In this document: in pieces, positions 1-64,000 of the stretch
Position numbering within the stretch: the first letter of the stretch is position 1
How the letters are laid out: each line of letters starts with the position of its first letter
Assembly (NCBI GenBank): GCA_016187925.1
Contig: JACPIS010000023.1
Coordinates: 1-64,000, forward strand
Length of the DNA: 64,000 nt
From: Opitutia bacterium
GTDB taxonomy: Bacteria > Verrucomicrobiota > Verrucomicrobiia > Opitutales > Opitutaceae
Direction: 5' to 3'
Made by a program: the position numbers and the translations under genes
The notes under the pieces: generated by a model
Told to the model about the DNA's origin: nothing
Seen by the model: only the letters and a program-made list of their open reading frames with translations
Databases searched by the model: none

Positions 1-174
1 CGGTTTGCGCAGCTAAGACCTCTCGGCCCCGGCTGGCAATCCCGCCCAAGCCGGCTGCCTCCGACGAGCTTTGGGCCCATTCTCGGCAGCCGGCTTTGGC
101 TTTGCGCTCATCCAGTTTTAACATCAGGTTGAACATACAAGAATCCAGCTCCATGCCCGCTCGCGTGTCTCACT

Positions 175-204
175 GTGGATCCTTCGCTTCGCTCAGGATG
201 ACAT
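175..204. repeat. Dispersed palindromic repeat, short copy
   Basis: A 28-30 bp sequence reading (minus strand) TGTCATCCTGAGCGAAGCGA followed by AGGATCCA. The same string recurs at 28926-28953, and a close variant at 7051-7078. It is a common type of intergenic repeat that yields spurious ORFs. The rest of 1-261 shows no convincing gene; the window edge may cut a feature here. Confidence 0.6.
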
Positions 205-261
205 GCTGCACCCATCAGTGCTCCTAAGTGTGAATTAGTGGTTACCCCGCCTCGTCCCACC

Positions 262-2076
262 ATGCCGACCATCCGCATCCTCTCCGACCGCGTGGCGAAC
301 CAGATCGCCGCGGGCGAGGTCATCGAGCGGCCGGCGGCGGTGGTGAAGGAGCTGGTCGAAAACGCCCTCGACGCCGGCGCCACGCGCATCGAGGTCGAGT
401 TCCGCCACGGCGGGCGCAGCTACATGCGCGTCGAGGACAACGGCTGCGGCATGTCGAAGGACGACGCGCTGCTCGCGCTCGAGCGCCACGCCACGAGCAA
501 GATCGTCGAGACCGCCGACCTCGACCGGCTCGGCACGTTCGGTTTCCGCGGCGAGGCCCTGCCGTCCATCGCCAGCGTCGCGCGCTTCGAGCTGCAGACG
601 CGCCCGGCGGCCGCGGCCGCGGGCCACGAGATCGTGGTCAACGGCGGCAAGCTCGTGCACGTGCGCGAGTGCGGCCTCGCGCCGGGCACGCGCATCACCG
701 TCACGCACCTCTTCAACGCCGTGCCGGCGCGCCGCAAGTTTCTCAAGAGCGACGCCACCGAGTCGGCGCACATCATCCAGACCGTGCGGCTCTACGCCCT
801 CGCGTGCCCGCAGACCGCGTTCACGCTGATCGAGGACGGCCGCGTGCTGTTCCAGTCGCCGGTGTGCGCGACGCTGGAGGAGCGCGTCGCGGAGATCTTC
901 GGCCGCCAGCTCGCCGCCGACCTGCTGCCCGTCGCGGCGGCCGAGGAGGGCGTGAAGCTGAGCGGGCTCATCGGCCGGCCCGGCGTCAGCCGCGCGGCGC
1001 GGCACGAGATGATCACCTTCGTCAACCGCCGCCCGGTCGACAGCCGCACGCTCAACTACGCGCTCATCGAGTCCTACGCCACCACGCTGCCGAAGGGCCG
1101 CTACCCGGTGGCTGTGCTCTTCCTCGATCTCGACGCCGCCGCGGTCGACGTGAACGTCCATCCCGCCAAGCGCGAGGTGCGCTTCCGCAGCGAGGGCCAG
1201 GTGCGCGGTTTCGTCATCCGCGCCGTGCTGCAACAGCTGCGCGAACTCGGTGCGCCCGCGCCGGTGGCGGATGCGACGCGGACCGCGGAGCGCGGGGCGC
1301 GGAGTGCGGAACGGCTTGTCGAGTGGCAGCGCGCGAGCACGTTCCCGCCGCAACCGCCCGTACCGAATCCGCCGGCGGGCGCGCCTCAGCCCGCGCTCGC
1401 CCCGCCGCCGGTCGAAAATCCAAAATCCGAAATCGAAAGTTCATCCGGCGCTCCGCCCTCCGCCCTCCGCGTTCCGCGCGGCTCGGCGGACACGCCGCGG
1501 CTCCTCGGCTGGCGCTTCCTCGGCACGGCGCACGGCGACTACGCGCTGTTCGAGTCGCCCGCGGGCGTGGTCGTGCTCGACCGCCGCGCGGCGCACGAGC
1601 GCGTGTGGTTCGAGCGTTTGCAGGCGCAGTTCGCGCAGCACGAGGTCGCCAGCCAGCGGCTGCTGTTCGCGTTGCCGGTGGAGCTCGACGCCATCGCCAG
1701 TGTGCTGCTGACCGACCGCTTGAAATTCCTCTCCGCCCACGGCCTCGAAGTGGGGGAGTTTGGCCGGAACTTCTTCCGCATCGAGGCCGTGCCCACCTGG
1801 CTCGAACCCGAGGCGGCCGAGACTTTCCTGCGCGATGTGCTCGCGCTGGCCCGCGAAGGCCGGCTCGATGAGAAGAATCCGCGGCTCGCCGAGGAGGAGC
1901 TGGCGCGGCTGGCGGCGGCCAAGGCCGTGCGCCTGCCCGAGACGACCACCGAGACCGATGCGCTCGCGCTGGCCGGACAGTTGTTTGCCTGCTCGCAGCC
2001 GCACACGAGCCCGTCGGGCCGGCCGACGCACTTCGAGCTGAGCCGCGGCGAGTTGGCCAAGCGCTTCCTGCGCTGA
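262..2076 (+). CDS. mutL: DNA mismatch repair protein MutL
   Basis: MutL couples mismatch recognition by MutS to strand removal. The N-terminal GHKL ATPase is clear: ENALDAGA, the DNGCGM box, ATSKI and GFRGEALPSIASV lie in the first 100 residues, followed by the transducer domain to about residue 330. A Pro/Ala-rich linker (about 335-415) precedes the dimerization domain. I chose ATG 262 (MPTIRILSD) over in-frame GTG 238 because family members start just before this motif; length is 604 aa. In the C-terminal domain the endonuclease motif is altered: DRRAAHE in place of DQHAAHE, and SPSGRPT in place of CPHGRPT. The linker is built partly from intergenic-type sequence (see findings). Function as MutL is secure; nicking activity is doubtful. 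Confidence 0.96.
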   Translation: MPTIRILSDRVANQIAAGEVIERPAAVVKELVENALDAGATRIEVEFRHGGRSYMRVEDNGCGMSKDDALLALERHATSKIVETADLDRLGTFGFRGEALPSIASVARFELQTRPAAAAAGHEIVVNGGKLVHVRECGLAPGTRITVTHLFNAVPARRKFLKSDATESAHIIQTVRLYALACPQTAFTLIEDGRVLFQSPVCATLEERVAEIFGRQLAADLLPVAAAEEGVKLSGLIGRPGVSRAARHEMITFVNRRPVDSRTLNYALIESYATTLPKGRYPVAVLFLDLDAAAVDVNVHPAKREVRFRSEGQVRGFVIRAVLQQLRELGAPAPVADATRTAERGARSAERLVEWQRASTFPPQPPVPNPPAGAPQPALAPPPVENPKSEIESSSGAPPSALRVPRGSADTPRLLGWRFLGTAHGDYALFESPAGVVVLDRRAAHERVWFERLQAQFAQHEVASQRLLFALPVELDAIASVLLTDRLKFLSAHGLEVGEFGRNFFRIEAVPTWLEPEAAETFLRDVLALAREGRLDEKNPRLAEEELARLAAAKAVRLPETTTETDALALAGQLFACSQPHTSPSGRPTHFELSRGELAKRFLR

Positions 2077-2184
2077 GAGATTATCAGTCGAGGCAGTCCC
2101 TCGGACTCCGGTCCGGCCGGGGTGGTTTTGACGCAAATAAACCTTGTCGCAGTGGCACGGCGGCGGTGTAGCCTTGCCGCTTCC

Positions 2185-2955
2185 ATGTCCCGTCGCACCC
2201 TCCGTCTCGTCCTGAAGTTCGGTTCCGGCATCCTGTCGAATCCGCAGGGCAACACGCTGGACCGGCGCCAGTTTGACCGGTTGGGGCGCGAGGTCGCGGC
2301 GCTGATGCGCGCGGGGCACGAGTGCCTCATCGTGTCGAGCGGCGCGGTGGCCGCGGGCATGGCGGCGCTCGGGTTGCGCGAACGTCCGTCCGGCCTGCCG
2401 GCCCGCCAGGCCTGCGCGGCCGTGGGCCAGTCGCAGCTCATGCACCGTTACGCGACGGTCTTCGGCCGGCACAAGCTGACCGTGGCGCAGCTGTTGCTCA
2501 CGCACAGCGACCTCGACAGCCGGGTGCGCCACGACAACGCCGGCAACACCCTCGAACGTCTCTTCGCGCGGCGCGTGGTGCCCATCATCAACGAGAACGA
2601 CTCGGTGGCGGTGGAGGAACTGAATTTCGGCGACAACGACCGGCTCTCCGCCGAGGTCGCCATGCTCGTCGGCGCCGACGAGCTGATCATCCTCACCAGT
2701 GTCGACGGCCTGCTCGACGCCGACGGCAAGGTCGTGCCGGTGGTGAAGGACGTCGCGTCCGTCTCCACGCTCGTGCGCAGCGACGTCGGGCGCGTTTCGA
2801 CCGGCGGCATGGTCACCAAGCTGCAGGCCGCCCGCCTGGCGGTCGCCGCGGGCATTCCCGTGCGCATCGCCAGCGGCCGGCGCCCGGGCCAGTTGGCCGC
2901 CATCGTGGCCGGCAAGGCCGTCGGCACGCATTTTCCGGCGAAGAAACGCCGCTGA
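2185..2955 (+). CDS. proB: Glutamate 5-kinase (short form without PUA domain)
   Basis: Phosphorylates glutamate to gamma-glutamyl phosphate, the first step of proline synthesis in the cytoplasm. The amino-acid kinase fold is evident from VLKFGSGIL at the start, IVSSGAVAAG, the substrate motif INENDSVA with FGDNDRLSA, and LTSVDGL. The start at ATG 2185 gives 256 aa and places the family N-terminus correctly; an upstream GTG at 2122 would add unrelated residues. The protein ends after the kinase domain, so the C-terminal PUA domain found in E. coli ProB (367 aa) is absent. Three bases separate it from proA, so the two are probably one transcript. Confidence 0.95.
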   Translation: MSRRTLRLVLKFGSGILSNPQGNTLDRRQFDRLGREVAALMRAGHECLIVSSGAVAAGMAALGLRERPSGLPARQACAAVGQSQLMHRYATVFGRHKLTVAQLLLTHSDLDSRVRHDNAGNTLERLFARRVVPIINENDSVAVEELNFGDNDRLSAEVAMLVGADELIILTSVDGLLDADGKVVPVVKDVASVSTLVRSDVGRVSTGGMVTKLQAARLAVAAGIPVRIASGRRPGQLAAIVAGKAVGTHFPAKKRR

Positions 2956-2958
2956 GCC

Positions 2959-4233
2959 ATGAGCGATCTGGCCAGTCTGATCAACGATCTCGGGCGCCGC
3001 GCCCGCGCCGCGGCGCGCGCACTCGCGATGCTCGACCGCGCCCGCAAGGACGCCGCGCTGCACGCGATGGCGGACGAGCTGACGGCGTCGGCGGAGACGA
3101 TTCTGACGGCGAACCGCGAGGATGTCGCCGCGGGCCGCGCGGCCGGGGTTTCCTCCGCGTTGCTCGACCGGCTGACGCTCACGCCGGAGCGCTTGGAGAA
3201 GATGGCCGCGGGACTTCGCCAAGTTGCCACTCTGCCCGACCCGGTGGGCGAGGTGCTGCGCGAGTGGACGGCACCCGGCGGCGTGCGTCTCGCCAAGGTG
3301 CGCGTGCCGCTCGGCGTCATCGGTTTCATCTACGAGGCGCGGCCGAACGTCACCGCGGACGCCGCGGCGCTCTGTCTCAAGTCCGGCAACGCCGTCATCC
3401 TGCGCGGCGGTTCGGAAGCTTTTCGCTCGAACACCGCCGTCGCCGCCGCGCTCGGGCGCGGCCTGGTGCGCGCCGGTCTGCCGGCCGATGCGGTGCAGCT
3501 GGTGCCGTCCACCGATCGCGAGGCCGTGCGCCTGCTCTGCGCGGCGGGCCAGTACCTCGACCTGCTCATCCCGCGCGGCGGGCGCGGCCTGATCGAGACC
3601 GTCGTCAGCCACGCACGCGTGCCGGTGATCAAGCATTTCGACGGCATCTGCGCCGTCTACGTCGATGTCGCGGCGGACCTCGCCATGGCGGAGAGCATCA
3701 TCGTGAACGCCAAGTGCCAGCGCCCCGGCGTGTGCAACGCCGCCGAGACGCTGCTCGTGCACCGCGCCGTCGCGGAGAAGTTCCTGCCGGCCGCCGGCCG
3801 CGCGCTGCTCGAGCGCGGCGTGGAACTGCGCGCCGAGGACAAGGCTTTCGCGCTGTTGGCCCCGCTCGGCTCGCCGAAGGTGGTGCATGCGGCTCCGGAG
3901 GATTTCCGCACGGAGTTCCTCGAACTGGTGCTGGCCGTGCGCGTGGTGGACAGTCTCGATGAGGCGATCACGCACATCGCGGAGAACGGCTCACACCACA
4001 GCGACGCCATCGTCACGGCGGATGCCGCGGCGGCGGAGCGTTTCCTGCGCGAGGTCGACAGCGCCACCGTCTACTGGAACGCCTCGACGCGTTTCACCGA
4101 CGGGGCGGAGTTCGGCTTCGGCGCGGAAGTGGGCATCAGCACCGACAAGATCCATGCCCGCGGTCCGATGGGCCTGGAGGAGCTCACGAGCTACAAATAC
4201 ATCGGTCGCGGCACCGGCCATATCCGCACCTGA
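2959..4233 (+). CDS. proA: Glutamate-5-semialdehyde dehydrogenase (gamma-glutamyl phosphate reductase)
   Basis: NADPH-dependent reduction of gamma-glutamyl phosphate to glutamate semialdehyde, the second proline step. The 424-aa length matches ProA. Family hallmarks include [18 protein letters not shown], the nucleotide-binding region with [15 protein letters not shown], the active-site segment [16 protein letters not shown] (catalytic Cys), and the C-terminal [20 protein letters not shown] region. It follows proB after 3 bp, in the usual proBA order. Confidence 0.97.
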
Positions 4234-4345
4234 ACCCGCCGGGAGGAAAAATCATAGATATAGCCGACAATTCCGCCCCCGAGCCCGCGCGCGCCCAATC
4301 GCGCCTTGCCTGACCCACCGCCCGACTTTTCATTTCCCTCTTCCC

Positions 4346-6889
4346 ATGCCCGTCCAAACGCGCCGTCCGAGCTCTTCCCGCAACAAGTCCAAGCCCGCCA
4401 AGGTGGCGAAGGCCGCCAAGTCCGCGCCGGCCTCGGCCCCGACCAATCTGGCGAACGAGACGGCCCGGATGAAGGGCGCGATCCTGCATTACCTGCGCTT
4501 CAAGCTCGGGCGCGACCCGGAGTCCGCCGGCGCCCGCGACTGGTGGATCGCCACGGCCATCGCCGTGCGCGACCGCATGATCGACCGCGGCCTCGACACC
4601 TACAAGCTGCACCGGAAAAACAACGTCCGGCGCGTCTATTACCTGTCGATGGAATACCTCATGGGGCGGCTGCTCCTCGACAACCTCGTCAACCTCGGCC
4701 TGCACGACGCGACGGTCGCGGCGCTCGCGAGCCTCAAGCAGGATTTCAACGGCGTGCGCGCGATGGAGGAGGACATGGGCCTCGGCAACGGCGGCCTCGG
4801 CCGGCTCGCGGCGTGCTTCCTCGACTCGCTCGCCACGCTCGACCTGCCCGCCGTCGGCTACGGCATCCATTACGAGTTCGGCCTGTTCAAGCAGGAGTTC
4901 GTCAACGGCCACCAGATCGAGCACCCGGACAACTGGATCATCTACGGCGCGCCGTGGGAGCTGGTCCGCCCCGAGCTCACCCAGAAGGTGCAGCTTTACG
5001 GGCAATGCGAGCAGGTCTTCGACGACCAGGGCAACTTCACCTGGCGCTGGTTGCCCGGGCGCACCATCCTCGGCTTCCCCTACGACATCCCGATTGCGGG
5101 CTACGGCACCAAGACCGTGAACATCCTCCGGCTCTGGACCTCGAAGGCCACCGAGGAGTTCGACCTGCATACCTTCAACGCCGGCGGCTACATCGAGGCC
5201 GTGAAGGAGAAGGTCGAGAGCGAGACCATCTCGAAGGTCCTTTACCCGAACGACAAGACCGAGAGCGGCAAGGAGCTCCGCCTCGTGCAGCAGTATTTCT
5301 TCGTCACCTGCTCGCTGCGCGACATCATCCGCCGGCACTTCTCCATCGCCGGCAACAGCTGGGACAATTTCTACGAGAAGACCGTCATCCAGCTCAACGA
5401 CACGCACCCGGCCGTCGCGGTCGTCGAGCTCATGCGCATCCTGCTCGACGACGAGGGCATGGACTTCGAGCGCGCGTGGTCGATCGTCACCCGGGTGTTC
5501 GCCTACACGAACCACACCTTGCTGCCCGAGGCGCTCGAGAAGTGGGGCGTGCCGCTCTTCCAGCGCGTGCTTCCGCGCCACCTGCTCATCATCTACGACA
5601 TCAACCACCGGCTGATGGAGCAGTGCGAGACCCGCTGGCCCGGCGACAACGCCAAGAAGGCCGCCGTCTCGCTCATCGAGGAGAACGGCCACAAGCAGGT
5701 GCGCATGGCCAACCTCGCCGTCACGGGCTCGTTCTCGGTCAACGGCGTCGCCGCCCTGCACACGCGCCTGCTGCGCGCGCAGCTCTTTCCGGAGTTCGAC
5801 GCGCTCTACCCGGGCAAGTTCAACAACAAGACCAACGGCATCACGCCGCGCCGCTGGCTCCGCGCCTGCAACCCGCGCCTCTCCGCCCTCATCACGAAGA
5901 AGATCGGTACCGGCTGGGTGCGCGACCTCGACCAGCTCCGCCGGCTCGAGAAGCTCGCCGACTCGCCGGCGTTTCAGGACGAGTTCATGGCGATCAAGCG
6001 CGCCAACAAGGTCGACCTGGCGGCGGTCATCGCCCAGGAATGCGGCGTCGAGGTGTCGCCCGATGCGCTCTTCGACGTGCAGATCAAGCGCCTGCACGAG
6101 TACAAGCGCCAGCACCTGAACCTGCTCCACATCCTCGCGCTTTACCGCCGGCTCGTGCAGGACCCGGCGCTCGACATCGTGCCGCGCGTGTTCCTCTTCG
6201 CCGCCAAGGCCGCGCCGGGCTACGACATCGCGAAGTCCATCATCAAGGCGATCAACGCCGTCGCCGCCCGCGTGAACACCGATCCGCGCGTCAACGGCAA
6301 GATCAAGGTCGCCTTCCTGCCCAACTACCGCGTGTCGCTCGCCGCGCGCATCATCCCCGCGGCCGACCTCTCCGAGCAGATCTCCACCGCCGGCAAGGAG
6401 GCCTCCGGCACCGGCAACATGAAGCTCGCCCTCAACGGCGCACTGACCATCGGCACGCTCGACGGCGCCAACGTCGAGATCAAGGAGGAGGTCGGCGACG
6501 AGAACATCTTCATCTTCGGCCACACGGTCGAGGAGGTCGAGGCGCTGCGCGCCCGCGGCTACAACCCGTGGCACTACTACGAGCGCGACGAGGAGATCCG
6601 CGGCGTGCTCGACTGGCTCGGCTCGGATTATTTCGTGCCCGGCGAGTCGCCCAACGTGCTGGCGTCCGTCAAGTCGAGCCTGCTCGAGGGCGGCGACCCG
6701 TTCATGGTGCTGGCCGATTTCCGCGCCTACTGCGACGCGCAGGCCAAGGTCGACGCCGCCTACCGCAACCAGCGGCACTGGGCGCGCATGGCCATCCTCA
6801 ACACGGCCCGCACCGGCAAGTTCTCCAGCGACCGCACCATCCGCGAATACGCCGAGGACATCTGGAAGCTCAAGCCCGCGAAGCTCTGA
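4346..6889 (+). CDS. glgP: Glycogen/starch/maltodextrin phosphorylase
   Basis: Releases glucose 1-phosphate from the non-reducing end of alpha-1,4-glucans using pyridoxal phosphate. The 847-aa length is typical. Visible family segments are [25 protein letters not shown], the NDTHPAVAV box, [24 protein letters not shown] and the PLP-lysine region [20 protein letters not shown] basic, Ser/Lys/Ala-rich N-terminus of about 30 residues precedes the conserved part. ATG 4346 was chosen; the reading frame stays open upstream through proA but without homology. Glycogen turnover also fits the GH13 enzyme at 13455. Confidence 0.97.
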
Positions 6890-6929
6890 CGCGGGGCTCA
6901 GGCAGGCGAGACGGGAGACGTCGCCTGGC

Positions 6930-7210
6930 GCCGGCTCCGAAGGCTCGACGCAAGGTCGAGCCATACGGGCTGGATCAACTGTCTCGGCGCTCTATGAGCG
7001 CCGAGATGGTCTGCATCACGCCCTCCCCGCAACCCGCGCCCGACGATGCTTGTCATGCTGAGCGCAGCGAAGCATCCACGTGCTCGGGCGCGATGCAGGA
7101 TTCGCACGCGTGGATTCTTCGCTGCGCTCAGAATGACAGGATACGAAGTTGGCGCCGGAAGTCGGGTGCGCTGTGGGATGTCTGCGGTCACCGACCGCCG
7201 CTACAGGGCA
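6930..7210. repeat. Noncoding gap 6890-7244 holding dispersed repeats
   Basis: The 355-bp stretch between glgP and the TPR gene has no credible gene. It contains a hairpin at about 6945-6965 (GGCTCGAC / GTCGAGCC) and the long dispersed repeat at 7044-7208. Positions 7074-7189 are almost identical, with about two mismatches, to 28949-29064. The repeat carries oppositely oriented GAGCGCAGCGAAG-type arms at 7051-7080 and 7113-7140 that could fold into a long hairpin. Short ORFs here are repeat-derived. Confidence 0.75.
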
Positions 7211-7244
7211 GGCGCGGCGAGGCGGTGTCGCCCGCCGGCGACCG

Positions 7245-7775
7245 TCACTTCTTTTTCGAAACGCCGTAGAACTGCTCGGGGTCCTCTTCCTTGCCGGTGT
7301 CGAAGATCTTCTTGAGATGCGGGGCGAGCTTGGAGCGCAGTTTCACGAGCGCCTCGTAGTCGGTTTGCGCGAGATCCTTGCGGCCCATGAAAAAGTAAAG
7401 CGCGCCGCGATACATGTAGGCTTCCTGCATCTTCGGCTTGAGCTCGATGGCGCGGTTGTAGTGTGCGAGCGAAGCGGCGTAGTTCTGCTCGCCCTGCTTG
7501 CGCAGGACGTAGGCGAGATTGTTGTGCGCCTCGGGCATCTTCTCGTTGATGGCGACCGCGGCCTCGAACTGCTTCTGGGCGTCGGCCCACTCCTTCTTGA
7601 AGAGCATCTTCACGCCGTCGTTGTAGAACGACAGCTCGGGTGCGTCGTGGGTGCGGTGGCTTTCGCCCCGGGGCACGTCGCCGCCGCTGGGCGGAGGCGA
7701 GGACGGGCCGCTGGGCGAGGCGGAGAGAATAACGGCAGCGGCCAGGGCCGCGGGGAGGAGCAGCAGTTTTTTCAT
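7245..7775 (-). CDS. Secreted tetratricopeptide-repeat protein
   Basis: A 176-aa protein of unknown specific role. The N-terminus MKKLLLLPAALAAAVILSAS is a Sec-type signal peptide, followed by a Ser/Pro-rich spacer. Residues about 60-150 hold three TPR-like helical pairs (YNDGVKMLFKKEWADAQKQF; AHNNLAYVLRKQGEQNYAAS; AYMYRGALYFFMGRKDLAQT), which usually mediate protein contacts. It ends in a Lys-rich tail. I took the internal ATG at 7775, not the longer ORF start at 7820, because the signal peptide begins there. It is probably periplasmic and monocistronic; no partner is evident nearby. Confidence 0.85.
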   Translation of the reverse strand: MKKLLLLPAALAAAVILSASPSGPSSPPPSGGDVPRGESHRTHDAPELSFYNDGVKMLFKKEWADAQKQFEAAVAINEKMPEAHNNLAYVLRKQGEQNYAASLAHYNRAIELKPKMQEAYMYRGALYFFMGRKDLAQTDYEALVKLRSKLAPHLKKIFDTGKEEDPEQFYGVSKKK

Positions 7776-7855
7776 GCGTGGGCAGGGGTGGAAAAAAGCG
7801 ACGGCTTGCACTCTAGCCACGGAACGCTGATTTCCTAGCGCGAAACTGTAACAAC

Positions 7856-9364
7856 ATGGACACCCGCTCTGCCGTTCTTCGCCGCTGGCTCGTCTGGTTG
7901 GGTGCGTTTGTGTTCCTGAGCCTGCTCGCGCTGTATCTCCTGCGCGTGCCGCTGACCGGCGCCGCCGTGGCCGCCAGCCTGCGCCTGGCGGGGGCGGGGG
8001 ATGTGCGGCTCTCCGTCGCCAACGCCTCGCCTTGGCAACTCGTGCTGGAGGATGTCGGTTTCAGCTACCGGACGCAGCAGTTCGCAGCGCGGCGCGTGAG
8101 CATGGAGCGGTCGCACTGGTGGCAGCCGACGCTCGGCGCCGTGCGCGTCGAGGGCGCGCGCGTGCCGGTGACGATCGACGGCTCCGACACCAACCCGTGG
8201 GCGTGGGCCAGTTACTCCGGCACGGGCAAGCCCGCCGCCGTCGCCGCGTCGATGAAGGCGGTGCCGGCGGAGAAAATCAGCATCGACGGCCAGTTGATCA
8301 TCCATGCCGCCGTCCTCAACGACCAGGCGCTCACGGTGAAGTTCGAGGCGGAACCGGGAAGCGGCAACACCTGGAGCGGCTCCGTGCACGCCACCGGCCC
8401 GGGCATCAGCGTCCAGGCCGAGGGCAGCTACGGCTTCGACGACCAGCGGCTGGCCTTCCGCGTCGCGCAGGTCTCGCTCGAATTGCAACCGTGGCAGGAT
8501 TTCATCCAGCGGCTCGTTGTGCTGCCGGGGGGCGCATGGGAAATCTCCGGCCGGCTCACCGCCACGGCCGACGGCACCTACGCGGCGAAGAAGCTCACGG
8601 CCGGCGGCACGGTGCAGCTGCACGACGTGCGCCTGGCGAATCCGGCGCGCGGTTTCACCGCCGAGGGCGTCGAGGCCGAGCTGGAGTTTACCGACTTCAA
8701 TCAGCTCCAGACCAAGCCCGGCGCGCTGCGCGTGCGTGAGCTGCGCAAGGGCGGGCTCGTGGCGACGGACCTCGCGGTCACTCTGGCGCTCGAGGGCCCG
8801 GAGCGCATGGCCATCAGCCGCGCGACGCTGCAAACCCTCGGCGGGCGCGTGTCGGCGGAGCCGTTCAAGGTTTTCCCGAACCAGCAGGAACTCGAAGCGA
8901 CCGTCGTGGCCGACGGGCTCGACGTGGAAAAAATCATGGCGCTGGCCCGGGACGTGCCCGCCAAGGCCAGCGGACGCGTCGACGGCCGGCTGCCCATCCG
9001 GATCGACGAGAGCGGGCTGCGGCTCGGCACCGGCTGGCTGCAGTTGAAGCCCGGCGTCTACGCCGAGGTGCAATTGCAGGCTGCGGGTCTGCTGACCGGC
9101 GGCATGGCAGCGTCGAATCCGAGTTACAACGTGCTGCAGCAGGTCGAGACCGGCCTGCTGCGGCTGCGCCTCACCGAGTTGCGGCTCGAGGTCCGTCCGC
9201 CCAACGCTCCGCCGGGACGCACCGCGACACTGCACCTCGCCGGCGAGCCCGCCGATCCCAAGGTGAAGGCGCCCGTCACGCTCGACCTCAATGTCAACGG
9301 TCCGCTCGAGCAGCTCATCAACTTCGGCCTCGATCGCCGCCTGAACTTCGGGACCAAGCCGTGA
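7856..9364 (+). CDS. ydbH: YdbH-like AsmA-family intermembrane transport protein
   Basis: In E. coli, YdbH is one of three AsmA-like proteins (with TamB and YhdP) that carry phospholipids between inner and outer membrane. This 502-aa protein has one N-terminal transmembrane segment (about residues 12-31, LVWLGAFVFLSLLALYLLRV), then a long beta-rich periplasmic region without Cys. The identification rests mainly on context: the next two genes encode YnbE- and YdbL-like proteins in the enterobacterial order. It is much shorter than E. coli YdbH (about 880 aa), so the bridge would be shorter or need multimers. The family call is good; transport is inferred. Confidence 0.8.
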   Translation: MDTRSAVLRRWLVWLGAFVFLSLLALYLLRVPLTGAAVAASLRLAGAGDVRLSVANASPWQLVLEDVGFSYRTQQFAARRVSMERSHWWQPTLGAVRVEGARVPVTIDGSDTNPWAWASYSGTGKPAAVAASMKAVPAEKISIDGQLIIHAAVLNDQALTVKFEAEPGSGNTWSGSVHATGPGISVQAEGSYGFDDQRLAFRVAQVSLELQPWQDFIQRLVVLPGGAWEISGRLTATADGTYAAKKLTAGGTVQLHDVRLANPARGFTAEGVEAELEFTDFNQLQTKPGALRVRELRKGGLVATDLAVTLALEGPERMAISRATLQTLGGRVSAEPFKVFPNQQELEATVVADGLDVEKIMALARDVPAKASGRVDGRLPIRIDESGLRLGTGWLQLKPGVYAEVQLQAAGLLTGGMAASNPSYNVLQQVETGLLRLRLTELRLEVRPPNAPPGRTATLHLAGEPADPKVKAPVTLDLNVNGPLEQLINFGLDRRLNFGTKP

Positions 9365-9545
9365 GCGCTTGGAGCACGAAAAGGCACGAAGAGGCGCAAA
9401 GAAGCAGAGTTTCCCGGACCGTATGGTTCGCCATCGTTCGGGGTTTCCCCGCGACTCTGTTTTTGTGGGTTTTCGTGCCTCTTTGTGGCTACCCCTGCAT
9501 GAAACCTTTTGCCGTCCGGCTGGACTAAGCTTAATCCTCCCTCCC

Positions 9546-9755
9546 ATGAACCGACGCCTTTCCCTGGCCGCCTGCCTGCCACTTCTGGCCCTGAGCGGCT
9601 GCCTCAACGTCAAGACCGAGCCGATCGAGGTGAAGCCCATCCACATCACCGTCGACGTGAACGTGAAGGTCGAGAAGGCGCTCAGCGACTTCTTCGGCGA
9701 CCTCGACAAGCAATCGTCTACCCTCGCCACCCCGAAACCGGAGACCAAGCCATGA
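9546..9755 (+). CDS. ynbE: YnbE-like outer-membrane lipoprotein
   Basis: A 69-aa lipoprotein. The signal ends in the lipobox LSGC (Cys at about residue 20), and the short mature part NVKTEPIEVKPIHITVDVNV matches the YnbE pattern of a small beta-forming lipoprotein. YnbE is known to bind the C-terminus of YdbH and complete the bridge at the outer membrane. It lies 181 bp after ydbH and overlaps ydbL by 4 bp (ATGA), indicating translational coupling. The gap to ydbH contains low-complexity repeat-like sequence only. Confidence 0.85.
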   Translation: MNRRLSLAACLPLLALSGCLNVKTEPIEVKPIHITVDVNVKVEKALSDFFGDLDKQSSTLATPKPETKP

Positions 9756-10120
9756 TCACCCGTCTTTTCACGCTCTGCCTCGCGCTCTGCGCGCTCACCG
9801 TCACCGCGTTCGCCGAGTCCGGCGCCGAGATCCAGCGGCGCATGGCGCAGCGGCTGCCGGCGCTCGATGCGCTCAAGGCCAAGGAGCTCGTCGGCGAGAA
9901 CAACCGCGGCTTCGTCGAGACGCGCGCCGCCGCCGATGCCGCCGCCAGCACGCTCGTGTCCGACGAGAACCGCGACCGCGAACAGGTTTACGCCCTCATC
10001 GCCCGCGAGACGGGGGCGTCCGCCGACGCCGTCGGCCGCGCCCGCGCCAAGCAGATCGCCGCCAACAGCCGCTCCGGCGTCTGGGTGCAGGACGAACGCG
10101 GCAACTGGGCGAAGAAGTAG
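9752..10120 (+). CDS. ydbL: YdbL-like periplasmic protein (DUF1318)
   Basis: A 122-aa protein with a cleavable signal peptide (MITRLFTLCLALCALTVTAFA) and a DUF1318 body: QRRMAQRLPALDALKAKELVGENNRGFVE and the C-terminal segment GVWVQDERGNWAKK. In E. coli, YdbL modulates the YdbH-YnbE interaction, probably preventing excess YnbE multimerization. The start codon overlaps the ynbE stop, so the pair is co-translated. Confidence 0.88.
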   Translation: MITRLFTLCLALCALTVTAFAESGAEIQRRMAQRLPALDALKAKELVGENNRGFVETRAAADAAASTLVSDENRDREQVYALIARETGASADAVGRARAKQIAANSRSGVWVQDERGNWAKK

Positions 10121-10142
10121 GACGGCGACCGACGGGCCCGTT

Positions 10143-10439
10143 CTACTCCAAACGACTTTGCCAGTAGTGCGGACGGCGCTTGTTATGGGCTATCGCCACG
10201 ACGTAGAGCACTTCGGCCTGCACGAAATAGAGCAGGCCGTAATCGTAAGGTCTGAGCCGGATTTTCCGCACCCGGGCACTGATCGGATAACCTGCCGAGG
10301 TGGGGCGAGCGAGTGCGGTCAGAATCGCGGCACGGACACGGGAGCGAAATCCCTCGGCTGCCCGGATTGAACGGCGCTCATACCACCCGATGGCCTCTTG
10401 GAACTCGGCGGCGGCCGGGAGAAGGAATTCAAACCTCAT
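10143..10439 (-). CDS. ParE/RelE-superfamily toxin
   Basis: A 98-aa type II toxin-like protein with the ParE/RelE fold pattern: N-terminal helices with EFQEAIGWYERRS and FRSRVRAAI, and a beta-rich end with RPYDYGLLYFV and AIAHNKRRPHYWQSRL. The His-x-x-Arg-x-x-x-Tyr-Trp ending is typical of ParE-like chains. It overlaps the upstream antitoxin gene by 4 bp. Whether the target is gyrase or ribosome-bound mRNA cannot be told from sequence. Confidence 0.88.
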   Translation of the reverse strand: MRFEFLLPAAAEFQEAIGWYERRSIRAAEGFRSRVRAAILTALARPTSAGYPISARVRKIRLRPYDYGLLYFVQAEVLYVVAIAHNKRRPHYWQSRLE

Positions 10440-10657
10440 CGCGGGCCGCGGCGGTGAGCGAGGACATCCTCGCCGGGCACCGACCTGATGCGGCCCTTGA
10501 GCAAACCATCCACGCGTGACTCGGCTTCCTGCGCCCAGAGCGCCTCGATGTGCCGCTGGCTGGGTGACTTGATGCTGCCGAGGATGGCTTCCGCAATTTT
10601 TTCCCTTTTGCGGGCCGGCAGCTTCAGCGCGGCACTGAGGATTTCCTTGTCACTCAT
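10436..10657 (-). CDS. Addiction-module antitoxin (TIGR02574/Unstab_antitox family)
   Basis: A 73-aa protein with the family layout: an N-terminal helix (KEILSAALKLPARKREKIAE), then ALWAQEAESRVDGLLKGRI and a C-terminal VPGEDVLAHRR segment. It precedes and overlaps the ParE-type toxin by 4 bp, the usual antitoxin-first order. ATG 10657 is the start; the longer frame to 11185 overlaps a different real gene. This antitoxin class has no obvious DNA-binding domain. Confidence 0.85.
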   Translation of the reverse strand: MSDKEILSAALKLPARKREKIAEAILGSIKSPSQRHIEALWAQEAESRVDGLLKGRIRSVPGEDVLAHRRGPR

Positions 10658-10704
10658 GTGGGCAATGTAGGAGAGGCCTTGGGTTTGGCAAGTGCGGCCC
10701 TCGC

Positions 10705-11082
10705 TCAGTTTTTCGCGAGCAGCACCTTCGGGCCGGGGATGCTCCAAGCTTGGGTGATGCGGCCGTCGCGCACCTCGTAGATCATCATCAGCTCGACCGT
10801 GCCGGGGCCTTCGGGGAAGGTGCGGGTCACGCGCTCGTGGTCGACCACGATATGTCCCATGACCGTGCGTTGGAGGAGTGCGGCGTGGAGATTCGGCTCC
10901 TGAAACCGGAGCGCGAAACGCTCGCGCAGTTCCGTCGTGCCGCGGGCGAGCAGCTTGGCCGGATGCTCGAAGGTCTGGGCGTCGTCCGCGTAGATCGCGA
11001 GCAGAGTGTCGAGGTCGCGCGCGTTGTAGGCGTCGAGCTGGCGTTGCACGACGACGGCCGGGTCGGACGAGTGGGATGGCAT
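10705..11082 (-). CDS. NTF2-like / SnoaL-like domain protein
   Basis: A 125-aa single-domain protein with the cone-shaped NTF2-like fold pattern: VVQRQLDAYNARDLDTLLAIYADDAQTFEHP at the N-terminus and VELMMIYEVRDGRITQAWSIPG near the end. Relatives include ketosteroid-isomerase-like enzymes and uncharacterized proteins (nuclear transport factor 2 family). No substrate can be assigned. It sits between the toxin-antitoxin pair and mnmA, all on the minus strand. Confidence 0.82.
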   Translation of the reverse strand: MPSHSSDPAVVVQRQLDAYNARDLDTLLAIYADDAQTFEHPAKLLARGTTELRERFALRFQEPNLHAALLQRTVMGHIVVDHERVTRTFPEGPGTVELMMIYEVRDGRITQAWSIPGPKVLLAKN

Positions 11083-11190
11083 GGGAGAAGTGTGCGAGGA
11101 GAGGTGGGAGGGGGGCGTAACGCCCCGACGGTTTGGGCCACGGGGCGATGCGTCGCGACGTAAAGTCGCTCCCGCAATTTCTCAAGCGGC

Positions 11191-12351
11191 TTACGCGAAG
11201 ACTGCGCCGCCGAGCAGTTGCTCGCCGCGATACAGGGCCATGATCTGGCCGCTGGCGAGCGCGCGTTGGGGTTGGGCAAACTTGATGTGGGCTTCGACGG
11301 GCGGTTCACCGGGGACGGCTAGCCCGACCGGCGTGAACTCGATGGCCACGCGCGGGTCGCGGTAGCGGACGCGGGCCTCGATCGAGCAGGCGGTGGTGAT
11401 CGGCTCGCCGATGAAGCTGAGGCTGTGCACGCGGCATTCGTTGGTCCACAGACCGGGGGCCGCGGGTCCATCGAAGGCGACGAGCAGGGCGTGGTCGCCC
11501 GCGCGCTTGCCGACGACGACATAGGCCTGATTGTCCGTGTTGGACGGGATGCGGATGCCGCGGCGCTGGCCGATGGTGTAGTAATGCAGTCCGCGGTGCT
11601 CGCCGAGGATCTTGCCGTCCGCGGCACGGACGATCGGGCCGGGGTGCTCGGGCACGTAGGCCTTGAGGAAGTCGGCCATCTTCACCTCGCCGATGAAGCA
11701 GATGCCCTGGCTGTCCTTTTTCTGCGCGGTGGGCAGCTGGGCGACGGCGGCGAGCGCGCGCAGCTCGGGCTTGGTCAGGTGGCCGATGGGGAAACGGGCG
11801 TCGCGCAGCTGTGCCTGCGAGAGCAGGGCGAGGAAATAGGACTGGTCCTTGTTCTTGTCGACGCCCTCGAGGAGGGCGTATTGGGGTAGGGCGGGCCCGC
11901 TGGGCCCGCCGCGTCCGGTTGTGGACGGCGGGCCAAGCGGGCCCGCCCTCCCTGTTTCCACCCGCCGCGCGTAGTGGCCGGTGGCGACGGCGGCGAAGCC
12001 CTCGGCGCGCGCGTAGGCGGCGAGCACGCCGAACTTCACCCGGCTGTTGCACATCACGTCGGGGTTCGGCGTGAGCCCGCGCTGGTAGCCGTCGAGCAGG
12101 TAGTCGACGACGAGGCGGCGGTAATCGCGCATGAGGTTCACGACACGGAACTCGACGCCGATCCGGTCCGCCACGGCGCGCGCGTCCTCGATGTCCTGCA
12201 GCCACGGGCAGTGGCCGATGACGTTGTCCTCGTTGATCCAGTTCTTCATGTAGGCGCACACGATCACGTGCCCCTGCTGCTGGAGCAGCAGGGCGGCGAC
12301 GGAGCTGTCGACTCCGCCGGAGAGGGCGACGAGGATGCGTTCGCGGGACAT
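11191..12351 (-). CDS. mnmA: tRNA-specific 2-thiouridylase MnmA
   Basis: Transfers sulfur to U34 of tRNA-Lys, Glu and Gln. The PP-loop motif [17 protein letters not shown] is at the N-terminus, the first catalytic Cys in [25 protein letters not shown] in the middle, and the second Cys in [13 protein letters not shown] 12351 gives 386 aa. Between [10 protein letters not shown] and the [13 protein letters not shown] motif lies an extra Gly/Pro-rich stretch encoded by the palindrome at 11888-11949, which keeps the frame. Core identity is certain. Confidence 0.97.
11888..11949. repeat. Nested palindromic element inside mnmA
   Basis: A perfect 14-bp outer inverted repeat (AGGGCGGGCCCGCT at 11888-11901, complement at 11936-11949) overlaps an internal hairpin (GGCGGGCCC / GGGCCCGCC, 11890-11910) and encloses a second (GTCC / GGAC). 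It lies within the mnmA reading frame without breaking it and encodes a Gly/Pro-rich loop that the MnmA family normally lacks. Confidence 0.8.
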
Positions 12352-12527
12352 GGTCGAAAAACGGAGAGAAACCACTAATCGGCACGAATGAACACTAATT
12401 TTCAAGAGCGGCCCCCCTCCTGACCCGCGACTGTGGATGGCGGCTGGCGCGCGCGGGGCGGCGGGCGTCACGCGGTTTTCACGGCCGCGGGCTGGACAGG
12501 GCGGAGCCGGGTGGTAGGTTTACCGGA

Positions 12528-13451
12528 ATGAAACGATGGCTTTGTCTCGTGGTGGTGGTGTGCAGCGCAGCGGCGATCGGCCTGCGGGCGGGAAAGCCCG
12601 CCCGGCCCGTTCCGGCCATCGAGCGCGTGCTGATCATCAGCATCGACGGCCTGCGGCCCGACCGGCTGCTGCTCGCCGACACGCCCGTCCTGCATGGATT
12701 GATCAGGCAGGGCGCCTATACGATGTGGGCGCAGACGACGGTGGTTGCCATCACGCTGCCTTCGCACGTCAGCATGCTCACGGGGGTGAATCCCCTGAAG
12801 CACGGCATCATGTGGAACACGAATCTGTCGGTGCAGCCGATGGTCTATCCGAATCATCCGACGCTCTTCGAGTCCGCGAAGCAGGCCGGCTACGCCACGG
12901 CGCTGATTTCCGGCAAGGTGAAGTTCAGGTTCCTGGCCAAACCCGGCACGCTCGACTCGGTGTTCCTGCCGAAGGACGTTGACTACGAATCCGACGAGCC
13001 GGTGGCCGACGAGGCGGTGCGCACCATCGGCCAGCTCAAGCCCGAGGTGCTTTTCGTCCACCTGCCGGCGAACGACAAGGTGGGCCACAAGTACGGCTGG
13101 GGTTCGCCCGAGCAGCTGGCGACGATCGGCCGGGCCGATGCCTGCGTGGGGCGGATACTGGCTGCGCTCGACGCGGCGGGTCTGCGGCGTTCGACGCTGG
13201 TCATCGTCACCTCCGACCACGGTGGGGCGGGGCTGACGCACGGGCCGGAGGATGCGCGCAGCCGCAACATCCCGTGGATCGCCGCCGGCCCGGGCATCAA
13301 GGCCGGCTTCGATCTGACCCAGCAGGGCGGCCTGACGGTGCGGACGGAGGACACCTGCGCCACGGCCTGCTGGGTGCTCGGCCTGCCGGTGCCGGATTAT
13401 TTCGACGGAAAGCCAGTCTTGCCCGCGTTCGTGAATCCGCCGAAAAGCTAA
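12528..13451 (+). CDS. Secreted type I phosphodiesterase / nucleotide pyrophosphatase family protein
   Basis: A 307-aa alkaline-phosphatase-superfamily hydrolase. The signal peptide MKRWLCLVVVVCSAAAIGLRA is followed by the metal-binding motif ISIDGLRPDRLL, the nucleophile region VAITLPSHVSMLTGV (Thr of ITLPSH), and VTSDHGGAG with further metal ligands. The substrate is probably a phosphodiester or nucleotide, but cannot be fixed. Its stop is 3 bp before the GTG of the GH13 gene, so the two may be co-transcribed. The 176 bp upstream contain an intergenic repeat-like segment near 12373-12400. Confidence 0.88.
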   Translation: MKRWLCLVVVVCSAAAIGLRAGKPARPVPAIERVLIISIDGLRPDRLLLADTPVLHGLIRQGAYTMWAQTTVVAITLPSHVSMLTGVNPLKHGIMWNTNLSVQPMVYPNHPTLFESAKQAGYATALISGKVKFRFLAKPGTLDSVFLPKDVDYESDEPVADEAVRTIGQLKPEVLFVHLPANDKVGHKYGWGSPEQLATIGRADACVGRILAALDAAGLRRSTLVIVTSDHGGAGLTHGPEDARSRNIPWIAAGPGIKAGFDLTQQGGLTVRTEDTCATACWVLGLPVPDYFDGKPVLPAFVNPPKS

Positions 13452-13454
13452 GGC

Positions 13455-15917
13455 GTGTTCCAGCCTGATCATCGCATACTGCGCGCGTGGCTGACGTCGG
13501 CGACGTCCGGCGTCATCGAACTCGACGCGGACTGGCATCGGCCGCTGCTGCCGATCCTGCAGGCGGGGGACAAGGCCTTCACGCTCGCCACGCTCGAGCC
13601 CGCGAGCCCGGAGCTCTACGCGGACGAGGCGGCGTATTTCGTCGATGCCGAGGGGCGGCTGGTGTTCGTCGTCGACCCGCTGGAACACAGCTGGATCGAT
13701 TTCGAGCGGACGCCGGTGTACGTGGCGGGCGACTTCAACGGCTGGCAGGAAGCCGTCGGCCGGCCGGAGTGGCGGCTGGAGCGCGGGGAGCTGCTCGGCC
13801 GCGAGATGTGGCTGCTGCGCACCGACGCGGCGCACCTGCTCGCGGAGAAGTCTCCGCATTTCAAGTTCGTGACCGGCGACCTGCTCTGGCTCGGCTTCTC
13901 GCCCGACGCCACGAACGTCGTCCCCGACGGCAAGAACCACTACAACCGCGCGCTCCACCGGCACCGCACGGGCCGGAACCTTTTCCAGTTCACCACCTCC
14001 GAGCCACTCGAGCCCAGCCGCAGCTACACGGTCATCCACCTGCGCGACGGCCAGCAGGCGCCGAAGGTGCGCCTGCGCCTCGGCAAATACTTTCACAACC
14101 TCGCGAGCACGCTGCCGCTCGGCGCCCTCGCGCGGCGGGAGGAGACGATTTTCCGGCTGTTCGCCCCGCGCGCGAAACACGTGCGGGTGTTCATCACCGA
14201 CCAGCTCGACGCGCCGCCCGATGCGGCGTTCGGCTACGAGCTGGACAAGCGGCTGGAGGACGGCGAGTGGCGCGGTGTCTGGGAGGCGCGGCTCGACCGG
14301 CACCTCCACGGCTGGTTCTATTGGTACACGGTCAGCGGCCCGCAGAACGTCTTCGGGCATTTTTCCCCGAACCAGAAAATCCTCGACCCGTACGCCCTCG
14401 CCGCTGTCGGGCGCGAAGGTCCCGGCATCATCCTCGACTCCTCGTGGGTGGGGAAGGGTGATCGCGGCTTCCGCACGCCGCCGTGGCAGGATCTCGTGAT
14501 CGCCGAGGCGCACGTGCGCGACCTGATTGCCCACGCACCGGCGCCGCTCACCGCCGACGAGCGGCTGGGTTTCGCCGGCCTGCGCAAGTGGGTCGAGCGC
14601 CCGGATTGCTATCTGAAGAAACTCGGGGTGAACTGCGTCGAGCTGCAGCCGGTGCAGGAATTCGACAACCGCACGCGCGAAGAATACCATTGGGGCTACA
14701 TGACGGTGAACTGGTTCGCCCCGGCCAGCGCCTACTCGGCGGATCCGGCGCGGGCCTCCGGGGTGCGTGAGCTGCAGGAGCTGGTGGCGGCGTTTCACCG
14801 GCAGGGCATGGCGGTGGTCCTCGACATGGTTTACAACCACGCCGGCGAGCCCGCGCACCTGCTGCTGGTCGACAAGCTCTATTACTTCGAACTCGGCGAC
14901 GACGGCGCGCTGGCCAACTGGTCCGGCTGCGGCAACGACCTGCGCGCCCGCTCCGCGATGGCGAAGCGGCTCATCATCGACAGCTGCCTCCACCTGATCG
15001 AGGCGTACGGCGTCGACGGCTTCCGGTTCGACCTCGCCGAGCTGCTCGGTGTGGACGTGCTGCGCGATGTCGAGGCGGCGCTGAAGCGCGCGAAGCCCGA
15101 CGTGATCCTGATCGCAGAGCCATGGAGTTTCCGCGGGCACATCGCCGGCGCGCTGCGTCCGACCGGCTGGGCGTCGTGGAACGACGGCTACCGGAACTTC
15201 CTGCGCGAATACGTGCACGGCGCGGGCGCGGCGGACAAGCTCGAGTATTTCCTCAAGGGATCGCCGTGGCACTTCGCGTTCTGGCCGGCCCAGACCGTCA
15301 ACTACACCGAGTCACACGACGACCGCACGTGGCTCGACACGATCACGGAGAACGGCGGCAACAACGGTTTCCGTCCCACGCTCGCCGACGTGCAGCGCAC
15401 GCACCTGATGGCGGCCATCCTGTTCGCCTCGGTTGGCATCCCGATGATCGCGGCAGGGCAGGATTTCCTGCGCTCGAAGCACGGCGTGAACAACACCTAC
15501 CTGCGCGGCGACCTGAACGCGCTCGATTACCGGCGGCTGCGCAAGTTCCCGGCGACGCACGCGTATTTCGCGGGCTGGATCGCGTTCCGGCGCTCGGCGG
15601 CGGGCCGGTTGCTGCGGTTGTGGTCGCGGCCGGGCGAGGGATTTTTCAAGGCGTTTCCTGGCAAGGAGCAGGCCGCGCTGGCGCTGCTTTACAACGCCGA
15701 CGGCAGCGAGGGGCCGCAGCGATTGCTTTTGGCCGTCAATCCGTTGCCGGACGACGTCACCATCCCGCTCGACGCGGAGGTCGCCGGGTGGAATTGGCAG
15801 CCGGTGGCCGACCACGAGCAGTTCTATGACGCACAAAGGCCCGCGCCGGCCGGCACGGTCGAGGCGGAGCTCTTTGTGCCCGCTCTCGGGTGCGGACTGT
15901 GGTTGGCGGAGCGATGA
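13455..15917 (+). CDS. GH13 alpha-amylase family enzyme, debranching (pullulanase/isoamylase) type
   Basis: An 820-aa glycoside hydrolase starting at GTG. The N-terminal part has two carbohydrate-binding E-set modules (one with VYVAGDFNGW near residue 95, a second with IFRLFAPRAKHVRVFI near 235). The (beta/alpha)8 catalytic domain shows region I LDMVYNH (Asp457, His462), the nucleophile in GFRFD (Asp526), the acid/base in IAEPW (Glu555) and the transition-state Asp in ESHDD (Asp622). No signal peptide is seen, so it is probably cytoplasmic and acts on glycogen branches together with the phosphorylase. The exact linkage specificity is inferred. Confidence 0.85.
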   Translation: MFQPDHRILRAWLTSATSGVIELDADWHRPLLPILQAGDKAFTLATLEPASPELYADEAAYFVDAEGRLVFVVDPLEHSWIDFERTPVYVAGDFNGWQEAVGRPEWRLERGELLGREMWLLRTDAAHLLAEKSPHFKFVTGDLLWLGFSPDATNVVPDGKNHYNRALHRHRTGRNLFQFTTSEPLEPSRSYTVIHLRDGQQAPKVRLRLGKYFHNLASTLPLGALARREETIFRLFAPRAKHVRVFITDQLDAPPDAAFGYELDKRLEDGEWRGVWEARLDRHLHGWFYWYTVSGPQNVFGHFSPNQKILDPYALAAVGREGPGIILDSSWVGKGDRGFRTPPWQDLVIAEAHVRDLIAHAPAPLTADERLGFAGLRKWVERPDCYLKKLGVNCVELQPVQEFDNRTREEYHWGYMTVNWFAPASAYSADPARASGVRELQELVAAFHRQGMAVVLDMVYNHAGEPAHLLLVDKLYYFELGDDGALANWSGCGNDLRARSAMAKRLIIDSCLHLIEAYGVDGFRFDLAELLGVDVLRDVEAALKRAKPDVILIAEPWSFRGHIAGALRPTGWASWNDGYRNFLREYVHGAGAADKLEYFLKGSPWHFAFWPAQTVNYTESHDDRTWLDTITENGGNNGFRPTLADVQRTHLMAAILFASVGIPMIAAGQDFLRSKHGVNNTYLRGDLNALDYRRLRKFPATHAYFAGWIAFRRSAAGRLLRLWSRPGEGFFKAFPGKEQAALALLYNADGSEGPQRLLLAVNPLPDDVTIPLDAEVAGWNWQPVADHEQFYDAQRPAPAGTVEAELFVPALGCGLWLAER

Positions 15918-16017
15918 GCGGAGCTGGGCGGGGAGGCGAGTTGAGCTTATGCAATAGCCCTGGGAGGGTATCGCTCTTGCCAAAGCGGAGGCGCGGAGCT
16001 TGGATTTTACCCTCTAA

Positions 16018-17094
<1,077 letters not shown>

Positions 17095-17130
17095 GCGCAC
17101 CGCACAGAATCTACGGTTCTGTTCAACTTT

Positions 17131-17173
17131 GGGCGGAAGCGGCATCTCCCGATGTCCTTCCGCCCTTCTTTTT
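17131..17173 (+). terminator. Rho-independent terminator after gapA
   Basis: A 9-bp stem (GGGCGGAAG at 17131-17139, CTTCCGCCC at 17157-17165) with further pairing potential in the loop, followed by TTCTTTTT. It lies 36 bp after the gapA stop and about 24 bp before the pgk start, so it could reduce read-through into pgk. Confidence 0.8.
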
Positions 17174-17196
17174 CTCCACCCCCGACTCTTTCTCCC

Positions 17197-18453
<1,257 letters not shown>

Positions 18454-18462
18454 TGCAATCGG

Positions 18463-18526
18463 GTAGGGGCCGTTGCCCTCAACGGTCCTTCCCCTGCGCG
18501 GGCGGTTGGTGGCAGCCGCCCCTGCC
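18463..18526. repeat. Nested palindromic element between pgk and tpiA
   Basis: GTAGGGG at the left and CCCCTGC at the right frame two hairpins: CCGTTG/CAACGG (18470-18485) and GGCGGTTG with CAGCCGCC (about 18501-18520). The architecture is the same as the copies in mnmA, tsaD and uvrA. After it (18540-18590) comes a tract with repeated CTACTCGCTACC-like units before tpiA. Confidence 0.65.
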
Positions 18527-18592
18527 TGCCTCCTGCGTCCACTGAATTTCTACTCGCTACCCACTACCCGCTACTCACTACTTTTCCCCATC

Positions 18593-19366
18593 ATGCCCAT
18601 CATCCGCAAGAAACTCATCGCCGGTAACTGGAAGATGAACAAGACCGCCGGCGAGGGCGTCACCCTCGCCAAGGAGATCGTCGACGCGATCGGTCGCGAG
18701 ACCGCGGTCGATGCCGTGCTCTGTCCGCCGTTCACGGCGCTGGAGAGCGTCGCCCATGTCCTCGAGGGCCAGGCCGTCAAGCTTGGCGCGCAGAACATGC
18801 ACCCGGAAAAGAACGGCGCGTACACCGGCGAGGTTTCCGCCGAGATGCTCCGCACGCTCTACGTCACGCACGTCATCCTCGGCCACAGTGAGCGCCGCAC
18901 GTATTTCGGCGAGACCGATGCCTTCATCAACAAGAAGGTGCTGGCCGCGCTGGCCAACGAGCTGAAGCCCATCCTCTGCATCGGCGAGACGCTCGCCGAG
19001 CGCGAGGGCGGCTCGACGCTGGCCGTCGTGCAGCGCCAGCTCGAAGGCGCGCTCGCCGGCGTGAAGCCCGAGCAGCTGACCTCCGTCGTCATCGCCTACG
19101 AGCCCGTCTGGGCCATCGGCACCGGCAAGGTCGCCACCACCGCGCAGGCGCAGGAGGTGCACGCGTTCATCCGCGAGCTGCTCACCAAGCTCTACGGCGC
19201 GCCGCTCGCGCAGAAGATCCGCATCCTTTACGGCGGCTCGATGAAGCCGTCCAACGCGCCCGAGCTGCTCGCGCAAAAGGACATCGACGGCGGCCTCATC
19301 GGCGGCGCCTCGCTCGAGGCCAAGTCGTTCGTCGAGCTGGTCAAGGCCGCCATGGCCGTGAGCTGA
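18593..19366 (+). CDS. tpiA: Triose-phosphate isomerase
   Basis: Interconverts dihydroxyacetone phosphate and glyceraldehyde 3-phosphate. The 257-aa protein has the substrate-binding AGNWKMNKT, the catalytic His in LGHSERR, the catalytic Glu in VIAYEPVWAIGTG, and the phosphate-binding loop ILYGGSMKP with GGLIGGASL. ATG 18593 is chosen; the upstream frame crosses a repeat. It is the third gene of the glycolytic cluster. Confidence 0.98.
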   Translation: MPIIRKKLIAGNWKMNKTAGEGVTLAKEIVDAIGRETAVDAVLCPPFTALESVAHVLEGQAVKLGAQNMHPEKNGAYTGEVSAEMLRTLYVTHVILGHSERRTYFGETDAFINKKVLAALANELKPILCIGETLAEREGGSTLAVVQRQLEGALAGVKPEQLTSVVIAYEPVWAIGTGKVATTAQAQEVHAFIRELLTKLYGAPLAQKIRILYGGSMKPSNAPELLAQKDIDGGLIGGASLEAKSFVELVKAAMAVS

Positions 19367-19462
19367 CGCGGGTGCGGGGTCGCTGGGGAGATTTCCCGGG
19401 CAACGGCCCGGCCAGCTGCGCGCTTGCGATGCCGGCGGGGCGGGGTTCTTGTAGGAGGGCCG

Positions 19463-20473
19463 ATGAATCCCGTCCGCGCCGCCTTTCTGCTCCTGGCCGC
19501 CATTCCGGCGCAGGCGATGGCGCAGTCCCATTTCGCCGAGGCGGACTGGGCGTTGCAGGCGGATTTTCCCGCCGCACCGAAGCCGGATGTCTTTCGCAAG
19601 CCCACGGAGTTCGGCGACCAGCTGACGCTGCGCTATTACCTCGAGCAGGGCGGCCTGCGCTTCATGGTCGCGCGCTTCACCTACCCGGTCGTGCCGCTGG
19701 CGCGCGCGCAGACGAGTCTCTACCAATCCTCGTTCGAGGAGTTGATGAAATCTCGTCCGGGCGAGGTGAAGGGGAAGGGGGATTTTGCCCTCGGCCCCTA
19801 CCAGGGCGCGCGACTGCTGATCGAGCAGAAGCGCGAGAAAACCCTGCGCGAAGTGCGGCTCGTCCTCATCGGGGCATCGCTCTACGTCGTCAGCGCCGAG
19901 TGGCCCGCCGGGGACCCGGGCGGGATGGCGGCCGAGTGCGGGCAGTTCCTGCGCAGCGTGGCGGTGCGGCCGGAGTACGCCGATGCCCGCGTCATCGAGG
20001 ACGCCGGGCGTTGGCGTGAACTGGAGCACGGCAATTTCAAGCTGCGCTACGACGGCACGCGCTGGTATCGCGACCCGACCGACAACGAGTCCGGCGTCTT
20101 CAACCTCCTGCGGGTCGACCGCCTCGCGGAGGCCCAGCTGATCGCGGAGGATACGCCCGTGCCGACCGACAGCATGGAAACCGTGGTGCTGGCCTCGGCG
20201 CGCGAAACGGCCGAGAGCGTCGCGCTCAAGAAACGCGGCCGGAAAACCCGCAACGGCGTCAGCTTGGAAGAGCTCGAGTTCACCGCCCGGGTCGACGGGG
20301 TGAGCTATGTGAACCACGGTTATTTCTACACCGGCCCCGCGGGAACGTTGCAGCTGCGCGCCTGGTCGCCCGACAAGACCTACGCCGGCGTCGCCGGCGA
20401 CATCACGGAACTGCTCGACGGTCTCGCGATCAAAACCGCCGCTGGTCCGACGGCGACGGCCGCGGGCCGGTGA
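19463..20473 (+). CDS. Conserved secreted protein of unknown function
   Basis: A 336-aa protein that I do not recognize. A good ribosome binding site (AGGAGG, 19453-19458) fixes the start at ATG 19463, followed by the signal peptide MNPVRAAFLLLAAIPAQAMA. The mature part is rich in alternating beta segments (for example LTLRYYLEQGGLRFMVARF and REVRLVLIGASLYVVSAEW) and has no Cys-based motifs, possibly two copies of a small alpha/beta module. Its stop codon abuts the stop of the convergent ispA gene. Confidence 0.7.
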   Translation: MNPVRAAFLLLAAIPAQAMAQSHFAEADWALQADFPAAPKPDVFRKPTEFGDQLTLRYYLEQGGLRFMVARFTYPVVPLARAQTSLYQSSFEELMKSRPGEVKGKGDFALGPYQGARLLIEQKREKTLREVRLVLIGASLYVVSAEWPAGDPGGMAAECGQFLRSVAVRPEYADARVIEDAGRWRELEHGNFKLRYDGTRWYRDPTDNESGVFNLLRVDRLAEAQLIAEDTPVPTDSMETVVLASARETAESVALKKRGRKTRNGVSLEELEFTARVDGVSYVNHGYFYTGPAGTLQLRAWSPDKTYAGVAGDITELLDGLAIKTAAGPTATAAGR

Positions 20474-21349
20474 TCAGCTTTTCCGGCCGAGCATCTCGCT
20501 CGCGAGGCGGGTGAGGAACGGCGCGCCGCCCGGCAGGCGGGCGAGGGCGGCGAGCGCGGCGTCGGTCTGGGTGGCGGCGTGTTTCCGCGCGGACTCGAGA
20601 CCGTGGAGCTTCACGTAGGTGGTCTTGCCGGCCTGGGCGTCCTTGCCGGCGGTCTTGCCGAGCGTGGCGGTGTCGGCGGTGGCGTCGAGGATGTCGTCGA
20701 TGATCTGGAACGCGAGGCCGAGGTGCCGGCCGGTGTCGCGCAGCAGGCCGAGCTGGCTGTCGGTGGCGCCGCCGCAGAGTCCGCCGATCAGGAGCGCGGC
20801 GGTGAGCATGGCCGCAGTCTTGTTGAGATGAATGAAGTCGAGTTCGTCCGCGGTGGCATCGGTTTTCTTTTCGGCCAGCAAGTCCTCCATCTGGCCGCCG
20901 ATCAGGTGTTCGCTGCTCGCGGCCTCGGCCAGCTCGCGCGTGAGTGCGTGGGCGAGCTCGCCGTCGTAATGGCGGGCGAGAAGTTGGAAGGAATAGGTGA
21001 GGAGGGCGTCACCCGCGAGCAGGGCGGTGGCCTCGTCAAACTGCTTGTGCGCGGTCGGCCGGCCACGGCGCAGGTCGTCGTTGTCCATGCACGGCAGGTC
21101 GTCGTGGACGAGCGAGTAGGTGTGCAGGCACTCGAGAGCGACGGCGGCCGGGAGCGGATTGGCGCGCCGGCCGAAGGCGTCAGCCGTGGCCAGCACGAGG
21201 ACGGGGCGGAGGCGCTTGCCTCCCGCCTGGAGCGTGTAGCGCATGGCCTCGTGCAGGCGGGCCGGGCGGGTGTCGGCGGGCGGGATCAGCTCGTCGAGTC
21301 CGCGCTCCACGCGCTCGCGGTAGGCCTGTAACTGGGCGGTAAATTCCAT
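20474..21349 (-). CDS. ispA: Polyprenyl (farnesyl/geranylgeranyl) diphosphate synthase
   Basis: Condenses isopentenyl diphosphate with allylic diphosphates. The first aspartate-rich motif [18 protein letters not shown] and the second, [10 protein letters not shown], are intact, with [12 protein letters not shown] near the N-terminus. I start at ATG 21349 ([10 protein letters not shown]), giving 291 aa, the usual IspA length. The frame stays open to 21466, but that would overlap the divergent zinc-ribbon gene's leader. The small residues before the first Asp motif favour a C15-C20 product, which is inference. Confidence 0.93.
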
Positions 21350-21467
21350 GCGGGCGGCGGCAATGTCCCCGCGGGTGGCGTGGTTGGCAACGCTTTGTTG
21401 CGCGCGGCCGGCCAACATCAGGCTCGCCAACGCCGGACGCCCGGTTTTTATCCCCTTGGTCGTCATT

Positions 21468-21743
21468 ATGCCTACCTACGAATACGCGTGCACGAAATGC
21501 GGCCACGAACTGGAGGCCTTCCAGTCGATGAAGGACGCCCCGCTGAAGAAATGCCCCGCCTGCGGGCGCCCGGCGCTGCGGCGCAAGATCGGGAGCGGGG
21601 CCGGCCTGATCTTCAAGGGCAGCGGCTTCTACATCACCGACTACAAGCAGAAGTCCGGCGGCAAGTTCGAGGGCGGCGAGGGCAAATCCTCTTCCAAGTC
21701 CACCGAGTCGAAACCCGCCGCGGCCAAGGCTGCGGCCAACTGA
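21468..21743 (+). CDS. FmdB-family zinc-ribbon regulatory protein
   Basis: A 91-aa protein with a single zinc ribbon: MPTYEYACTKCGHE and KKCPACGRPALRRKIG (CxxC pairs), followed by the family segment GSGFYITDYK and a low-complexity Ser/Lys/Ala tail. FmdB-type proteins are widespread and poorly understood; regulation of formamidase in Methylophilus gave the name. It is followed after 8 bp by the membrane protein at 21752. Confidence 0.92.
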   Translation: MPTYEYACTKCGHELEAFQSMKDAPLKKCPACGRPALRRKIGSGAGLIFKGSGFYITDYKQKSGGKFEGGEGKSSSKSTESKPAAAKAAAN

Positions 21744-21751
21744 TTCCCACC

Positions 21752-22474
21752 ATGGCTGACAAAAAAATCGAAAAAGCGCTCTACGGTCCCAGCACGGTCG
21801 AGGTCGCCCTCGGGGCGCTGTTGGGTTTCCTCGTCGGTGTCGTGGCCGCGTGCCTCTTCCTCGTGTTCCTCAAGCCCGTGCAGCAGGTGAAGGAGATGCC
21901 GAAGGCCGACAAGATCGTGCCCGGCGTCGTCTATTACCTGCCCGGCGCGGAGAACTCGACGAAGGGCCGCAACTGGACGTCCAAGCAGAAGGTGCTCGCC
22001 GCCGGCGGCGAAGTGCTCCTGCTCGAGGAGGAGCTCAATGCCTGGTCGGCCACGCTCGGCACGCCGGCCGCTCCGGCGCCCGCCCCGGCCAAGCCGGGCG
22101 CCAAGCCCGCCGCTCCCGCCGCCTCCGCGTCGTCGCCGGCCTTCCTCACCGCCTCCGCGCCGAATTTCCGCATCGTGGGCGACAAGCTCCAGATCGGCCT
22201 CAAGTGCACGCTCAACGTCTACGGACTCTTTTCCCAAGAAGTCATCGTGCTCGCCGTGGGTGATTTTGCCAAGGGCGGCGACGGCATGACCTTCAAGCCG
22301 GACTCGTTTTACCTCGGCTCCTGCCCGTTGCACAAGCTGCCCGCGGCCACCGCCCTGATTGTCGCGCGGATCCTGGCGGCGCAGAAGATACCCGACGAGA
22401 CCCATTCGATGTGGGCCAAGATCACCAGCGCCTCCATCGGAGGCGGCCAGGTGAAGATCGTGACGGCGCCGTGA
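21752..22474 (+). CDS. Membrane-anchored protein of unknown function
   Basis: A 240-aa protein that I do not recognize. One strongly hydrophobic segment (about residues 18-42, VALGALLGFLVGVVAACLFLVFL) anchors it, leaving a periplasmic or cytoplasmic domain of about 190 residues with an Ala/Pro-rich spacer (about 108-130). The C-terminal part has alternating beta segments and one CPLHKLPAATALIVARIL helix. It lies between the FmdB gene and murJ on the same strand with short gaps (8 and 19 bp), so it probably belongs to one operon. Confidence 0.72.
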   Translation: MADKKIEKALYGPSTVEVALGALLGFLVGVVAACLFLVFLKPVQQVKEMPKADKIVPGVVYYLPGAENSTKGRNWTSKQKVLAAGGEVLLLEEELNAWSATLGTPAAPAPAPAKPGAKPAAPAASASSPAFLTASAPNFRIVGDKLQIGLKCTLNVYGLFSQEVIVLAVGDFAKGGDGMTFKPDSFYLGSCPLHKLPAATALIVARILAAQKIPDETHSMWAKITSASIGGGQVKIVTAP

Positions 22475-22493
22475 GCCGGCACCGACCGCGGCC

Positions 22494-24080
22494 GTGTCGA
22501 AAAACCTGAAGAATATCGGCATCGTGGCCGGCGCCACGGTGCTCTCGCGCGTGCTGGGGTTGGTGCGGGAAATCTGCACCGCAGCGGTGTTCGGCACGAG
22601 CGCGTTGAACTCGGCCTACGTCACGGCCTTTACCCTGCCGAATCTCTTCCGCCGGCTGCTCGGCGAGGGCGCGTTGACCGCGGCCTTCGTGCCGACCCTG
22701 ACCCACGAGCTCGAGCACAAGCAGCGCGAGGGCGCCTTCCAGCTGCTGAGCAAGGTGGCCAGCTGGCTGGCGCTGGTGACCGCCGTGCTGGTGGCGGTGG
22801 CGATGATCGTTTTCTCCCGCGCCGATCTGTGGCTGGCCACGGTGCAACGCTGGGGCGTCGCGCCGGCCACCGCCGAGCGGCTCGAACTCGGCGCGCGCCT
22901 GGCGGTGATTTTGTTTCCCTACATGGTGTTCGTCTGCCTCGCGGCGGCGTTCTCCGCCGCCTGTCAGGTGCTGGGCCGCTTCAGCGAGCCGGCGCTCTCG
23001 CCCGTGTGGCTCAATCTCAGCATCATCGGCGCGCTGGCACTGGGCGGCTGGTGGGCCTGGGGCGCGCCGGAGCGCATGAACCTGTTGTGCCTCGGCGTGC
23101 TGCTCGGCGGCTTCCTGCAGATGGCGGTGCCGGCCGCGGTGCTGTGGGGCGAGGGCTGGCGGCCGGCGTTCGATCTGCGGCCCGACGAACGGGTGCGCGA
23201 GATCGTCCGTCTGATGGCGCCGACCGTCATCGGGTCGGCCGTCTATCTGATCAACATTTCCATGTCGCGCTTCGTCGGCCTGTCGCTGAACGACAACGCC
23301 GCCACCGTGCTCAACCTCGCGACACGCGTGATGGAGCTGCCCATCGGCGTGTTCACCGCGGCGATCGCCACGGTGGTTTTCCCGATGATCGCCCGGCACG
23401 CGGCGCGCGAGGAGTGGGGCGCCCTGTCGGCGGACTACCACAAGGGCATGCGCCTGGTCCTGCTCATCAACATCCCCGCGGCGGCGGGCCTGGCATTGTT
23501 GAGCGAGCCGATCGTCCGGTTGCTGTTTCAGCGCGGCGCTTTTCACGCCAGCGACACGGCGCTGATGACGCCCATCCTCGCCGTCTACGCGCTCGGCCTG
23601 CCGTTCCTGTCCTTCACGAGCCTCGCGCTGCGCGGGTTCTATGCTTTGCGCGACACGGCCACGCCGGTGCGGGCGGCGGGACTCAGCTTCGTGGCGAACA
23701 TCGGCCTGAGTCTCGTGCTGATGCAATGGCTCTCCACGGTGGGCCTGGCGCTGGCCAGCAATCTGGCGGTCATCGTGCAGGCGTGGTATCTGCAATCCCG
23801 GCTGGTGCGCAAACGGGAGGGGTTTGCCCTGACCCCGCTGCTGCCGAGCCTGGGCAAAATCATTTTCGCCACGCTGGTCATGGGCGTGGCCGTCTGGGCG
23901 GGAGCGCGCGGTGCGGCTCTGTTGCCGCTGGGGCGGAAGACGGCCGACCTGGTGGTGGTCGTCGGAGTCATCCCGCTGGCGGCGGCGCTCTACGGCGGCC
24001 TGTTGTGGGCGATGAAGATCGAGGGCCGGGAGGAGTTGGAGGCGCTGTTAACCAAAGTGCGGGCGAAGTTCAGCTGGTGA
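22494..24080 (+). CDS. murJ: Lipid II flippase MurJ
   Basis: A 528-aa multi-spanning MOP-superfamily protein that flips lipid II across the inner membrane for peptidoglycan synthesis. The N-terminus VAGATVLSRVLGLVREI and the segment LPNLFRRLLGEGALTAAFVP are MurJ signatures. Later helices include NISMSRFVGLSL and IVRLLFQRGAF. The start is GTG (22494). Confidence 0.95.
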   Translation: MSKNLKNIGIVAGATVLSRVLGLVREICTAAVFGTSALNSAYVTAFTLPNLFRRLLGEGALTAAFVPTLTHELEHKQREGAFQLLSKVASWLALVTAVLVAVAMIVFSRADLWLATVQRWGVAPATAERLELGARLAVILFPYMVFVCLAAAFSAACQVLGRFSEPALSPVWLNLSIIGALALGGWWAWGAPERMNLLCLGVLLGGFLQMAVPAAVLWGEGWRPAFDLRPDERVREIVRLMAPTVIGSAVYLINISMSRFVGLSLNDNAATVLNLATRVMELPIGVFTAAIATVVFPMIARHAAREEWGALSADYHKGMRLVLLINIPAAAGLALLSEPIVRLLFQRGAFHASDTALMTPILAVYALGLPFLSFTSLALRGFYALRDTATPVRAAGLSFVANIGLSLVLMQWLSTVGLALASNLAVIVQAWYLQSRLVRKREGFALTPLLPSLGKIIFATLVMGVAVWAGARGAALLPLGRKTADLVVVVGVIPLAAALYGGLLWAMKIEGREELEALLTKVRAKFSW

Positions 24081-24226
24081 GCGTCGCAGTCGCGCAGCAC
24101 AGCGTACCATGAATCGGGGCAAACAGTGGCATAGTTTGTTTTTTCGGTTCTCTTGGGAGATTGAATGCGTTTTGGCTTCGTCCAGCGAGCCCCCCGCCGC
24201 TGACCCCAGCGGCGATCGCGACTGAC

Positions 24227-24925
24227 ATGAACCCCGCCGCCGATTTTCCCGGCTGGTCGACACCCCTGATCGCTGACGCCTGTCTGCGGCTGACTGTGCC
24301 GTTACGCGTGGCGGCGGACGGGCTGCGGCCGCTCATGCCGGGCATGCGCGTGTGCGGTGGCGTGCGGCCGGTGCGGCATTACGGCAGCGTGGACGTGTTC
24401 CTGGAGGCGGTCATGGCCGCGGCGCCCGGCGAAGTGCTGGTGATCGACAACGGCGGCCGCACCGACGAGGCCTGCATCGGCGATCTGACCGTGCTGGAGG
24501 TCCGGGCCGGTGGCCTGGCGGGTGTCGTGCTCTGGGGTCTGCACCGCGACACGCCCGAGCTGCGGGAGATCGGCTTGCCGGTTTTCAGCCACGGCACGAC
24601 TCCGGCCGGACCGCAACGGCTGGATACGCGCGAACCCGAGGCGTTCGTTTCCGCGCGATTCGGCGGGTGGCAGGTGACGGCGGAGGATTTTGTTTTCGCA
24701 GATGACGACGGAGCGATCTTCGTGCCCAAGGCGAAGCTGGACGACATCGTGCGCACGGCCCGTCTGCTGTGGGACACGGAGCGCCGGCAGGCGCTGGCGG
24801 TGCGGACGGGCTGGATGCTCCGCGAACAGCTGCGGCTGGCGGATTACTTGGAGAAACGGACGGCAAATCCGAGCCTGACCTTCCGGCAACACCTGCGGGG
24901 AATCCGCGGGGCGATCGAGGAGTAG
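24227..24925 (+). CDS. RraA-family protein
   Basis: A 232-aa protein of the RraA-like fold, which includes the RNase E inhibitor RraA and class II HMG/CHA aldolases. Typical parts: TPLIADACLRL, VRPVRHYGSVDVFLEAVMAAAPGEVLVIDNGGRTDEACIGDLTV scanned in blocks, and GVVLWGLHRDTPEL. Aldolase members keep Gly-x-Trp-Gly and Arg-Asp motifs; WGLHRDTPEL contains a matching Arg-Asp pair. ATG 24227 starts the conserved region; an alternative ATG at 24161 adds 22 residues. The exact activity is unknown. Confidence 0.8.
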   Translation: MNPAADFPGWSTPLIADACLRLTVPLRVAADGLRPLMPGMRVCGGVRPVRHYGSVDVFLEAVMAAAPGEVLVIDNGGRTDEACIGDLTVLEVRAGGLAGVVLWGLHRDTPELREIGLPVFSHGTTPAGPQRLDTREPEAFVSARFGGWQVTAEDFVFADDDGAIFVPKAKLDDIVRTARLLWDTERRQALAVRTGWMLREQLRLADYLEKRTANPSLTFRQHLRGIRGAIEE

Positions 24926-24988
24926 CGGTCCGCCCGATCCGGGTGAAACGTCCGGCCGGGGCCGACCGAAATTTCCCAACTGTCGCGC

Positions 24989-25726
24989 TCAAGCCTTCGC
25001 GGCGGACGCCGTCTGGGGCGTGGCCAGGCTCTCATGCAGCGCCGTGATCACCAGGCGAGCGGCGGTCTCGGGACCGATGCGATCGGTGTTGATGACCAAG
25101 TCGTAGGCATGGGGGTCGTCGATGTCTTGTTCGAAGTTGGTGCGGACGAAGCGCCGCCGGGCGATGTCCGACTTGCGCACGGCGGATTCGGCCTGGGTCT
25201 TGTCGCAGTGTTCTACCGCCATGTGCCGGTGGACGCGCGTCTCGAAGGAAGCCACGAGGCGCACGTGCAGCCCGCCGGTCAGGTCACGGGTGAGGAGGTG
25301 TCCGCCGCGTCCGGCGAGAATGACCCGTCCGAGGCGGGCGAGTTGCACGATGGCCTCGAACACCTGTTGTTCCAACTGCCAGATCGGCGGGTGAAGTCCG
25401 ACGAGTTCGCCGATCAGCGCCTTGGTTTCGGACACGCGGTCTTCAGGCAGATAGTCGGCCAGATGCTCGGGGAGCCGGCCCTGGGACAGGGCGCGGGTGA
25501 GCAGGTCCTTGTCGAGGAACATCCAGCTGCGGCCTTCTTCGCCGAAGTCGCGGTTGAGCATCGGCAGCAGGGTGCGGCCGAGCGTGGCGGCGCCCGCGCA
25601 GGTTTCGCGGGAGAGCGTGATGAAGGGTTTGACGGCCTGCTCGGAGGCCGGACGGGTCAGCGGCCGGTTGGAGAGCTGGGTGCGCAGAATCGTGAGGCCT
25701 TGGTCGAGGTAGGTGTGTAAGCTCAT
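24989..25726 (-). CDS. Cytidylate kinase-like family protein
   Basis: A 245-aa protein similar to the cytidylate-kinase-like family. After about 35 residues, the P-loop-region ITLSRETCAGAATLGRTL replaces the canonical Walker A; the middle has GRVILAGRGGHLLTRDL and VRLVASFETRVHR, and the C-terminal NFEQDIDDPHAYDLVINTDRI is characteristic. True CMP kinase activity is unproven for this subgroup. An SD-like GGAGGG precedes the ATG at 25726. Confidence 0.85.
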   Translation of the reverse strand: MSLHTYLDQGLTILRTQLSNRPLTRPASEQAVKPFITLSRETCAGAATLGRTLLPMLNRDFGEEGRSWMFLDKDLLTRALSQGRLPEHLADYLPEDRVSETKALIGELVGLHPPIWQLEQQVFEAIVQLARLGRVILAGRGGHLLTRDLTGGLHVRLVASFETRVHRHMAVEHCDKTQAESAVRKSDIARRRFVRTNFEQDIDDPHAYDLVINTDRIGPETAARLVITALHESLATPQTASAAKA

Positions 25727-25878
25727 GAGATTTCCCTCCGGTTCGTTTGGCGGCTCCGGCTTGGGAACCGCCTTTCACTTTTTAGCATGATACCACCGGA
25801 CCGCTCGGTTCTCCAGAGTGATGATGACCGGGGCAACCATGGGTTGCAGTGCGCCGCGGGTGCGTCTACCTTGCTTTC

Positions 25879-26160
25879 ATGTCAGATTCATTCCCGGTCC
25901 GGCACAACGTCGCGGCCCGCCGCTACGAGATCGAGATCGACGGTCATCTGGCCGTGGCCGAATACGAGATGCAGGACGGCAAGCAGGTGTTCACGCACAC
26001 GCTGGTGCCGGAGGCTCTGCGTGGGCGCGGCCTGGCCGAGGCGCTCGTCCGCCGGGCGTTGAACGATGCCCAGGCGGCCGGACGCAAAATCGTGCCGGCG
26101 TGTTCCTACGTCGCCAAGTTCATCGAACGCCACGACGAGTACGCGAGCTTGCAGGCGTAG
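25879..26160 (+). CDS. Short GNAT-like N-acetyltransferase (COG2388 type)
   Basis: A 93-aa protein of the small YjdJ/Gtn-like acetyltransferase family. The acetyl-CoA-binding loop is visible in VPEALRGRGLAEALVRRAL, followed by a Cys-containing strand IVPACSYVAKFIERHDEY. The substrate is unknown. Start ATG 25879. Convergent with rpmB; the hairpin after its stop works as the rpmB terminator. Confidence 0.88.
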   Translation: MSDSFPVRHNVAARRYEIEIDGHLAVAEYEMQDGKQVFTHTLVPEALRGRGLAEALVRRALNDAQAAGRKIVPACSYVAKFIERHDEYASLQA

Positions 26161-26162
26161 CG

Positions 26163-26195
26163 CGCAAAAAAACCCGCGGCTTGCGGCCGCGGGTT
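26163..26195 (-). terminator. Terminator downstream of rpmB
   Basis: A 10-bp stem (AACCCGCGGC at 26171-26180, complement at 26186-26195) with a 5-nt loop. Read on the minus strand it is followed by a run of seven T (from 26172 to 26166). It lies about 22 bp beyond the rpmB stop. Confidence 0.85.
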
Positions 26196-26217
26196 CGAAA
26201 GGGGAGGGAGCGGGGGC

Positions 26218-26448
26218 TCAGGCCTTGGTGACGAGGCCGGCCTTGATGGCCTTGACCGCGACCCAGACGCGCTTGGTGCCGCCGTTGGGCAGCTTGACGC
26301 GGATCTTCTGCAGGTTCGGGCGGAACTTGCGGGGGGTCTTGCTCGTCGTGTGCGTGCCGATGCCGCCGCTCTTCTTCGACTGACCCTTGCGGTTGATGAT
26401 GCTGCCCTTGACGGGGCGTCTGCCAGTGATTGCGCAAATTCGTGCCAT
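26218..26448 (-). CDS. rpmB: Large ribosomal subunit protein bL28
   Basis: A 76-aa ribosomal protein. MARICAITGRRPVKGSIINR opens the chain, with HTTSKTPRKFRPNLQKI and RVWVAVKAIKAGLVTK at the end. The CxxC pairs of zinc-binding L28 forms are absent (only one Cys). ATG 26448 is the natural start. Confidence 0.96.
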   Translation of the reverse strand: MARICAITGRRPVKGSIINRKGQSKKSGGIGTHTTSKTPRKFRPNLQKIRVKLPNGGTKRVWVAVKAIKAGLVTKA

Positions 26449-26534
26449 GATGTTTCGGTTGGTGAAAGGGTCGGAGTAAAGGGCGGCTCTCCCGCTAGGC
26501 AAGGGAAATTTGAAAAACTCTCGGCGGGGCGGAC

Positions 26535-27521
26535 TTACTTGCGCAAAGCATGGAGGGCCTGAAACTTCTGACCCATGTTGCCGGGGTGGAGCAGCGTGAG
26601 GAGCGCCTGCTTGCGTTTGCTGAAAGTGCGGGCCTCGGCGGCCATGAGCTCGGCGAGCCGGGCGGAGGCGCGCTTGGTGAAAAAGGCCTCCTGTGACTCG
26701 ACCAAGGCCTGGCCAAATCCGCTCATTTGCAGCGAATCAACGAGCCAATCCCAGCAGATGTGGCAGGTCAGGTCCACCTCGCCGGGACTTTCGAGGAGGT
26801 CGGTGCCCATTTTCTGGTGCGAGTAGGTCCGGCCGGTCCCCTGCGGCGTATGCTCGGCCAGCTCGGCCCAGGTCTTGCCGTAGTCGAAGGCGAGGAACAG
26901 CCCCGACCAGGGCAGCGCGATGATCTTCTCCAGCAGCGGCACGGTACGCAGCGGCAGGTCGATGGTGTAACCTTCCGGCGCCTCGCGCGGCAGCCGGTCG
27001 ATTGCTGCCGCAAGCTCAGGCGAGACATCCGGCAGGTCGGTGTAGGCCAGCTGGCCGTCCTTCACCCTGACGCCGATTTCGCGCCAGGCGCCGCCGCGCC
27101 GCACCACCGAGTGGAACGGCTGGGCGTCGAACAATTCGTTGGAGAACACGACGCAACGCGGCGGCAGCACGTAGGGCTGGCCGTAGGAGATGGTCTGGTA
27201 GCCGGCAAAGGGATGGGCGATGCCCTTCAACGCGCCGACTCCCGGCTCGGCGCCGATCTCGACGAAGATGTAGTCCGCCGGGTTGGCCGGTGCGAGCAGT
27301 CCGACCGCCGCGGCCACCACCAGCTCGCCAAAGACGGGGCTGAACGTCGTGGCGGTGAAGAAATCCGCGCCCTTGTCCTTGCCGACCCGCCGCCGGTCGC
27401 TCGTGTAATAACCCACCTGCGGGTGATACATGGCCAGTTCCATGAACCGGGCAAACGGCACGCCGGCGGCTGCGCCCGGCTCTGCAGAGAAGATTTCGAG
27501 GAACGGCGAAGAGGAACCCAT
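26535..27521 (-). CDS. SAM-dependent methyltransferase, MidA/NDUFAF7 family
   Basis: A 328-aa class I methyltransferase of the COG1565 family. Family hallmarks: FARFMELAMYHPQVGYYTS near the N-terminus, the SAM-binding region YIFVEIGAEPGVGAL, and SNELFDAQPFHSV. Mitochondrial NDUFAF7 methylates an Arg in complex I; the bacterial target is unclear. It diverges from the ctpA-type gene with 28 bp between the starts, so the two promoters must overlap. Confidence 0.88.
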   Translation of the reverse strand: MGSSSPFLEIFSAEPGAAAGVPFARFMELAMYHPQVGYYTSDRRRVGKDKGADFFTATTFSPVFGELVVAAAVGLLAPANPADYIFVEIGAEPGVGALKGIAHPFAGYQTISYGQPYVLPPRCVVFSNELFDAQPFHSVVRRGGAWREIGVRVKDGQLAYTDLPDVSPELAAAIDRLPREAPEGYTIDLPLRTVPLLEKIIALPWSGLFLAFDYGKTWAELAEHTPQGTGRTYSHQKMGTDLLESPGEVDLTCHICWDWLVDSLQMSGFGQALVESQEAFFTKRASARLAELMAAEARTFSKRKQALLTLLHPGNMGQKFQALHALRK

Positions 27522-27549
27522 TTACAAAGGAAGGCATTTGCCCACAGTC

Positions 27550-28824
27550 ATGGCCATGCTTAAACGTTTTCTCGCCATCACCCTCGCGGTGGCCGGAGGC
27601 TTTCTGACAGCCCAGTACGCCGCCCGGCAGCTGGGCGCACCGAGCTGGTGGCCGGACCGTGAGCGCGACCGGAATGTGCGCATCTTTCGCGACGTGCTGC
27701 AGACGGTGAAGGAAAACTACGTCGAGGCCCCGAAGGCCAATTACGACGACCTGACCCGCACCGCGCTCAAGGGCATGCTCGGCCAGCTCGACCCGCACTC
27801 CGAGTTCCTCACCCGCGAGGAGTTCGCCGAGACCGAGGAGGAACTCAGCAACGAATTCAACGGCGTCGGCATCCAGGTCGAGCAGCGCGACGGCCATATC
27901 ATCGTCATCTCGCCCATCGCCGGCACGCCGGCCGAGCGCGCCGGCATCCGCCGCGGCGACCAGCTGATCAAGGTCGACGGCAAGCCCCTCGAAAATCCGA
28001 CGCTGGAGCGGACCGTGCGCCTCATCCGCGGCAAGCCGGGCTCCGAGGTGACGCTCACCATGCTGCGCACCGCGCAGAACAAGGAGATGGATTTCAAGAT
28101 CAAGCGCGAGCGCATCCTCCTGCGCAGCGTGCGCAACGCCAACCTGCGCAACGACGGCCTCGGCTACCTGCAGATCACACAGTTCAGCGAGCACACGGGC
28201 GAGGAGTTCGCCGGCACGCTCGAGGAGATGGAGAAGAAAGGCCTCACCGCACTCGTCATCGACCTGCGCAACAACCCCGGCGGCCTCGTCGATGCCGCGA
28301 TGGAGGTCTGCAGCGAGTTCTTCGACAAGGACGAACTCGTCGTCTACACGCAGGGCCGCACGCCCGAGTCGCGCCAGAACTACAACGCCGACGGCAAGCA
28401 CCCGAAGCGCACCTATCCCATCGCCATCCTCGTCAACGGCGGCACCGCCAGCGCAGCCGAGATCGTCTCCGGCGCGATGAAGGACACCAAGCGCGCCGTC
28501 ATCGTCGGCGAGCGCACCTTCGGCAAGGGCTCCGTGCAGAGCGTCATCGACCTTCAGAACGGCGAGGGCCTCCGCCTCACCACCGCGCGTTACTACACGC
28601 CCAGCGGCATCACCATCCACGAGAAAGGCATCGCGCCCCAGGTCGAGGTCGAGATCAACGCGGACGACGAGGCCAAGCTGCGCCTGCAACAGTCGCGCGT
28701 CGATCTCGCGGCGCCGACCGAATTCGCCGACCGCTTTGGTTTCAAGCCCGTCGAGGACGTGCAGCTCGCCGCCGCCGAAGAAGTGCTCACCGGCGTGCTC
28801 GCCGCGCGGCCGGTGAAGAAGTGA
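27550..28824 (+). CDS. ctpA: Carboxy-terminal processing protease (S41 family, CtpA-type)
   Basis: A 424-aa periplasmic protease anchored by an N-terminal hydrophobic segment (MLKRFLAITLAVAGGFLTAQ). A PDZ domain (about residues 110-190, containing VISPIAGTPAERAGIRRGD) precedes the S41 core: LVIDLRNNPGG, the catalytic Ser301 in GGTASAAEIV and Lys326 in TFGKGSVQ, the Ser/Lys dyad. It processes or degrades periplasmic proteins. ATG 27550 or 27556 may serve as start. Confidence 0.93.
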   Translation: MAMLKRFLAITLAVAGGFLTAQYAARQLGAPSWWPDRERDRNVRIFRDVLQTVKENYVEAPKANYDDLTRTALKGMLGQLDPHSEFLTREEFAETEEELSNEFNGVGIQVEQRDGHIIVISPIAGTPAERAGIRRGDQLIKVDGKPLENPTLERTVRLIRGKPGSEVTLTMLRTAQNKEMDFKIKRERILLRSVRNANLRNDGLGYLQITQFSEHTGEEFAGTLEEMEKKGLTALVIDLRNNPGGLVDAAMEVCSEFFDKDELVVYTQGRTPESRQNYNADGKHPKRTYPIAILVNGGTASAAEIVSGAMKDTKRAVIVGERTFGKGSVQSVIDLQNGEGLRLTTARYYTPSGITIHEKGIAPQVEVEINADDEAKLRLQQSRVDLAAPTEFADRFGFKPVEDVQLAAAEEVLTGVLAARPVKK

Positions 28825-28864
28825 CCGGGCCACATGCTCACCCGCGCATCAGCCTTTCAGCCTT

Positions 28865-29215
28865 CTGTAGCGGCGGTCTGTGACCACAGCCGTCCCACAA
28901 GAACTCGTTTCGGTCCTCTTTTGCATGTCATCCTGAGCGAAGCGAAGGATCCACGTGCTCGGGCGCGATGCAGGATTCGCATGCGTGGATTCTTCGCTGC
29001 GCTCAGAATGACAGGATACGAAGTTGGCGCCGGAAGTCGGGTGCGCTGTGGGATGTCTGTGGTCTGTGACCGCCGACAGGAGCGGGATTCGGCCAACACC
29101 GGCGATCACAGACCGCCGCTACAGGGATTGGCTTCGCGCGATTGTCATTCCGGGCGGAGCGTAGGGCCTGACCTCGCGTCAGGCCCGGGCTCGACGCCCG
29201 GTCGAGCCCGGCAAG
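28865..29215. repeat. Composite intergenic repeat region between ctpA and tsaD
   Basis: The 401-bp gap 28825-29225 has no convincing gene. A perfect 19-bp inverted repeat (CTGTAGCGGCGGTCTGTGA at 28865-28883, complement at 29106-29124) encloses the dispersed repeat 28926-29064, of which 28949-29064 nearly duplicates 7074-7189. It is followed by a nested-palindrome element at 29161-29211: hairpin GGGCCTGA/TCAGGCCC and hairpin GGGCTCGAC/GTCGAGCCC. Confidence 0.8.
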
Positions 29216-29225
29216 ACCCGACCCC

Positions 29226-30383
29226 ATGATTCTCGCGCTCGAAAGTTCCTGTGACGAGACGGCGGTCGCGCTGTTCGACCCCGCGCAAGGTTTTGCCGGC
29301 GAGTGGGTGCACAGCCAGATCGCGCTGCACGAGGCCTACGGCGGCGTCGTGCCCGACCTCGCCAGCCGCGAGCACCTGCAGCATTTCGGTCCGCTCATCC
29401 AGCGGGCGCTCGCTCTGCTGGCCACCAGAGCGCCGGCCGAGCGGATAACCAAGATCGCGGTGACGCACGGCCCGGGTCTGGCCGCGTGCCTCGCGATGGG
29501 TCTGTCGGCGGCCAAGAGCCTGGCGCTGAATTGGCGCGTGCCGCTGGTCGGCGTCAACCACCTGCGGGCGCACGCCTTCTCGCCGTTCATCGCGCTGCAC
29601 GAGTCGGCGCCGGCGATGTTCGATGCCGAGCTGGGAAAGGTCCTGCCGCATCTCGGCCTGCTCGTCTCGGGCGGCAACACGGCGCTGTTTTCCATCGATG
29701 AATCCCGGCGCATCCGGCTGCTGGCCTCGACGCTCGACGACGCCGCGGGCGAGGCGCTCGACAAGGGCGCGAAGCTGCTCGGCCTCGGTTATCCCGGCGG
29801 TCCGCAGGTCGAGAAGCTGGCGAAGGCCGGCAGCGTGAAGGCCTTCGAGTTCCCCAAGGCCATCGCGCAGCGCGCCACGCTCGATTTCAGTTTCTCCGGC
29901 CTGAAGACCAGCCTGCGCTACCAGCTGGAAAAGATGCAGCCGGCCGACATCGAGGCGCGGAAGGCCGACCTCTGCGCCAGCTACCAGCACGCCGTGATGG
30001 ACGCGCTCGTGCGCAAGACGAAGCTCGCCTTGGAGCGCGGATTTGCAGAGCGGGGTCGCCTGACCCCGCCCTCCGAAAAGGCGGGATCAGCGATCCCGCC
30101 CTGCAATGGCGAATCAGCGGAGAGGGTCGCTTATCGCAGCGTCGGACTCTCAGGCGGCGTCGCGAACAATCAGTTGCTGCAAGGCGAGCTGGAGAAGCTC
30201 GCCCTGCGCCACGGCGTGCCCTTCTTCCGCGCGCGTCCGCAGCACACCGGCGACAACGCCGGCATGATCGCCTTTGCGGCCTGGGCCGAGCGCGAGCCGG
30301 GTGGCGTCAAGGGCGACGGCGCTGACGGTGTCAGCGAGGCTGGCTTCGACCTCGAGATCGCGCCGAGCCTCGCGCTGGGTTGA
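29226..30383 (+). CDS. tsaD: tRNA N6-adenosine threonylcarbamoyltransferase TsaD
   Basis: Catalyses the last step of t6A37 formation in ANN-decoding tRNAs. The 385-aa protein has ILALESSCDETAVAL, the metal-binding HLRAH, LVSGGNTALF, LDKGAKLLGLGYPGGP and the C-terminal GVANNQLLQ and HTGDNAGMIAF. Between KLALERGFAE and ERVAYRSVGLSGGVANN there is an extra segment encoded by hairpins at 30051-30100, kept in frame. Confidence 0.96.
   Translation: MILALESSCDETAVALFDPAQGFAGEWVHSQIALHEAYGGVVPDLASREHLQHFGPLIQRALALLATRAPAERITKIAVTHGPGLAACLAMGLSAAKSLALNWRVPLVGVNHLRAHAFSPFIALHESAPAMFDAELGKVLPHLGLLVSGGNTALFSIDESRRIRLLASTLDDAAGEALDKGAKLLGLGYPGGPQVEKLAKAGSVKAFEFPKAIAQRATLDFSFSGLKTSLRYQLEKMQPADIEARKADLCASYQHAVMDALVRKTKLALERGFAERGRLTPPSEKAGSAIPPCNGESAERVAYRSVGLSGGVANNQLLQGELEKLALRHGVPFFRARPQHTGDNAGMIAFAAWAEREPGGVKGDGADGVSEAGFDLEIAPSLALG
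30051..30100. repeat. Paired-hairpin palindromic element inside tsaD
   Basis: Hairpin 1 is CGGGGTC-GCCT-GACCCCG (30051-30068); hairpin 2 is GGCGGGATC-AGC-GATCCCGCC (30080-30100). Both hairpins recur in reversed order in the uvrA element at 34031-34110, including the CCGAAAA/TTTTCGG spacer. The element lies inside the tsaD ORF and adds roughly 20 codons. Confidence 0.8.
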
Positions 30384-30427
30384 GCAGGTGGGGCGAGTTC
30401 TCCGAACGAGCCGCCCCGATGCGTTGC

Positions 30428-30988
30428 TCAGGGCCAGAGCCAGTAGAACACGGCGGCGGTGCCGACGGCATAGAGGACGGAGTCGAGGAGGTACTTCGCA
30501 CTCGATGACCAAGGACGCATCATCCAGATCGATTCCGTGACCGTGCCGAAGCCGTGGGCGATGAAGGTGATCGACGCCGCCCATTTGGCTGCGCGGGCGG
30601 CGTGCTCATGGCCAAGGCCGGAGACCCGCCAAGCGAGGTAGCCGGCCACCGCGGCGATGACCAAGCTCCAAGAAAACCATTGCCCGAGGTACTTGCCCAT
30701 ATTCAGCGCACCGGTCGGCCCGAGTGTGAAGTGTCCCACGGGACCCTCCGTATATTTCTTCATCATGGCCTCGCTGCCCATGTCCTTCATGTCGGCGCAA
30801 TACGGCACGACATAGTGGCCGGGCGTCGGATTGCCGGTGCGGATGGCGTCGCGCACGGCGTCCTCGTTGGCCAACCGGCCGTAATCGGACGCATGCCACT
30901 TGAGGACCATGTGGATGAGGGAACTGATCACGAACACGACCACTGCGCTGAGCAGGATCGGCAGCCAGAGGGAAGGCAGGTTATTCAT
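30428..30988 (-). CDS. Integral membrane protein of unknown function
   Basis: A 186-aa protein that I do not recognize by family. Four hydrophobic segments are visible: LPILLSAVVVFVISSLIHMVL (about 8-28), WSLVIAAVAGYLAWRV (about 109-124), AASITFIAHGFGTV (about 139-152) and SVLYAVGTAAVFYWLW at the end. A hydrophilic loop between the first two contains HYVVPYCADMKDMGSEAMMKK scanned as HYVVPYC and the following acidic/Met-rich part. Start ATG 30988. Confidence 0.72.
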   Translation of the reverse strand: MNNLPSLWLPILLSAVVVFVISSLIHMVLKWHASDYGRLANEDAVRDAIRTGNPTPGHYVVPYCADMKDMGSEAMMKKYTEGPVGHFTLGPTGALNMGKYLGQWFSWSLVIAAVAGYLAWRVSGLGHEHAARAAKWAASITFIAHGFGTVTESIWMMRPWSSSAKYLLDSVLYAVGTAAVFYWLWP

Positions 30989-31068
30989 GGGGGTAAGGGT
31001 TGCGCGCTGATTGTTCGCACAGATGTCCTGCCCGGGAAAGCCGGAAGTGCCGGCATTGGGGCGCGTGG

Positions 31069-31125
31069 GTGGGGCGAGTCGTCGCGACGAGCCGCGGCCC
31101 ACTCTGCTGGACAGCAGAGTGGGCC
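31069..31125. repeat. Palindromic element downstream of uvrA
   Basis: GGCGAGTCGTCGCGACGAGCC followed by a strong hairpin GGCCCACTCTGCTG / CAGCAGAGTGGGCC (about 31095-31123). It lies in the 143-bp gap between the membrane-protein gene and the uvrA stop and resembles the paired-hairpin elements elsewhere. No T-tract follows, so it is not an ordinary terminator. Confidence 0.55.
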
Positions 31126-31131
31126 CTCCAT

Positions 31132-34100
31132 TTACCGTTTTAGTTTCTCGCGGAGATACGGAGCCGTCGGGCTGCGCTTCACCTTCTGGATCCCGGCGAG
31201 CGGGCCTTGGTAGAGCAGTTCGCCGCCGTGCGGGCCGCCGCCGGGCCCGAGTTCGACGAGCCAGTCGGCCTCGGCGAGCAGGTCGAGGTGGTGCTCGATG
31301 ACGACGACGGTGTGGCCGTGGTCGACGAGGTTGTGCAGCACCTTGATGAGCTTCTCGCAGTCACTGAGGTGCAGGCCGATGGTCGGTTCCTCGAGGAGGT
31401 AGAGGTTGCGCACGGCGATGCCGCGCGAGCGCTCGGTGTAGCTTTGCAGGCCCTTGGTCAGCTCGGTCACGAGCTTGAGGCGCTGGGCCTCGCCGCCGGA
31501 GAGGGTCGGGCTGCTCTGGCCGAGCGTGAGGTAGCCGAGGCCGCAGTCGACCATGAGCTGGCACACCTGCGAGAGCTGCGAGTGGAAGTCGAAGAACACC
31601 GCCGCTTCGTCGAACGAGAGCTGGAGCACCTGGCCGATGGTCTTGCCCTTCCAGGTGATGTCGTTGAGGTCGGGGCCGAAGCGCGAGCCGCCGCACGCGT
31701 CGCACGGCAGGTAGGAGTCGGCCATGAAGGCCATCTCGAGCTTGATGCGGCCGGCGCCGGAGCAGGTCTCGCAGCGTCCGCCGGCGGTGTTGAAGGAGAA
31801 ACGGCTGGCGGTGTAGCCGCGCATCTTGGCCTCGGGCAGCGAGGCGAAGAACTGGCGGATGAGGTCGAAGATGCCGAGGTAGGTCGCCGGCGTGGAGCGC
31901 GGCGTCTTGCCGATGGGCGACTGGTCGACCTCGATGACGGATCTAAAACCGTTTGCTCCGCGGAGCTCCGCAAATGGCGGCTGAGAGTTGAGTGCCGAGA
32001 GTTGAGCGCCGTCAGACTCGAAGATGCCGTGCTTGAGGAAATCCTTGCCGGTGAGCCGGGCCTTGCGCTGCTTGATGGCGCAGCTGACCGCGGGGTGGAG
32101 CAGGTCGCGGAAAAGCGTGGATTTGCCCGCGCCGCTGGGGCCGCAGACCATCGTCAGCCGGCCGAGCGGCAGGCGCAGCGTGAGATTCTGGAGGTTGCGG
32201 TAGCGCGCGCCGTCGAGCACGAGCCAGGATGGGTGGAGCGCGTTGACCGCAACGCGCGGCGAACGGGTTGGGGTCAACCCGTTCCACCCCGGCAAGTCGC
32301 GGTAACTGCCGCGCAACGGATGGGCGATGCCCTTGGCGAGGAAGAGGCCGGTGAGCGAGGCGGCGTTCTGCTTGATGGCGGCGGGAGACTCGTTGGCGAG
32401 CACGCTGCCGCCGTGGATGCCGGCGCCGGGGCCGAGGTCGATGATGCGATCGGCGCGCTCCATCACGACGTCGTCGTGCTCGACGACGAGCAGAGTGTTG
32501 CCCTTGTCGCGGAGCGAGAGGAGCGTGTCGATCAGGCGGTCGTTGTCGCGCGCATGCAGGCCGATAGACGGCTCATCGAGCACGTAGAGCACGCCGGAGA
32601 GGTTGGAGCCGAGCTGCGCGGCGAGGCGGATGCGCTGGGCCTCGCCACCGGACAGCGTTTCGGTGGGGCGGTCGAGCGACAAATAATCGAGACCGACGTG
32701 CGCGAGGAAGCGCAGGCGCTCCTCGATCTGCGGCACGATGTCCTGCGTGATGAGCCGGCCGCGTGCCTCGAGCTTGAGGTCGCGCAGCGTGGCGAGCAGT
32801 TCGTCGGGCGTGAGGCGGCTGAGTTCGGGCAGGGAGATGGCCGAATGGTAGGGCGAATCCTCCGGATGAGCCGCGGCTCGTCGGGGACGACTCGCCCTAC
32901 CTTTCAACGGTAGTTTGACCGCGCGGGCGATGCGGTTGAGGCGCTCGCCGTGGCAGGTCGGGCAGGTTTTGCCGTGCGACGACGGATCATCGGGGTCGAA
33001 ACTGCGCAGGGCGTCGGCGACCTCGTCGGACCTCTGCTCGTCCTCGTCGGGCTTGAGCATCCAGTCGTAGATGCGGCCATGGCCGCGGCAGGTGGGGCAC
33101 CAGCCGCGCGGCGAGTTGAACGAGAAATGTTTCGGATCGAGCTCGGGGAAGGATTCGCCCGTCTCGATGTCGGTGCGCGTGGTGGAGAACCAGCTGAGGA
33201 CTTTTCCGTCGGGTGTCAGCAGGAAGCAGGCGCCTTTGCCGAGATGAAGCGCACGGTCGAGCTGAGCGTTGAGAGTCGAGGGCTGAGAGCGGGGTTGCTT
33301 GCGCTTCGGCTCGTCGGGGACGCCTCGCCCTACCTGCTTCAGATCGCCGACGACGACTTCAATGTCGTGCTCCTTGTAGCGGTCGAGTTTGGCGAAGGTG
33401 TCGACGCGCAGCAGCCGGCCGTCGGCGCGCATGAGCTCGTAGCCCTGCTTGCCGATCCACTTGGCGATGGGTTCGTGGTGGCCCTTGCGGCCGCGGATGA
33501 GCGGGGCGCAGAGGTAGAGATGCTTCGCCTTTTTCGCGGCGGGCGTGGCGAGGGTCTGCTCGAGCAGCCGGCGCAGCTGGCCGGGCGAGAGCGGCGTGAC
33601 CGGCCGGCCGGTCTCCGGGTGGTGCTGCACGCCGAGCCGGGCGTAGAGCAGGCGCAGGTATTGCGCGACCTCGGTGATGGTGGCGACGGTGGACTTGCGG
33701 GTGCCGCGCGTGACGCGCTGCTCGATGGCGACGGTCGGCGGGATGCCGGTGAGCCGGTCGATGTCGGGCCGCGGCAATTGCTCGACGAACTGCCGGGCGT
33801 AGGGCGACATCGACTCCATGAAGCGGCGCTGGCCCTCGGCGAACACGATGTCGAACGCCAGCGTCGACTTGCCCGAGCCGGACACGCCGGTGACGACCGA
33901 GAGCTGGCGGTGCGGGATGGAGACGGAGATGTTCTTGAGATTGTTCTCTCTCGCGCCGATGACCACGAGTTCATGGCCGGCGACTGGCAGCGCAGTCTGG
34001 TAAGGCGCCGCGTCCTCGGCCGCGGCGAGCTGTAGGGCGGGATCGCCGATCCCGCCTTGGTTTGAGCTCTTTTCGGCAAACGCGGCGGGGTCAGGCGACC

Positions 34101-37100
34101 CCGCCCTACAAGCCAGCACTTCGCGCAGGAAGGGCGAGGTGGCGGTGTCGGTGCGGGCGATGTCCTCTGGTGGGCCCTCGGCGACGATGCGGCCGCCGTT
34201 GGCCCCGGCCTCCGGGCCGACCTCGAGGATCCAGTCGGCGGACTTCAGCACGTCGAGGTTGTGCTCGATGACGATCACGCTGTGGCCGGCGTCGACGATG
34301 CGCTGCAGCACGGCGAGCAGGCGCTTCACATCGTGGCGGTGCAGGCCGGTGGTGGGTTCGTCCAGCAGCAGCAAGGCTGCTGCTGGACGCTGATCGCTGA
34401 GTGCTGATTGCTGAGGGCCAGAAAAGGTTTCGCGGGAGTCCGCTCCTCCCTCTGCGCCGGCATACCCGCTGAGGTAGCGGACGAGCTTGAGGCGCTGGGA
34501 CTCGCCGCCGGAGAGGGTGTTGAGCGGCTGGCCGAGCGGGAGGTAGCCGAGGCCGACGGCGTCGAGCGCGGCGAGGCGGGTGCGGATGCTGGCGTGGTCG
34601 GCGAAGAGGACGAGCGCGTCGGCGATGGTCGTGGCGAGCAGGTCGGAGACGGACTTGCCGTTCCACCGGATGGCGAGGACCTCGGGTTTGAAACGGCGGC
34701 CCTCGCAGATGGGGCAGGGCACGAACACGTCGGAGAGGAACTGCATCTCGACGCGCTCGCTGCCGAGGCCCTGGCAATGGTCGCAGCGGCCCTCGCCGCT
34801 GTTGAACGAGAAGCTCGAGGCGCTGAAGCCGGCCTCCTGCGCGGTCGGCGTGGCGGCGTAGAGTTCGCGGATGAGGTCCCACGCCTCGCTGTAGAGGGCG
34901 GGGTTGGAGCGCGGCGTGCGGCTGAGCGGCGACTGGTCGACCAGCACGATCTCGGCGAACTCGGCGTCGGACTTGATGCCCGCGATGGTCGCCGGGTCCT
35001 CGGTCATCTGGTTGCGCTGCGTGAGCAGGCCTTGGTGGATGACGTTGTCGAGCAGGGTGGACTTGCCCGAGCCGGACACGCCCGAGAGGCAGACGAGGCG
35101 CTGCAGCGGCAGGCGGAACGTCAGGTCGCGCAGGTTGTGCTTCGTGGCCTTGGTGAAGCGGAGCCACGGCGTCTTCAAATTCGGCCCAGCGGGAGCCGGG
35201 CCCTCCACGGGCCGGCGTTGCGCAGGCACCTCGACGCGCTGCCGGCCGGAGAGATAGGTGCCGGTGATGCTTTTGGGCGAACGCAGCAGGGCGTCGACGT
35301 TGCCCTGGAAAACGATCTCGCCGCCGCGGGCGCCGGGCTCGGGGCCGACCTCGACGACGTGATCGGCGGCGCGGATCATTGCCTCGTCGTGCTCGACGAC
35401 GACGACGGTGTTGCCGGCGTCGGTGAGCGTGCGGATGATACCGATGAGCCGGTCGATGTCGCGCGGGTGCAGGCCGACGGAGGGCTCGTCGAGGACGAAG
35501 AGCGTGTCGACCAGCGAGGTGCCGAGGCAGGAGGTGAGGTTGACGCGCTCGACCTCACCGCCGGAGAGCGTGCGCGACGAGCGGTCGAGCGTGAGATAGG
35601 CGAGGCCGACCTGCTCGAGGTAACGCAGGCGCGTGACGATGGAGTCGTAGGCGAGGTCGCTTTGGTGGTGCTCCGAGCGCGGCGAGGGCGTCGCGCTCCC
35701 AGACGAATTCCCGTGCGCCTGCACGAGGCGGAGCAGTTCGCCGACGGGCAGTTGGTAGAGCTCGGGCAGGGTGTAGCCGCGCCATTTCCAGCAGAGCGCC
35801 TCGGGCTGGAGCCGCGTGCCGCGGCAATCGGGGCAGGGGTTGTAGGCCCGGAAGCGCGAGAGGAAGACGCGCACGTGCATCTTATAGGTCGTCTTCTCGA
35901 GGTAGCGGAAGAAGCCCTTCAACCCATACCAGTACTTCGGCCAGTGGTTGGTCTCGCCGTCGTAACCCGGCGAGCCGTCGATCACGAAGGCCTTCTGGGC
36001 GGGCGTGAGGTCGGCGAACGGGATGTTGGTCGGCAGGCCGACCTTCTTGGCGAACTGGATCAGGTCCTTCTTCGACTCGCCGTAGATCTCGCCTTCCCAC
36101 GCCTTGACGGCGCCGTCCTCGATCGAGAGGGAGTGGTCGGGGATGGCGAGGCGGTAGTCGATGTCGATGACGCGGCCGAAGCCGCGGCACTTCGGGCAGG
36201 CGCCAAGCGGCGAGTTGAAGGAGAACAGGCCCGGCGACGCCGGCCGGAACGTGCGGCCGGTCTTCGGCGAGTGCAGGCCGCGCGAGTAATGTCCAGCGGG
36301 GGTCAGCGTCTCGGCGGCGAAGAGGTGCACCTCGCCCTTGCCGAAATGCAGCGCGGTCTCGGTCGCCTCGAGGAAGCGCGATTTGTTCTCCGCGGCGATG
36401 CGCAGGCGGTCCTGGATGACGTAGAGAAACGTCCAGCGCTCAACGCCCAACTTCGAACGTTCAGCTTTCGAGCCGTCGGAAAGGACCTGCAACAGCTCCT
36501 CGATCCGGTGCAGAGCCAGCGGGGCGGTGCTGCTCGCCGGATGTTGTTTGTGGGATGTAGGGAGTTGCGTGGGTGCCAGCACGCGCGTGTAGCCCTGGCC
36601 CTTGATGCTCGTGAGCATTTCGCTCCACTTCAGGTTGTCGGGCTTGGCGATGCGGAAACCCAGCAGCAGCGTGGCGGCCGGGTGGGCGGCGACGGTCTTG
36701 GCCCAGATGGTGGCGGGCGTGTCGTCCTCGACCTTTTCGCCGGTCGCCGGGTCGAAGCACTCGGCGACGTGGCTGAACCAGACCTTCGCGAAGTCGGTCA
36801 GCTCGGTCATCGTGCCGACGGTGGAGCGCGAGGTCTTGACCGTGTTGGTCTGCTCGATGGCGATGGACGGGCGGATGTTCTCGACGGAATCGACCTTGGG
36901 CTTGTCGAGCAGGTCGAGGAACTGGCGGGTGTAGGCGCTGAAGGTCTCGACGTAGCGCCGCTGGCCCTCGGCGTGGAGCGTGTCGAACACCAGCGACGAC
37001 TTGCCGGCGCCGCTCAGGCCGGTGACGACGATGTATTTCCCGAGCGGGAGATCGAGGTCGAACCCCTTGAGGTTGTTCTGGCGGACGCCGCGGAGGCGGA

Positions 37101-37194
37101 TGGATTCGGGCGGAAAGCTGGCCACGCTGGCACGAAGGCGCAAGGTGTGCGGAAATGCAACCCGGCACGCGCCGCCGGCGCGGTCTCCTGACAT
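31132..37194 (-). CDS. uvrA: Double-length UvrA (tandem excinuclease ABC subunit A)
   Basis: A 2020-aa protein made of two complete UvrA units. UvrA finds bulky DNA lesions and loads UvrB. Four Walker A motifs are seen: GLSGAGKSS (59-67), GVSGSGKST near 705 and 1105, and GPSGAGKST near 1690; four LSGGE signatures lie near 543, 895, 1513 and 1900. Each half carries CxxC zinc modules (for example CPKC, CDHC, CPTC, CETC). Several linkers are derived from palindromic or intergenic-type repeats (32231-32289, 32848-32900, 34031-34110 and others). The start is uncertain: ATG 37194 adds 23 non-conserved residues, and GTG 37125 (before ASFPPESIRLRG) fits the family better. Ordinary UvrA is about 940 aa. 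Confidence 0.93.
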   Translation of the reverse strand: MSGDRAGGACRVAFPHTLRLRASVASFPPESIRLRGVRQNNLKGFDLDLPLGKYIVVTGLSGAGKSSLVFDTLHAEGQRRYVETFSAYTRQFLDLLDKPKVDSVENIRPSIAIEQTNTVKTSRSTVGTMTELTDFAKVWFSHVAECFDPATGEKVEDDTPATIWAKTVAAHPAATLLLGFRIAKPDNLKWSEMLTSIKGQGYTRVLAPTQLPTSHKQHPASSTAPLALHRIEELLQVLSDGSKAERSKLGVERWTFLYVIQDRLRIAAENKSRFLEATETALHFGKGEVHLFAAETLTPAGHYSRGLHSPKTGRTFRPASPGLFSFNSPLGACPKCRGFGRVIDIDYRLAIPDHSLSIEDGAVKAWEGEIYGESKKDLIQFAKKVGLPTNIPFADLTPAQKAFVIDGSPGYDGETNHWPKYWYGLKGFFRYLEKTTYKMHVRVFLSRFRAYNPCPDCRGTRLQPEALCWKWRGYTLPELYQLPVGELLRLVQAHGNSSGSATPSPRSEHHQSDLAYDSIVTRLRYLEQVGLAYLTLDRSSRTLSGGEVERVNLTSCLGTSLVDTLFVLDEPSVGLHPRDIDRLIGIIRTLTDAGNTVVVVEHDEAMIRAADHVVEVGPEPGARGGEIVFQGNVDALLRSPKSITGTYLSGRQRVEVPAQRRPVEGPAPAGPNLKTPWLRFTKATKHNLRDLTFRLPLQRLVCLSGVSGSGKSTLLDNVIHQGLLTQRNQMTEDPATIAGIKSDAEFAEIVLVDQSPLSRTPRSNPALYSEAWDLIRELYAATPTAQEAGFSASSFSFNSGEGRCDHCQGLGSERVEMQFLSDVFVPCPICEGRRFKPEVLAIRWNGKSVSDLLATTIADALVLFADHASIRTRLAALDAVGLGYLPLGQPLNTLSGGESQRLKLVRYLSGYAGAEGGADSRETFSGPQQSALSDQRPAAALLLLDEPTTGLHRHDVKRLLAVLQRIVDAGHSVIVIEHNLDVLKSADWILEVGPEAGANGGRIVAEGPPEDIARTDTATSPFLREVLACRAGSPDPAAFAEKSSNQGGIGDPALQLAAAEDAAPYQTALPVAGHELVVIGARENNLKNISVSIPHRQLSVVTGVSGSGKSTLAFDIVFAEGQRRFMESMSPYARQFVEQLPRPDIDRLTGIPPTVAIEQRVTRGTRKSTVATITEVAQYLRLLYARLGVQHHPETGRPVTPLSPGQLRRLLEQTLATPAAKKAKHLYLCAPLIRGRKGHHEPIAKWIGKQGYELMRADGRLLRVDTFAKLDRYKEHDIEVVVGDLKQVGRGVPDEPKRKQPRSQPSTLNAQLDRALHLGKGACFLLTPDGKVLSWFSTTRTDIETGESFPELDPKHFSFNSPRGWCPTCRGHGRIYDWMLKPDEDEQRSDEVADALRSFDPDDPSSHGKTCPTCHGERLNRIARAVKLPLKGRASRPRRAAAHPEDSPYHSAISLPELSRLTPDELLATLRDLKLEARGRLITQDIVPQIEERLRFLAHVGLDYLSLDRPTETLSGGEAQRIRLAAQLGSNLSGVLYVLDEPSIGLHARDNDRLIDTLLSLRDKGNTLLVVEHDDVVMERADRIIDLGPGAGIHGGSVLANESPAAIKQNAASLTGLFLAKGIAHPLRGSYRDLPGWNGLTPTRSPRVAVNALHPSWLVLDGARYRNLQNLTLRLPLGRLTMVCGPSGAGKSTLFRDLLHPAVSCAIKQRKARLTGKDFLKHGIFESDGAQLSALNSQPPFAELRGANGFRSVIEVDQSPIGKTPRSTPATYLGIFDLIRQFFASLPEAKMRGYTASRFSFNTAGGRCETCSGAGRIKLEMAFMADSYLPCDACGGSRFGPDLNDITWKGKTIGQVLQLSFDEAAVFFDFHSQLSQVCQLMVDCGLGYLTLGQSSPTLSGGEAQRLKLVTELTKGLQSYTERSRGIAVRNLYLLEEPTIGLHLSDCEKLIKVLHNLVDHGHTVVVIEHHLDLLAEADWLVELGPGGGPHGGELLYQGPLAGIQKVKRSPTAPYLREKLKR
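32231..32289. repeat. Nested palindromic element inside uvrA (copy 1)
   Basis: Outer repeat GGGTGGA (32231-32237) / TCCACCC (32283-32289) encloses hairpins CGCGTTG-ACCG-CAACGCG and CGGGTTG-GGGT-CAACCCG. It encodes a linker just before the fourth ATPase segment and leaves the frame intact. Confidence 0.75.
32848..32900. repeat. Nested palindromic element inside uvrA (copy 2)
   Basis: Outer 9-bp repeat GTAGGGCGA (32848-32856) / TCGCCCTAC (32892-32900) with an inner GAGCCGCGGCTC palindrome and GTCGGGGAC. A partial relative is at about 33309-33332 (CTCGTCGGGGACGCCTCGCC). Both are in frame within uvrA. Confidence 0.75.
34031..34110. repeat. Nested palindromic element inside uvrA (copy 3)
   Basis: Outer 11-bp repeat TGTAGGGCGGG (34031-34041) / CCCGCCCTACA (34100-34110) encloses hairpins GGCGGGATC-GCC-GATCCCGCC and CGGGGTC-AGGC-GACCCCG. 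It is the complete, reverse-oriented relative of the tsaD element and lies at the junction of the two UvrA halves. Confidence 0.8.
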
Positions 37195-37216
37195 AGGGTT
37201 GTCAGGAGCGGCGGGT

Positions 37217-38302
37217 TTAAGACGCCGTCAGCTGGCTGAAAAGCGCGAGATGCGCCTGGGTCTGGCGCTCGGCGGTGAAGTGTTCCTGCGCGTGGCGGCG
37301 GGCGGCGTCGCTGAAACGCTTGCGCTGGCCCGGCTCGCGGATGAGCCGGTCGAGCGCGTCGAGGAAGCCGGCCTGGTCCTTGTTCTTGAGCAAAAATCCG
37401 GAGCGGCCGGGCAGGAAGCACTCGCCGACGCCGACGATGTCGTAGGCGACGGCCGGCAGGCCGTGGAGCTGCGCCTCGATGAGGAAGTTCGAGAGCGACT
37501 CGCTCTGCGAGGCCAGCACGGCGAGGTCGGAGGCGAGGTAGAGCGCGGTCGGGTCGGGCTGGTAGCCGAGGAAACGCACGCGGCCGCCGACGCCGAGGTC
37601 GTGGGCGAGGCGCTCGCAGGACTTGCGGGCCGGACCGTCGCCGGCGAGCCAGAGCTGCCAGTCGAGGTAGCCGGGGAGCTTGGCGCCCAGCTCGATGAGC
37701 TCGCGCTGGTTTTTCTCCGGGCGGAACATGGCGACGTTGAGCATCACCACCGTGGCGGGGTTGGCGCCGTAGAAGCGGCGGAGCGCGAGGTTGCGCGCGC
37801 CATCCGGGTCGTGCGAGCGGAGCACGGGGTTGTGGATGACGGTGATCTTGTGCGAGGGCAGGTTGTGCTGGTCGGTCAGCACGCGCTTGGCGACGTGGCT
37901 GTTGGCGATGATGTGCCGGCAGCGGCGCAGCGAGCGCAGGAAGAGGTAGGGGAGCGCCTTGCCCGTGCGCATCGTGCAGATGACCGCGGCACGCGGCAGG
38001 CGCGACTGGATGAAACCCGCGTAACAGTTCGCCATGCGGCCCATGCAGAGCACGAGGTCGGGCGCGGCTTCCTCGGCGGTGCGGAGCAGGCCGGGCGCGA
38101 ACCAGTCGAGATGGCAGTCGAAGGGCTGGAGCGATTTGAACGCGAAGGGCTGGTTCTCGGCATCGTCGCCCAGCGCGCCGCGCGGGCGGAAGGTGAGGAG
38201 CGTGACCTCATGGCCGGCCTTGGCGGCGGCCGCGCCGAGGAACACGGCGTGGCGCTCGGTGCCGCCGCTGCGCAGGTAGTCTTGGACGATCAGGATTTTC
38301 AT
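37217..38302 (-). CDS. Glycosyltransferase family 4
   Basis: A 361-aa GT-B enzyme. The N-terminus MKILIVQDYLRSGGTERHAV has the Gly-rich acceptor-domain start; the donor domain has VAMFRPEKNQRELIEL and SESLSNFLIEAQLHGLPAVAYDI, the EX7E-like signature. It probably adds a sugar to a surface polysaccharide or lipid; donor and acceptor are unknown. ATG 38302 was chosen because upstream in-frame residues do not resemble the family. It ends 22 bp before the uvrA start on the same strand. Confidence 0.88.
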   Translation of the reverse strand: MKILIVQDYLRSGGTERHAVFLGAAAAKAGHEVTLLTFRPRGALGDDAENQPFAFKSLQPFDCHLDWFAPGLLRTAEEAAPDLVLCMGRMANCYAGFIQSRLPRAAVICTMRTGKALPYLFLRSLRRCRHIIANSHVAKRVLTDQHNLPSHKITVIHNPVLRSHDPDGARNLALRRFYGANPATVVMLNVAMFRPEKNQRELIELGAKLPGYLDWQLWLAGDGPARKSCERLAHDLGVGGRVRFLGYQPDPTALYLASDLAVLASQSESLSNFLIEAQLHGLPAVAYDIVGVGECFLPGRSGFLLKNKDQAGFLDALDRLIREPGQRKRFSDAARRHAQEHFTAERQTQAHLALFSQLTAS

Positions 38303-38338
38303 TGCTCCACGAAAGGTCGCGGTGAAAGTCATCATCAT

Positions 38339-38758
38339 ATGAACAACGCGTTCGTCAACCTGCTCGTGCGCTGGCTGGTGCTGGCGCTGGGCGTGGGACT
38401 CAGCGCCAAACTCGTGCCCGGCATCAGCTACGACGACGGCTTCACGCTGGTCGTGGTCGCGATCCTGCTGAGCCTGTGCAACACGGTGCTGAAGCCGCTC
38501 ATGGTGCTGTTCACGCTGCCGTTCATCGTCCTCTCGCTCGGCATCGGCGTGTGGATCATCAACGCGCTGCTGTTTTATTTCGTCGGCAAGCTGGTCGACG
38601 GCTTCCATGTGGCCGGTTTCGGCTCGGCGCTGTGGGGCGCGCTCATCGTGAGCGTGACGAACATGCTGCTCACGCGCCTGTTGACGCCGCCGCGTCCACC
38701 CGGCCCGCCGCCGGGAACCCCCCGCGCGCCGAAGCCGGACGACGTGATCGATATCTGA
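38339..38758 (+). CDS. Phage holin family 4-like membrane protein (PF04020 type)
   Basis: A 139-aa protein with four hydrophobic segments (LLVRWLVLALGVGLSAKLV; FTLVVVAILLSLCNTVLKPL; FTLPFIVLSLGIGVWIINALL; FGSALWGALIVSVTNMLL) and a Pro-rich C-terminal tail. Despite the name, this family is a housekeeping-type membrane protein common in bacteria, and no phage genes are near. It diverges from the glycosyltransferase with 36 bp between the starts. Confidence 0.88.
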   Translation: MNNAFVNLLVRWLVLALGVGLSAKLVPGISYDDGFTLVVVAILLSLCNTVLKPLMVLFTLPFIVLSLGIGVWIINALLFYFVGKLVDGFHVAGFGSALWGALIVSVTNMLLTRLLTPPRPPGPPPGTPRAPKPDDVIDI

Positions 38759-38803
38759 GCGGCCAAGGGTTTGGTGGCGGCGCGCAACAGCCGACTTTCG
38801 CCG

Positions 38804-41452
38804 CTACTCGGCCTTCAGCGCGACGATCGGATCGACTCTGGCGGCCCGCCGCGCGGGCAGCCAGCAGGCGAGGAGCATGACGCTGACCAGCAGCAAGGCA
38901 CCGCCGGCCACGACCAGCGGGTCCTGTTGCATTCCGGGGATAAAGCGGCCGAGCACGCCGGCCAGCGCGGTGGCGCCCGCCGCGCCCAGCAGGACGCCCA
39001 CGACCGCGAGCCGGAGCCCTTGGCGCAACACCAGCCAGACGGCGTCGCGCAACTGGGCGCCGAGGGCGATGCGGATGCCGATCTCGTTGGTGCGTTCGAT
39101 CACGAGGTTGGCGATCACGCCGTAAATCCCGATCGCCGACAGGAGCAACCCCGTGCCCGCCATGACCAGCAGGCCATTGAGAATGACCGCCGTGCCCGCG
39201 CCGCTTTGCTCGAGCTGCTGCTCGAGGGAGGTCACCTCATAGGCAGCCAGGTCCGGATCGACGCGGCTGACGGCGCGGCGGAGTTCGTCGGCCAAGGTCT
39301 CGGGTGCGACCGAAGTGTACGCGGCGAGGGCGAAATAGTTTCCGCCCGTCTGGGCCATGGGGCGGTAGATTTGCAGGTGGGTCGGTGGATTGGGATTGAG
39401 GCTGTAACTCACCTCGTTGACGACGCCGACCACCTCGAGCCACTCGCGCTTGGCGGGGTCGGGTCCGCCGAGGCGTTTGCCGAGCGGATTCTCTCCCGGC
39501 CAGAGCTGTTGGGCGAGCGTCTGGTTGACGATGACCACGGCCGGCGCCCCGGGCCGGTCGCCGGAGGTGAAGTCCCGGCCTTGCAGCAGCTTCATGCCGA
39601 GCGCATCGAAATAACCCGGCGTGGTCGTGTTCACGAAAGCCACGGCTTCCTGCCCCTTGGTGGTGGCGGTCGCCGCCTCGGTCACGACGGGACGCTGGTT
39701 GTAGAAACCGAACAAGGGGATGATGTCGCAGGTGAACGTCCGTTTGACGCCGGGTGTCGCGGCCAATTCCTCGTTCACGCGCTCATAGAAGGCGCGGCAT
39801 TTCTCAATATCCCCGTAGCGCGAGGACGGGAGGGCGATGCGCGCGGTCAGCAGATGGTTCTGCCGCCACCCGAGGTCGCGCTGCGCCAGCACATAGAAGC
39901 CGTGGATAAAATATCCCACACCGGCGAGCAGCATCAGCGTCAGGGACAGCTCGCCCACGACGAGCAGCTGACGCAGCCGGTAGCGCGAGCGGTCGCCGGT
40001 CATGCCGCGTCCGGCCTGTTTCAGGCCGGCGTTGACGTCGACCTTCGAGGCCAACCAGGCCGGGGCGATGCCGAAGAGCACGCCGGTCGCCAATGCGGTG
40101 AGCAAAGCAAAGCCGAGCACGCGCAGATCGAGCGGCAGGCTGAAGTTCGGATCCCCCATCAACCGGGCCAGCTGGCCGGCGAGCAGTTGGCTCGTGCCCC
40201 ACGCCGCCAGCACGCCGCAAGCGCCGCCGAGCAGCGAGATCGCGAGGCTTTCCGTCAGCAGCAGCCGCACCAGCCGCCACCGGCCGGATCCGAGCGCGAT
40301 GCGCACGGCGTATTCGTGGACGCGGCTCGAGCTGCGGGCGAGCTGCAGGTTGGCGAGATTGGCGCAGGCGATGAGCAGGACGGAAAGCGCCAGTCCCATG
40401 AGCATGCCGAAGAATGGGCCGCTCTCGCTGCGCGTCTGCTGTCCCAGCAGGCCGAGGAAATAGCCGCTTTGCGCGTTGGTGAGCGGATACTCCCGGCCGA
40501 GGCGCCCGGCGATGGCATTGAGGTTGGCCTGGGCCTGGACGAGCGTGACGCCGGGCTTGAGGCGGGCCGCAGCGTTCAGCCAATAGCCGTCGCGGGCATT
40601 GGCCAGCGGCGCGGCGAGGGCCAGCGGTTTCCAGAGATCGCGGGGGCCCCAGAGTTGGGGAAAGTAGAATTGCTCGGGCATGACGCCGATGACTTCCACC
40701 GGCTCGCCGTCGAGGCGCAGACGGCGGCCGACGATTGCCGGGTCGCCGCCAAATCGGCGCATCCAGAAATGATGGCTCAGCACGACTACTTGGCTGTGTC
40801 CGGGTTTGTCCTCGGCCGGGCCGAAAACGCGGCCGTGCAGCGGCGGGACGCCCATCATCGGGAAGAAGTCGCCGCTCACGGCGAAGGCACTCACCCGCTC
40901 GGGCGGCTCGCCCGGCGCCGCGAGACTGTAGGAGGGCAGGTCGATAATCGCGAAGTGCGAAAAAACCTCGTTCTGTGCCTGCGCGTCGAGCAGATCGGCC
41001 GGCGCATGCGGACCGAAGGCCGCTTGCGGAGAAGTGCGGTGCAACTGGACGAGCCTTGCCGGCTCGGTGAAGGGCAGCGTCCGGAACAGGATCGCGTTGA
41101 GAAAACTGAAGGTGGTCGTGTTGACGCCGATGCCCAGCGCGAGGGTGAGGATGGCGACGGCGGTGAAGCCGGGACTTTTCCGCAGCAGGCGGAGCGTGAG
41201 ACCCAGGTCCTGACGCAGCTGGTCAACCCAAGGGAAGCCCCGTGCGTCGCGATAGGACTCCTTGATCTGATCGACGCCGCCGAACTGGCGGCGGGCGGCG
41301 AAGCGCGCCTCCTCCAGCGGCATGCCGGCGGCGAGATTGGCCTCGGTCGCCATCTCGAGGTGGGTGCTGACTTCGGCGTCCAATTCCTCCTCGATTTTTC
41401 GCCGACGGAAGAGCGATTGCAGCCGGAAAAGAAACTGACGGAGCCACGTCAT
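38804..41452 (-). CDS. ADOP-family ABC transporter permease (MacB/FtsX type)
   Basis: An 882-aa permease of the 'acidobacterial duplicated orphan permease' type. The N-terminal prefix domain (MTWLRQFLFRLQSLFRRRKI and EEELDAEVSTHLEMA) is followed by LRLLRKSPGFTAVAILTLALG, a MacB-like periplasmic core, an FtsX domain near 380-500 and a second near 760-880 (YGVIANLVIERTNEIGIRIALG). No ATPase gene is adjacent, as usual for these orphan permeases. The PadR gene 11 bp upstream is co-oriented and probably controls it. Substrate unknown. Confidence 0.9.
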   Translation of the reverse strand: MTWLRQFLFRLQSLFRRRKIEEELDAEVSTHLEMATEANLAAGMPLEEARFAARRQFGGVDQIKESYRDARGFPWVDQLRQDLGLTLRLLRKSPGFTAVAILTLALGIGVNTTTFSFLNAILFRTLPFTEPARLVQLHRTSPQAAFGPHAPADLLDAQAQNEVFSHFAIIDLPSYSLAAPGEPPERVSAFAVSGDFFPMMGVPPLHGRVFGPAEDKPGHSQVVVLSHHFWMRRFGGDPAIVGRRLRLDGEPVEVIGVMPEQFYFPQLWGPRDLWKPLALAAPLANARDGYWLNAAARLKPGVTLVQAQANLNAIAGRLGREYPLTNAQSGYFLGLLGQQTRSESGPFFGMLMGLALSVLLIACANLANLQLARSSSRVHEYAVRIALGSGRWRLVRLLLTESLAISLLGGACGVLAAWGTSQLLAGQLARLMGDPNFSLPLDLRVLGFALLTALATGVLFGIAPAWLASKVDVNAGLKQAGRGMTGDRSRYRLRQLLVVGELSLTLMLLAGVGYFIHGFYVLAQRDLGWRQNHLLTARIALPSSRYGDIEKCRAFYERVNEELAATPGVKRTFTCDIIPLFGFYNQRPVVTEAATATTKGQEAVAFVNTTTPGYFDALGMKLLQGRDFTSGDRPGAPAVVIVNQTLAQQLWPGENPLGKRLGGPDPAKREWLEVVGVVNEVSYSLNPNPPTHLQIYRPMAQTGGNYFALAAYTSVAPETLADELRRAVSRVDPDLAAYEVTSLEQQLEQSGAGTAVILNGLLVMAGTGLLLSAIGIYGVIANLVIERTNEIGIRIALGAQLRDAVWLVLRQGLRLAVVGVLLGAAGATALAGVLGRFIPGMQQDPLVVAGGALLLVSVMLLACWLPARRAARVDPIVALKAE

Positions 41453-41463
41453 GGGAAGGCACC

Positions 41464-41796
41464 TCAAGTCGTCTTGAGCATCAGGTTGATGGTGGCCGAG
41501 AGCTTTTCCCACTCGGTCGTCTCTTCGGTGAGCTGCCTGCGGCCGGCCGGGGTCAGCGCATAGAAGCGGGCCTTCCGGTTGGCCTCGGAGACGCTCCATT
41601 CGCCCTTGATCCAGCCGCGCGCCTCCAGCCGGCAGAGCGCGGGGTAGAGCGAGCCCATTTCCACCCGGAACACGCCCTGCGACATTTCCCGCAGGCGCTG
41701 GGACAGGCCGAAGCCGTGGATCGCCTCGCGCTGCAGCGCCTTGAGGATGAGCATGTCGAGGGTGCCTTGCAGCAGGTCGGATTTTTCTTTGGGCAT
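41464..41796 (-). CDS. PadR-family transcriptional regulator
   Basis: A 110-aa winged-helix regulator: LQGTLDMLILKALQREAIHGFGLS, VEMGSLYPALCRLEARGWI and ARFYALTPAGRRQL are classic PadR parts. PadR proteins usually repress adjacent transport genes and respond to small molecules. ATG 41796 is the start. A perfect inverted repeat TTCAGA-TGT-TCTGAA lies 8-22 bp upstream (41804-41818), which suggests autoregulation. Confidence 0.93.
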   Translation of the reverse strand: MPKEKSDLLQGTLDMLILKALQREAIHGFGLSQRLREMSQGVFRVEMGSLYPALCRLEARGWIKGEWSVSEANRKARFYALTPAGRRQLTEETTEWEKLSATINLMLKTT

Positions 41797-41803
41797 GGTG
41801 TTG

Positions 41804-41818
41804 TTCAGATGTTCTGAA
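41804..41818. promoter_or_regulatory. Candidate PadR operator
   Basis: Perfect 6-bp inverted repeat TTCAGA-TGT-TCTGAA immediately upstream of padR and downstream of its predicted -10 element. The position fits repression of the padR-permease operon. Binding is inferred. Confidence 0.45.
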
Positions 41819-41823
41819 GGAGG

Positions 41824-41852
41824 AGTAGGCACCTTCTCCTTTAGATTGTCAA
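41824..41852 (-). promoter_or_regulatory. Candidate promoter of the padR-permease operon
   Basis: On the minus strand a perfect -35 TTGACA (41852-41847) is followed after 17 bp by CCTACT (41829-41824) as a weak -10. Transcription would start near the palindrome at 41804-41818. Confidence 0.4.
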
Positions 41853-41993
41853 CAGGAAAGCCGGCCGGCCGGTCAGGCGGCGGGACGGAGAGGGGTAGGC
41901 GAGGGCCGGCCGTGCGGCCGGGGTGGCGCGGGCGTGATTTCCATTTGACGCTGCCGGTCCGGGGGGCGACTTTCGCCGCTCACAATTTTCCCT

Positions 41994-43388
41994 ATGTCAG
42001 ACGCAATATACGACTTGGTGGTCATCGGCGGCGGTCCGGCGGGCTATGTGGGCGCGATTCGCGCCGGGCAGCTCGGCAAGAAGGTCGCGTGCATCGAAAT
42101 GGAACGCCCGGGCGGCACCTGCCTCAACTGGGGCTGCATCCCGACCAAGGCCCTGCTCAAGAGCGCCGAAATGTATCGCGCCTTCCAAAAGGCCGACAGC
42201 TACGGCCTGAGCGTCACCGGCGTGGGCTTCGACTTCCCGAAGGTCGTCGAGCGCTCGCGCGGCGTGGCGGCCAAGATGGCCGGCGGCGTCGAGTTCCTCT
42301 TCAAGAAGAACAAGGTCGACCACTTCGTCGGCAAGGCCTCGGTCAGCGTGCCGGGCATGGTCGAGATCGTCGACGGTCCCGCGAAGGGAAAATTCCTCAA
42401 GACGAAGAACATCCTCCTCGCCACCGGCCAGAAGCCGCGCCTGCTACCCGGCCTCACCGCCGACGGTGTGCGCGTGATGACGTCGCGCGAGGCGCTCGTG
42501 GCCAAGGCTCCGCCGAAGTCGATGGCGATCATCGGCGCCGGCGCCATCGGCGTGGAGTTCGCGTATTTCTTCAACGCCTTCGGCACGAAAGTCACGCTCG
42601 TCGAGATGCTGCCGCAGATCCTGCCCGTCGAGGACGAGGAGGTCGCCAAGGTCCTCCACCGCAGCTTCGAGAAACAGGGCATCGCCGTGCACGTGGGCAC
42701 CAAGAGCGAGAACATCCGCGTCGGCGGCCAGAGCGTGAAGCTCGACCTCGTGAAGGACGGCGCCAAGACCGAGCTCGAGGTCGAGACGATCCTTGTCGCC
42801 ATCGGCATCACATCGAACCTCGACGGCCTCACGTCGCCGAAGGTGAAGCTCGAGCTCGATCGCGGCTTCGTGAAGGTCGACGCCCATTACCAGACCAGCG
42901 TGTCCGGCATCTACGCTGCGGGCGACATCCAGGGTCCGCCGTGGCTCGCGCACGTCGCCATGTTCCGCGCGATCAACGCCGTCGAGGGCATGTTCGGCCA
43001 CAGCAAGCCGAAGCAGGTCGGCATCTTCCCGGGCTGCACCTACTGCCAGCCGCAGGTCGCCAGCACCGGCCTGACCGAGAAGGCCGCCAAGGAAAAGGGC
43101 CTCAACTACAAGGTCGGCAAGTTCCCCTTCACCGCGGTCGGCAAGGCCGTGGCGGCGGGCGACACCGAGGGTTTCGTCAAGGTCATCGCCGACGCCAAGA
43201 CCGGCGAGATCTACGGCGTGCACATCATCGGCCACGAGGCCACCGAGCTCATCACCGAATACGGGCTCGCGATGAACCTCGAGGCCACGATCGAGGAAAT
43301 CCACCACTCGATCCACGCGCACCCGACGCTCTCCGAGGCGCTCGGCGAGGCCGCACTCGCGACCATCGGCCAGGCGATCCACATCTGA
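41994..43388 (+). CDS. lpdA: Dihydrolipoyl dehydrogenase
   Basis: The E3 flavoprotein of 2-oxoacid dehydrogenase and glycine-cleavage complexes, 464 aa. FAD motif VIGGGPAGYVGAI, redox disulfide GGTCLNWGCIP (Cys43, Cys48), NAD motif AIIGAGAIGVEFAYFF, and the C-terminal His/Glu pair in HSIHAHPTLSEA. No E1 or E2 gene is next to it, so it may serve several complexes. The 183 bp downstream contain no gene. Confidence 0.96.
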   Translation: MSDAIYDLVVIGGGPAGYVGAIRAGQLGKKVACIEMERPGGTCLNWGCIPTKALLKSAEMYRAFQKADSYGLSVTGVGFDFPKVVERSRGVAAKMAGGVEFLFKKNKVDHFVGKASVSVPGMVEIVDGPAKGKFLKTKNILLATGQKPRLLPGLTADGVRVMTSREALVAKAPPKSMAIIGAGAIGVEFAYFFNAFGTKVTLVEMLPQILPVEDEEVAKVLHRSFEKQGIAVHVGTKSENIRVGGQSVKLDLVKDGAKTELEVETILVAIGITSNLDGLTSPKVKLELDRGFVKVDAHYQTSVSGIYAAGDIQGPPWLAHVAMFRAINAVEGMFGHSKPKQVGIFPGCTYCQPQVASTGLTEKAAKEKGLNYKVGKFPFTAVGKAVAAGDTEGFVKVIADAKTGEIYGVHIIGHEATELITEYGLAMNLEATIEEIHHSIHAHPTLSEALGEAALATIGQAIHI

Positions 43389-43571
43389 TGCGCAGGATGG
43401 AGGACAGCGATCCGCCGCTTGCCGGCTTCTGCCAGGACAGGGTCGGCTCGTTGGCTGCCCCGGTCGCAGGGATCGGGGGCAGGATGAGGCCAACTTGTGT
43501 CAATCTGAGATTGGGGACTTGTGTGCCGTCCATCCGGACTATTTAGTGGCCGAGGTTTTTCGCCCAAGTTC

Positions 43572-43979
43572 ATGAACCCCAAATACGCCCAGCTGACCGG
43601 CCTGCTCATCGACGATGAAGCCTATTTCCGCCGATTTGTCGGAGGCGTTCTCAAACAGGAGGGGATCGGCGCGGTGGTCGAGGCACGCGATGGACGCGAG
43701 GCCATCGAGCTGTTCAGTGTGCGCCGGCCGGATTTCGTGATTCTCGACATCAACATGCCGCACATGGACGGTTTGGAAGTGCTGAAGACCATGCGGCCGC
43801 TCGCGCCCGGCCTGCCGATCATCATGCTGACCTCGGTGGCCGACGAGATGGTCGTGGAGGAATGCGTGGGGCAGGGCGCCACGTTTTTCATCCGCAAGGA
43901 CGTCCCGGCGAACGAACTCTCGGCGGAGCTGCGGGAGGTGCTGGCCGAGTCCCTCGACCAACCGGAGTCCTCGCCATGA
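43572..43979 (+). CDS. Single-domain response regulator
   Basis: A 135-aa CheY-like receiver without output domain. Acidic pocket LLIDDEAYFRR, phospho-Asp in FVILDINMPHMDG, Thr/Ser switch in IIMLTSVAD and Lys in FIRKDVP are intact. It heads a tightly overlapped three-gene unit ending in a PilB/GspE-type ATPase, so it may regulate pilus or secretion activity. No histidine kinase is adjacent. ATG 43572 starts the receiver at the normal place. Confidence 0.9.
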   Translation: MNPKYAQLTGLLIDDEAYFRRFVGGVLKQEGIGAVVEARDGREAIELFSVRRPDFVILDINMPHMDGLEVLKTMRPLAPGLPIIMLTSVADEMVVEECVGQGATFFIRKDVPANELSAELREVLAESLDQPESSP

Positions 43980-44167
43980 GCGAGAGTGCGCGCAGAGGCC
44001 GGTTGCCCTCGGCGGCGGATGCCGTCGTGCGCTATGATTTGCTGCGGATGCAGGAGGAAGTGCGCCTGGACTTCAGTCCGGAGATCGGTTCGCAACGGCT
44101 GCTGAAGCAGAGCGAGATTTCCGCCCGTTTCCGCAAGCGGCTCAAATCGAAACCCACCAAAGGGTGA
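43976..44167 (+). CDS. Small conserved-position protein in the pilB operon
   Basis: A 63-aa basic protein that I do not recognize (MSESARRGRLPSAADAVVRY at the start, FRKRLKSKPTKG at the end). The start overlaps the response-regulator stop (ATGA) and its stop overlaps the start of the ATPase gene (GTGA). The strict coupling argues that it is real and functions with its neighbours. Confidence 0.7.
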   Translation: MSESARRGRLPSAADAVVRYDLLRMQEEVRLDFSPEIGSQRLLKQSEISARFRKRLKSKPTKG

Positions 44168-45885
44168 GCGCCTTCATCCAGTTCATCGAGTCGGTGCGCA
44201 AACTGCTGCCCGGGCAGAAGGCTTTTCTCGATTCACTGGCCGAGCTGCATGGCGGCGAGCCGATGAAGGTGATGAAGGAGCTGGTCGACCGCTCCCTGCT
44301 CAGCCACGCGCGCGTCTGTCAGCTGTGGGCCGATTCACTCGGCGTCGCCTATGTCAATCCCTTCAATGTCGAGCTGCCGGCCGATCCGGCCCTGCAGCTG
44401 CCGGCGGACACCGCCCGGCGCGCGCAGGCCATCGTGCTCAACACCCTCGTCGACACGGCGACGATCGCGATGGCCGATCCGACCGACAAGCGCCTGATCG
44501 ACTCCATCGGCAAGGTGCTCGGGCGCGTCGTCAGTCCCGTCTTCTCGCATCCCAACGAGATCGCCTCGATCCTCGACCTGCACTTCGGCGCCGACGAGCA
44601 GCTCGCCGGCTCGCTCCAGCGCGTCTGCGACAACTGGCCGACGCTCGAGGGCGGCCGCGAAATCCGCCATACGCAGGACGCCGCTGAGCTGGTCAGCTCC
44701 CAAGCTTTCGTGGAGCTGTTCAACAGCATCGTCCTGACGGCGTTCCGCCGGCGCGCCTCGGACATCCATCTGGAGAGTGCGGCGGATGAGTGCCTGGTGC
44801 GCATGCGCATCGACGGCGACATGACGACGATTCTCACGCTACCCCGGGCGGTGCACGAAGCGCTCATCGTGCGCATCAAGGTGCTGTGCGGACTCGACGT
44901 GGCGCAGAACCGACTGCCGCAGGACGGAGCCTTCGAGATCCAGTTTGGCGGCAAGCGCCCGGCCTTCCGTGCTTCCACGATGCCGAGCCTTTACGGCGAA
45001 AAGGGCGTGCTGCGCATCCTCGGCACGCTTTCGGACCAATCCCTCCCGCGGCTCGGCGGCCTCGGCATGGCTGATTCGACCCGCAACGCGCTCAAGCGGG
45101 TCGTTCTGAATCCCAACGGTATCCTGCTCGTCTGCGGTCCCACGGGCAGCGGCAAGACCACGACGCTCTACGCCTGCCTGAACGAGCTCAACCGCGCCGA
45201 CCTCAACCTCGTGACCATCGAGGACCCGGTCGAATACCGCATGCGCGGCGCCAACCAGCACCAGGTCAACAGCCAGATCGGCCTGAATTTCGCCAACATC
45301 CTGCGCGGCATCCTGCGGCAGGACCCTGATGTCATCCTCGTCGGCGAGATTCGTGATCGCGAGACCGCCGGCATCGCGGCGGAGGCCGCTCTCACCGGGC
45401 ACCTCGTGCTGAGCACGCTGCACACGAACGATTCCCTGCAGGCGCTAGTCCGGCTCACCGAGATGGGCATCGAGCCGCATTTGGTGGCACCCACCATCAC
45501 CGGCGTGATGTCGCAGCGGCTGGTCCGCCGCATCTGCCCGGCGTGCAAGGAAACCTACGAAGCCTCGCCCCAGGAGCTGGCACCCTTCTTCCACAACCCC
45601 GACGCCGCGCCTGTCCGGTTGTTTCGCGGCCGGGGCTGCCCGCAGTGCTACAACACCGGCTTTGTCGGGCGCGTGGGCATCTACGAAATCGTCGAGATGA
45701 CGGAAGGCATGCGCGAGCTGATCTTGCGGCGCGCCAGCCAGGCCGAGCTGCTCGAGGAGGCGAAACGTTTTGGTTTCCGGAGCATGCGCTACGACGGCCT
45801 GAAGAAAGCCCTGCTCGGCTGGACCACGCTCGAGGAAGTGCAGCGCAGCACGCTGCCCGAGGTTGCCCGCGATCCGGCGGAGTAG
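44164..45885 (+). CDS. Type II secretion / type IV pilus assembly ATPase (GspE/PilB family)
   Basis: A 573-aa hexameric ATPase that powers pilin or pseudopilin assembly at the inner membrane. An N-terminal GspE_N domain precedes the ATPase core: ASDIHLES, Walker A GPTGSGKTTTLYA (about 325), the Asp box with TIEDPVEYR, Walker B-like ILVGEIRDRETA (about 391), and the tetra-Cys zinc site CPAC (about 459) and CPQC (about 493). The start is GTG, overlapping the upstream gene. No gspF/pilC, pilT or pilin gene follows, so the rest of the machine is elsewhere. Confidence 0.93.
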   Translation: MSAFIQFIESVRKLLPGQKAFLDSLAELHGGEPMKVMKELVDRSLLSHARVCQLWADSLGVAYVNPFNVELPADPALQLPADTARRAQAIVLNTLVDTATIAMADPTDKRLIDSIGKVLGRVVSPVFSHPNEIASILDLHFGADEQLAGSLQRVCDNWPTLEGGREIRHTQDAAELVSSQAFVELFNSIVLTAFRRRASDIHLESAADECLVRMRIDGDMTTILTLPRAVHEALIVRIKVLCGLDVAQNRLPQDGAFEIQFGGKRPAFRASTMPSLYGEKGVLRILGTLSDQSLPRLGGLGMADSTRNALKRVVLNPNGILLVCGPTGSGKTTTLYACLNELNRADLNLVTIEDPVEYRMRGANQHQVNSQIGLNFANILRGILRQDPDVILVGEIRDRETAGIAAEAALTGHLVLSTLHTNDSLQALVRLTEMGIEPHLVAPTITGVMSQRLVRRICPACKETYEASPQELAPFFHNPDAAPVRLFRGRGCPQCYNTGFVGRVGIYEIVEMTEGMRELILRRASQAELLEEAKRFGFRSMRYDGLKKALLGWTTLEEVQRSTLPEVARDPAE

Positions 45886-46003
45886 GCGGCCGCGCGCGGT
45901 CTTACGGCCCGGCTGCCCCGCCTAGGCCAAGCGGGGGAGCCTTTCGCGTCCGCGACGGGTGCTCTGGGTTCTACGCTTCGCTCAGGGAGACAAGCCGCCG
46001 GAA

Positions 46004-49000
46004 TCAGACGGCTCGACGCCGCGTCAGCCGGCGGGCCGCACCGAGCGCGAGCAGCAGGCCGAAGAACCATGTGCTGGGCGCACCACCGCCGCCACCACCC
46101 CCCCCGCCGCCGGAAGGCGCAGGCGCGGGCGCGGGCGTGCCGCCGCCGGTGTTGCTGCCCACGGTGAGCGTGGCGGTATCGGTGGTGACGGACGTGCCGC
46201 CGGCGATGACGACCGCGCGGTAGGAGTCTCCGGACATCGCGCTGCTGACCGAGGAGAGGATGAGATTCGACGCTAGGGCGCCGTTGTAGGTGTCGTTGTT
46301 CTGCACGTCGGCCCAGCTGCTCTGGCCGGAGGCGCGGCGCTGCCATTGGTAGGTGATGTTGCCCGCGGCCGCGGCGGCGACGCGGAACGAGACGCTCTGG
46401 CTGGGTGCGGCGGTGGCAGAGGCGGGCTGCGCGGAGATGATCGGCGCCACCGAGCCCGGGTTGTAGAGCTGCATGAAGTGGTTGAAGGCGTCGATGCCGA
46501 CCTTGGAGCCCATGCGGCGGCCGGCGAAGTCGTCCGTGGAGATGTGAATGCCGCCGAAGAGGCGCGAGAGGCCGGCTTGGTCGGCTGCATCGTAATAGGT
46601 CGCCCATTGCAACTGGACGCGCTGCGACGGACCGGATTCAAATCCGAGCGTGCCGGGCGTGTAGTCGTAGGTGGCGAGGCCGCCGGGGAAGAATTCGCTG
46701 CCCGTGAACCGCGTCAGCACCTCGGCCCCGGCGCGGCTGAACGTGCTGTGGCCGGAGATGTAGCCCGGGAAGGCCGGCGTGACGAAGGTGTCGCGCTGAT
46801 AGGGGATCCAGTTCACGCCGAGGATCCAACCCACGCCCGAGACCAGATTCGCGCTCGGCGGGACACCGAGCCAGGTTTTCATGGCGATCTTGCCGACGGA
46901 GCCGGCGAGGTGCTCGTGCCGCTGGCCGGGGGCGGAGGACGCGGTGGAGATGAGCTCGACGACACCGGGCACGAGCGGCAGTCCGTCCGCGTTGTAGCTG
47001 GGTTGGCTGGAATCGGACGATTGGCCGAGCGAGGCCAGATAGCGGATCATCGTGATCGGGCGGGCCGAGTTGTATTCCCATTTGAGCGTCCACGCGGCGC
47101 TGGCGGCGTCGTGCAGGCCGCCGTTCAGCGCGAGGTAACCGGCCACGTCCCATTCGATGCGCCGGAGCGCGGTGCCGGTGCCGAGGAAGCGGTGGGTCGC
47201 CAGCGAGTGATCGCTGGCTTGGTTGAAGAGCACGTTCCAGTGGCCGGGCGGGGTCTCGGAACTCGGGCCGTCGGCCCAGAACTCGGCCAGCACGCGTGCG
47301 TAGTCGCCGCGGGGCACGACGTTGCTGTCGTATGCGCGGCCGGTGACAGGGTTGGTGGTGTGGCCGTGGCCGTCGTTGGTGCCGAGCGGATTGTTGAACA
47401 GCTGGCCGGGCGAGATGTCGACGGTGGCGCCGTCGGCGGTCGTGAGCTGGGAGGAGAATGTGATGACCTCGCGCGCTTCGCGGATGTATTGGGCCCGGGA
47501 GGAGGCGGAGGCGAACATCGGCGGCGGGCCGGGGTCATCCGCCACGAAATTGTTCGCGCCGCGCACGAGGGCGAAGGTCCGGGTGTTCTTCGCATTCGCG
47601 CCGACGAAGGGCTGGACGGACGCGCCGAGCACGATGCCGTTTTGGGTGATGGTGTTGACCAGGTCGAGAGGCTGCCAGAAATCGGGGTTCACGTTGGAGC
47701 CGACACCCGGGTTGCGCACGATGAGCGGGGGGTTGGGCGTCTGGAAGCCTGAGGCATCGGCGTAGCGGCCGGCCTCGTTGGCGCCGTCGTTGAGATTGAG
47801 GGCGAGGATCTGCTGGCCGATGCGGACACCGACCGAGGCGGGGGAGCTGCCGGTGGCGTCGGTGAAATCGGGATTGAGGCCGAATTGCCGCATGAGCCAG
47901 CGGATGCCGGCGGTGGTGGCCGCGGAACCGGGGCTGTTGGCGAAACGCTGCCGGATGACGGTGTAGGCGGCGTAGCTCATGGCCTCGCGCTGCGCGGCGA
48001 CGCGGTCGGCCTCGCCGGCGGGCAGGGCGGGCGTCTCCTTCACGAAAATCTCATGGTGATTCGCCCAGCCGTTGGTCTCGTAAGCCCAGAAGCTGTCCCA
48101 AAGCGTGGCGGAGATATGGTAGAGATTGCGGGCGTGGACGGGCGGATTGGGCGTGTCCGTGCGGATGCCGTCGAGCAACGCTTCGTCCCACCAACGGGCG
48201 ACCGATTTGGCGGCGAGGTCGGCGGTGACGGTGAGTGTGGCGCCCCGGCTGGTCATGGTGCCGTTCGTGTTGGAGACGGTGACGGTGTAGATGCCCTCAT
48301 CGATGGGCAGGGCGTGGGCGATGGTCAGGGTGGAGCTGCTCGCGCCGTTGATGCGCTCGCCGTCCTTGAACCAGTTGTAGACGGGTGCGGGGTTGCCCTG
48401 TGCGGCGACGGTGAAGGTGACGAAGCCGTCCTTGTTGATGCTGGTGCTGGCGGGATCGGAGAGGATGATGGGTGCGGAAGGCGGACTGTCGGTGGTGCCG
48501 GACTCCGTGACGGTGAGTGTCTGGTCGGCGTTGACGTTGGTGAGCTCCTGAATGGTGCCGCTGGGCCACTTGATGCTGACCTTGGTGACAGAGGTGCTGG
48601 CACCGAGGCCGAAGTGGAGGCGCGGTTCGCGCTGGCCGATGTAGGAATTGGTCGGGTTGTAGACGGAGACCTGGTTGCGGCCGCCGGCGGTGACGGTCAC
48701 TTCGCAGCCGTAGCCGTCGCGATTGGAGGCGGTGCCGACGAAGCGCAGGTTCAGCCAGTGGGCGTTGGCCGTGCTGCTCTCGTTGTGGTAAAGGATGCGA
48801 TGGCCCTCGGTCTGGGTGATGAAGATGTCCTCCCGGCCGTCGTTATCGTAGTCGAGGATCGCGAGGCCGCGGCCGAGGCCGGTGTCGGTGATGCCGTATT
48901 GCGCGCTGCGGTCGGCGAAGGTGCCGGCATTGTTGAGGAAGAGCACGCTCGGGTCGGTCTTGGAGACGGCGAAATTGGGGCCCGGGGCGACATAGCCGTT

Positions 49001-50092
49001 GGTGACGACGAGGTCGGGCCAGCCGTCGTTGTTGACGTCGAGGGCCTGCGCGCCCCAGCCCCAGCCGGAGAGTTTTACGCCGACGGAGGAGGAGACATCC
49101 GTGAACCGCCGGCCGCCCAGGTTGCGGAAGAGGCGGTTGTCGGAGATGAAACCCCTCTGGTCGACGGAGGATTCGTTGGTGAGGGTGATCGCGGAGACGA
49201 AGATGTCGATTCTGCCGTCGCCGTCGTAGTCGAGCAGGGTCACGCCCATGCTGTCGGAGCCGTTCTGGATGTTGCTGGTGGCGCTGCCGTGGAAAAAGGT
49301 GCCGTCGCCGTTGTTCCACCACATCTGGCTGGTGCCGAAATCGCCGGCGAGGAACGAGTCGGGGTAACCATCGCCGTCGAAGTCGGCCCAAGCCGTCGCA
49401 TAACCGGCGATCATGTTGATGAACTGGGGCTGTGTCCTGCCGGAGGCGGCGGTCTTGTTCTCGAAAAATGCCGGGGCCGAGCGGCCGCGATTATGCAAAA
49501 GCGCCGAGTGCCGGTCATTCTCGCCTGTGCTCAGGACATTCCACTCGGAAACCACGATGTCGAGGTAGCCGTCCTTGTCGTAGTCGACGAGGGAGACCGA
49601 CTGGCTGCGGTGCGATTCGACGGTGACGGTCGCATCGGCACCGCGCTCGACCGCGGCTTCGTGGAAGCGGCCGGTGCCGTCGTTCATGAACAGAAAATAG
49701 CGAGATCCGGAAACCGGGGCCATGAAGATGTCCACCTTGCCGTCGTTGTCCAAATCGCCCGCGGCGACACCGCCGATGTCCGAGACAGTGTCGAGCCCTC
49801 GCTGGGCGGACTCCTCACGGAAGGTGCCGTCGCGGTTATTGATGAAGACGAGACAGGGCGCGCCGGTGCGCACCACGATCAGGTCGGTCCAGCCGTCGCC
49901 ATCGATGTCGCACGCGCAATTGGCGCCGCCGACGCTGTAGGGGTCGAGCCCGGGCTGGGAGTGGCCGCTGGGGGAGGTGGGGAAATTCAGGTCCACGCCG
50001 GAGGCGGCGGCCTTGTCGACGAATTGGGCGCGCAGCAGAGCCGGCGCGAGCAGGCAGACCAGGAGCAGGCTGAGACGAACGAAACGCTTCAT
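46004..50092 (-). CDS. Secreted FG-GAP/ASPIC-UnbV and vanadium-dependent haloperoxidase fusion protein
   Basis: A 1362-aa multidomain secreted protein. After the signal peptide (MKRFVRLSLLLVCLLAPALLRA), residues about 25-450 hold FG-GAP/VCBS repeats with DxDxDG calcium motifs (DIDGDGWTD, DLDNDGKVD, DYDKDGYLD). An ASPIC/UnbV domain (about 450-540), an Ig-like domain (about 550-635), and a vanadium-haloperoxidase/PAP2 domain (about 640-1215) follow. The peroxidase site is intact: KWEYNSARP, PGYISGHSTFS and SRLFGGIHISTDD. A second Ig-like domain, a Gly-rich linker and a hydrophobic-plus-Arg tail (APSTWFFGLLLALGAARRL) suggest C-terminal sorting to the surface. Possible role: oxidative halogenation or signal quenching outside the cell; this is inference. 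Confidence 0.88.
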   Translation of the reverse strand: MKRFVRLSLLLVCLLAPALLRAQFVDKAAASGVDLNFPTSPSGHSQPGLDPYSVGGANCACDIDGDGWTDLIVVRTGAPCLVFINNRDGTFREESAQRGLDTVSDIGGVAAGDLDNDGKVDIFMAPVSGSRYFLFMNDGTGRFHEAAVERGADATVTVESHRSQSVSLVDYDKDGYLDIVVSEWNVLSTGENDRHSALLHNRGRSAPAFFENKTAASGRTQPQFINMIAGYATAWADFDGDGYPDSFLAGDFGTSQMWWNNGDGTFFHGSATSNIQNGSDSMGVTLLDYDGDGRIDIFVSAITLTNESSVDQRGFISDNRLFRNLGGRRFTDVSSSVGVKLSGWGWGAQALDVNNDGWPDLVVTNGYVAPGPNFAVSKTDPSVLFLNNAGTFADRSAQYGITDTGLGRGLAILDYDNDGREDIFITQTEGHRILYHNESSTANAHWLNLRFVGTASNRDGYGCEVTVTAGGRNQVSVYNPTNSYIGQREPRLHFGLGASTSVTKVSIKWPSGTIQELTNVNADQTLTVTESGTTDSPPSAPIILSDPASTSINKDGFVTFTVAAQGNPAPVYNWFKDGERINGASSSTLTIAHALPIDEGIYTVTVSNTNGTMTSRGATLTVTADLAAKSVARWWDEALLDGIRTDTPNPPVHARNLYHISATLWDSFWAYETNGWANHHEIFVKETPALPAGEADRVAAQREAMSYAAYTVIRQRFANSPGSAATTAGIRWLMRQFGLNPDFTDATGSSPASVGVRIGQQILALNLNDGANEAGRYADASGFQTPNPPLIVRNPGVGSNVNPDFWQPLDLVNTITQNGIVLGASVQPFVGANAKNTRTFALVRGANNFVADDPGPPPMFASASSRAQYIREAREVITFSSQLTTADGATVDISPGQLFNNPLGTNDGHGHTTNPVTGRAYDSNVVPRGDYARVLAEFWADGPSSETPPGHWNVLFNQASDHSLATHRFLGTGTALRRIEWDVAGYLALNGGLHDAASAAWTLKWEYNSARPITMIRYLASLGQSSDSSQPSYNADGLPLVPGVVELISTASSAPGQRHEHLAGSVGKIAMKTWLGVPPSANLVSGVGWILGVNWIPYQRDTFVTPAFPGYISGHSTFSRAGAEVLTRFTGSEFFPGGLATYDYTPGTLGFESGPSQRVQLQWATYYDAADQAGLSRLFGGIHISTDDFAGRRMGSKVGIDAFNHFMQLYNPGSVAPIISAQPASATAAPSQSVSFRVAAAAAGNITYQWQRRASGQSSWADVQNNDTYNGALASNLILSSVSSAMSGDSYRAVVIAGGTSVTTDTATLTVGSNTGGGTPAPAPAPSGGGGGGGGGGAPSTWFFGLLLALGAARRLTRRRAV

Positions 50093-50342
50093 ATCGGGGA
50101 AAATTGGCGGCCTTGACCGGTGGCCGCCGGGTCAGCGGACGGGGTGCTGACCGGGCGGTGACGAAGCAAAATCCTGACGAAGCAGTCGGCCAAGGCGCGA
50201 ACAGGGGTTGTTGGGTAGCCGGAAAAACAGGCTATTCCCCGAGTGACGGCAAGCCGGCTCCGTGTCAGTCTAAGGGCACTACGCCTTATCTAGGTTTTTC
50301 ACCGGTGCGGGGCCGGCTGCGCTCCGCGAGCGGGGGAAGGCA

Positions 50343-50417
50343 TGGTGCGAGTGCCGGGAGTCGAACCCGGATCAATGGCTTCGGAGGCCACTACACTATC
50401 CATTGTGCTACACTCGC
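50343..50417 (-). tRNA. tRNA-Arg (anticodon CCG)
   Basis: A cloverleaf read on the minus strand: acceptor GCGAGTG/CACTCGC, D stem GCAC/GTGT, anticodon stem GTGGC/GCCAT with loop CTCCGAA (anticodon CCG, decoding CGG), T arm CCGGG-TTCGACT-CCCGG. The 3' CCA is encoded at 50343-50345. Confidence 0.95.
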
Positions 50418-50470
50418 AAAAAACAACGGCGCCAGCATTCGCCGGCGTCGCGCGTTTTCAAGCTGGATTT

Positions 50471-50492
50471 AAAACGGCGCGGGCGCCACGCC
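50471..50492 (-). terminator. Weak terminator after the DedA gene
   Basis: On the minus strand GGCGTGG-CGC-CCGCGCC (50492-50476, one G-T pair) is followed by GTTTT. It begins directly after the DedA stop codon. The T-tract is short. Confidence 0.4.
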
Positions 50493-51119
50493 TCATTTCT
50501 TCTCCGCCTGCATGTGGCGGTGGACGAAAAGCCAGTAGATGGCGCCGAGCACCGCGAGGATACCGGCGGCCCAGACCGTGATCGAGCGCAGCTCGCCGCG
50601 CATGAGCGCCTCGTCCTGGCCGGCCTTGACGCCGAGCCAGCAGAGCACGCCGCACCAGATGCCCGAGCCGAGCAGCGTCCAGAGGGAAAATTTCCAGTAA
50701 TCCATCCGCACGATGCCGGCGGGGATGCCGATGAGGTGGCGCACGACGGGGAGCATGCGCGAGGCGAAGATGCCGTAGTTGCCGTAGGCGGCGGACCAGC
50801 GCTCGGCCTTTTCGACCTTCTCCGGCGAGACGAGGAAGTACTTGCCGAACTTCAACACCAGTGGCCGGCCGGCCCAGCGGGAGACCCAGTACATCGCGGT
50901 GGCGCCGAGCCACGAGCCGAGCGCGCCGGCGATGATGATGCCGGTGAGGCTCATGTTGCCCTTGGTGTAGGCGAGGTGCGCGGCGGGCGGGATGACCAGC
51001 TCGCTCGGCAGGGGCAGAAACGTGCTCTCGATGAACATGAGCAGCGCGATGAGCGGGTAGCCGCCCGTCTCGAGCGACTTCGTGTACCAGTCGATCAGTT
51101 CCTTCAGAAGGTCGTGCAT
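50493..51119 (-). CDS. DedA-family membrane protein
   Basis: A 208-aa integral membrane protein of the DedA/SNARE-associated family, whose members act in lipid (undecaprenyl or aminophospholipid) flipping and envelope homeostasis. Markers: ALLMFIESTFLPLPSELVIPP, GALGSWLGATAMYWVSRWAG, and FASRMLPVVRHLIGIPAGI with the conserved Arg. ATG 51119 starts the family; the longer frame to 51284 overlaps the small basic protein gene in another frame. Confidence 0.92.
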   Translation of the reverse strand: MHDLLKELIDWYTKSLETGGYPLIALLMFIESTFLPLPSELVIPPAAHLAYTKGNMSLTGIIIAGALGSWLGATAMYWVSRWAGRPLVLKFGKYFLVSPEKVEKAERWSAAYGNYGIFASRMLPVVRHLIGIPAGIVRMDYWKFSLWTLLGSGIWCGVLCWLGVKAGQDEALMRGELRSITVWAAGILAVLGAIYWLFVHRHMQAEKK

Positions 51120-51180
51120 GGGTAAGAAAAAGGGCAGGTCGCGTGCGAGCCTGCCCCAAAGGCGGAGATCAAACGGCGGA

Positions 51181-51336
51181 TCAGACGTCGGCCTTGGTCT
51201 TGCGCAGACCCTGGACGCGGTCGCCTTCCTTCCACTGGCCGCGCTTCTTGAGCAGGGCGACGCGCTCGAAGCGCTTGAGGACATTGCGCTTCACGACGAG
51301 GCCGCCGGAAGACTTGAGGCTGTTGTGCTGGGACAT
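51181..51336 (-). CDS. PVC-superphylum small basic protein
   Basis: A 51-aa, Lys/Arg-rich protein (MSQHNSLKSSGGLVVKRNVL, then KRFERVALLKKRGQWKEGDR). It fits the small basic protein family known only from Planctomycetes, Verrucomicrobia and Chlamydiae (I believe TIGR04137). Function unknown, probably nucleic-acid or ribosome related. It lies between cutA (14 bp) and dedA on the same strand. It is the best taxonomic marker in the window. Confidence 0.88.
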   Translation of the reverse strand: MSQHNSLKSSGGLVVKRNVLKRFERVALLKKRGQWKEGDRVQGLRKTKADV

Positions 51337-51350
51337 AAAAGGTATCTCGA

Positions 51351-51689
51351 TTAAGGTTGGTTCGACGTTGGGAAGGGGGCGGATGTAGAGTTCGCGATTG
51401 CCCATGACAAGTATTTTTCTCCCACGGACTCGGCGCTGACCTCGATCCACTCCGGCGTCTCGTAAGGGTGGTGACGATGCACCCAATTGCTCAGGGCGGA
51501 GGCATTGGCCGGCAGGCACTTAAACCACACCCGGAATTCCTGCGCCTGCGTCAGCTTGCCCTGCCAGTGGTAATGCGAAGTGAGGGGGCCGTCGACCTGC
51601 GCGCAGACGGCCAAGTGGTGCTCGACCGCACCCCGGGCGAGGCGGTCGGCGTCGGCGCGGTTTCCGGCGGTGGTCCAGGCGACGAGCAT
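51351..51689 (-). CDS. cutA: CutA-family divalent-ion tolerance protein
   Basis: A 112-aa trimeric PII-like protein. Family segments: VAWTTAGNRADADRLARGAVEHHLAVCAQV scanned in parts, SHYHWQGKL (the Y-x-W-x-G-K core) and VHRHHPYETPEWIEV (HPYExPE). Linked in E. coli to copper tolerance; the exact role is unclear. ATG 51689 is the family start. It diverges from rpoZ. Confidence 0.93.
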   Translation of the reverse strand: MLVAWTTAGNRADADRLARGAVEHHLAVCAQVDGPLTSHYHWQGKLTQAQEFRVWFKCLPANASALSNWVHRHHPYETPEWIEVSAESVGEKYLSWAIANSTSAPFPTSNQP

Positions 51690-51800
51690 GCCGGGATTTT
51701 CGGCATTTGGCGGCCGGCGGCAAAGCAAAACGGCCGGGGAGATTTCACCCTTGACGCACCTCCCGCCCACCGTAGGGGTAAACCTTCCATTTTCCGAACC

Positions 51801-52001
51801 ATGAGAGACGAATACATCAAGGAAGCCCAAAAAGTCATTCAGGACCCGAACGTGCTGATCAACGTGGTGTCGCGCCGCGTCAAGCAGCTCCGCCGGGGCA
51901 GCCGTCCGCTCGTGGAATCGCTCGAGAAGCTCAGCCCCGAGGACATCGCCCTGCGCGAGATCGTCGAGGGCAAGATCAGCTACGAGCTGCACACCGCCTG
52001 A
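51801..52001 (+). CDS. rpoZ: DNA-directed RNA polymerase subunit omega
   Basis: A 66-aa subunit that helps assemble beta-prime. The family pattern LINVVSRRVKQLRRGSRPLV and DIALREIVEGKISYE is clear, although the protein is slightly shorter than E. coli omega (91 aa). A terminator follows at 52029-52062. Confidence 0.93.
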   Translation: MRDEYIKEAQKVIQDPNVLINVVSRRVKQLRRGSRPLVESLEKLSPEDIALREIVEGKISYELHTA

Positions 52002-52028
52002 GCCGCGGCGCATCCCGATTTCTATGAC

Positions 52029-52062
52029 GAAGCGCGGCATCCCGGCCGCGCTTCTTTTGTTT
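52029..52062 (+). terminator. Terminator after rpoZ
   Basis: A 9-bp stem (GAAGCGCGG at 52029-52037, CCGCGCTTC at 52046-52054) with an 8-nt loop and a TTTTGTTT tail, 28 bp beyond the rpoZ stop and before smpB. Confidence 0.82.
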
Positions 52063-52102
52063 GTCAGCCGCGCCTCTGCGCCGCATTGCTGGAGTTCCGC
52101 CC

Positions 52103-52576
52103 ATGGCCGCCAAGCCCCATGACCCGACCCGCTACTCCGAGATGCGCAACCCCAAGGCGCTGCGGGACTACTTTATCCACGACAAGTTCGAGGCGGGCAT
52201 CAAGCTGGTCGGCACCGAGGTGAAATCCATCCGCGCGGGCAAGGCGCAGTTGAGCGACGCCTTCGCCCGCATCGAGAAGGACGAGGTCTGGCTCTACGGC
52301 GCCTACATTGAGGAGTATTCGCACGGCGGCCTCTCCCAGCATGCGCCGCGTCGCCCGCGCAAGCTCCTCCTCAAGGCCAGCGAGATCCGCAAGCTCCAGC
52401 AGCAGGTCGAGACCGGCGGCCGCTCGATCGTGGCGCTGCGCATGTATTTCAAGGACGCCCTCGTGAAGGTCGAGATCGCCACCGCCAGCGGCAAGAAGCA
52501 GTTCGACAAGCGCGAGGACGTGAAGAAGCGCGAGCAAAACCTCGAAGCCCGCCGCGCCCTGAAATCCCGCCGATGA
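52103..52576 (+). CDS. smpB: SsrA-binding protein SmpB
   Basis: Binds tmRNA for trans-translation. The 157-aa protein contains NPKALRDYFIHDKFEAGIKL, LVGTEVKSIRAGKAQL, EEYSHGGLSQHAPRRPRKLL and a basic C-terminal tail (FDKREDVKKREQNLEARRAL). ATG 52103 is the natural start. Its last four bases overlap the thrB start (ATGA). The tmRNA gene itself is not in the window. Confidence 0.96.
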   Translation: MAAKPHDPTRYSEMRNPKALRDYFIHDKFEAGIKLVGTEVKSIRAGKAQLSDAFARIEKDEVWLYGAYIEEYSHGGLSQHAPRRPRKLLLKASEIRKLQQQVETGGRSIVALRMYFKDALVKVEIATASGKKQFDKREDVKKREQNLEARRALKSRR

Positions 52577-53517
52577 AGAAAAAGATCACCCGCTCCGCCC
52601 ATTGCTCCCTTTCCGCCGTCACCGTGCGCGTGCCCGGCAGCACGTCGAACTGCGGCGCCGGCTTCGACACGCTCGGCCTCGCGCTCGACGTCTACAACCG
52701 CGTCACGCTCGTGCGCGGCGACTGGCGCGGTGCCCGCGCCCGGGAGCAGAGTGACGCCGTCGGATTGGACATGGTCGACGAGGCGGCGCAGCTTTTCTTC
52801 GTGCGCGCGGGCGTCGAGGAGTTCGGTTTCACCTTCCACATCGAAGGCGACGTGCCGATGTCGCGCGGCCTCGGCTCCAGCGTGACGCTGCGCGCGGGCG
52901 TCGTCGCCGCGCTCAACGAGTTGTCCGGTGCGCGCCTGAAGAAGGACGTGCTCTGCTCGCTCGTCACGCAGCTCGAGGGCCATCCCGACAACGCCACGCC
53001 CGCCGTCATCGGCGGTTTCTGCGTGGCGCGCTGCGATCCGCACACGGGCGAGCTGGCGGGCGTCGTCCGCAAGGCCATCGGCCCCGAGCTGCGCTTCGTG
53101 GTCGTGTCGCCCGCGCAGGAACTCGAGACCAAGAAGGCGCGCGGCATCCTGCCGAAGGAGCTGCCGTATTTCGACGCGGTGAAGAGCGTGAACAGCGCGG
53201 CCTACGTGGTGGCGGCGATCTTGTCCGGCGAATACCACCGGCTGCGCCACGCCGTGCGGGACTACCTGCACGAGCCTTACCGTCTGCCGCTGATCCCTGG
53301 CGCCCAGGATGCCATCCGTGCCGGCGTGACGACGGGTGCGCTGACCGGCTGGCTGAGTGGCAGCGGCTCGAGCGTGCTGTGCGTGGCCGAGCCGGGGCAG
53401 GCCGCGAAGGTTGGCCGCGCGATGGCGGCGGCGTTTGCCGCGCACAAGCTGAAGAGCCGGGTCTTCGTGCTGCGGGCCGACAACTCCGGCCTGCGCGTCA
53501 CGGCGCGTCGCCGTTAG
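52573..53517 (+). CDS. thrB: Homoserine kinase
   Basis: GHMP-family kinase in threonine synthesis, 314 aa. Motif 1 VPGSTSNCGAGFDTLGLAL, motif 2 VPMSRGLGSSV and motif 3 GWLSGSGSSVLC are intact. It overlaps smpB by 4 bp (ATGA) and overlaps the convergent response-regulator gene by 20 bp at its 3' end. Confidence 0.95.
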   Translation: MKKKITRSAHCSLSAVTVRVPGSTSNCGAGFDTLGLALDVYNRVTLVRGDWRGARAREQSDAVGLDMVDEAAQLFFVRAGVEEFGFTFHIEGDVPMSRGLGSSVTLRAGVVAALNELSGARLKKDVLCSLVTQLEGHPDNATPAVIGGFCVARCDPHTGELAGVVRKAIGPELRFVVVSPAQELETKKARGILPKELPYFDAVKSVNSAAYVVAAILSGEYHRLRHAVRDYLHEPYRLPLIPGAQDAIRAGVTTGALTGWLSGSGSSVLCVAEPGQAAKVGRAMAAAFAAHKLKSRVFVLRADNSGLRVTARRR

Positions 53518-53956
53518 TCGGGAAGGGCGGGGTGGAGCCGCTCCAGTGCCATGCGATATGCGCGGCCAGCGTGCTCCATTTGAAGGGTTTTTTCACGACG
53601 ATCTTCAACGTGGGCACGCGGGCGAGCTGCTCGTCGGTGAAATTCGTCTGGTAGGCCGTGATCATGACCGCGGGCACGCCGGGCCGGAGGCGCTGGGCGG
53701 CGGCGACGAATTGCAGGCCATCCAGGTCCGGCATCTGATAGTCGGTGACGATGAGTCCGACATCGAGTCCGGGCAGGGCGCGCAACGCCTCGGTGGGGTT
53801 CGTGAAGCTGTGCACCGGGCAGGCGAGATGCTGGGTGAGCAGTTGCTCAAGCAGGTCGATGTAGGCGACTTCGTCGTCCACCAGCATGACGCATTTGCCC
53901 GAATCGTCGGACGGGAAGGGTTGCAGGGTTTCGGCGGGAAAAACGCTGGTAGCCAT
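53498..53956 (-). CDS. Response regulator (receiver domain only)
   Basis: A 152-aa CheY-like protein. CVMLVDDEVAYIDLLEQLL, phospho-Asp in LIVTDYQMPDLDGL, AVMITAY and the Lys in IVVKKPFKWSTL are present. The tail of about 20 residues after the receiver is not a known output domain. No kinase gene is nearby. Its 3' end overlaps thrB by 20 bp in convergent orientation. Confidence 0.88.
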   Translation of the reverse strand: MATSVFPAETLQPFPSDDSGKCVMLVDDEVAYIDLLEQLLTQHLACPVHSFTNPTEALRALPGLDVGLIVTDYQMPDLDGLQFVAAAQRLRPGVPAVMITAYQTNFTDEQLARVPTLKIVVKKPFKWSTLAAHIAWHWSGSTPPFPTNGDAP

Positions 53957-54096
53957 TGGCAGCCTTTCGAAGTATCGGGACGTGGAAAGATAGGGGAGGC
54001 GGCCCGGCAGGAAAGCTTCACTATTGAGGGTGCCGGGGCGAGTAAAATCCTTCGCGGGATTGCCCTTTTACAAGGAGCCCCCACGCTCCCGGCCGC

Positions 54097-54564
54097 ATGC
54101 TGCATCTCGTGCTGTTTCAGCCGCAAATCGCCCCCAACACCGGCAATGTCGGCCGGATGTGCGCGGTCACGCGCACGCGGCTGCACCTGATCCATCCGCT
54201 GGGCTTCGAGATCACCGACAAGCACCTGCGGCGCGCCGGCATGGATTATTGGTATTCGCTCGATGTGCACGAGCACGCGGATTGGGCGGCATTCAAGGCC
54301 AGCCCGTATGCGCCGCAGCGCCTGTGGCTGCTCACGACGCACGCGCAGCAGACTTTCTGGGACGTGCGTTATGCGGACGGCGACGGCCTGGTCTTCGGCA
54401 ACGAGGAGGCGGGCGCACCGGACTGGTTGCACGCGGAATTCGGCGTGGAGCGACGCGTGAAGATCCCGCACGCCAACACCGGGCTGCGTTCGCTGAACCT
54501 TTCCACGGCGGCCGGCATCGCCTGCTACGAGGCGTTGCGGCAGATCGGCCTGCTGCAGGCGTGA
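54097..54564 (+). CDS. trmL: tRNA (cytidine/uridine-34 2'-O)-methyltransferase TrmL
   Basis: A SPOUT-fold methylase of 155 aa. VLFQPQIAPNTGNVGRMCAVT at the start (read in parts), DYWYSLDVHEH, GLVFGNEEAG and ANTGLRSLNLSTAAGIACYE, the SPOUT knot motifs, are all intact. It methylates the wobble base of tRNA-Leu isoacceptors. An AAGGAG at 54070-54075 is somewhat far from the ATG. Confidence 0.93.
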   Translation: MLHLVLFQPQIAPNTGNVGRMCAVTRTRLHLIHPLGFEITDKHLRRAGMDYWYSLDVHEHADWAAFKASPYAPQRLWLLTTHAQQTFWDVRYADGDGLVFGNEEAGAPDWLHAEFGVERRVKIPHANTGLRSLNLSTAAGIACYEALRQIGLLQA

Positions 54565-54655
54565 GCCGCGGGCGCGCCCGCGTGCTTCTCCGTGATTGAA
54601 CTCCCGCGCGGATTTCCGCAGCGTTCGCGCACACCCCAACCCTGATCACCACACC

Positions 54656-55915
54656 ATGGACCGTCTTCAAGGCCTGTTTGGCATCGCGCTCATCCTCGGC
54701 ATCGCCGTCCTCTTCTCGAACAACCGCCGCAAGATCAACCTCCGCCTCGTGCTCAGCGGCATCACGCTGCAGGTGGTGATCGCGCTCCTGATCTTCAAGG
54801 TCGGCCCGGTGGCGCGGTTCTTCCAGGTGCTCGGCCACGCGATGGGCAAGCTCGAGGAGTTCGCCCGGCAGGGCGCGGCCTTCGTCTACGGCGGCATCGG
54901 CGTGCAGCAGGGCGACAAGATCGGCAACTACTTCGCCGGCGGCTTCGTCTTCGCTTTCAACGTCACCGCGACCATCATCCTCGTCTGTGCGCTCGTGGCG
55001 GTGCTCTACCATTTCGGCATCATGCAGCGCGTCGTCGCCCTCATCGCGCGCGCGATGAACGTCGTCATGCGCGTGAGCGGCGCTGAGGCGTTGAGCAACG
55101 TCGCCAGCGTCTTCGTCGGCCAGGTCGAGGCGCAGGTCATGATCCGGCCCTACCTCAACGGCATGACCAACAGCGAGCTCCTCGCCTCGATGAGCGGCTC
55201 GCTCGCCTGCATCGCGGGCGGCATCATGGTGGTTTACGCCAACATGGGCGCGCAGGCCGGCATGGACCTTGCCCCGAAGCTCATCACCGCCTCGCTCATG
55301 GCCGCGCCGGGTGCGCTCGTCATCGCGAAGATCGTTTTCCCGGAGACGCAGGAAAGCCAGACCATGGGCACCGTGAAGCTCGCCGTGAAGAGCGACTACA
55401 GCAACGTCATCGACGCCATCTCCCACGGAGCGGGCGACGGCTTCAAGATCGCGATGAACGTCATCGCCATGCTCATCGGCTTCATCGCGGTCATCGCCTG
55501 CATCGACTGGGTGCTGGTCGGCATCGGGCACCTCTTCAATCCCAACTTCGACCTGACGCTCAACTGGATCTTCGGCCGCATTTTCTACCCGATGGCATGG
55601 GCCATGGGCGTGCCGGGCGCGGACATCAGCAACGTCGCGACACTGCTCGGCCAGAAGCTCACGATCAACGAATTCGTCGCCTTCCAGAGCCTGACCACGA
55701 AGGCCGTGCCGATCGTCACCGACAAGGGCCTGCTCATCCTGAGCATCGCCATCTGCGGCTTCGCCAACTTCAGCAGCGTCGGCATGCAGATCGGCGGCAT
55801 CGGCGCGCTCGTGCCCGAGCGCCGCACCGACCTCGCCAAACTCGGCCTGAAGGCGCTCTTGTGCGGCACGTTGGCCTCGTATCTCTCGGCTACTATCGCC
55901 GGCATCGTCATCTGA
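54656..55915 (+). CDS. nupC: Concentrative nucleoside transporter (NupC/CNT family)
   Basis: A 419-aa multi-spanning importer of nucleosides driven by H+ or Na+. CNT hallmarks: SNVASVFVGQVEAQVMIRPYL scanned as GQVEAQVMIRPY, LACIAGGIMVVYANMGA, MGVPGADISNVATLLGQKLTINEFVAF scanned in parts, and CGFANFSSVGMQIGGIGALVPERR. ATG 54656 is the natural start. Confidence 0.93.
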   Translation: MDRLQGLFGIALILGIAVLFSNNRRKINLRLVLSGITLQVVIALLIFKVGPVARFFQVLGHAMGKLEEFARQGAAFVYGGIGVQQGDKIGNYFAGGFVFAFNVTATIILVCALVAVLYHFGIMQRVVALIARAMNVVMRVSGAEALSNVASVFVGQVEAQVMIRPYLNGMTNSELLASMSGSLACIAGGIMVVYANMGAQAGMDLAPKLITASLMAAPGALVIAKIVFPETQESQTMGTVKLAVKSDYSNVIDAISHGAGDGFKIAMNVIAMLIGFIAVIACIDWVLVGIGHLFNPNFDLTLNWIFGRIFYPMAWAMGVPGADISNVATLLGQKLTINEFVAFQSLTTKAVPIVTDKGLLILSIAICGFANFSSVGMQIGGIGALVPERRTDLAKLGLKALLCGTLASYLSATIAGIVI

Positions 55916-56029
55916 GCGGGCGGCGCCGTTCTGCCGCAAGGGAGGTTTCGCGGTCGGTGCGCGAGGCGTTCTGCGGGTAACTCTTTTCGCGCACCACCGT
56001 CATCTCAGGAACACGGGCCGATTCCTGAC

Positions 56030-56161
56030 ATGACCACTTACGACATATTGCTGGCTGCCGGTGCGATCCTCGCCGCCTTGGCGGTGGGCGCCGTCTGCTG
56101 CGTGGGCCTGATTGTCTGGCTCTCCGGCCGACCGCCGCGGATTCGTACCCCCCACGGCTGA
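56030..56161 (+). CDS. Possible 43-residue membrane microprotein
   Basis: A short ORF with one transmembrane helix (LLAAGAILAALAVGAVCCVG then LIVWLSG) and a basic tail RPPRIRTPHG. The topology is typical of small regulatory membrane proteins. A perfect 7-bp inverted repeat (TCAGGAA 56005-56011, TTCCTGA 56022-56028) lies right before the ATG. No homology is known to me; it may be chance. Confidence 0.4.
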   Translation: MTTYDILLAAGAILAALAVGAVCCVGLIVWLSGRPPRIRTPHG

Positions 56162-56210
56162 CTGCCAGCTTCGGGCTTGGCGCACCGCTGCTCCGGCGTA
56201 GGCTGACGGG

Positions 56211-56738
56211 ATGGACGTTCAGCAAAGACTGGCGCGTTTTCTCGGCAAAAAGCCGCGCACGGCGGACGCGACCTTCGTGGCGCCCAACGCGACGGTGCTC
56301 GGCGACGTGACGCTCGGTCCGCGCAGCAGTGTGTGGTATGGCTGCGTGCTGCGCGGCGACATCAACTCCATCGAGATCGGGGAGGGGACCAACATTCAGG
56401 ATCTCACGATGGTCCACCTGGCCGATGATTACGGCGTGCGGGTCGGGCGCTACACCACGGTCGGACACGGTGCCATCATCCATGCCTGCGAGATCGGCGA
56501 CGAATGCCTCATCGGCATGGGCGCGACCATTCTCGATGGGGCGAAGATCGGCGACCGCTGCATCGTTGGCGCCAACTCCCTGGTCACGCAGAAATTCACC
56601 GCGCCGCCCGGTTCGATGATCCTCGGTTCGCCGGCGAAAGTCGTGCGCGCGCTCACCGCCGAGGAGCAGGCGGGCCTCCGCCGCTGGGCGGAGAAATACA
56701 TCGAGGTCGCCCAGGCCCACGCGGCCCTGGCCCGCTGA
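56211..56738 (+). CDS. Gamma-class carbonic anhydrase-like hexapeptide-repeat protein
   Basis: A 175-aa left-handed beta-helix protein (YrdA/PaaY/Cam-like). Zinc-ligand His residues are in MVHLADDYGV and VGHGAIIHACEIG, and the hexapeptide pattern continues through LIGMGATILDGAKIGDRCIVGANSLV. It probably forms a trimer. Carbonic anhydrase activity is plausible but not universal in this group. Confidence 0.9.
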   Translation: MDVQQRLARFLGKKPRTADATFVAPNATVLGDVTLGPRSSVWYGCVLRGDINSIEIGEGTNIQDLTMVHLADDYGVRVGRYTTVGHGAIIHACEIGDECLIGMGATILDGAKIGDRCIVGANSLVTQKFTAPPGSMILGSPAKVVRALTAEEQAGLRRWAEKYIEVAQAHAALAR

Positions 56739-56773
56739 GCCGGCTGCGTCCGGCCGCGCGGGGTTTCGGCCAA

Positions 56774-56832
56774 GAAATGCGGAGCGCGCCCCCGGGCGGC
56801 GGCAGTATCCTGCGGGCAACCAAGGAGCTCGT
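56774..56832 (+). promoter_or_regulatory. Leader shared with the DUF2934 gene (copy A)
   Basis: The region before the DUF2892 gene contains GAAATGCG, then GGCGGCAGTATCC, then CAACCAAGGAG and ATGAAAAC. The same blocks in the same order occur before the DUF2934 gene at 61437-61493. The middle block (consensus GGYGGYAGWATMC) may be a promoter or regulator site. Confidence 0.5.
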
Positions 56833-57042
56833 ATGAAAACAAATCTCGGCTCGATCGATGTGGGAATCCGTTACGTCCTCGGCTGCGCGATCCTGTTCTG
56901 GGGCGTGCATCAGGAAACCTGGTGGGGCCTGCTCGGCCTGGTGCCGTTGCTGACGGCGATCATCGGATTCTGTCCGCTCTATCTGCCGCTCCACTTGGAC
57001 ACGACCGCCTACGACCACGCTCACCGCGACGATTCCAACTGA
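56833..57042 (+). CDS. DUF2892-family small membrane protein
   Basis: A 69-aa inner-membrane protein (IDVGIRYVLGCAILFWGVHQ and WWGLLGLVPLLTAIIGFCPLY; two helices) of the YgaP-tail-like DUF2892 family. The AAGGAG site 8 bp before ATG 56833 is strong. The 3' end overlaps the convergent folA by 22 bp. Confidence 0.88.
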   Translation: MKTNLGSIDVGIRYVLGCAILFWGVHQETWWGLLGLVPLLTAIIGFCPLYLPLHLDTTAYDHAHRDDSN

Positions 57043-57548
57043 GCTATCGTGAACCGGTAATTCGCGTCGCGGCCCTCCCGCCGCCAGGCTTCGCGCCACG
57101 GCAGGTGCCGCCATTCGGGGAAATGGACGTCGCCGGCCACCTCGGCGTGCACCAGTGTCAACAGCAGGCGGTCGGCCAGCGGCAGGGTCTCCTCGAAAAC
57201 CCTCTGCCCGCCGCAGATCATGATGTCGCCCGGCAGACGCTGGGCGAGAGCCAGCGCCGCGGGCACGTTGCCCGCCACTTGCACCCACTGCGCGGCGTCC
57301 GGACCAAAACGCTCGAGCGCACCCGCCCGGATCCGCTCCGGTTGCGAGCTGATGACGACCGCCCGCCGACCCTCGCGCAGCACTCCCGGCCAGCTCTCGA
57401 AACAGATGCGGCCGAGCACGCAGACGTGCCCCGCCGTCCGCTCGTGAAACCACGCCACGTCCTCGGCGATGTGCCACGGCAGCTGGCCGGCGCGGCCGAT
57501 GACGCGGTTCTCGGCGCAGGCGACGATGAGGTTGAGCGGCTTGGCCAT
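57021..57548 (-). CDS. folA: Dihydrofolate reductase
   Basis: NADPH-dependent reduction of dihydrofolate, 175 aa. LNLIVACAENRVIGRAGQLPW (read to the Pro-Trp), the catalytic acidic residue in HIAEDVAWF, LGRICFESWPG, and GDIMICGGQRVFEETLPLAD are typical. ATG 57548. Confidence 0.94.
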   Translation of the reverse strand: MAKPLNLIVACAENRVIGRAGQLPWHIAEDVAWFHERTAGHVCVLGRICFESWPGVLREGRRAVVISSQPERIRAGALERFGPDAAQWVQVAGNVPAALALAQRLPGDIMICGGQRVFEETLPLADRLLLTLVHAEVAGDVHFPEWRHLPWREAWRREGRDANYRFTIAQLESSR

Positions 57549-57708
57549 CAGGACCTTGGGACAGCCGAGCTTCCCCCGGGCCTCCCCGGCGGCAAGCGCA
57601 ATCCCGCGGGGAAATAAGGCTCACTTGGCGCCCGAAAAGCCGGGGCACTACCCCGGGAGCCGGCCCGAGTCCTCTTGTCATAAACGGCCCGGTGGGTATC
57701 TCAGGCGC

Positions 57709-58803
57709 ATGATTATCGGAGTCCCCAAAGAAATTAAGATCGGTGAGAAGCGCGTTTCCATGACCCCCAGCCTTTGCCGCCGCGTCACCGCGCTCGGCGC
57801 CAAGGTGCTCATGGAAAAGAACGCGGGCCTGACGGCCGGCTTCATCGACGCTGAATACAAGGCCGCGGGCGCGACCTTCGCCGCCTCCGCCGCCAAGGTC
57901 TGGAAGAGCGCCGACATGATTCTCAAGGTCAAGGAGCCGCTCGAGGCCGAATACGCCCTCATGCAGCAGGGCCAGACGATCTTCACCTACCTGCACCTCG
58001 CCGCCGGCCCCAAGCTCGCCACCGAGCTCTGCAAGAAAGGCATCCTCGGCATCGCCTACGAAACGGTCGAGGGCAACGACGGCTCCTTCCCGCTGCTCAA
58101 GCCCATGTCGCACATCGCCGGCCGCCTCTCGATCCAGGTCGGCGCGTATTTCCTCCAGTCGCAGGTCGGCGGCTCCGGCGTGCTGCTCGGCGGCATCCCC
58201 GGCACGATGCCCGGCCACGTGGTCGTCGTCGGCGCCGGCAACTCCGGCGCGCACGCCGTGCGCATGGCCGCCGGCATGGGCGCGCGCGTCACCGTGCTCG
58301 ACCTCGACACCCGCAAGCTCGAGGTCATGGACCAGGAATATCGCGGCAAGGTCGTCACCCTCGTGGCCAACCCCGCCAACATCGAGGCGGAGGTCGCCGA
58401 CGCGGACCTCGTCATCGGCGCCGTGCTCATCCCCGCCGCCAAGGCCCCGACCGTCGTCACCAAGAAAATGGTCAAACAGATGCGCCCCGGCTCCGTCATC
58501 GTCGACATCGCCATCGACCAGGGCGGGTGCGTCGAGGGCATCAAGTACACTTCGCACGAGAAGCCCGTCTACCAGGAGTTCGGCGTCAACCACTACGCGG
58601 TGCCCAACATGCCTGCGCTGGTCGGCCGCACTTCCACGATGGGCCTCACGCAGGCCACTGAGCCCTACGTCGCCATGATCGTGCAGAAGGGCGTCGAGCG
58701 CGCGCTCGCAGAGCACAAGGGCCTCGCTCGCGGCGTCAACACCCGCGCCGGCCGCATCGTCTACGACGAGGTCGCCAAAGCCGTCGGCTTCGACCGCGTC
58801 TGA
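57709..58803 (+). CDS. ald: Alanine dehydrogenase
   Basis: Interconverts L-alanine and pyruvate plus ammonia with NAD. The 364-aa protein has MIIGVPKEIKIGEKRVSMTP at the start, the catalytic Lys in DMILKVKEPLEAEY, His in FTYLHLAAGP, and the NAD-binding fold VVVVGAGNSGAHAVRMAAGMGA scanned in parts. ATG 57709 was chosen over the long upstream frame. A strong terminator follows. Confidence 0.96.
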   Translation: MIIGVPKEIKIGEKRVSMTPSLCRRVTALGAKVLMEKNAGLTAGFIDAEYKAAGATFAASAAKVWKSADMILKVKEPLEAEYALMQQGQTIFTYLHLAAGPKLATELCKKGILGIAYETVEGNDGSFPLLKPMSHIAGRLSIQVGAYFLQSQVGGSGVLLGGIPGTMPGHVVVVGAGNSGAHAVRMAAGMGARVTVLDLDTRKLEVMDQEYRGKVVTLVANPANIEAEVADADLVIGAVLIPAAKAPTVVTKKMVKQMRPGSVIVDIAIDQGGCVEGIKYTSHEKPVYQEFGVNHYAVPNMPALVGRTSTMGLTQATEPYVAMIVQKGVERALAEHKGLARGVNTRAGRIVYDEVAKAVGFDRV

Positions 58804-58850
58804 GTGGGCGCGGGTCGCCTTGCCGGCTTCCGCACTTCGAAAAATCCTCC

Positions 58851-58880
58851 GCCCGGCGCCTCACCGCGCCGGGCTTTTTT
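58851..58880 (+). terminator. Terminator after ald
   Basis: A 9-bp stem GCCCGGCGC (58851-58859) / GCGCCGGGC (58866-58874), 6-nt loop, followed by TTTTTT; 47 bp after the ald stop. Confidence 0.9.
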
Positions 58881-58946
58881 GTTTGCCGGGATTTGGTCGG
58901 GCCCGGCATGTTCGCCGGCGCGGGCCGCCAACCTCCTCTTCGTTCC

Positions 58947-59045
58947 ATGCATCGTTTGCTCTTCCTGCCGACCGGCTGGGCGGCCCTTTTCATCGCGTTG
59001 TGCGTGGCGCAGTTGTCCGCGCCACGCAGCCTTGCCGCCCCTGAG
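58947..59045 (+). pseudogene. Detached signal-peptide exon of the gene split at 59046
   Basis: ATG 58947 begins MHRLLFLPTGWAALFIALCV, continuing to a likely cleavage site after SLAA, and then PE at the edge of the inserted element. This frame runs on into the element and stops at 59147. The body of the gene continues at 59209 in a frame shifted by one. Removing 59046-59208 joins the two in one ORF of 533 aa. Confidence 0.75.
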
Positions 59046-59208
59046 CCGGACTCATTCAGTGAGGTCGTTGAAAATCGGGTGAAGTTTCGTGCAAGTCGTT
59101 CACACGCAGGTTCAATTTTGTCGAAACGCCTACTGCTATGCAGTTGAACTGGATGGTTCAGACGACCTGCGAATCAGATTCCCTTTCAACTGCATGAGTC
59201 CGGCTGAG
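59041..59208. mobile_element. MITE-like insertion with 5-bp target duplication
   Basis: The element spans 59046-59203 (158 bp). Its ends are a 15-bp inverted repeat with one mismatch (CCGGACTCATTCAGT at the left; ACTGCATGAGTCCGG at the right). CTGAG is duplicated on both sides (59041-59045, 59204-59208). The interior is AT-richer than the surroundings, has further internal inverted repeats (GAGGTCGT / ACGACCT-type), and encodes no transposase. It splits the surrounding gene. Confidence 0.8.
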
Positions 59209-60711
59209 CAATTTCCGGGGCTCGACGCCAAGTGGCGGGTGTATCGCACGCCGGATTTCGAGCTCTTCAGCCGGGCCTCCGAAGGCGGCTCGCGCAATCT
59301 TCTCCGCAACCTCGAGGTGATGCGCGCCGTGTTTTTCCAGTTCCTCGAACTGTCGCCGCGCGATCCGACGGAGGTTTCCATCTACTTTTTCAAGTCGGGC
59401 AGCCACTTTCAGGCGTATGCCTCGCCCGACTACCACCTCGGCAAGGACTATTACTTGATTGGCGAATACCGTAAGTTTCCGGATCGCGACGTGATAACCC
59501 TGTCACCGGAGGAGGGGCTGGAGGCCTCGCGCTGGATCGTTTACTCGAATCTCGCCCGGAGCCTCCTGCTGACGACGGGTGGTCGCGGACCCTCCTGGCT
59601 CCGCCAAGGACTCGGGATGTTCTTCGGCACGTTCGATTGTTCCGGCGATCGCGTGTTGTTGGGCGAACCCGACGCGCTGCGCCGGCGCTTGGTGAGCGAG
59701 AATCCCACGATGGACGTCGAACAGCTCTTTGTGGTGGAGGAGGGCCTGTCGGCCGTCCCGGCTCAAGATGCGACCAACCTCTTTCACGCGAAATCGTGGG
59801 TACTGCTCCACTACTGGTATTGCGGCCAGACGGAGGTGCCGCTGACGGCGGTCAACCGCTTCGTGCGCTTTGTACTCGATCCGCGCCATGCCGACGACCC
59901 CGCGCAGGTCCGGGCGGCGTTCCAGGACGCGTTCAAGATGGATTACGCGGAGATGAACCGCCGCGTCGCGCGCTACATGCGCAAGGGCCGTTTCACCGCC
60001 AAGCGCCTGCCGTTTCCCACCGTCGCCGCCGCGGACACCTATCCCGTGCGGGCGCTCGATCCGACCGAGATGCGCGAGCGGCTCGCTGAGCTGCTCCTGC
60101 GCACGCGCCGTGATCCCGCGGCGAAATTCGTGCTGCTCGACGCCATGCACGGCCCGCGTGCAGCCCGCGCCGCGGAAGCGCTGGGGAACGAGGCCGCGGG
60201 AGACCGGGACGACCGTCTTGCGCAAGACTACTGGATGCGGGCCATCGACGCTGGCACGACCAACAGCGCCGTGCTGAGTCTTGTTGCACGGATGGAGTTC
60301 GCCCGCTGGTTCGCGAACTTTGACTACTACTTCCGCCTGTCTGCGAACAAGACGGCGGAGCTGCGCGAATTGCTGGCGCGGTGCATCGCGCAGGCTCCCG
60401 ACCACCTTGAATACTACGAGATGCTGGCCTGGATCGAATCCGCTGCGCCGGAGCCGTTCATTCCGAACGTGAACCTGGTGCAGGTGAAATTCCCCTCCCT
60501 GTCGAACCCGGCGCGCACCCTGGTGCCTCTGGCTCTGATCCGTGCGCGCGTCGGCGACCGGGTCGCCGCGAAGAATCTGCTCGCCGAGATCGACCGCGCG
60601 TCACCCGGCAAGGACATCGCCGAGGTCGTCAAAAGCATCCAGCTGATCATGGAACGCGAGGACGATCTGGCGTCGCCGGCCGCCGATCGACCCCAGGACG
60701 CGCCGCGTTGA
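59194..60711 (+). CDS. Degenerate peptidase-MA-like (DUF1570-type) protein, 5' end replaced by insertion
   Basis: An ORF of 505 aa if it starts at ATG 59194 inside the right end of the inserted element (a longer frame begins at 59089, within it). Native sequence begins at QFPGLDAKWRVY. Residues about 15-210 resemble gluzincin 'peptidase MA-like'/DUF1570 domains (WRVYRTPDFELFS, VSIYFFKSGSHFQAY), but where HExxH is expected the sequence is YSNLARSLL, and PSWLRQGLGMFFG has Gln for the usual Glu, so catalysis is unlikely. The C-terminal half is helical and TPR-like. Without its signal peptide the product would be mislocalized; probably a disrupted gene. Confidence 0.65.
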   Translation: MSPAEQFPGLDAKWRVYRTPDFELFSRASEGGSRNLLRNLEVMRAVFFQFLELSPRDPTEVSIYFFKSGSHFQAYASPDYHLGKDYYLIGEYRKFPDRDVITLSPEEGLEASRWIVYSNLARSLLLTTGGRGPSWLRQGLGMFFGTFDCSGDRVLLGEPDALRRRLVSENPTMDVEQLFVVEEGLSAVPAQDATNLFHAKSWVLLHYWYCGQTEVPLTAVNRFVRFVLDPRHADDPAQVRAAFQDAFKMDYAEMNRRVARYMRKGRFTAKRLPFPTVAAADTYPVRALDPTEMRERLAELLLRTRRDPAAKFVLLDAMHGPRAARAAEALGNEAAGDRDDRLAQDYWMRAIDAGTTNSAVLSLVARMEFARWFANFDYYFRLSANKTAELRELLARCIAQAPDHLEYYEMLAWIESAAPEPFIPNVNLVQVKFPSLSNPARTLVPLALIRARVGDRVAAKNLLAEIDRASPGKDIAEVVKSIQLIMEREDDLASPAADRPQDAPR

Positions 60712-60742
60712 GCAGGCTATGTCCGCCTGACCTCTCCGACTG

Positions 60743-60769
60743 AAAAAAGGCCGGCGCGAGGCCGGCCTT
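60743..60769 (-). terminator. Terminator after the cyclophilin gene
   Basis: Stem AAGGCCGG (60747-60754) / CCGGCCTT (60762-60769), followed on the minus strand by TTTTTT. It lies 34 bp beyond the stop of the 60803 gene. Confidence 0.85.
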
Positions 60770-60802
60770 GAGAGGAGTGGGGCTGGTTTTCGCTGTAGCA
60801 GG

Positions 60803-61324
60803 TCAGACCCCCACGATCTTCACGCTCTCGATCTCGATGCGGTCGATCGGGGTGCTCTTCTCGCCGCCACCGCCGCCCTTGGTCGGGACCGTGGCGATGC
60901 GCTCGAGCACGTCGTCGCCAGCGGTCAGCTGGCCGAACGCCGTGTACTGGCGGTCGAGGAAGCGGGCGTCGCCGTGGCAGATAAAAAATTGCGAGCCGGC
61001 GCTGTCCGGGTGCTGCGAGCGCGCCATCGAGATGACGCCGCGCACGTGCGGCTTGGCGTTGAACTCCGCCTTCACCTTCCAGCCGGGGCCGCCCGTGCCG
61101 GGCATGCCGGTCTGACCGGCCTTGGTGTTGGGGCAGCCGCCCTGGACCATGAAACCCTTGATGATGCGGTGGAAGGCCGTGCCGTCATAAAAGCCCTCGC
61201 GCGCGAGCTTCTTGAAATTCTCGACGGTCTTCGGCGCCACGTCGGGCCAGAAGGCGAGGGTCATCTCGCCGTAGCTGGTCTTGATCACGGCGACTTCGTT
61301 GGGGGTGGCGGTTTCGTTGCTCAT
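60803..61324 (-). CDS. Peptidyl-prolyl cis-trans isomerase (cyclophilin)
   Basis: A 173-aa cytoplasmic cyclophilin without signal peptide. DGTAFHRIIKGFMVQGGCP, the active-site Arg in FHRII, GVISMARSQHPDSAGSQFFI and FGQLTAGDDVLERI are typical. Accelerates proline isomerization in protein folding. Confidence 0.95.
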   Translation of the reverse strand: MSNETATPNEVAVIKTSYGEMTLAFWPDVAPKTVENFKKLAREGFYDGTAFHRIIKGFMVQGGCPNTKAGQTGMPGTGGPGWKVKAEFNAKPHVRGVISMARSQHPDSAGSQFFICHGDARFLDRQYTAFGQLTAGDDVLERIATVPTKGGGGGEKSTPIDRIEIESVKIVGV

Positions 61325-61436
61325 GGTTGGCCAAAAAGGCCCGGCCGGCGTCCCGCCGCAAGAACCAAAATCCCCGGGGCACCGTCCTTTGCCCGGTCAC
61401 AAGATATGCGTGAAGTCCGGGTTTTCGATAAGCCAC

Positions 61437-61493
61437 GAAATGCGTAGTCCCTGCCCGGAACGGTGGTAGAATACCGCCAACCAAGGAGGCCTT
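61437..61493 (+). promoter_or_regulatory. Leader shared with the DUF2892 gene (copy B)
   Basis: GAAATGCG, GGTGGTAGAATACC, CAACCAAGGAGG and ATGAAAAC occur in the same order and nearly the same spacing as at 56774-56832. The AAGGAGG ribosome binding site is unusually strong for this window. Confidence 0.5.
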
Positions 61494-61715
61494 ATGAAAA
61501 CTCGCGAACACCGTGAGAGAACCGGCGCCAATCGCGCCGAGGAGAAAGTCCGCCGCCAGGCCTATTTTCTGTGGCAGCAATCGGGTTGCCCGGCAGGCCA
61601 CGAGCTCGACCACTGGCTGGCCGCCAAGGAAATCGTCCAGCACCGGATCGACGAGGCCCAGGCCCACCGTCAGCAGCGCGAACGCGAAGTCGAACTCGTC
61701 GGCGAACCCAACTGA
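61494..61715 (+). CDS. DUF2934 domain protein
   Basis: A 73-aa highly charged protein. The DUF2934 pattern is VRRQAYFLWQQSGCPAGHEL followed by DHWLAAKEIV. Function unknown; family members often accompany stress-related genes. Followed after 4 bp by a 61-aa ORF. Confidence 0.88.
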   Translation: MKTREHRERTGANRAEEKVRRQAYFLWQQSGCPAGHELDHWLAAKEIVQHRIDEAQAHRQQREREVELVGEPN

Positions 61716-61719
61716 TCCC

Positions 61720-61905
61720 ATGCCCAGAAAAATCCACAACGTTTCCCAGCTGCAGTCGTTCCAGACCATTGCGCACACGCTGTCGGAGCACGAACGCGAT
61801 CCCCGGCACCGGTTCCATGCGCGCTGCGCTCAGGCCGACCAGCGGCAGATCGTGTCCGCCGGCGCCCGCCTGCAGCGCATGCGCGGCCGCAGCCACATGG
61901 GCTGA
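61720..61905 (+). CDS. Small hypothetical protein downstream of DUF2934
   Basis: A 61-aa His/Arg-rich ORF (MPRKIHNVSQLQSFQTIAHT start; RMRGRSHMG end) that I do not recognize. The 4-bp gap to the DUF2934 gene suggests co-transcription. No membrane or signal segment. Confidence 0.5.
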   Translation: MPRKIHNVSQLQSFQTIAHTLSEHERDPRHRFHARCAQADQRQIVSAGARLQRMRGRSHMG

Positions 61906-61947
61906 AGGCTCGGTGAACCTCCTGTCGCGGAGAACGCGCGTAGGGCC

Positions 61948-62292
61948 TCACCTCGCGTGAGGCCGGCGAGCTTCATGGCGCTCTTCAAAGCTGAAACGAT
62001 TCCTCTTTTTCATCAACTTTCGAAAAGCTAGGGAAAGCAGGGCGACTGCGCTGACGAAAACTGGGAGCAGCGATACAAATGTAAACCAGCTTGGATGCCG
62101 GAATGAGCCGTCCTGAACGGCCTCGTACGCGACCCAGCCTCCGATGAGGGTGGAACTACAGGCTGCAACCCAAACCCATTTCTTCACTTCTCGTCTCATT
62201 GCACCCACGCAAGCAACTGCACCGAGGATCATCGACAGCGGCAGTGCAGTCCAAAACAAAACGATCAGACTAAAGTCGATGTGTGCTAGCAT
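61948..62292 (-). CDS. Low-GC integral membrane protein of unknown function
   Basis: A 114-aa protein with three hydrophobic segments (LIVLFWTALPLSMILGAVAC; WVWVAACSSTLIGGWVAYEA; FTFVSLLPVFVSAVALLSLA) and a basic tail. Base composition is clearly lower in GC than the neighbours, and codon choice differs, suggesting transfer. It begins 12 bp after the gene at 62305. The last codons run into a palindromic element copy (about 61938-61965). Confidence 0.65.
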   Translation of the reverse strand: MLAHIDFSLIVLFWTALPLSMILGAVACVGAMRREVKKWVWVAACSSTLIGGWVAYEAVQDGSFRHPSWFTFVSLLPVFVSAVALLSLAFRKLMKKRNRFSFEERHEARRPHAR

Positions 62293-62304
62293 GTTGCCGA
62301 ACGC

Positions 62305-62760
62305 TCAAGATGAGCCACGGCCGAAGGCCGTTGGCTCTGGCGAGTGGTCCGTTTTCTTCTTCAAAGTGAACTTAAGCCAAGTCGGCTTTTCGAGAAGCGG
62401 CGGCAGCTCCAATTCCGATCTTAAATCATTCCGGAGGCTTTTCATCAGTTCATCTAAATCTGCGGTCTGCCTAGCAGCAAATTCTTCAGTGAACTTTCGG
62501 ACCAAACTAATCTGCTCTTGCGTGCCGAAAAGATAAACGTCGGCCACTGCCTCCTCTACTTCTTTGGCCATCGGTGTGACTTCACCGTCGAGCACAGTAC
62601 GTGCAAACGTCCGACAAGCCTTTGCTAGGTATTGGACGCGAAGCTCTCTTGCTTTGTTTTTCTTTTCGCGTTGCAGAGTGAGACGATGGACCGCTAGCCA
62701 TCCGAGTGCGGTAATGAGGCCCGCAATCGCAACAGGAAGTAAGATGGTCCAGAGGTTCAT
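62305..62760 (-). CDS. Low-GC membrane-anchored protein of unknown function
   Basis: A 151-aa protein with one N-terminal helix (LWTILLPVAIAGLITALGWL) and a charged helical, probably coiled domain (LQREKKNKARELRVQYLAKA and following). Composition matches its downstream neighbour at 61948, not the rest of the window. Its last codons form a hairpin CCAACGGCC-TTC-GGCCGTGG that resembles part of an integron attC site. Confidence 0.65.
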   Translation of the reverse strand: MNLWTILLPVAIAGLITALGWLAVHRLTLQREKKNKARELRVQYLAKACRTFARTVLDGEVTPMAKEVEEAVADVYLFGTQEQISLVRKFTEEFAARQTADLDELMKSLRNDLRSELELPPLLEKPTWLKFTLKKKTDHSPEPTAFGRGSS

Positions 62761-62839
62761 TCTTTGCCGAAGTTTTGATCGGACTACCCTGATTTGACGG
62801 ACAATAGTCGGGGTTGGTGGTTGGGGTCCGTGAGAAAAC

Positions 62840-63397
62840 TCAGCTGAACTCCGCGTCCACGCGCTGGCAGAAGTGGTGGACGAGGAAGAGGTGACATTCC
62901 TGCGCCGCGGCGCCGCTCTGGCCGGGGACGATGATCTCGCACGTGGCGATGCCCTTTGTTTTGCCGCCGCCGCGGCCGAGCAGCGCGATGGTCTCGATGC
63001 CGTGCCGCTTCGCGGCGTCGAGCGCGGCGAGGATGTTCTTCGAATTGCCGCTCGAGGAGAGCACGACGACGACGTCGCCCGGCTGGGCCAGGCCCTCGAT
63101 CTGCCGGGCGAAGATCGCGTCGTAGCCGTAGTCGTTGCCGATGCAGGTGAGCAGCGTGCCGTCGGCCGTCAGCGCGACGGCGGGCAGGGAGCGGCGGTTC
63201 TTGAAAAACCGGCCGACGAGCTCGGTGGTGAAATGCTGCGCCTCGGCCGCGCTGCCGCCGTTGCCGCAGACGATGATTTTTTTGCTGGCCTTGAGCGCGC
63301 GCAGGATCATGTCCCCGGCCTGCGCGATCTGCGGCTGGAGTGGGTCGAGCGCCTGAAGCGCTTGGATGGTTTCCTGCTGGGCGGCCTTGAAATTCAT
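62840..63397 (-). CDS. gmhA: Phosphoheptose isomerase (SIS domain)
   Basis: A 185-aa SIS protein converting sedoheptulose 7-phosphate to D-glycero-D-manno-heptose 7-phosphate, the first step of the LPS-core heptose pathway. The motif NGGSAAEAQHFTTELVGRF is GmhA-specific, with VVLSSSGNSKNILAAL and the C-terminal ECHLFLVHHFCQRVD. ATG 63397. Suggests a lipopolysaccharide-bearing outer membrane. Confidence 0.92.
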   Translation of the reverse strand: MNFKAAQQETIQALQALDPLQPQIAQAGDMILRALKASKKIIVCGNGGSAAEAQHFTTELVGRFFKNRRSLPAVALTADGTLLTCIGNDYGYDAIFARQIEGLAQPGDVVVVLSSSGNSKNILAALDAAKRHGIETIALLGRGGGKTKGIATCEIIVPGQSGAAAQECHLFLVHHFCQRVDAEFS

Positions 63398-63594
63398 GGG
63401 CGGAACGCTTGCACAGGAGACAACGGAGGCAACGGAGAAATGGGGAAGTGATTGCCGCAAAAAGCACAAACGGCGCGCGCGCGGCGGAAGATTTCCGTGC
63501 GCCTATAGGCGCCTTGAAGTCTGCCTCGTCAACGGATGCCAGGTGTTTTTTGTGGCCAAAAGGAATCCCCCATTCTTCATCCGTTGCCGACTCC

Positions 63595-64000
63595 ATGCGA
63601 TTCACCTCGGTCACCCTCCAAACCTTCCGCAACCTGCCGCTCGTGCGGACGGAGCTGCAGGGCCGGCGCACCTTCCTGTGCGGGGCGAACGGGCAGGGGA
63701 AGACCAACTACCTCGAGGCGCTCGGCTACGTGACGGCGCTGCGCTCGTTCCGCGGCGCCGAGCCGCGCGCACTCGTCGGGCTCGGGCAGCCGCAGGCCGG
63801 CCTGGCGTTCGTGCTGGAGCATGAGACGTTCGGCGAGAGCCGCGTGACCGTCACCTTCGGCGCCGCCGGCCGCGAGGTGATGTGGGAGCAGAACAAGATC
63901 GCGCGGCTCGCCGACTTCATCGGCAAGTTTCCGACCGTCGTCTTTTCCTCGCAGGACAACCAGTTCCTGCGCGGCTCGCCCTCGCTGCGCCGCCGCTGGC
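63595..64000 (+). CDS. recF: DNA replication and repair protein RecF (partial, 3' end beyond window)
   Basis: The first 135 residues of RecF. MRFTSVTLQTFRNLPLVRTE, Walker A GANGQGKTNYLEAL, and VFSSQDNQFLRGSPSLRRRW are typical. RecF loads RecA at gaps with RecO and RecR. No dnaA or dnaN gene precedes it, so recF is not in the usual origin cluster here. The frame is open at the window edge. Confidence 0.95.
   Translation, partial: MRFTSVTLQTFRNLPLVRTELQGRRTFLCGANGQGKTNYLEALGYVTALRSFRGAEPRALVGLGQPQAGLAFVLEHETFGESRVTVTFGAAGREVMWEQNKIARLADFIGKFPTVVFSSQDNQFLRGSPSLRRRW

Follow-up and report, generated by a model that had tools for sequence, protein, structure and literature searches.

In the window (the whole 64,000-nucleotide stretch of DNA analysed), the two parts of a gene for a secreted protein are found on the forward strand on either side of a short element. 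The 5' part is a leader at 58947-59045 (MHRLLFLPTGWAALFIALCVAQLSAPRSLAAPE), which is signal-peptide-like by eye and has similar counterparts at 11 loci of the same genus, and the 3' part is a leaderless body at 59209-60711. The element (59046-59203, forward strand) is 158 bp long and is bordered by a left (59041-59045) and a right (59204-59208) 5-bp duplicate, both CTGAG. Its terminal inverted repeats are 15 bp long with one mismatch: CCGGACTCATTCAGT at 59046-59060 and ACTGCATGAGTCCGG at 59189-59203, both given for the forward strand. The ends and duplicates, first described in a sequence-only reading of the window, were found again when the sequence from 58801 to 60800 was inspected together with a repeat scan.

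The net insertion amounts to 163 nt, i.e., 1 modulo 3, so that the leader frame in its present state (58947-59147, forward strand) ends inside the element, at a stop at 59145-59147, after 66 aa. Stops are present in all three forward frames of the element, and no open frame spans the whole 158 bp in any of the six; thus it contains no transposase gene. A 19-aa frame within the element (59138-59197, forward strand) closes with a TGA that overlaps ATG 59194; this ATG, supplied by the right inverted repeat as the earlier reading had proposed, is in phase with the body, and the body is open from either ATG 59194 or GTG 59089. When the element and one duplicate were removed in script, 58947-59045 joined 59209-60711 in one 533-aa frame that starts with a hydrophobic leader, and the predicted element-free junction reads CCCCTGAGCAATTT. 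The statement that excision restores the frame therefore holds for the sequence arithmetic and, as described below, for the ancestral arrangement, but not as a demonstrated process.

To find further copies, we searched the whole host genome (3,995,137 bases in 48 contigs) with the element, which returned three matches: one in the window, one on contig C41 and one on contig C27. The C41 copy (C41:128619-128786) matches the element at all but one of the 158 bases and is flanked by a CTTAG duplicate of its own, while the C27 match (C27:333519-333673), of which one end was matched in the search, is a diverged 145-bp cousin with CTCAG on both sides. Thus the duplicates differ at the three host elements (CTGAG, CTTAG and CTCAG), and the host holds two near-identical copies plus one 145-bp cousin; two close copies are few for a MITE. 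The C41 copy follows, at a distance of a few tens of bases, what by eye is a tRNA-like gene (L004:2902-3024). At G000:C40:115678-115778 (L030) stands a shortened, 91-bp relative of the C27-type element, which lacks a matching right duplicate and is probably a decayed copy. Across 250 genomes of the family, with at most three candidates scored in each, only the host gave a match to the full 158 bp, and three other genomes had partial ones; a 158-bp element in G034 is ~72% alike by simple global alignment. A search of plasmids and phages gave no match at E 0.01.

A partial census of paired ends in the host and its relatives was then drawn from the loci returned by the searches (among the matches listed) and from 60 chosen places in G003, G006, G013 and G029. 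Eight of 50 pairs (three full insertion sequences (IS) and five pairs internal to the IS ends of G025) were removed before short elements were counted; among the 42 that remained some are probably chance pairs (e.g., L038, L139 and L156), and, because overlapping pairs were collapsed, a 262-bp pair (L046) seems to mask one true element of 124 bp. Identical 5-mers flank 25 of the 42 short pairs. Moreover, 28 short pairs have CTNAG on both sides, and the free base N agrees in 24 of these, when about a quarter would be expected by chance. A copy in a relative (L192) has CGGAG on both sides, so the second base is part of the duplicated target; the constant outer letters of CTNAG could be a target preference. 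The other copies that the sequence-only reading had proposed to look for are thus the C41 copy, the C27 cousin and census copies, with matching duplicates of their own.

The same ends also belong to full-length insertion sequences. A scan with the end sequence (up to 3 mismatches) returned 59 places, versus nine for the reversed control. Exact matches numbered 23, and 16 of these lie at contig ends of the host (eight left-type and eight right-type, on C3, C4, C5, C6, C8, C9, C12 (both ends), C13, C17, C22, C24, C32, C41, C44 and C45 of G000), where the contig stops 135-143 bases inward of the CTNAG start. Since these 16 contig ends stop inside an element of the same type, the parent IS is probably multicopy in the host and collapsed in the assembly, with about eight or more copies. 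Flanking 5-mers, oriented by hand, were four CTAAG and four CTTAG at the left ends, and three CTAAG, four CTTAG and one CTGAG at the right ends. Going inward, the left class leads into a reading frame with ANQTVRLDLGTK; in the right class a frame terminates in CYAVAALAARAGKNQIISTSTA directly before the stop. An intact transposase is absent from the host assembly, in which one 41-residue fragment was found.

Intact elements with these ends were present in relatives. G025 has three IS of 1490 bp, each between matching CTNAG duplicates, and G134 has one of 1493 bp between two copies of CTAAG; the right end of the latter is 87% identical to that of the host IS (at most three candidates scored per genome). 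Their transposases match NF033539 (IS1380) above the curated cut-off (5.2e-72 for G025 and 1e-73 for G134), which supplies a transposase of the parent type, as sought by the earlier reading; the IS1380 assignment of the parent thus comes from the transposase of relatives and, for the host, from its ends. Four further IS stretches were examined: besides the intact one in G134, these were a full-length 1493-bp pair with unequal 5-mers (CTAAG and CTCAG) in G256, a stretch with no pair in G194 and one cut by a contig end in G093. Two side observations concern the host: i) a lone, diverged right end of an IS1380-type element lies within a contig (L029, G000:C46:59957) and is probably a relic; ii) two different IS ends (L009 at the start of C5 and L026 at the end of C41) have the same outer flank, GTTTTGAAATGAGTT, so the IS may have inserted into copies of a different repeat.

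To assess descent of the short element from such an IS, we trimmed 20 bases off each element end and compared the remainder with the IS ends against 1000 dinucleotide shuffles. The score against the right end of the host IS was 31, which none of the 1000 shuffles reached (mean 17.7), though it exceeds the best shuffle (30) only just. In addition, the 13-mer CTGCTATGCAGTT (59133-59145, forward strand), which lies 58 nt from the right end of the element, is identical in the right end of the host IS at 63 nt, and the motif occurs in seven of the 42 short elements. On the alignment score above shuffles and this shared 13-mer, the right part of the element is probably a worn remnant of the 3' end of a transposase gene. 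The ATGA in the right end of the element is the same overlap that contains the transposase stop of the host IS. Reversed controls for the two host IS ends were equalled by 805 and 711 of 1000 shuffles. Two other sources were rejected. The left end of the host IS, considered as origin of the left half of the element, showed no likeness beyond the repeat (901 of 1000 shuffles did as well), and the G025 IS, considered as a direct parent, had no similarity in the inner part (405 of 1000 shuffles did as well, 937 when reversed).

These properties place the element within a known kind. MITEs are described in passages of PMC4133298 as about 30-300 bp long and without a transposase gene, and in passages of PMC10969869 the prokaryotic ones are short, with inverted ends, duplicates, no transposase and the ends of an IS. 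The element is 158 bp long, has no transposase gene, carries 15-bp inverted ends and is flanked by duplicates that differ among copies; the autonomous elements with its ends are the intact 1490- and 1493-bp IS of relatives and the 16 host contig ends. For IS1380 elements, PMC4133298 lists duplicates of 4 or 5 bp and inverted ends of 16-21 bp (ISPa33, ends of 16 and a duplicate of 4; ISPsp9, ends of 21 and a duplicate of 5). The element resembles such IS in the type of its ends and duplicate, and its ends match the IS1380-family elements found here, but it lacks a transposase and is 158 bp rather than about 1.5-1.7 kb long. With no open frame through the 158 bp, it is a derivative of the IS1380 family and not a member.

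MITE insertions within genes, in-frame fusions included, are well known (passages of PMC10969869 and PMC5896051); unlike the in-frame fusions of the former, the insertion here disrupts the frame and cuts the leader off. Rickettsia palindromic elements, described in the same source as about 150 bp long, located inside genes, in-frame and translated with the host protein, are similar in size and in their location in a gene. However, the element here causes a frameshift (163 nt being 1 modulo 3, with a stop at 59145-59147) and contains stops in each of the three forward frames; it is thus not an in-frame coding MITE of the Rickettsia type. MITEPye1 of Paracoccus yeei (PMC11578231) is another MITE of low copy number that was assigned to an IS family through its ends, though these match the IS1182 family and not IS1380. 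In the literature on IS1380 with MITE, on Opitutaceae IS and on Verrucomicrobia MITEs, searched at title and abstract level, no IS1380-derived MITE was described; a word search of the text of PMC10969869 did not return IS1380, and passages of PMC11578231, PMC4133298 and PMC9330008 tied no MITE to IS1380. Thus the element belongs to the already known MITEs, as an IS1380-derived example.

Many short elements of similar build, 123-126 bp long and with like ends, were seen in G003 (e.g., L195, L198 and L040), and several frames are open in many of them. A length of 124 bp plus the 5-bp duplicate is divisible by three, so in-frame insertion as in Rickettsia is possible there. The idea that the G003 elements are translated insertions found no support: read-through frames are frequent, yet none of six tested (out of nine long ones; five from 123-125-bp elements of G003 and one from a 176-bp element of G036) matched Pfam or NCBIfam at E 0.01.

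On either strand, none of 200 shuffles folds as well as the element (z -3.42 and -4.65), as would be expected of a structured regulatory RNA or attenuator that is not a mobile element. Such a role is very hard to reconcile with the rest of the evidence: the folding follows from the inverted ends, Rfam at gathering thresholds returned only a tRNA from the window, the element breaks a reading frame, and the copy at an unrelated site has a duplicate of its own.

An open joined frame is in itself weak evidence for a split gene, since removal of the element leaves an open stretch of at least 150 codons at 22 of 34 short-element sites (that in the window included); the case is therefore carried by homologs. 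The body is single-copy in the host genome, and of the 12 other genomes in the genus, 10 gave matches to its protein. Of 16 same-genus matches we examined the top 11, which come from nine genomes, and left out five weaker ones (L080, L083, L084, L087 and L206). In all 11 loci a hydrophobic leader runs open straight into the body with no element in between, and five loci read outside the genus are also open upstream. FPG or FAG stands at the start of the body in eight of the 11, and in two of them the junction is nearly the restored one (RAAEPEFPAEKAKW vs LAAPEQFPGLDAKW). An ATG lies 18-60 codons upstream in ten of the 11, while L069 has only GTG or TTG there. Paired element ends were absent from all 11 loci, four of which had one or two unpaired 2-mismatch matches each. 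In a DNA alignment with six relatives that have the upstream gene, five showed a plain gap at the element and one (G012) had other, longer sequence in the leader region. The empty site that the earlier reading had proposed to look for was thus found as an unbroken gene without the element in the 11 loci, but not as a base-for-base bare target, the homologs read being 30-39% identical to the window protein. A genome-contig scan with the body protein as query returned no relative.

The surroundings of the gene are conserved as well. The upstream neighbour, by reading an alanine dehydrogenase, was found in six of 14 loci (81-95% identity) and the downstream neighbour, by reading a peptidyl-prolyl isomerase, in four of 14 (85-88% identity), counts that are limited by flanks of 1.5 kb or less; at least one of them accompanied the gene in eight of the 12 genomes checked. 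This arrangement bears on whether the two flanks were misjoined through the repeat during assembly, for which one may point to a 48-contig draft that breaks at 16 IS ends and to the existence of two near-identical 158-bp copies. Such a chimera is most improbable, because the duplicates match at both copies (CTGAG twice and CTTAG twice) and the genes that flank the insertion are neighbours in relatives, both occurring together in G006 and G008.

The body itself has no stops and keeps 54 of the 59 residues invariant in ten homologs, a figure among the lower rows when the homologs are left out in turn (59/70 to 59/59). Its protein had no match in Pfam or NCBIfam (E up to 0.1) or among solved structures (E up to 1); two of three homologs match DUF1570 below the curated cut-off. 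An HExxH motif followed by W..EG, as in zinc metallopeptidases, is present in seven of the 11 aligned proteins (the window protein and ten homologs) and absent from the window protein (59209-60711) and three homologs (L065, L070 and L081).

Taken together, the evidence leaves little doubt that a 158-bp MITE of IS1380-family descent, probably mobilised in trans, inserted at CTGAG after the probable signal-peptide cleavage point of a secreted-protein gene. The MITE would have arisen from an IS1380-family insertion sequence by internal deletion, and an IS1380-type transposase acting in trans would have moved it into CTGAG, a few codons after the probable cleavage point (by eye), parting the leader from the mature protein. 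The frameshift would sever the export leader and leave the body leaderless; judging from the reading frames, export of the protein has most likely been lost recently. The near identity of the two copies (one difference in 158) and the stop-free body suggest that the insertion is recent. Restoring the frame would need precise excision of the element. The sequence-only reading, in which a MITE-like insertion splits a secreted-protein gene, is borne out by the second copy, the parent ends and the unbroken relatives, and neither outcome that it had named as contrary was seen (the sequence forming part of a conserved protein in relatives, or a lack of other same-ended copies with differing empty sites).

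As it stands, the gene would make at best a leaderless protein, starting at ATG 59194 or GTG 59089. Whether the body might still be translated by a relay of restarts, yielding a cytoplasmic protein, can be judged from the frames: the 66-aa frame ends at TGA 59145-59147, a restart could occur at ATG 59138, 7 nt before that stop, the ensuing 19-aa frame ends at TGA 59195-59197, and a second restart could occur at the overlapping ATG 59194. All frames required by such a relay exist, the same ATGA overlap contains the host IS transposase stop, and the body is stop-free and conserved. However, no ribosome-binding site is seen by eye before ATG 59194, no sigma-70-like promoter was found in 58700-59400, and a recent insertion accounts equally well for the intact body; we thus regard the relay as unlikely.

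Transposases of the piggyBac type excise their elements cleanly. If a piggyBac-related IS1380-type transposase did so here, removal of the MITE would restore the frame and turn export back on in a fraction of the population. The host seems to contain the parent type in several copies, and IS1380 serves as outgroup in a piggyBac paper (PMC10813416); but no excised form was seen, the host's own transposase is not in the assembly, and a literature search on the IS1380 family with piggyBac and excision found nothing, so that such a reversible switch seems very doubtful. Slightly less probable still is its combination with the relay, in which export would be switched by seamless piggyBac-like excision while the rest of the population makes the leaderless form via the ATGA restart.

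Recent disruption by the MITE is thus the reading we retain, a clear and fairly ordinary insertion and otherwise a normal gene disruption. Annotation could miss such a disruption and would then list the body as a hypothetical, cytoplasmic protein with a wrong start. The locus provides a well-anchored IS1380-derived MITE: its parent type has been found, as has a further copy, and relatives show the gene unbroken. Its frame-restoring geometry would make it a ready reporter for precise excision by IS1380 transposases.
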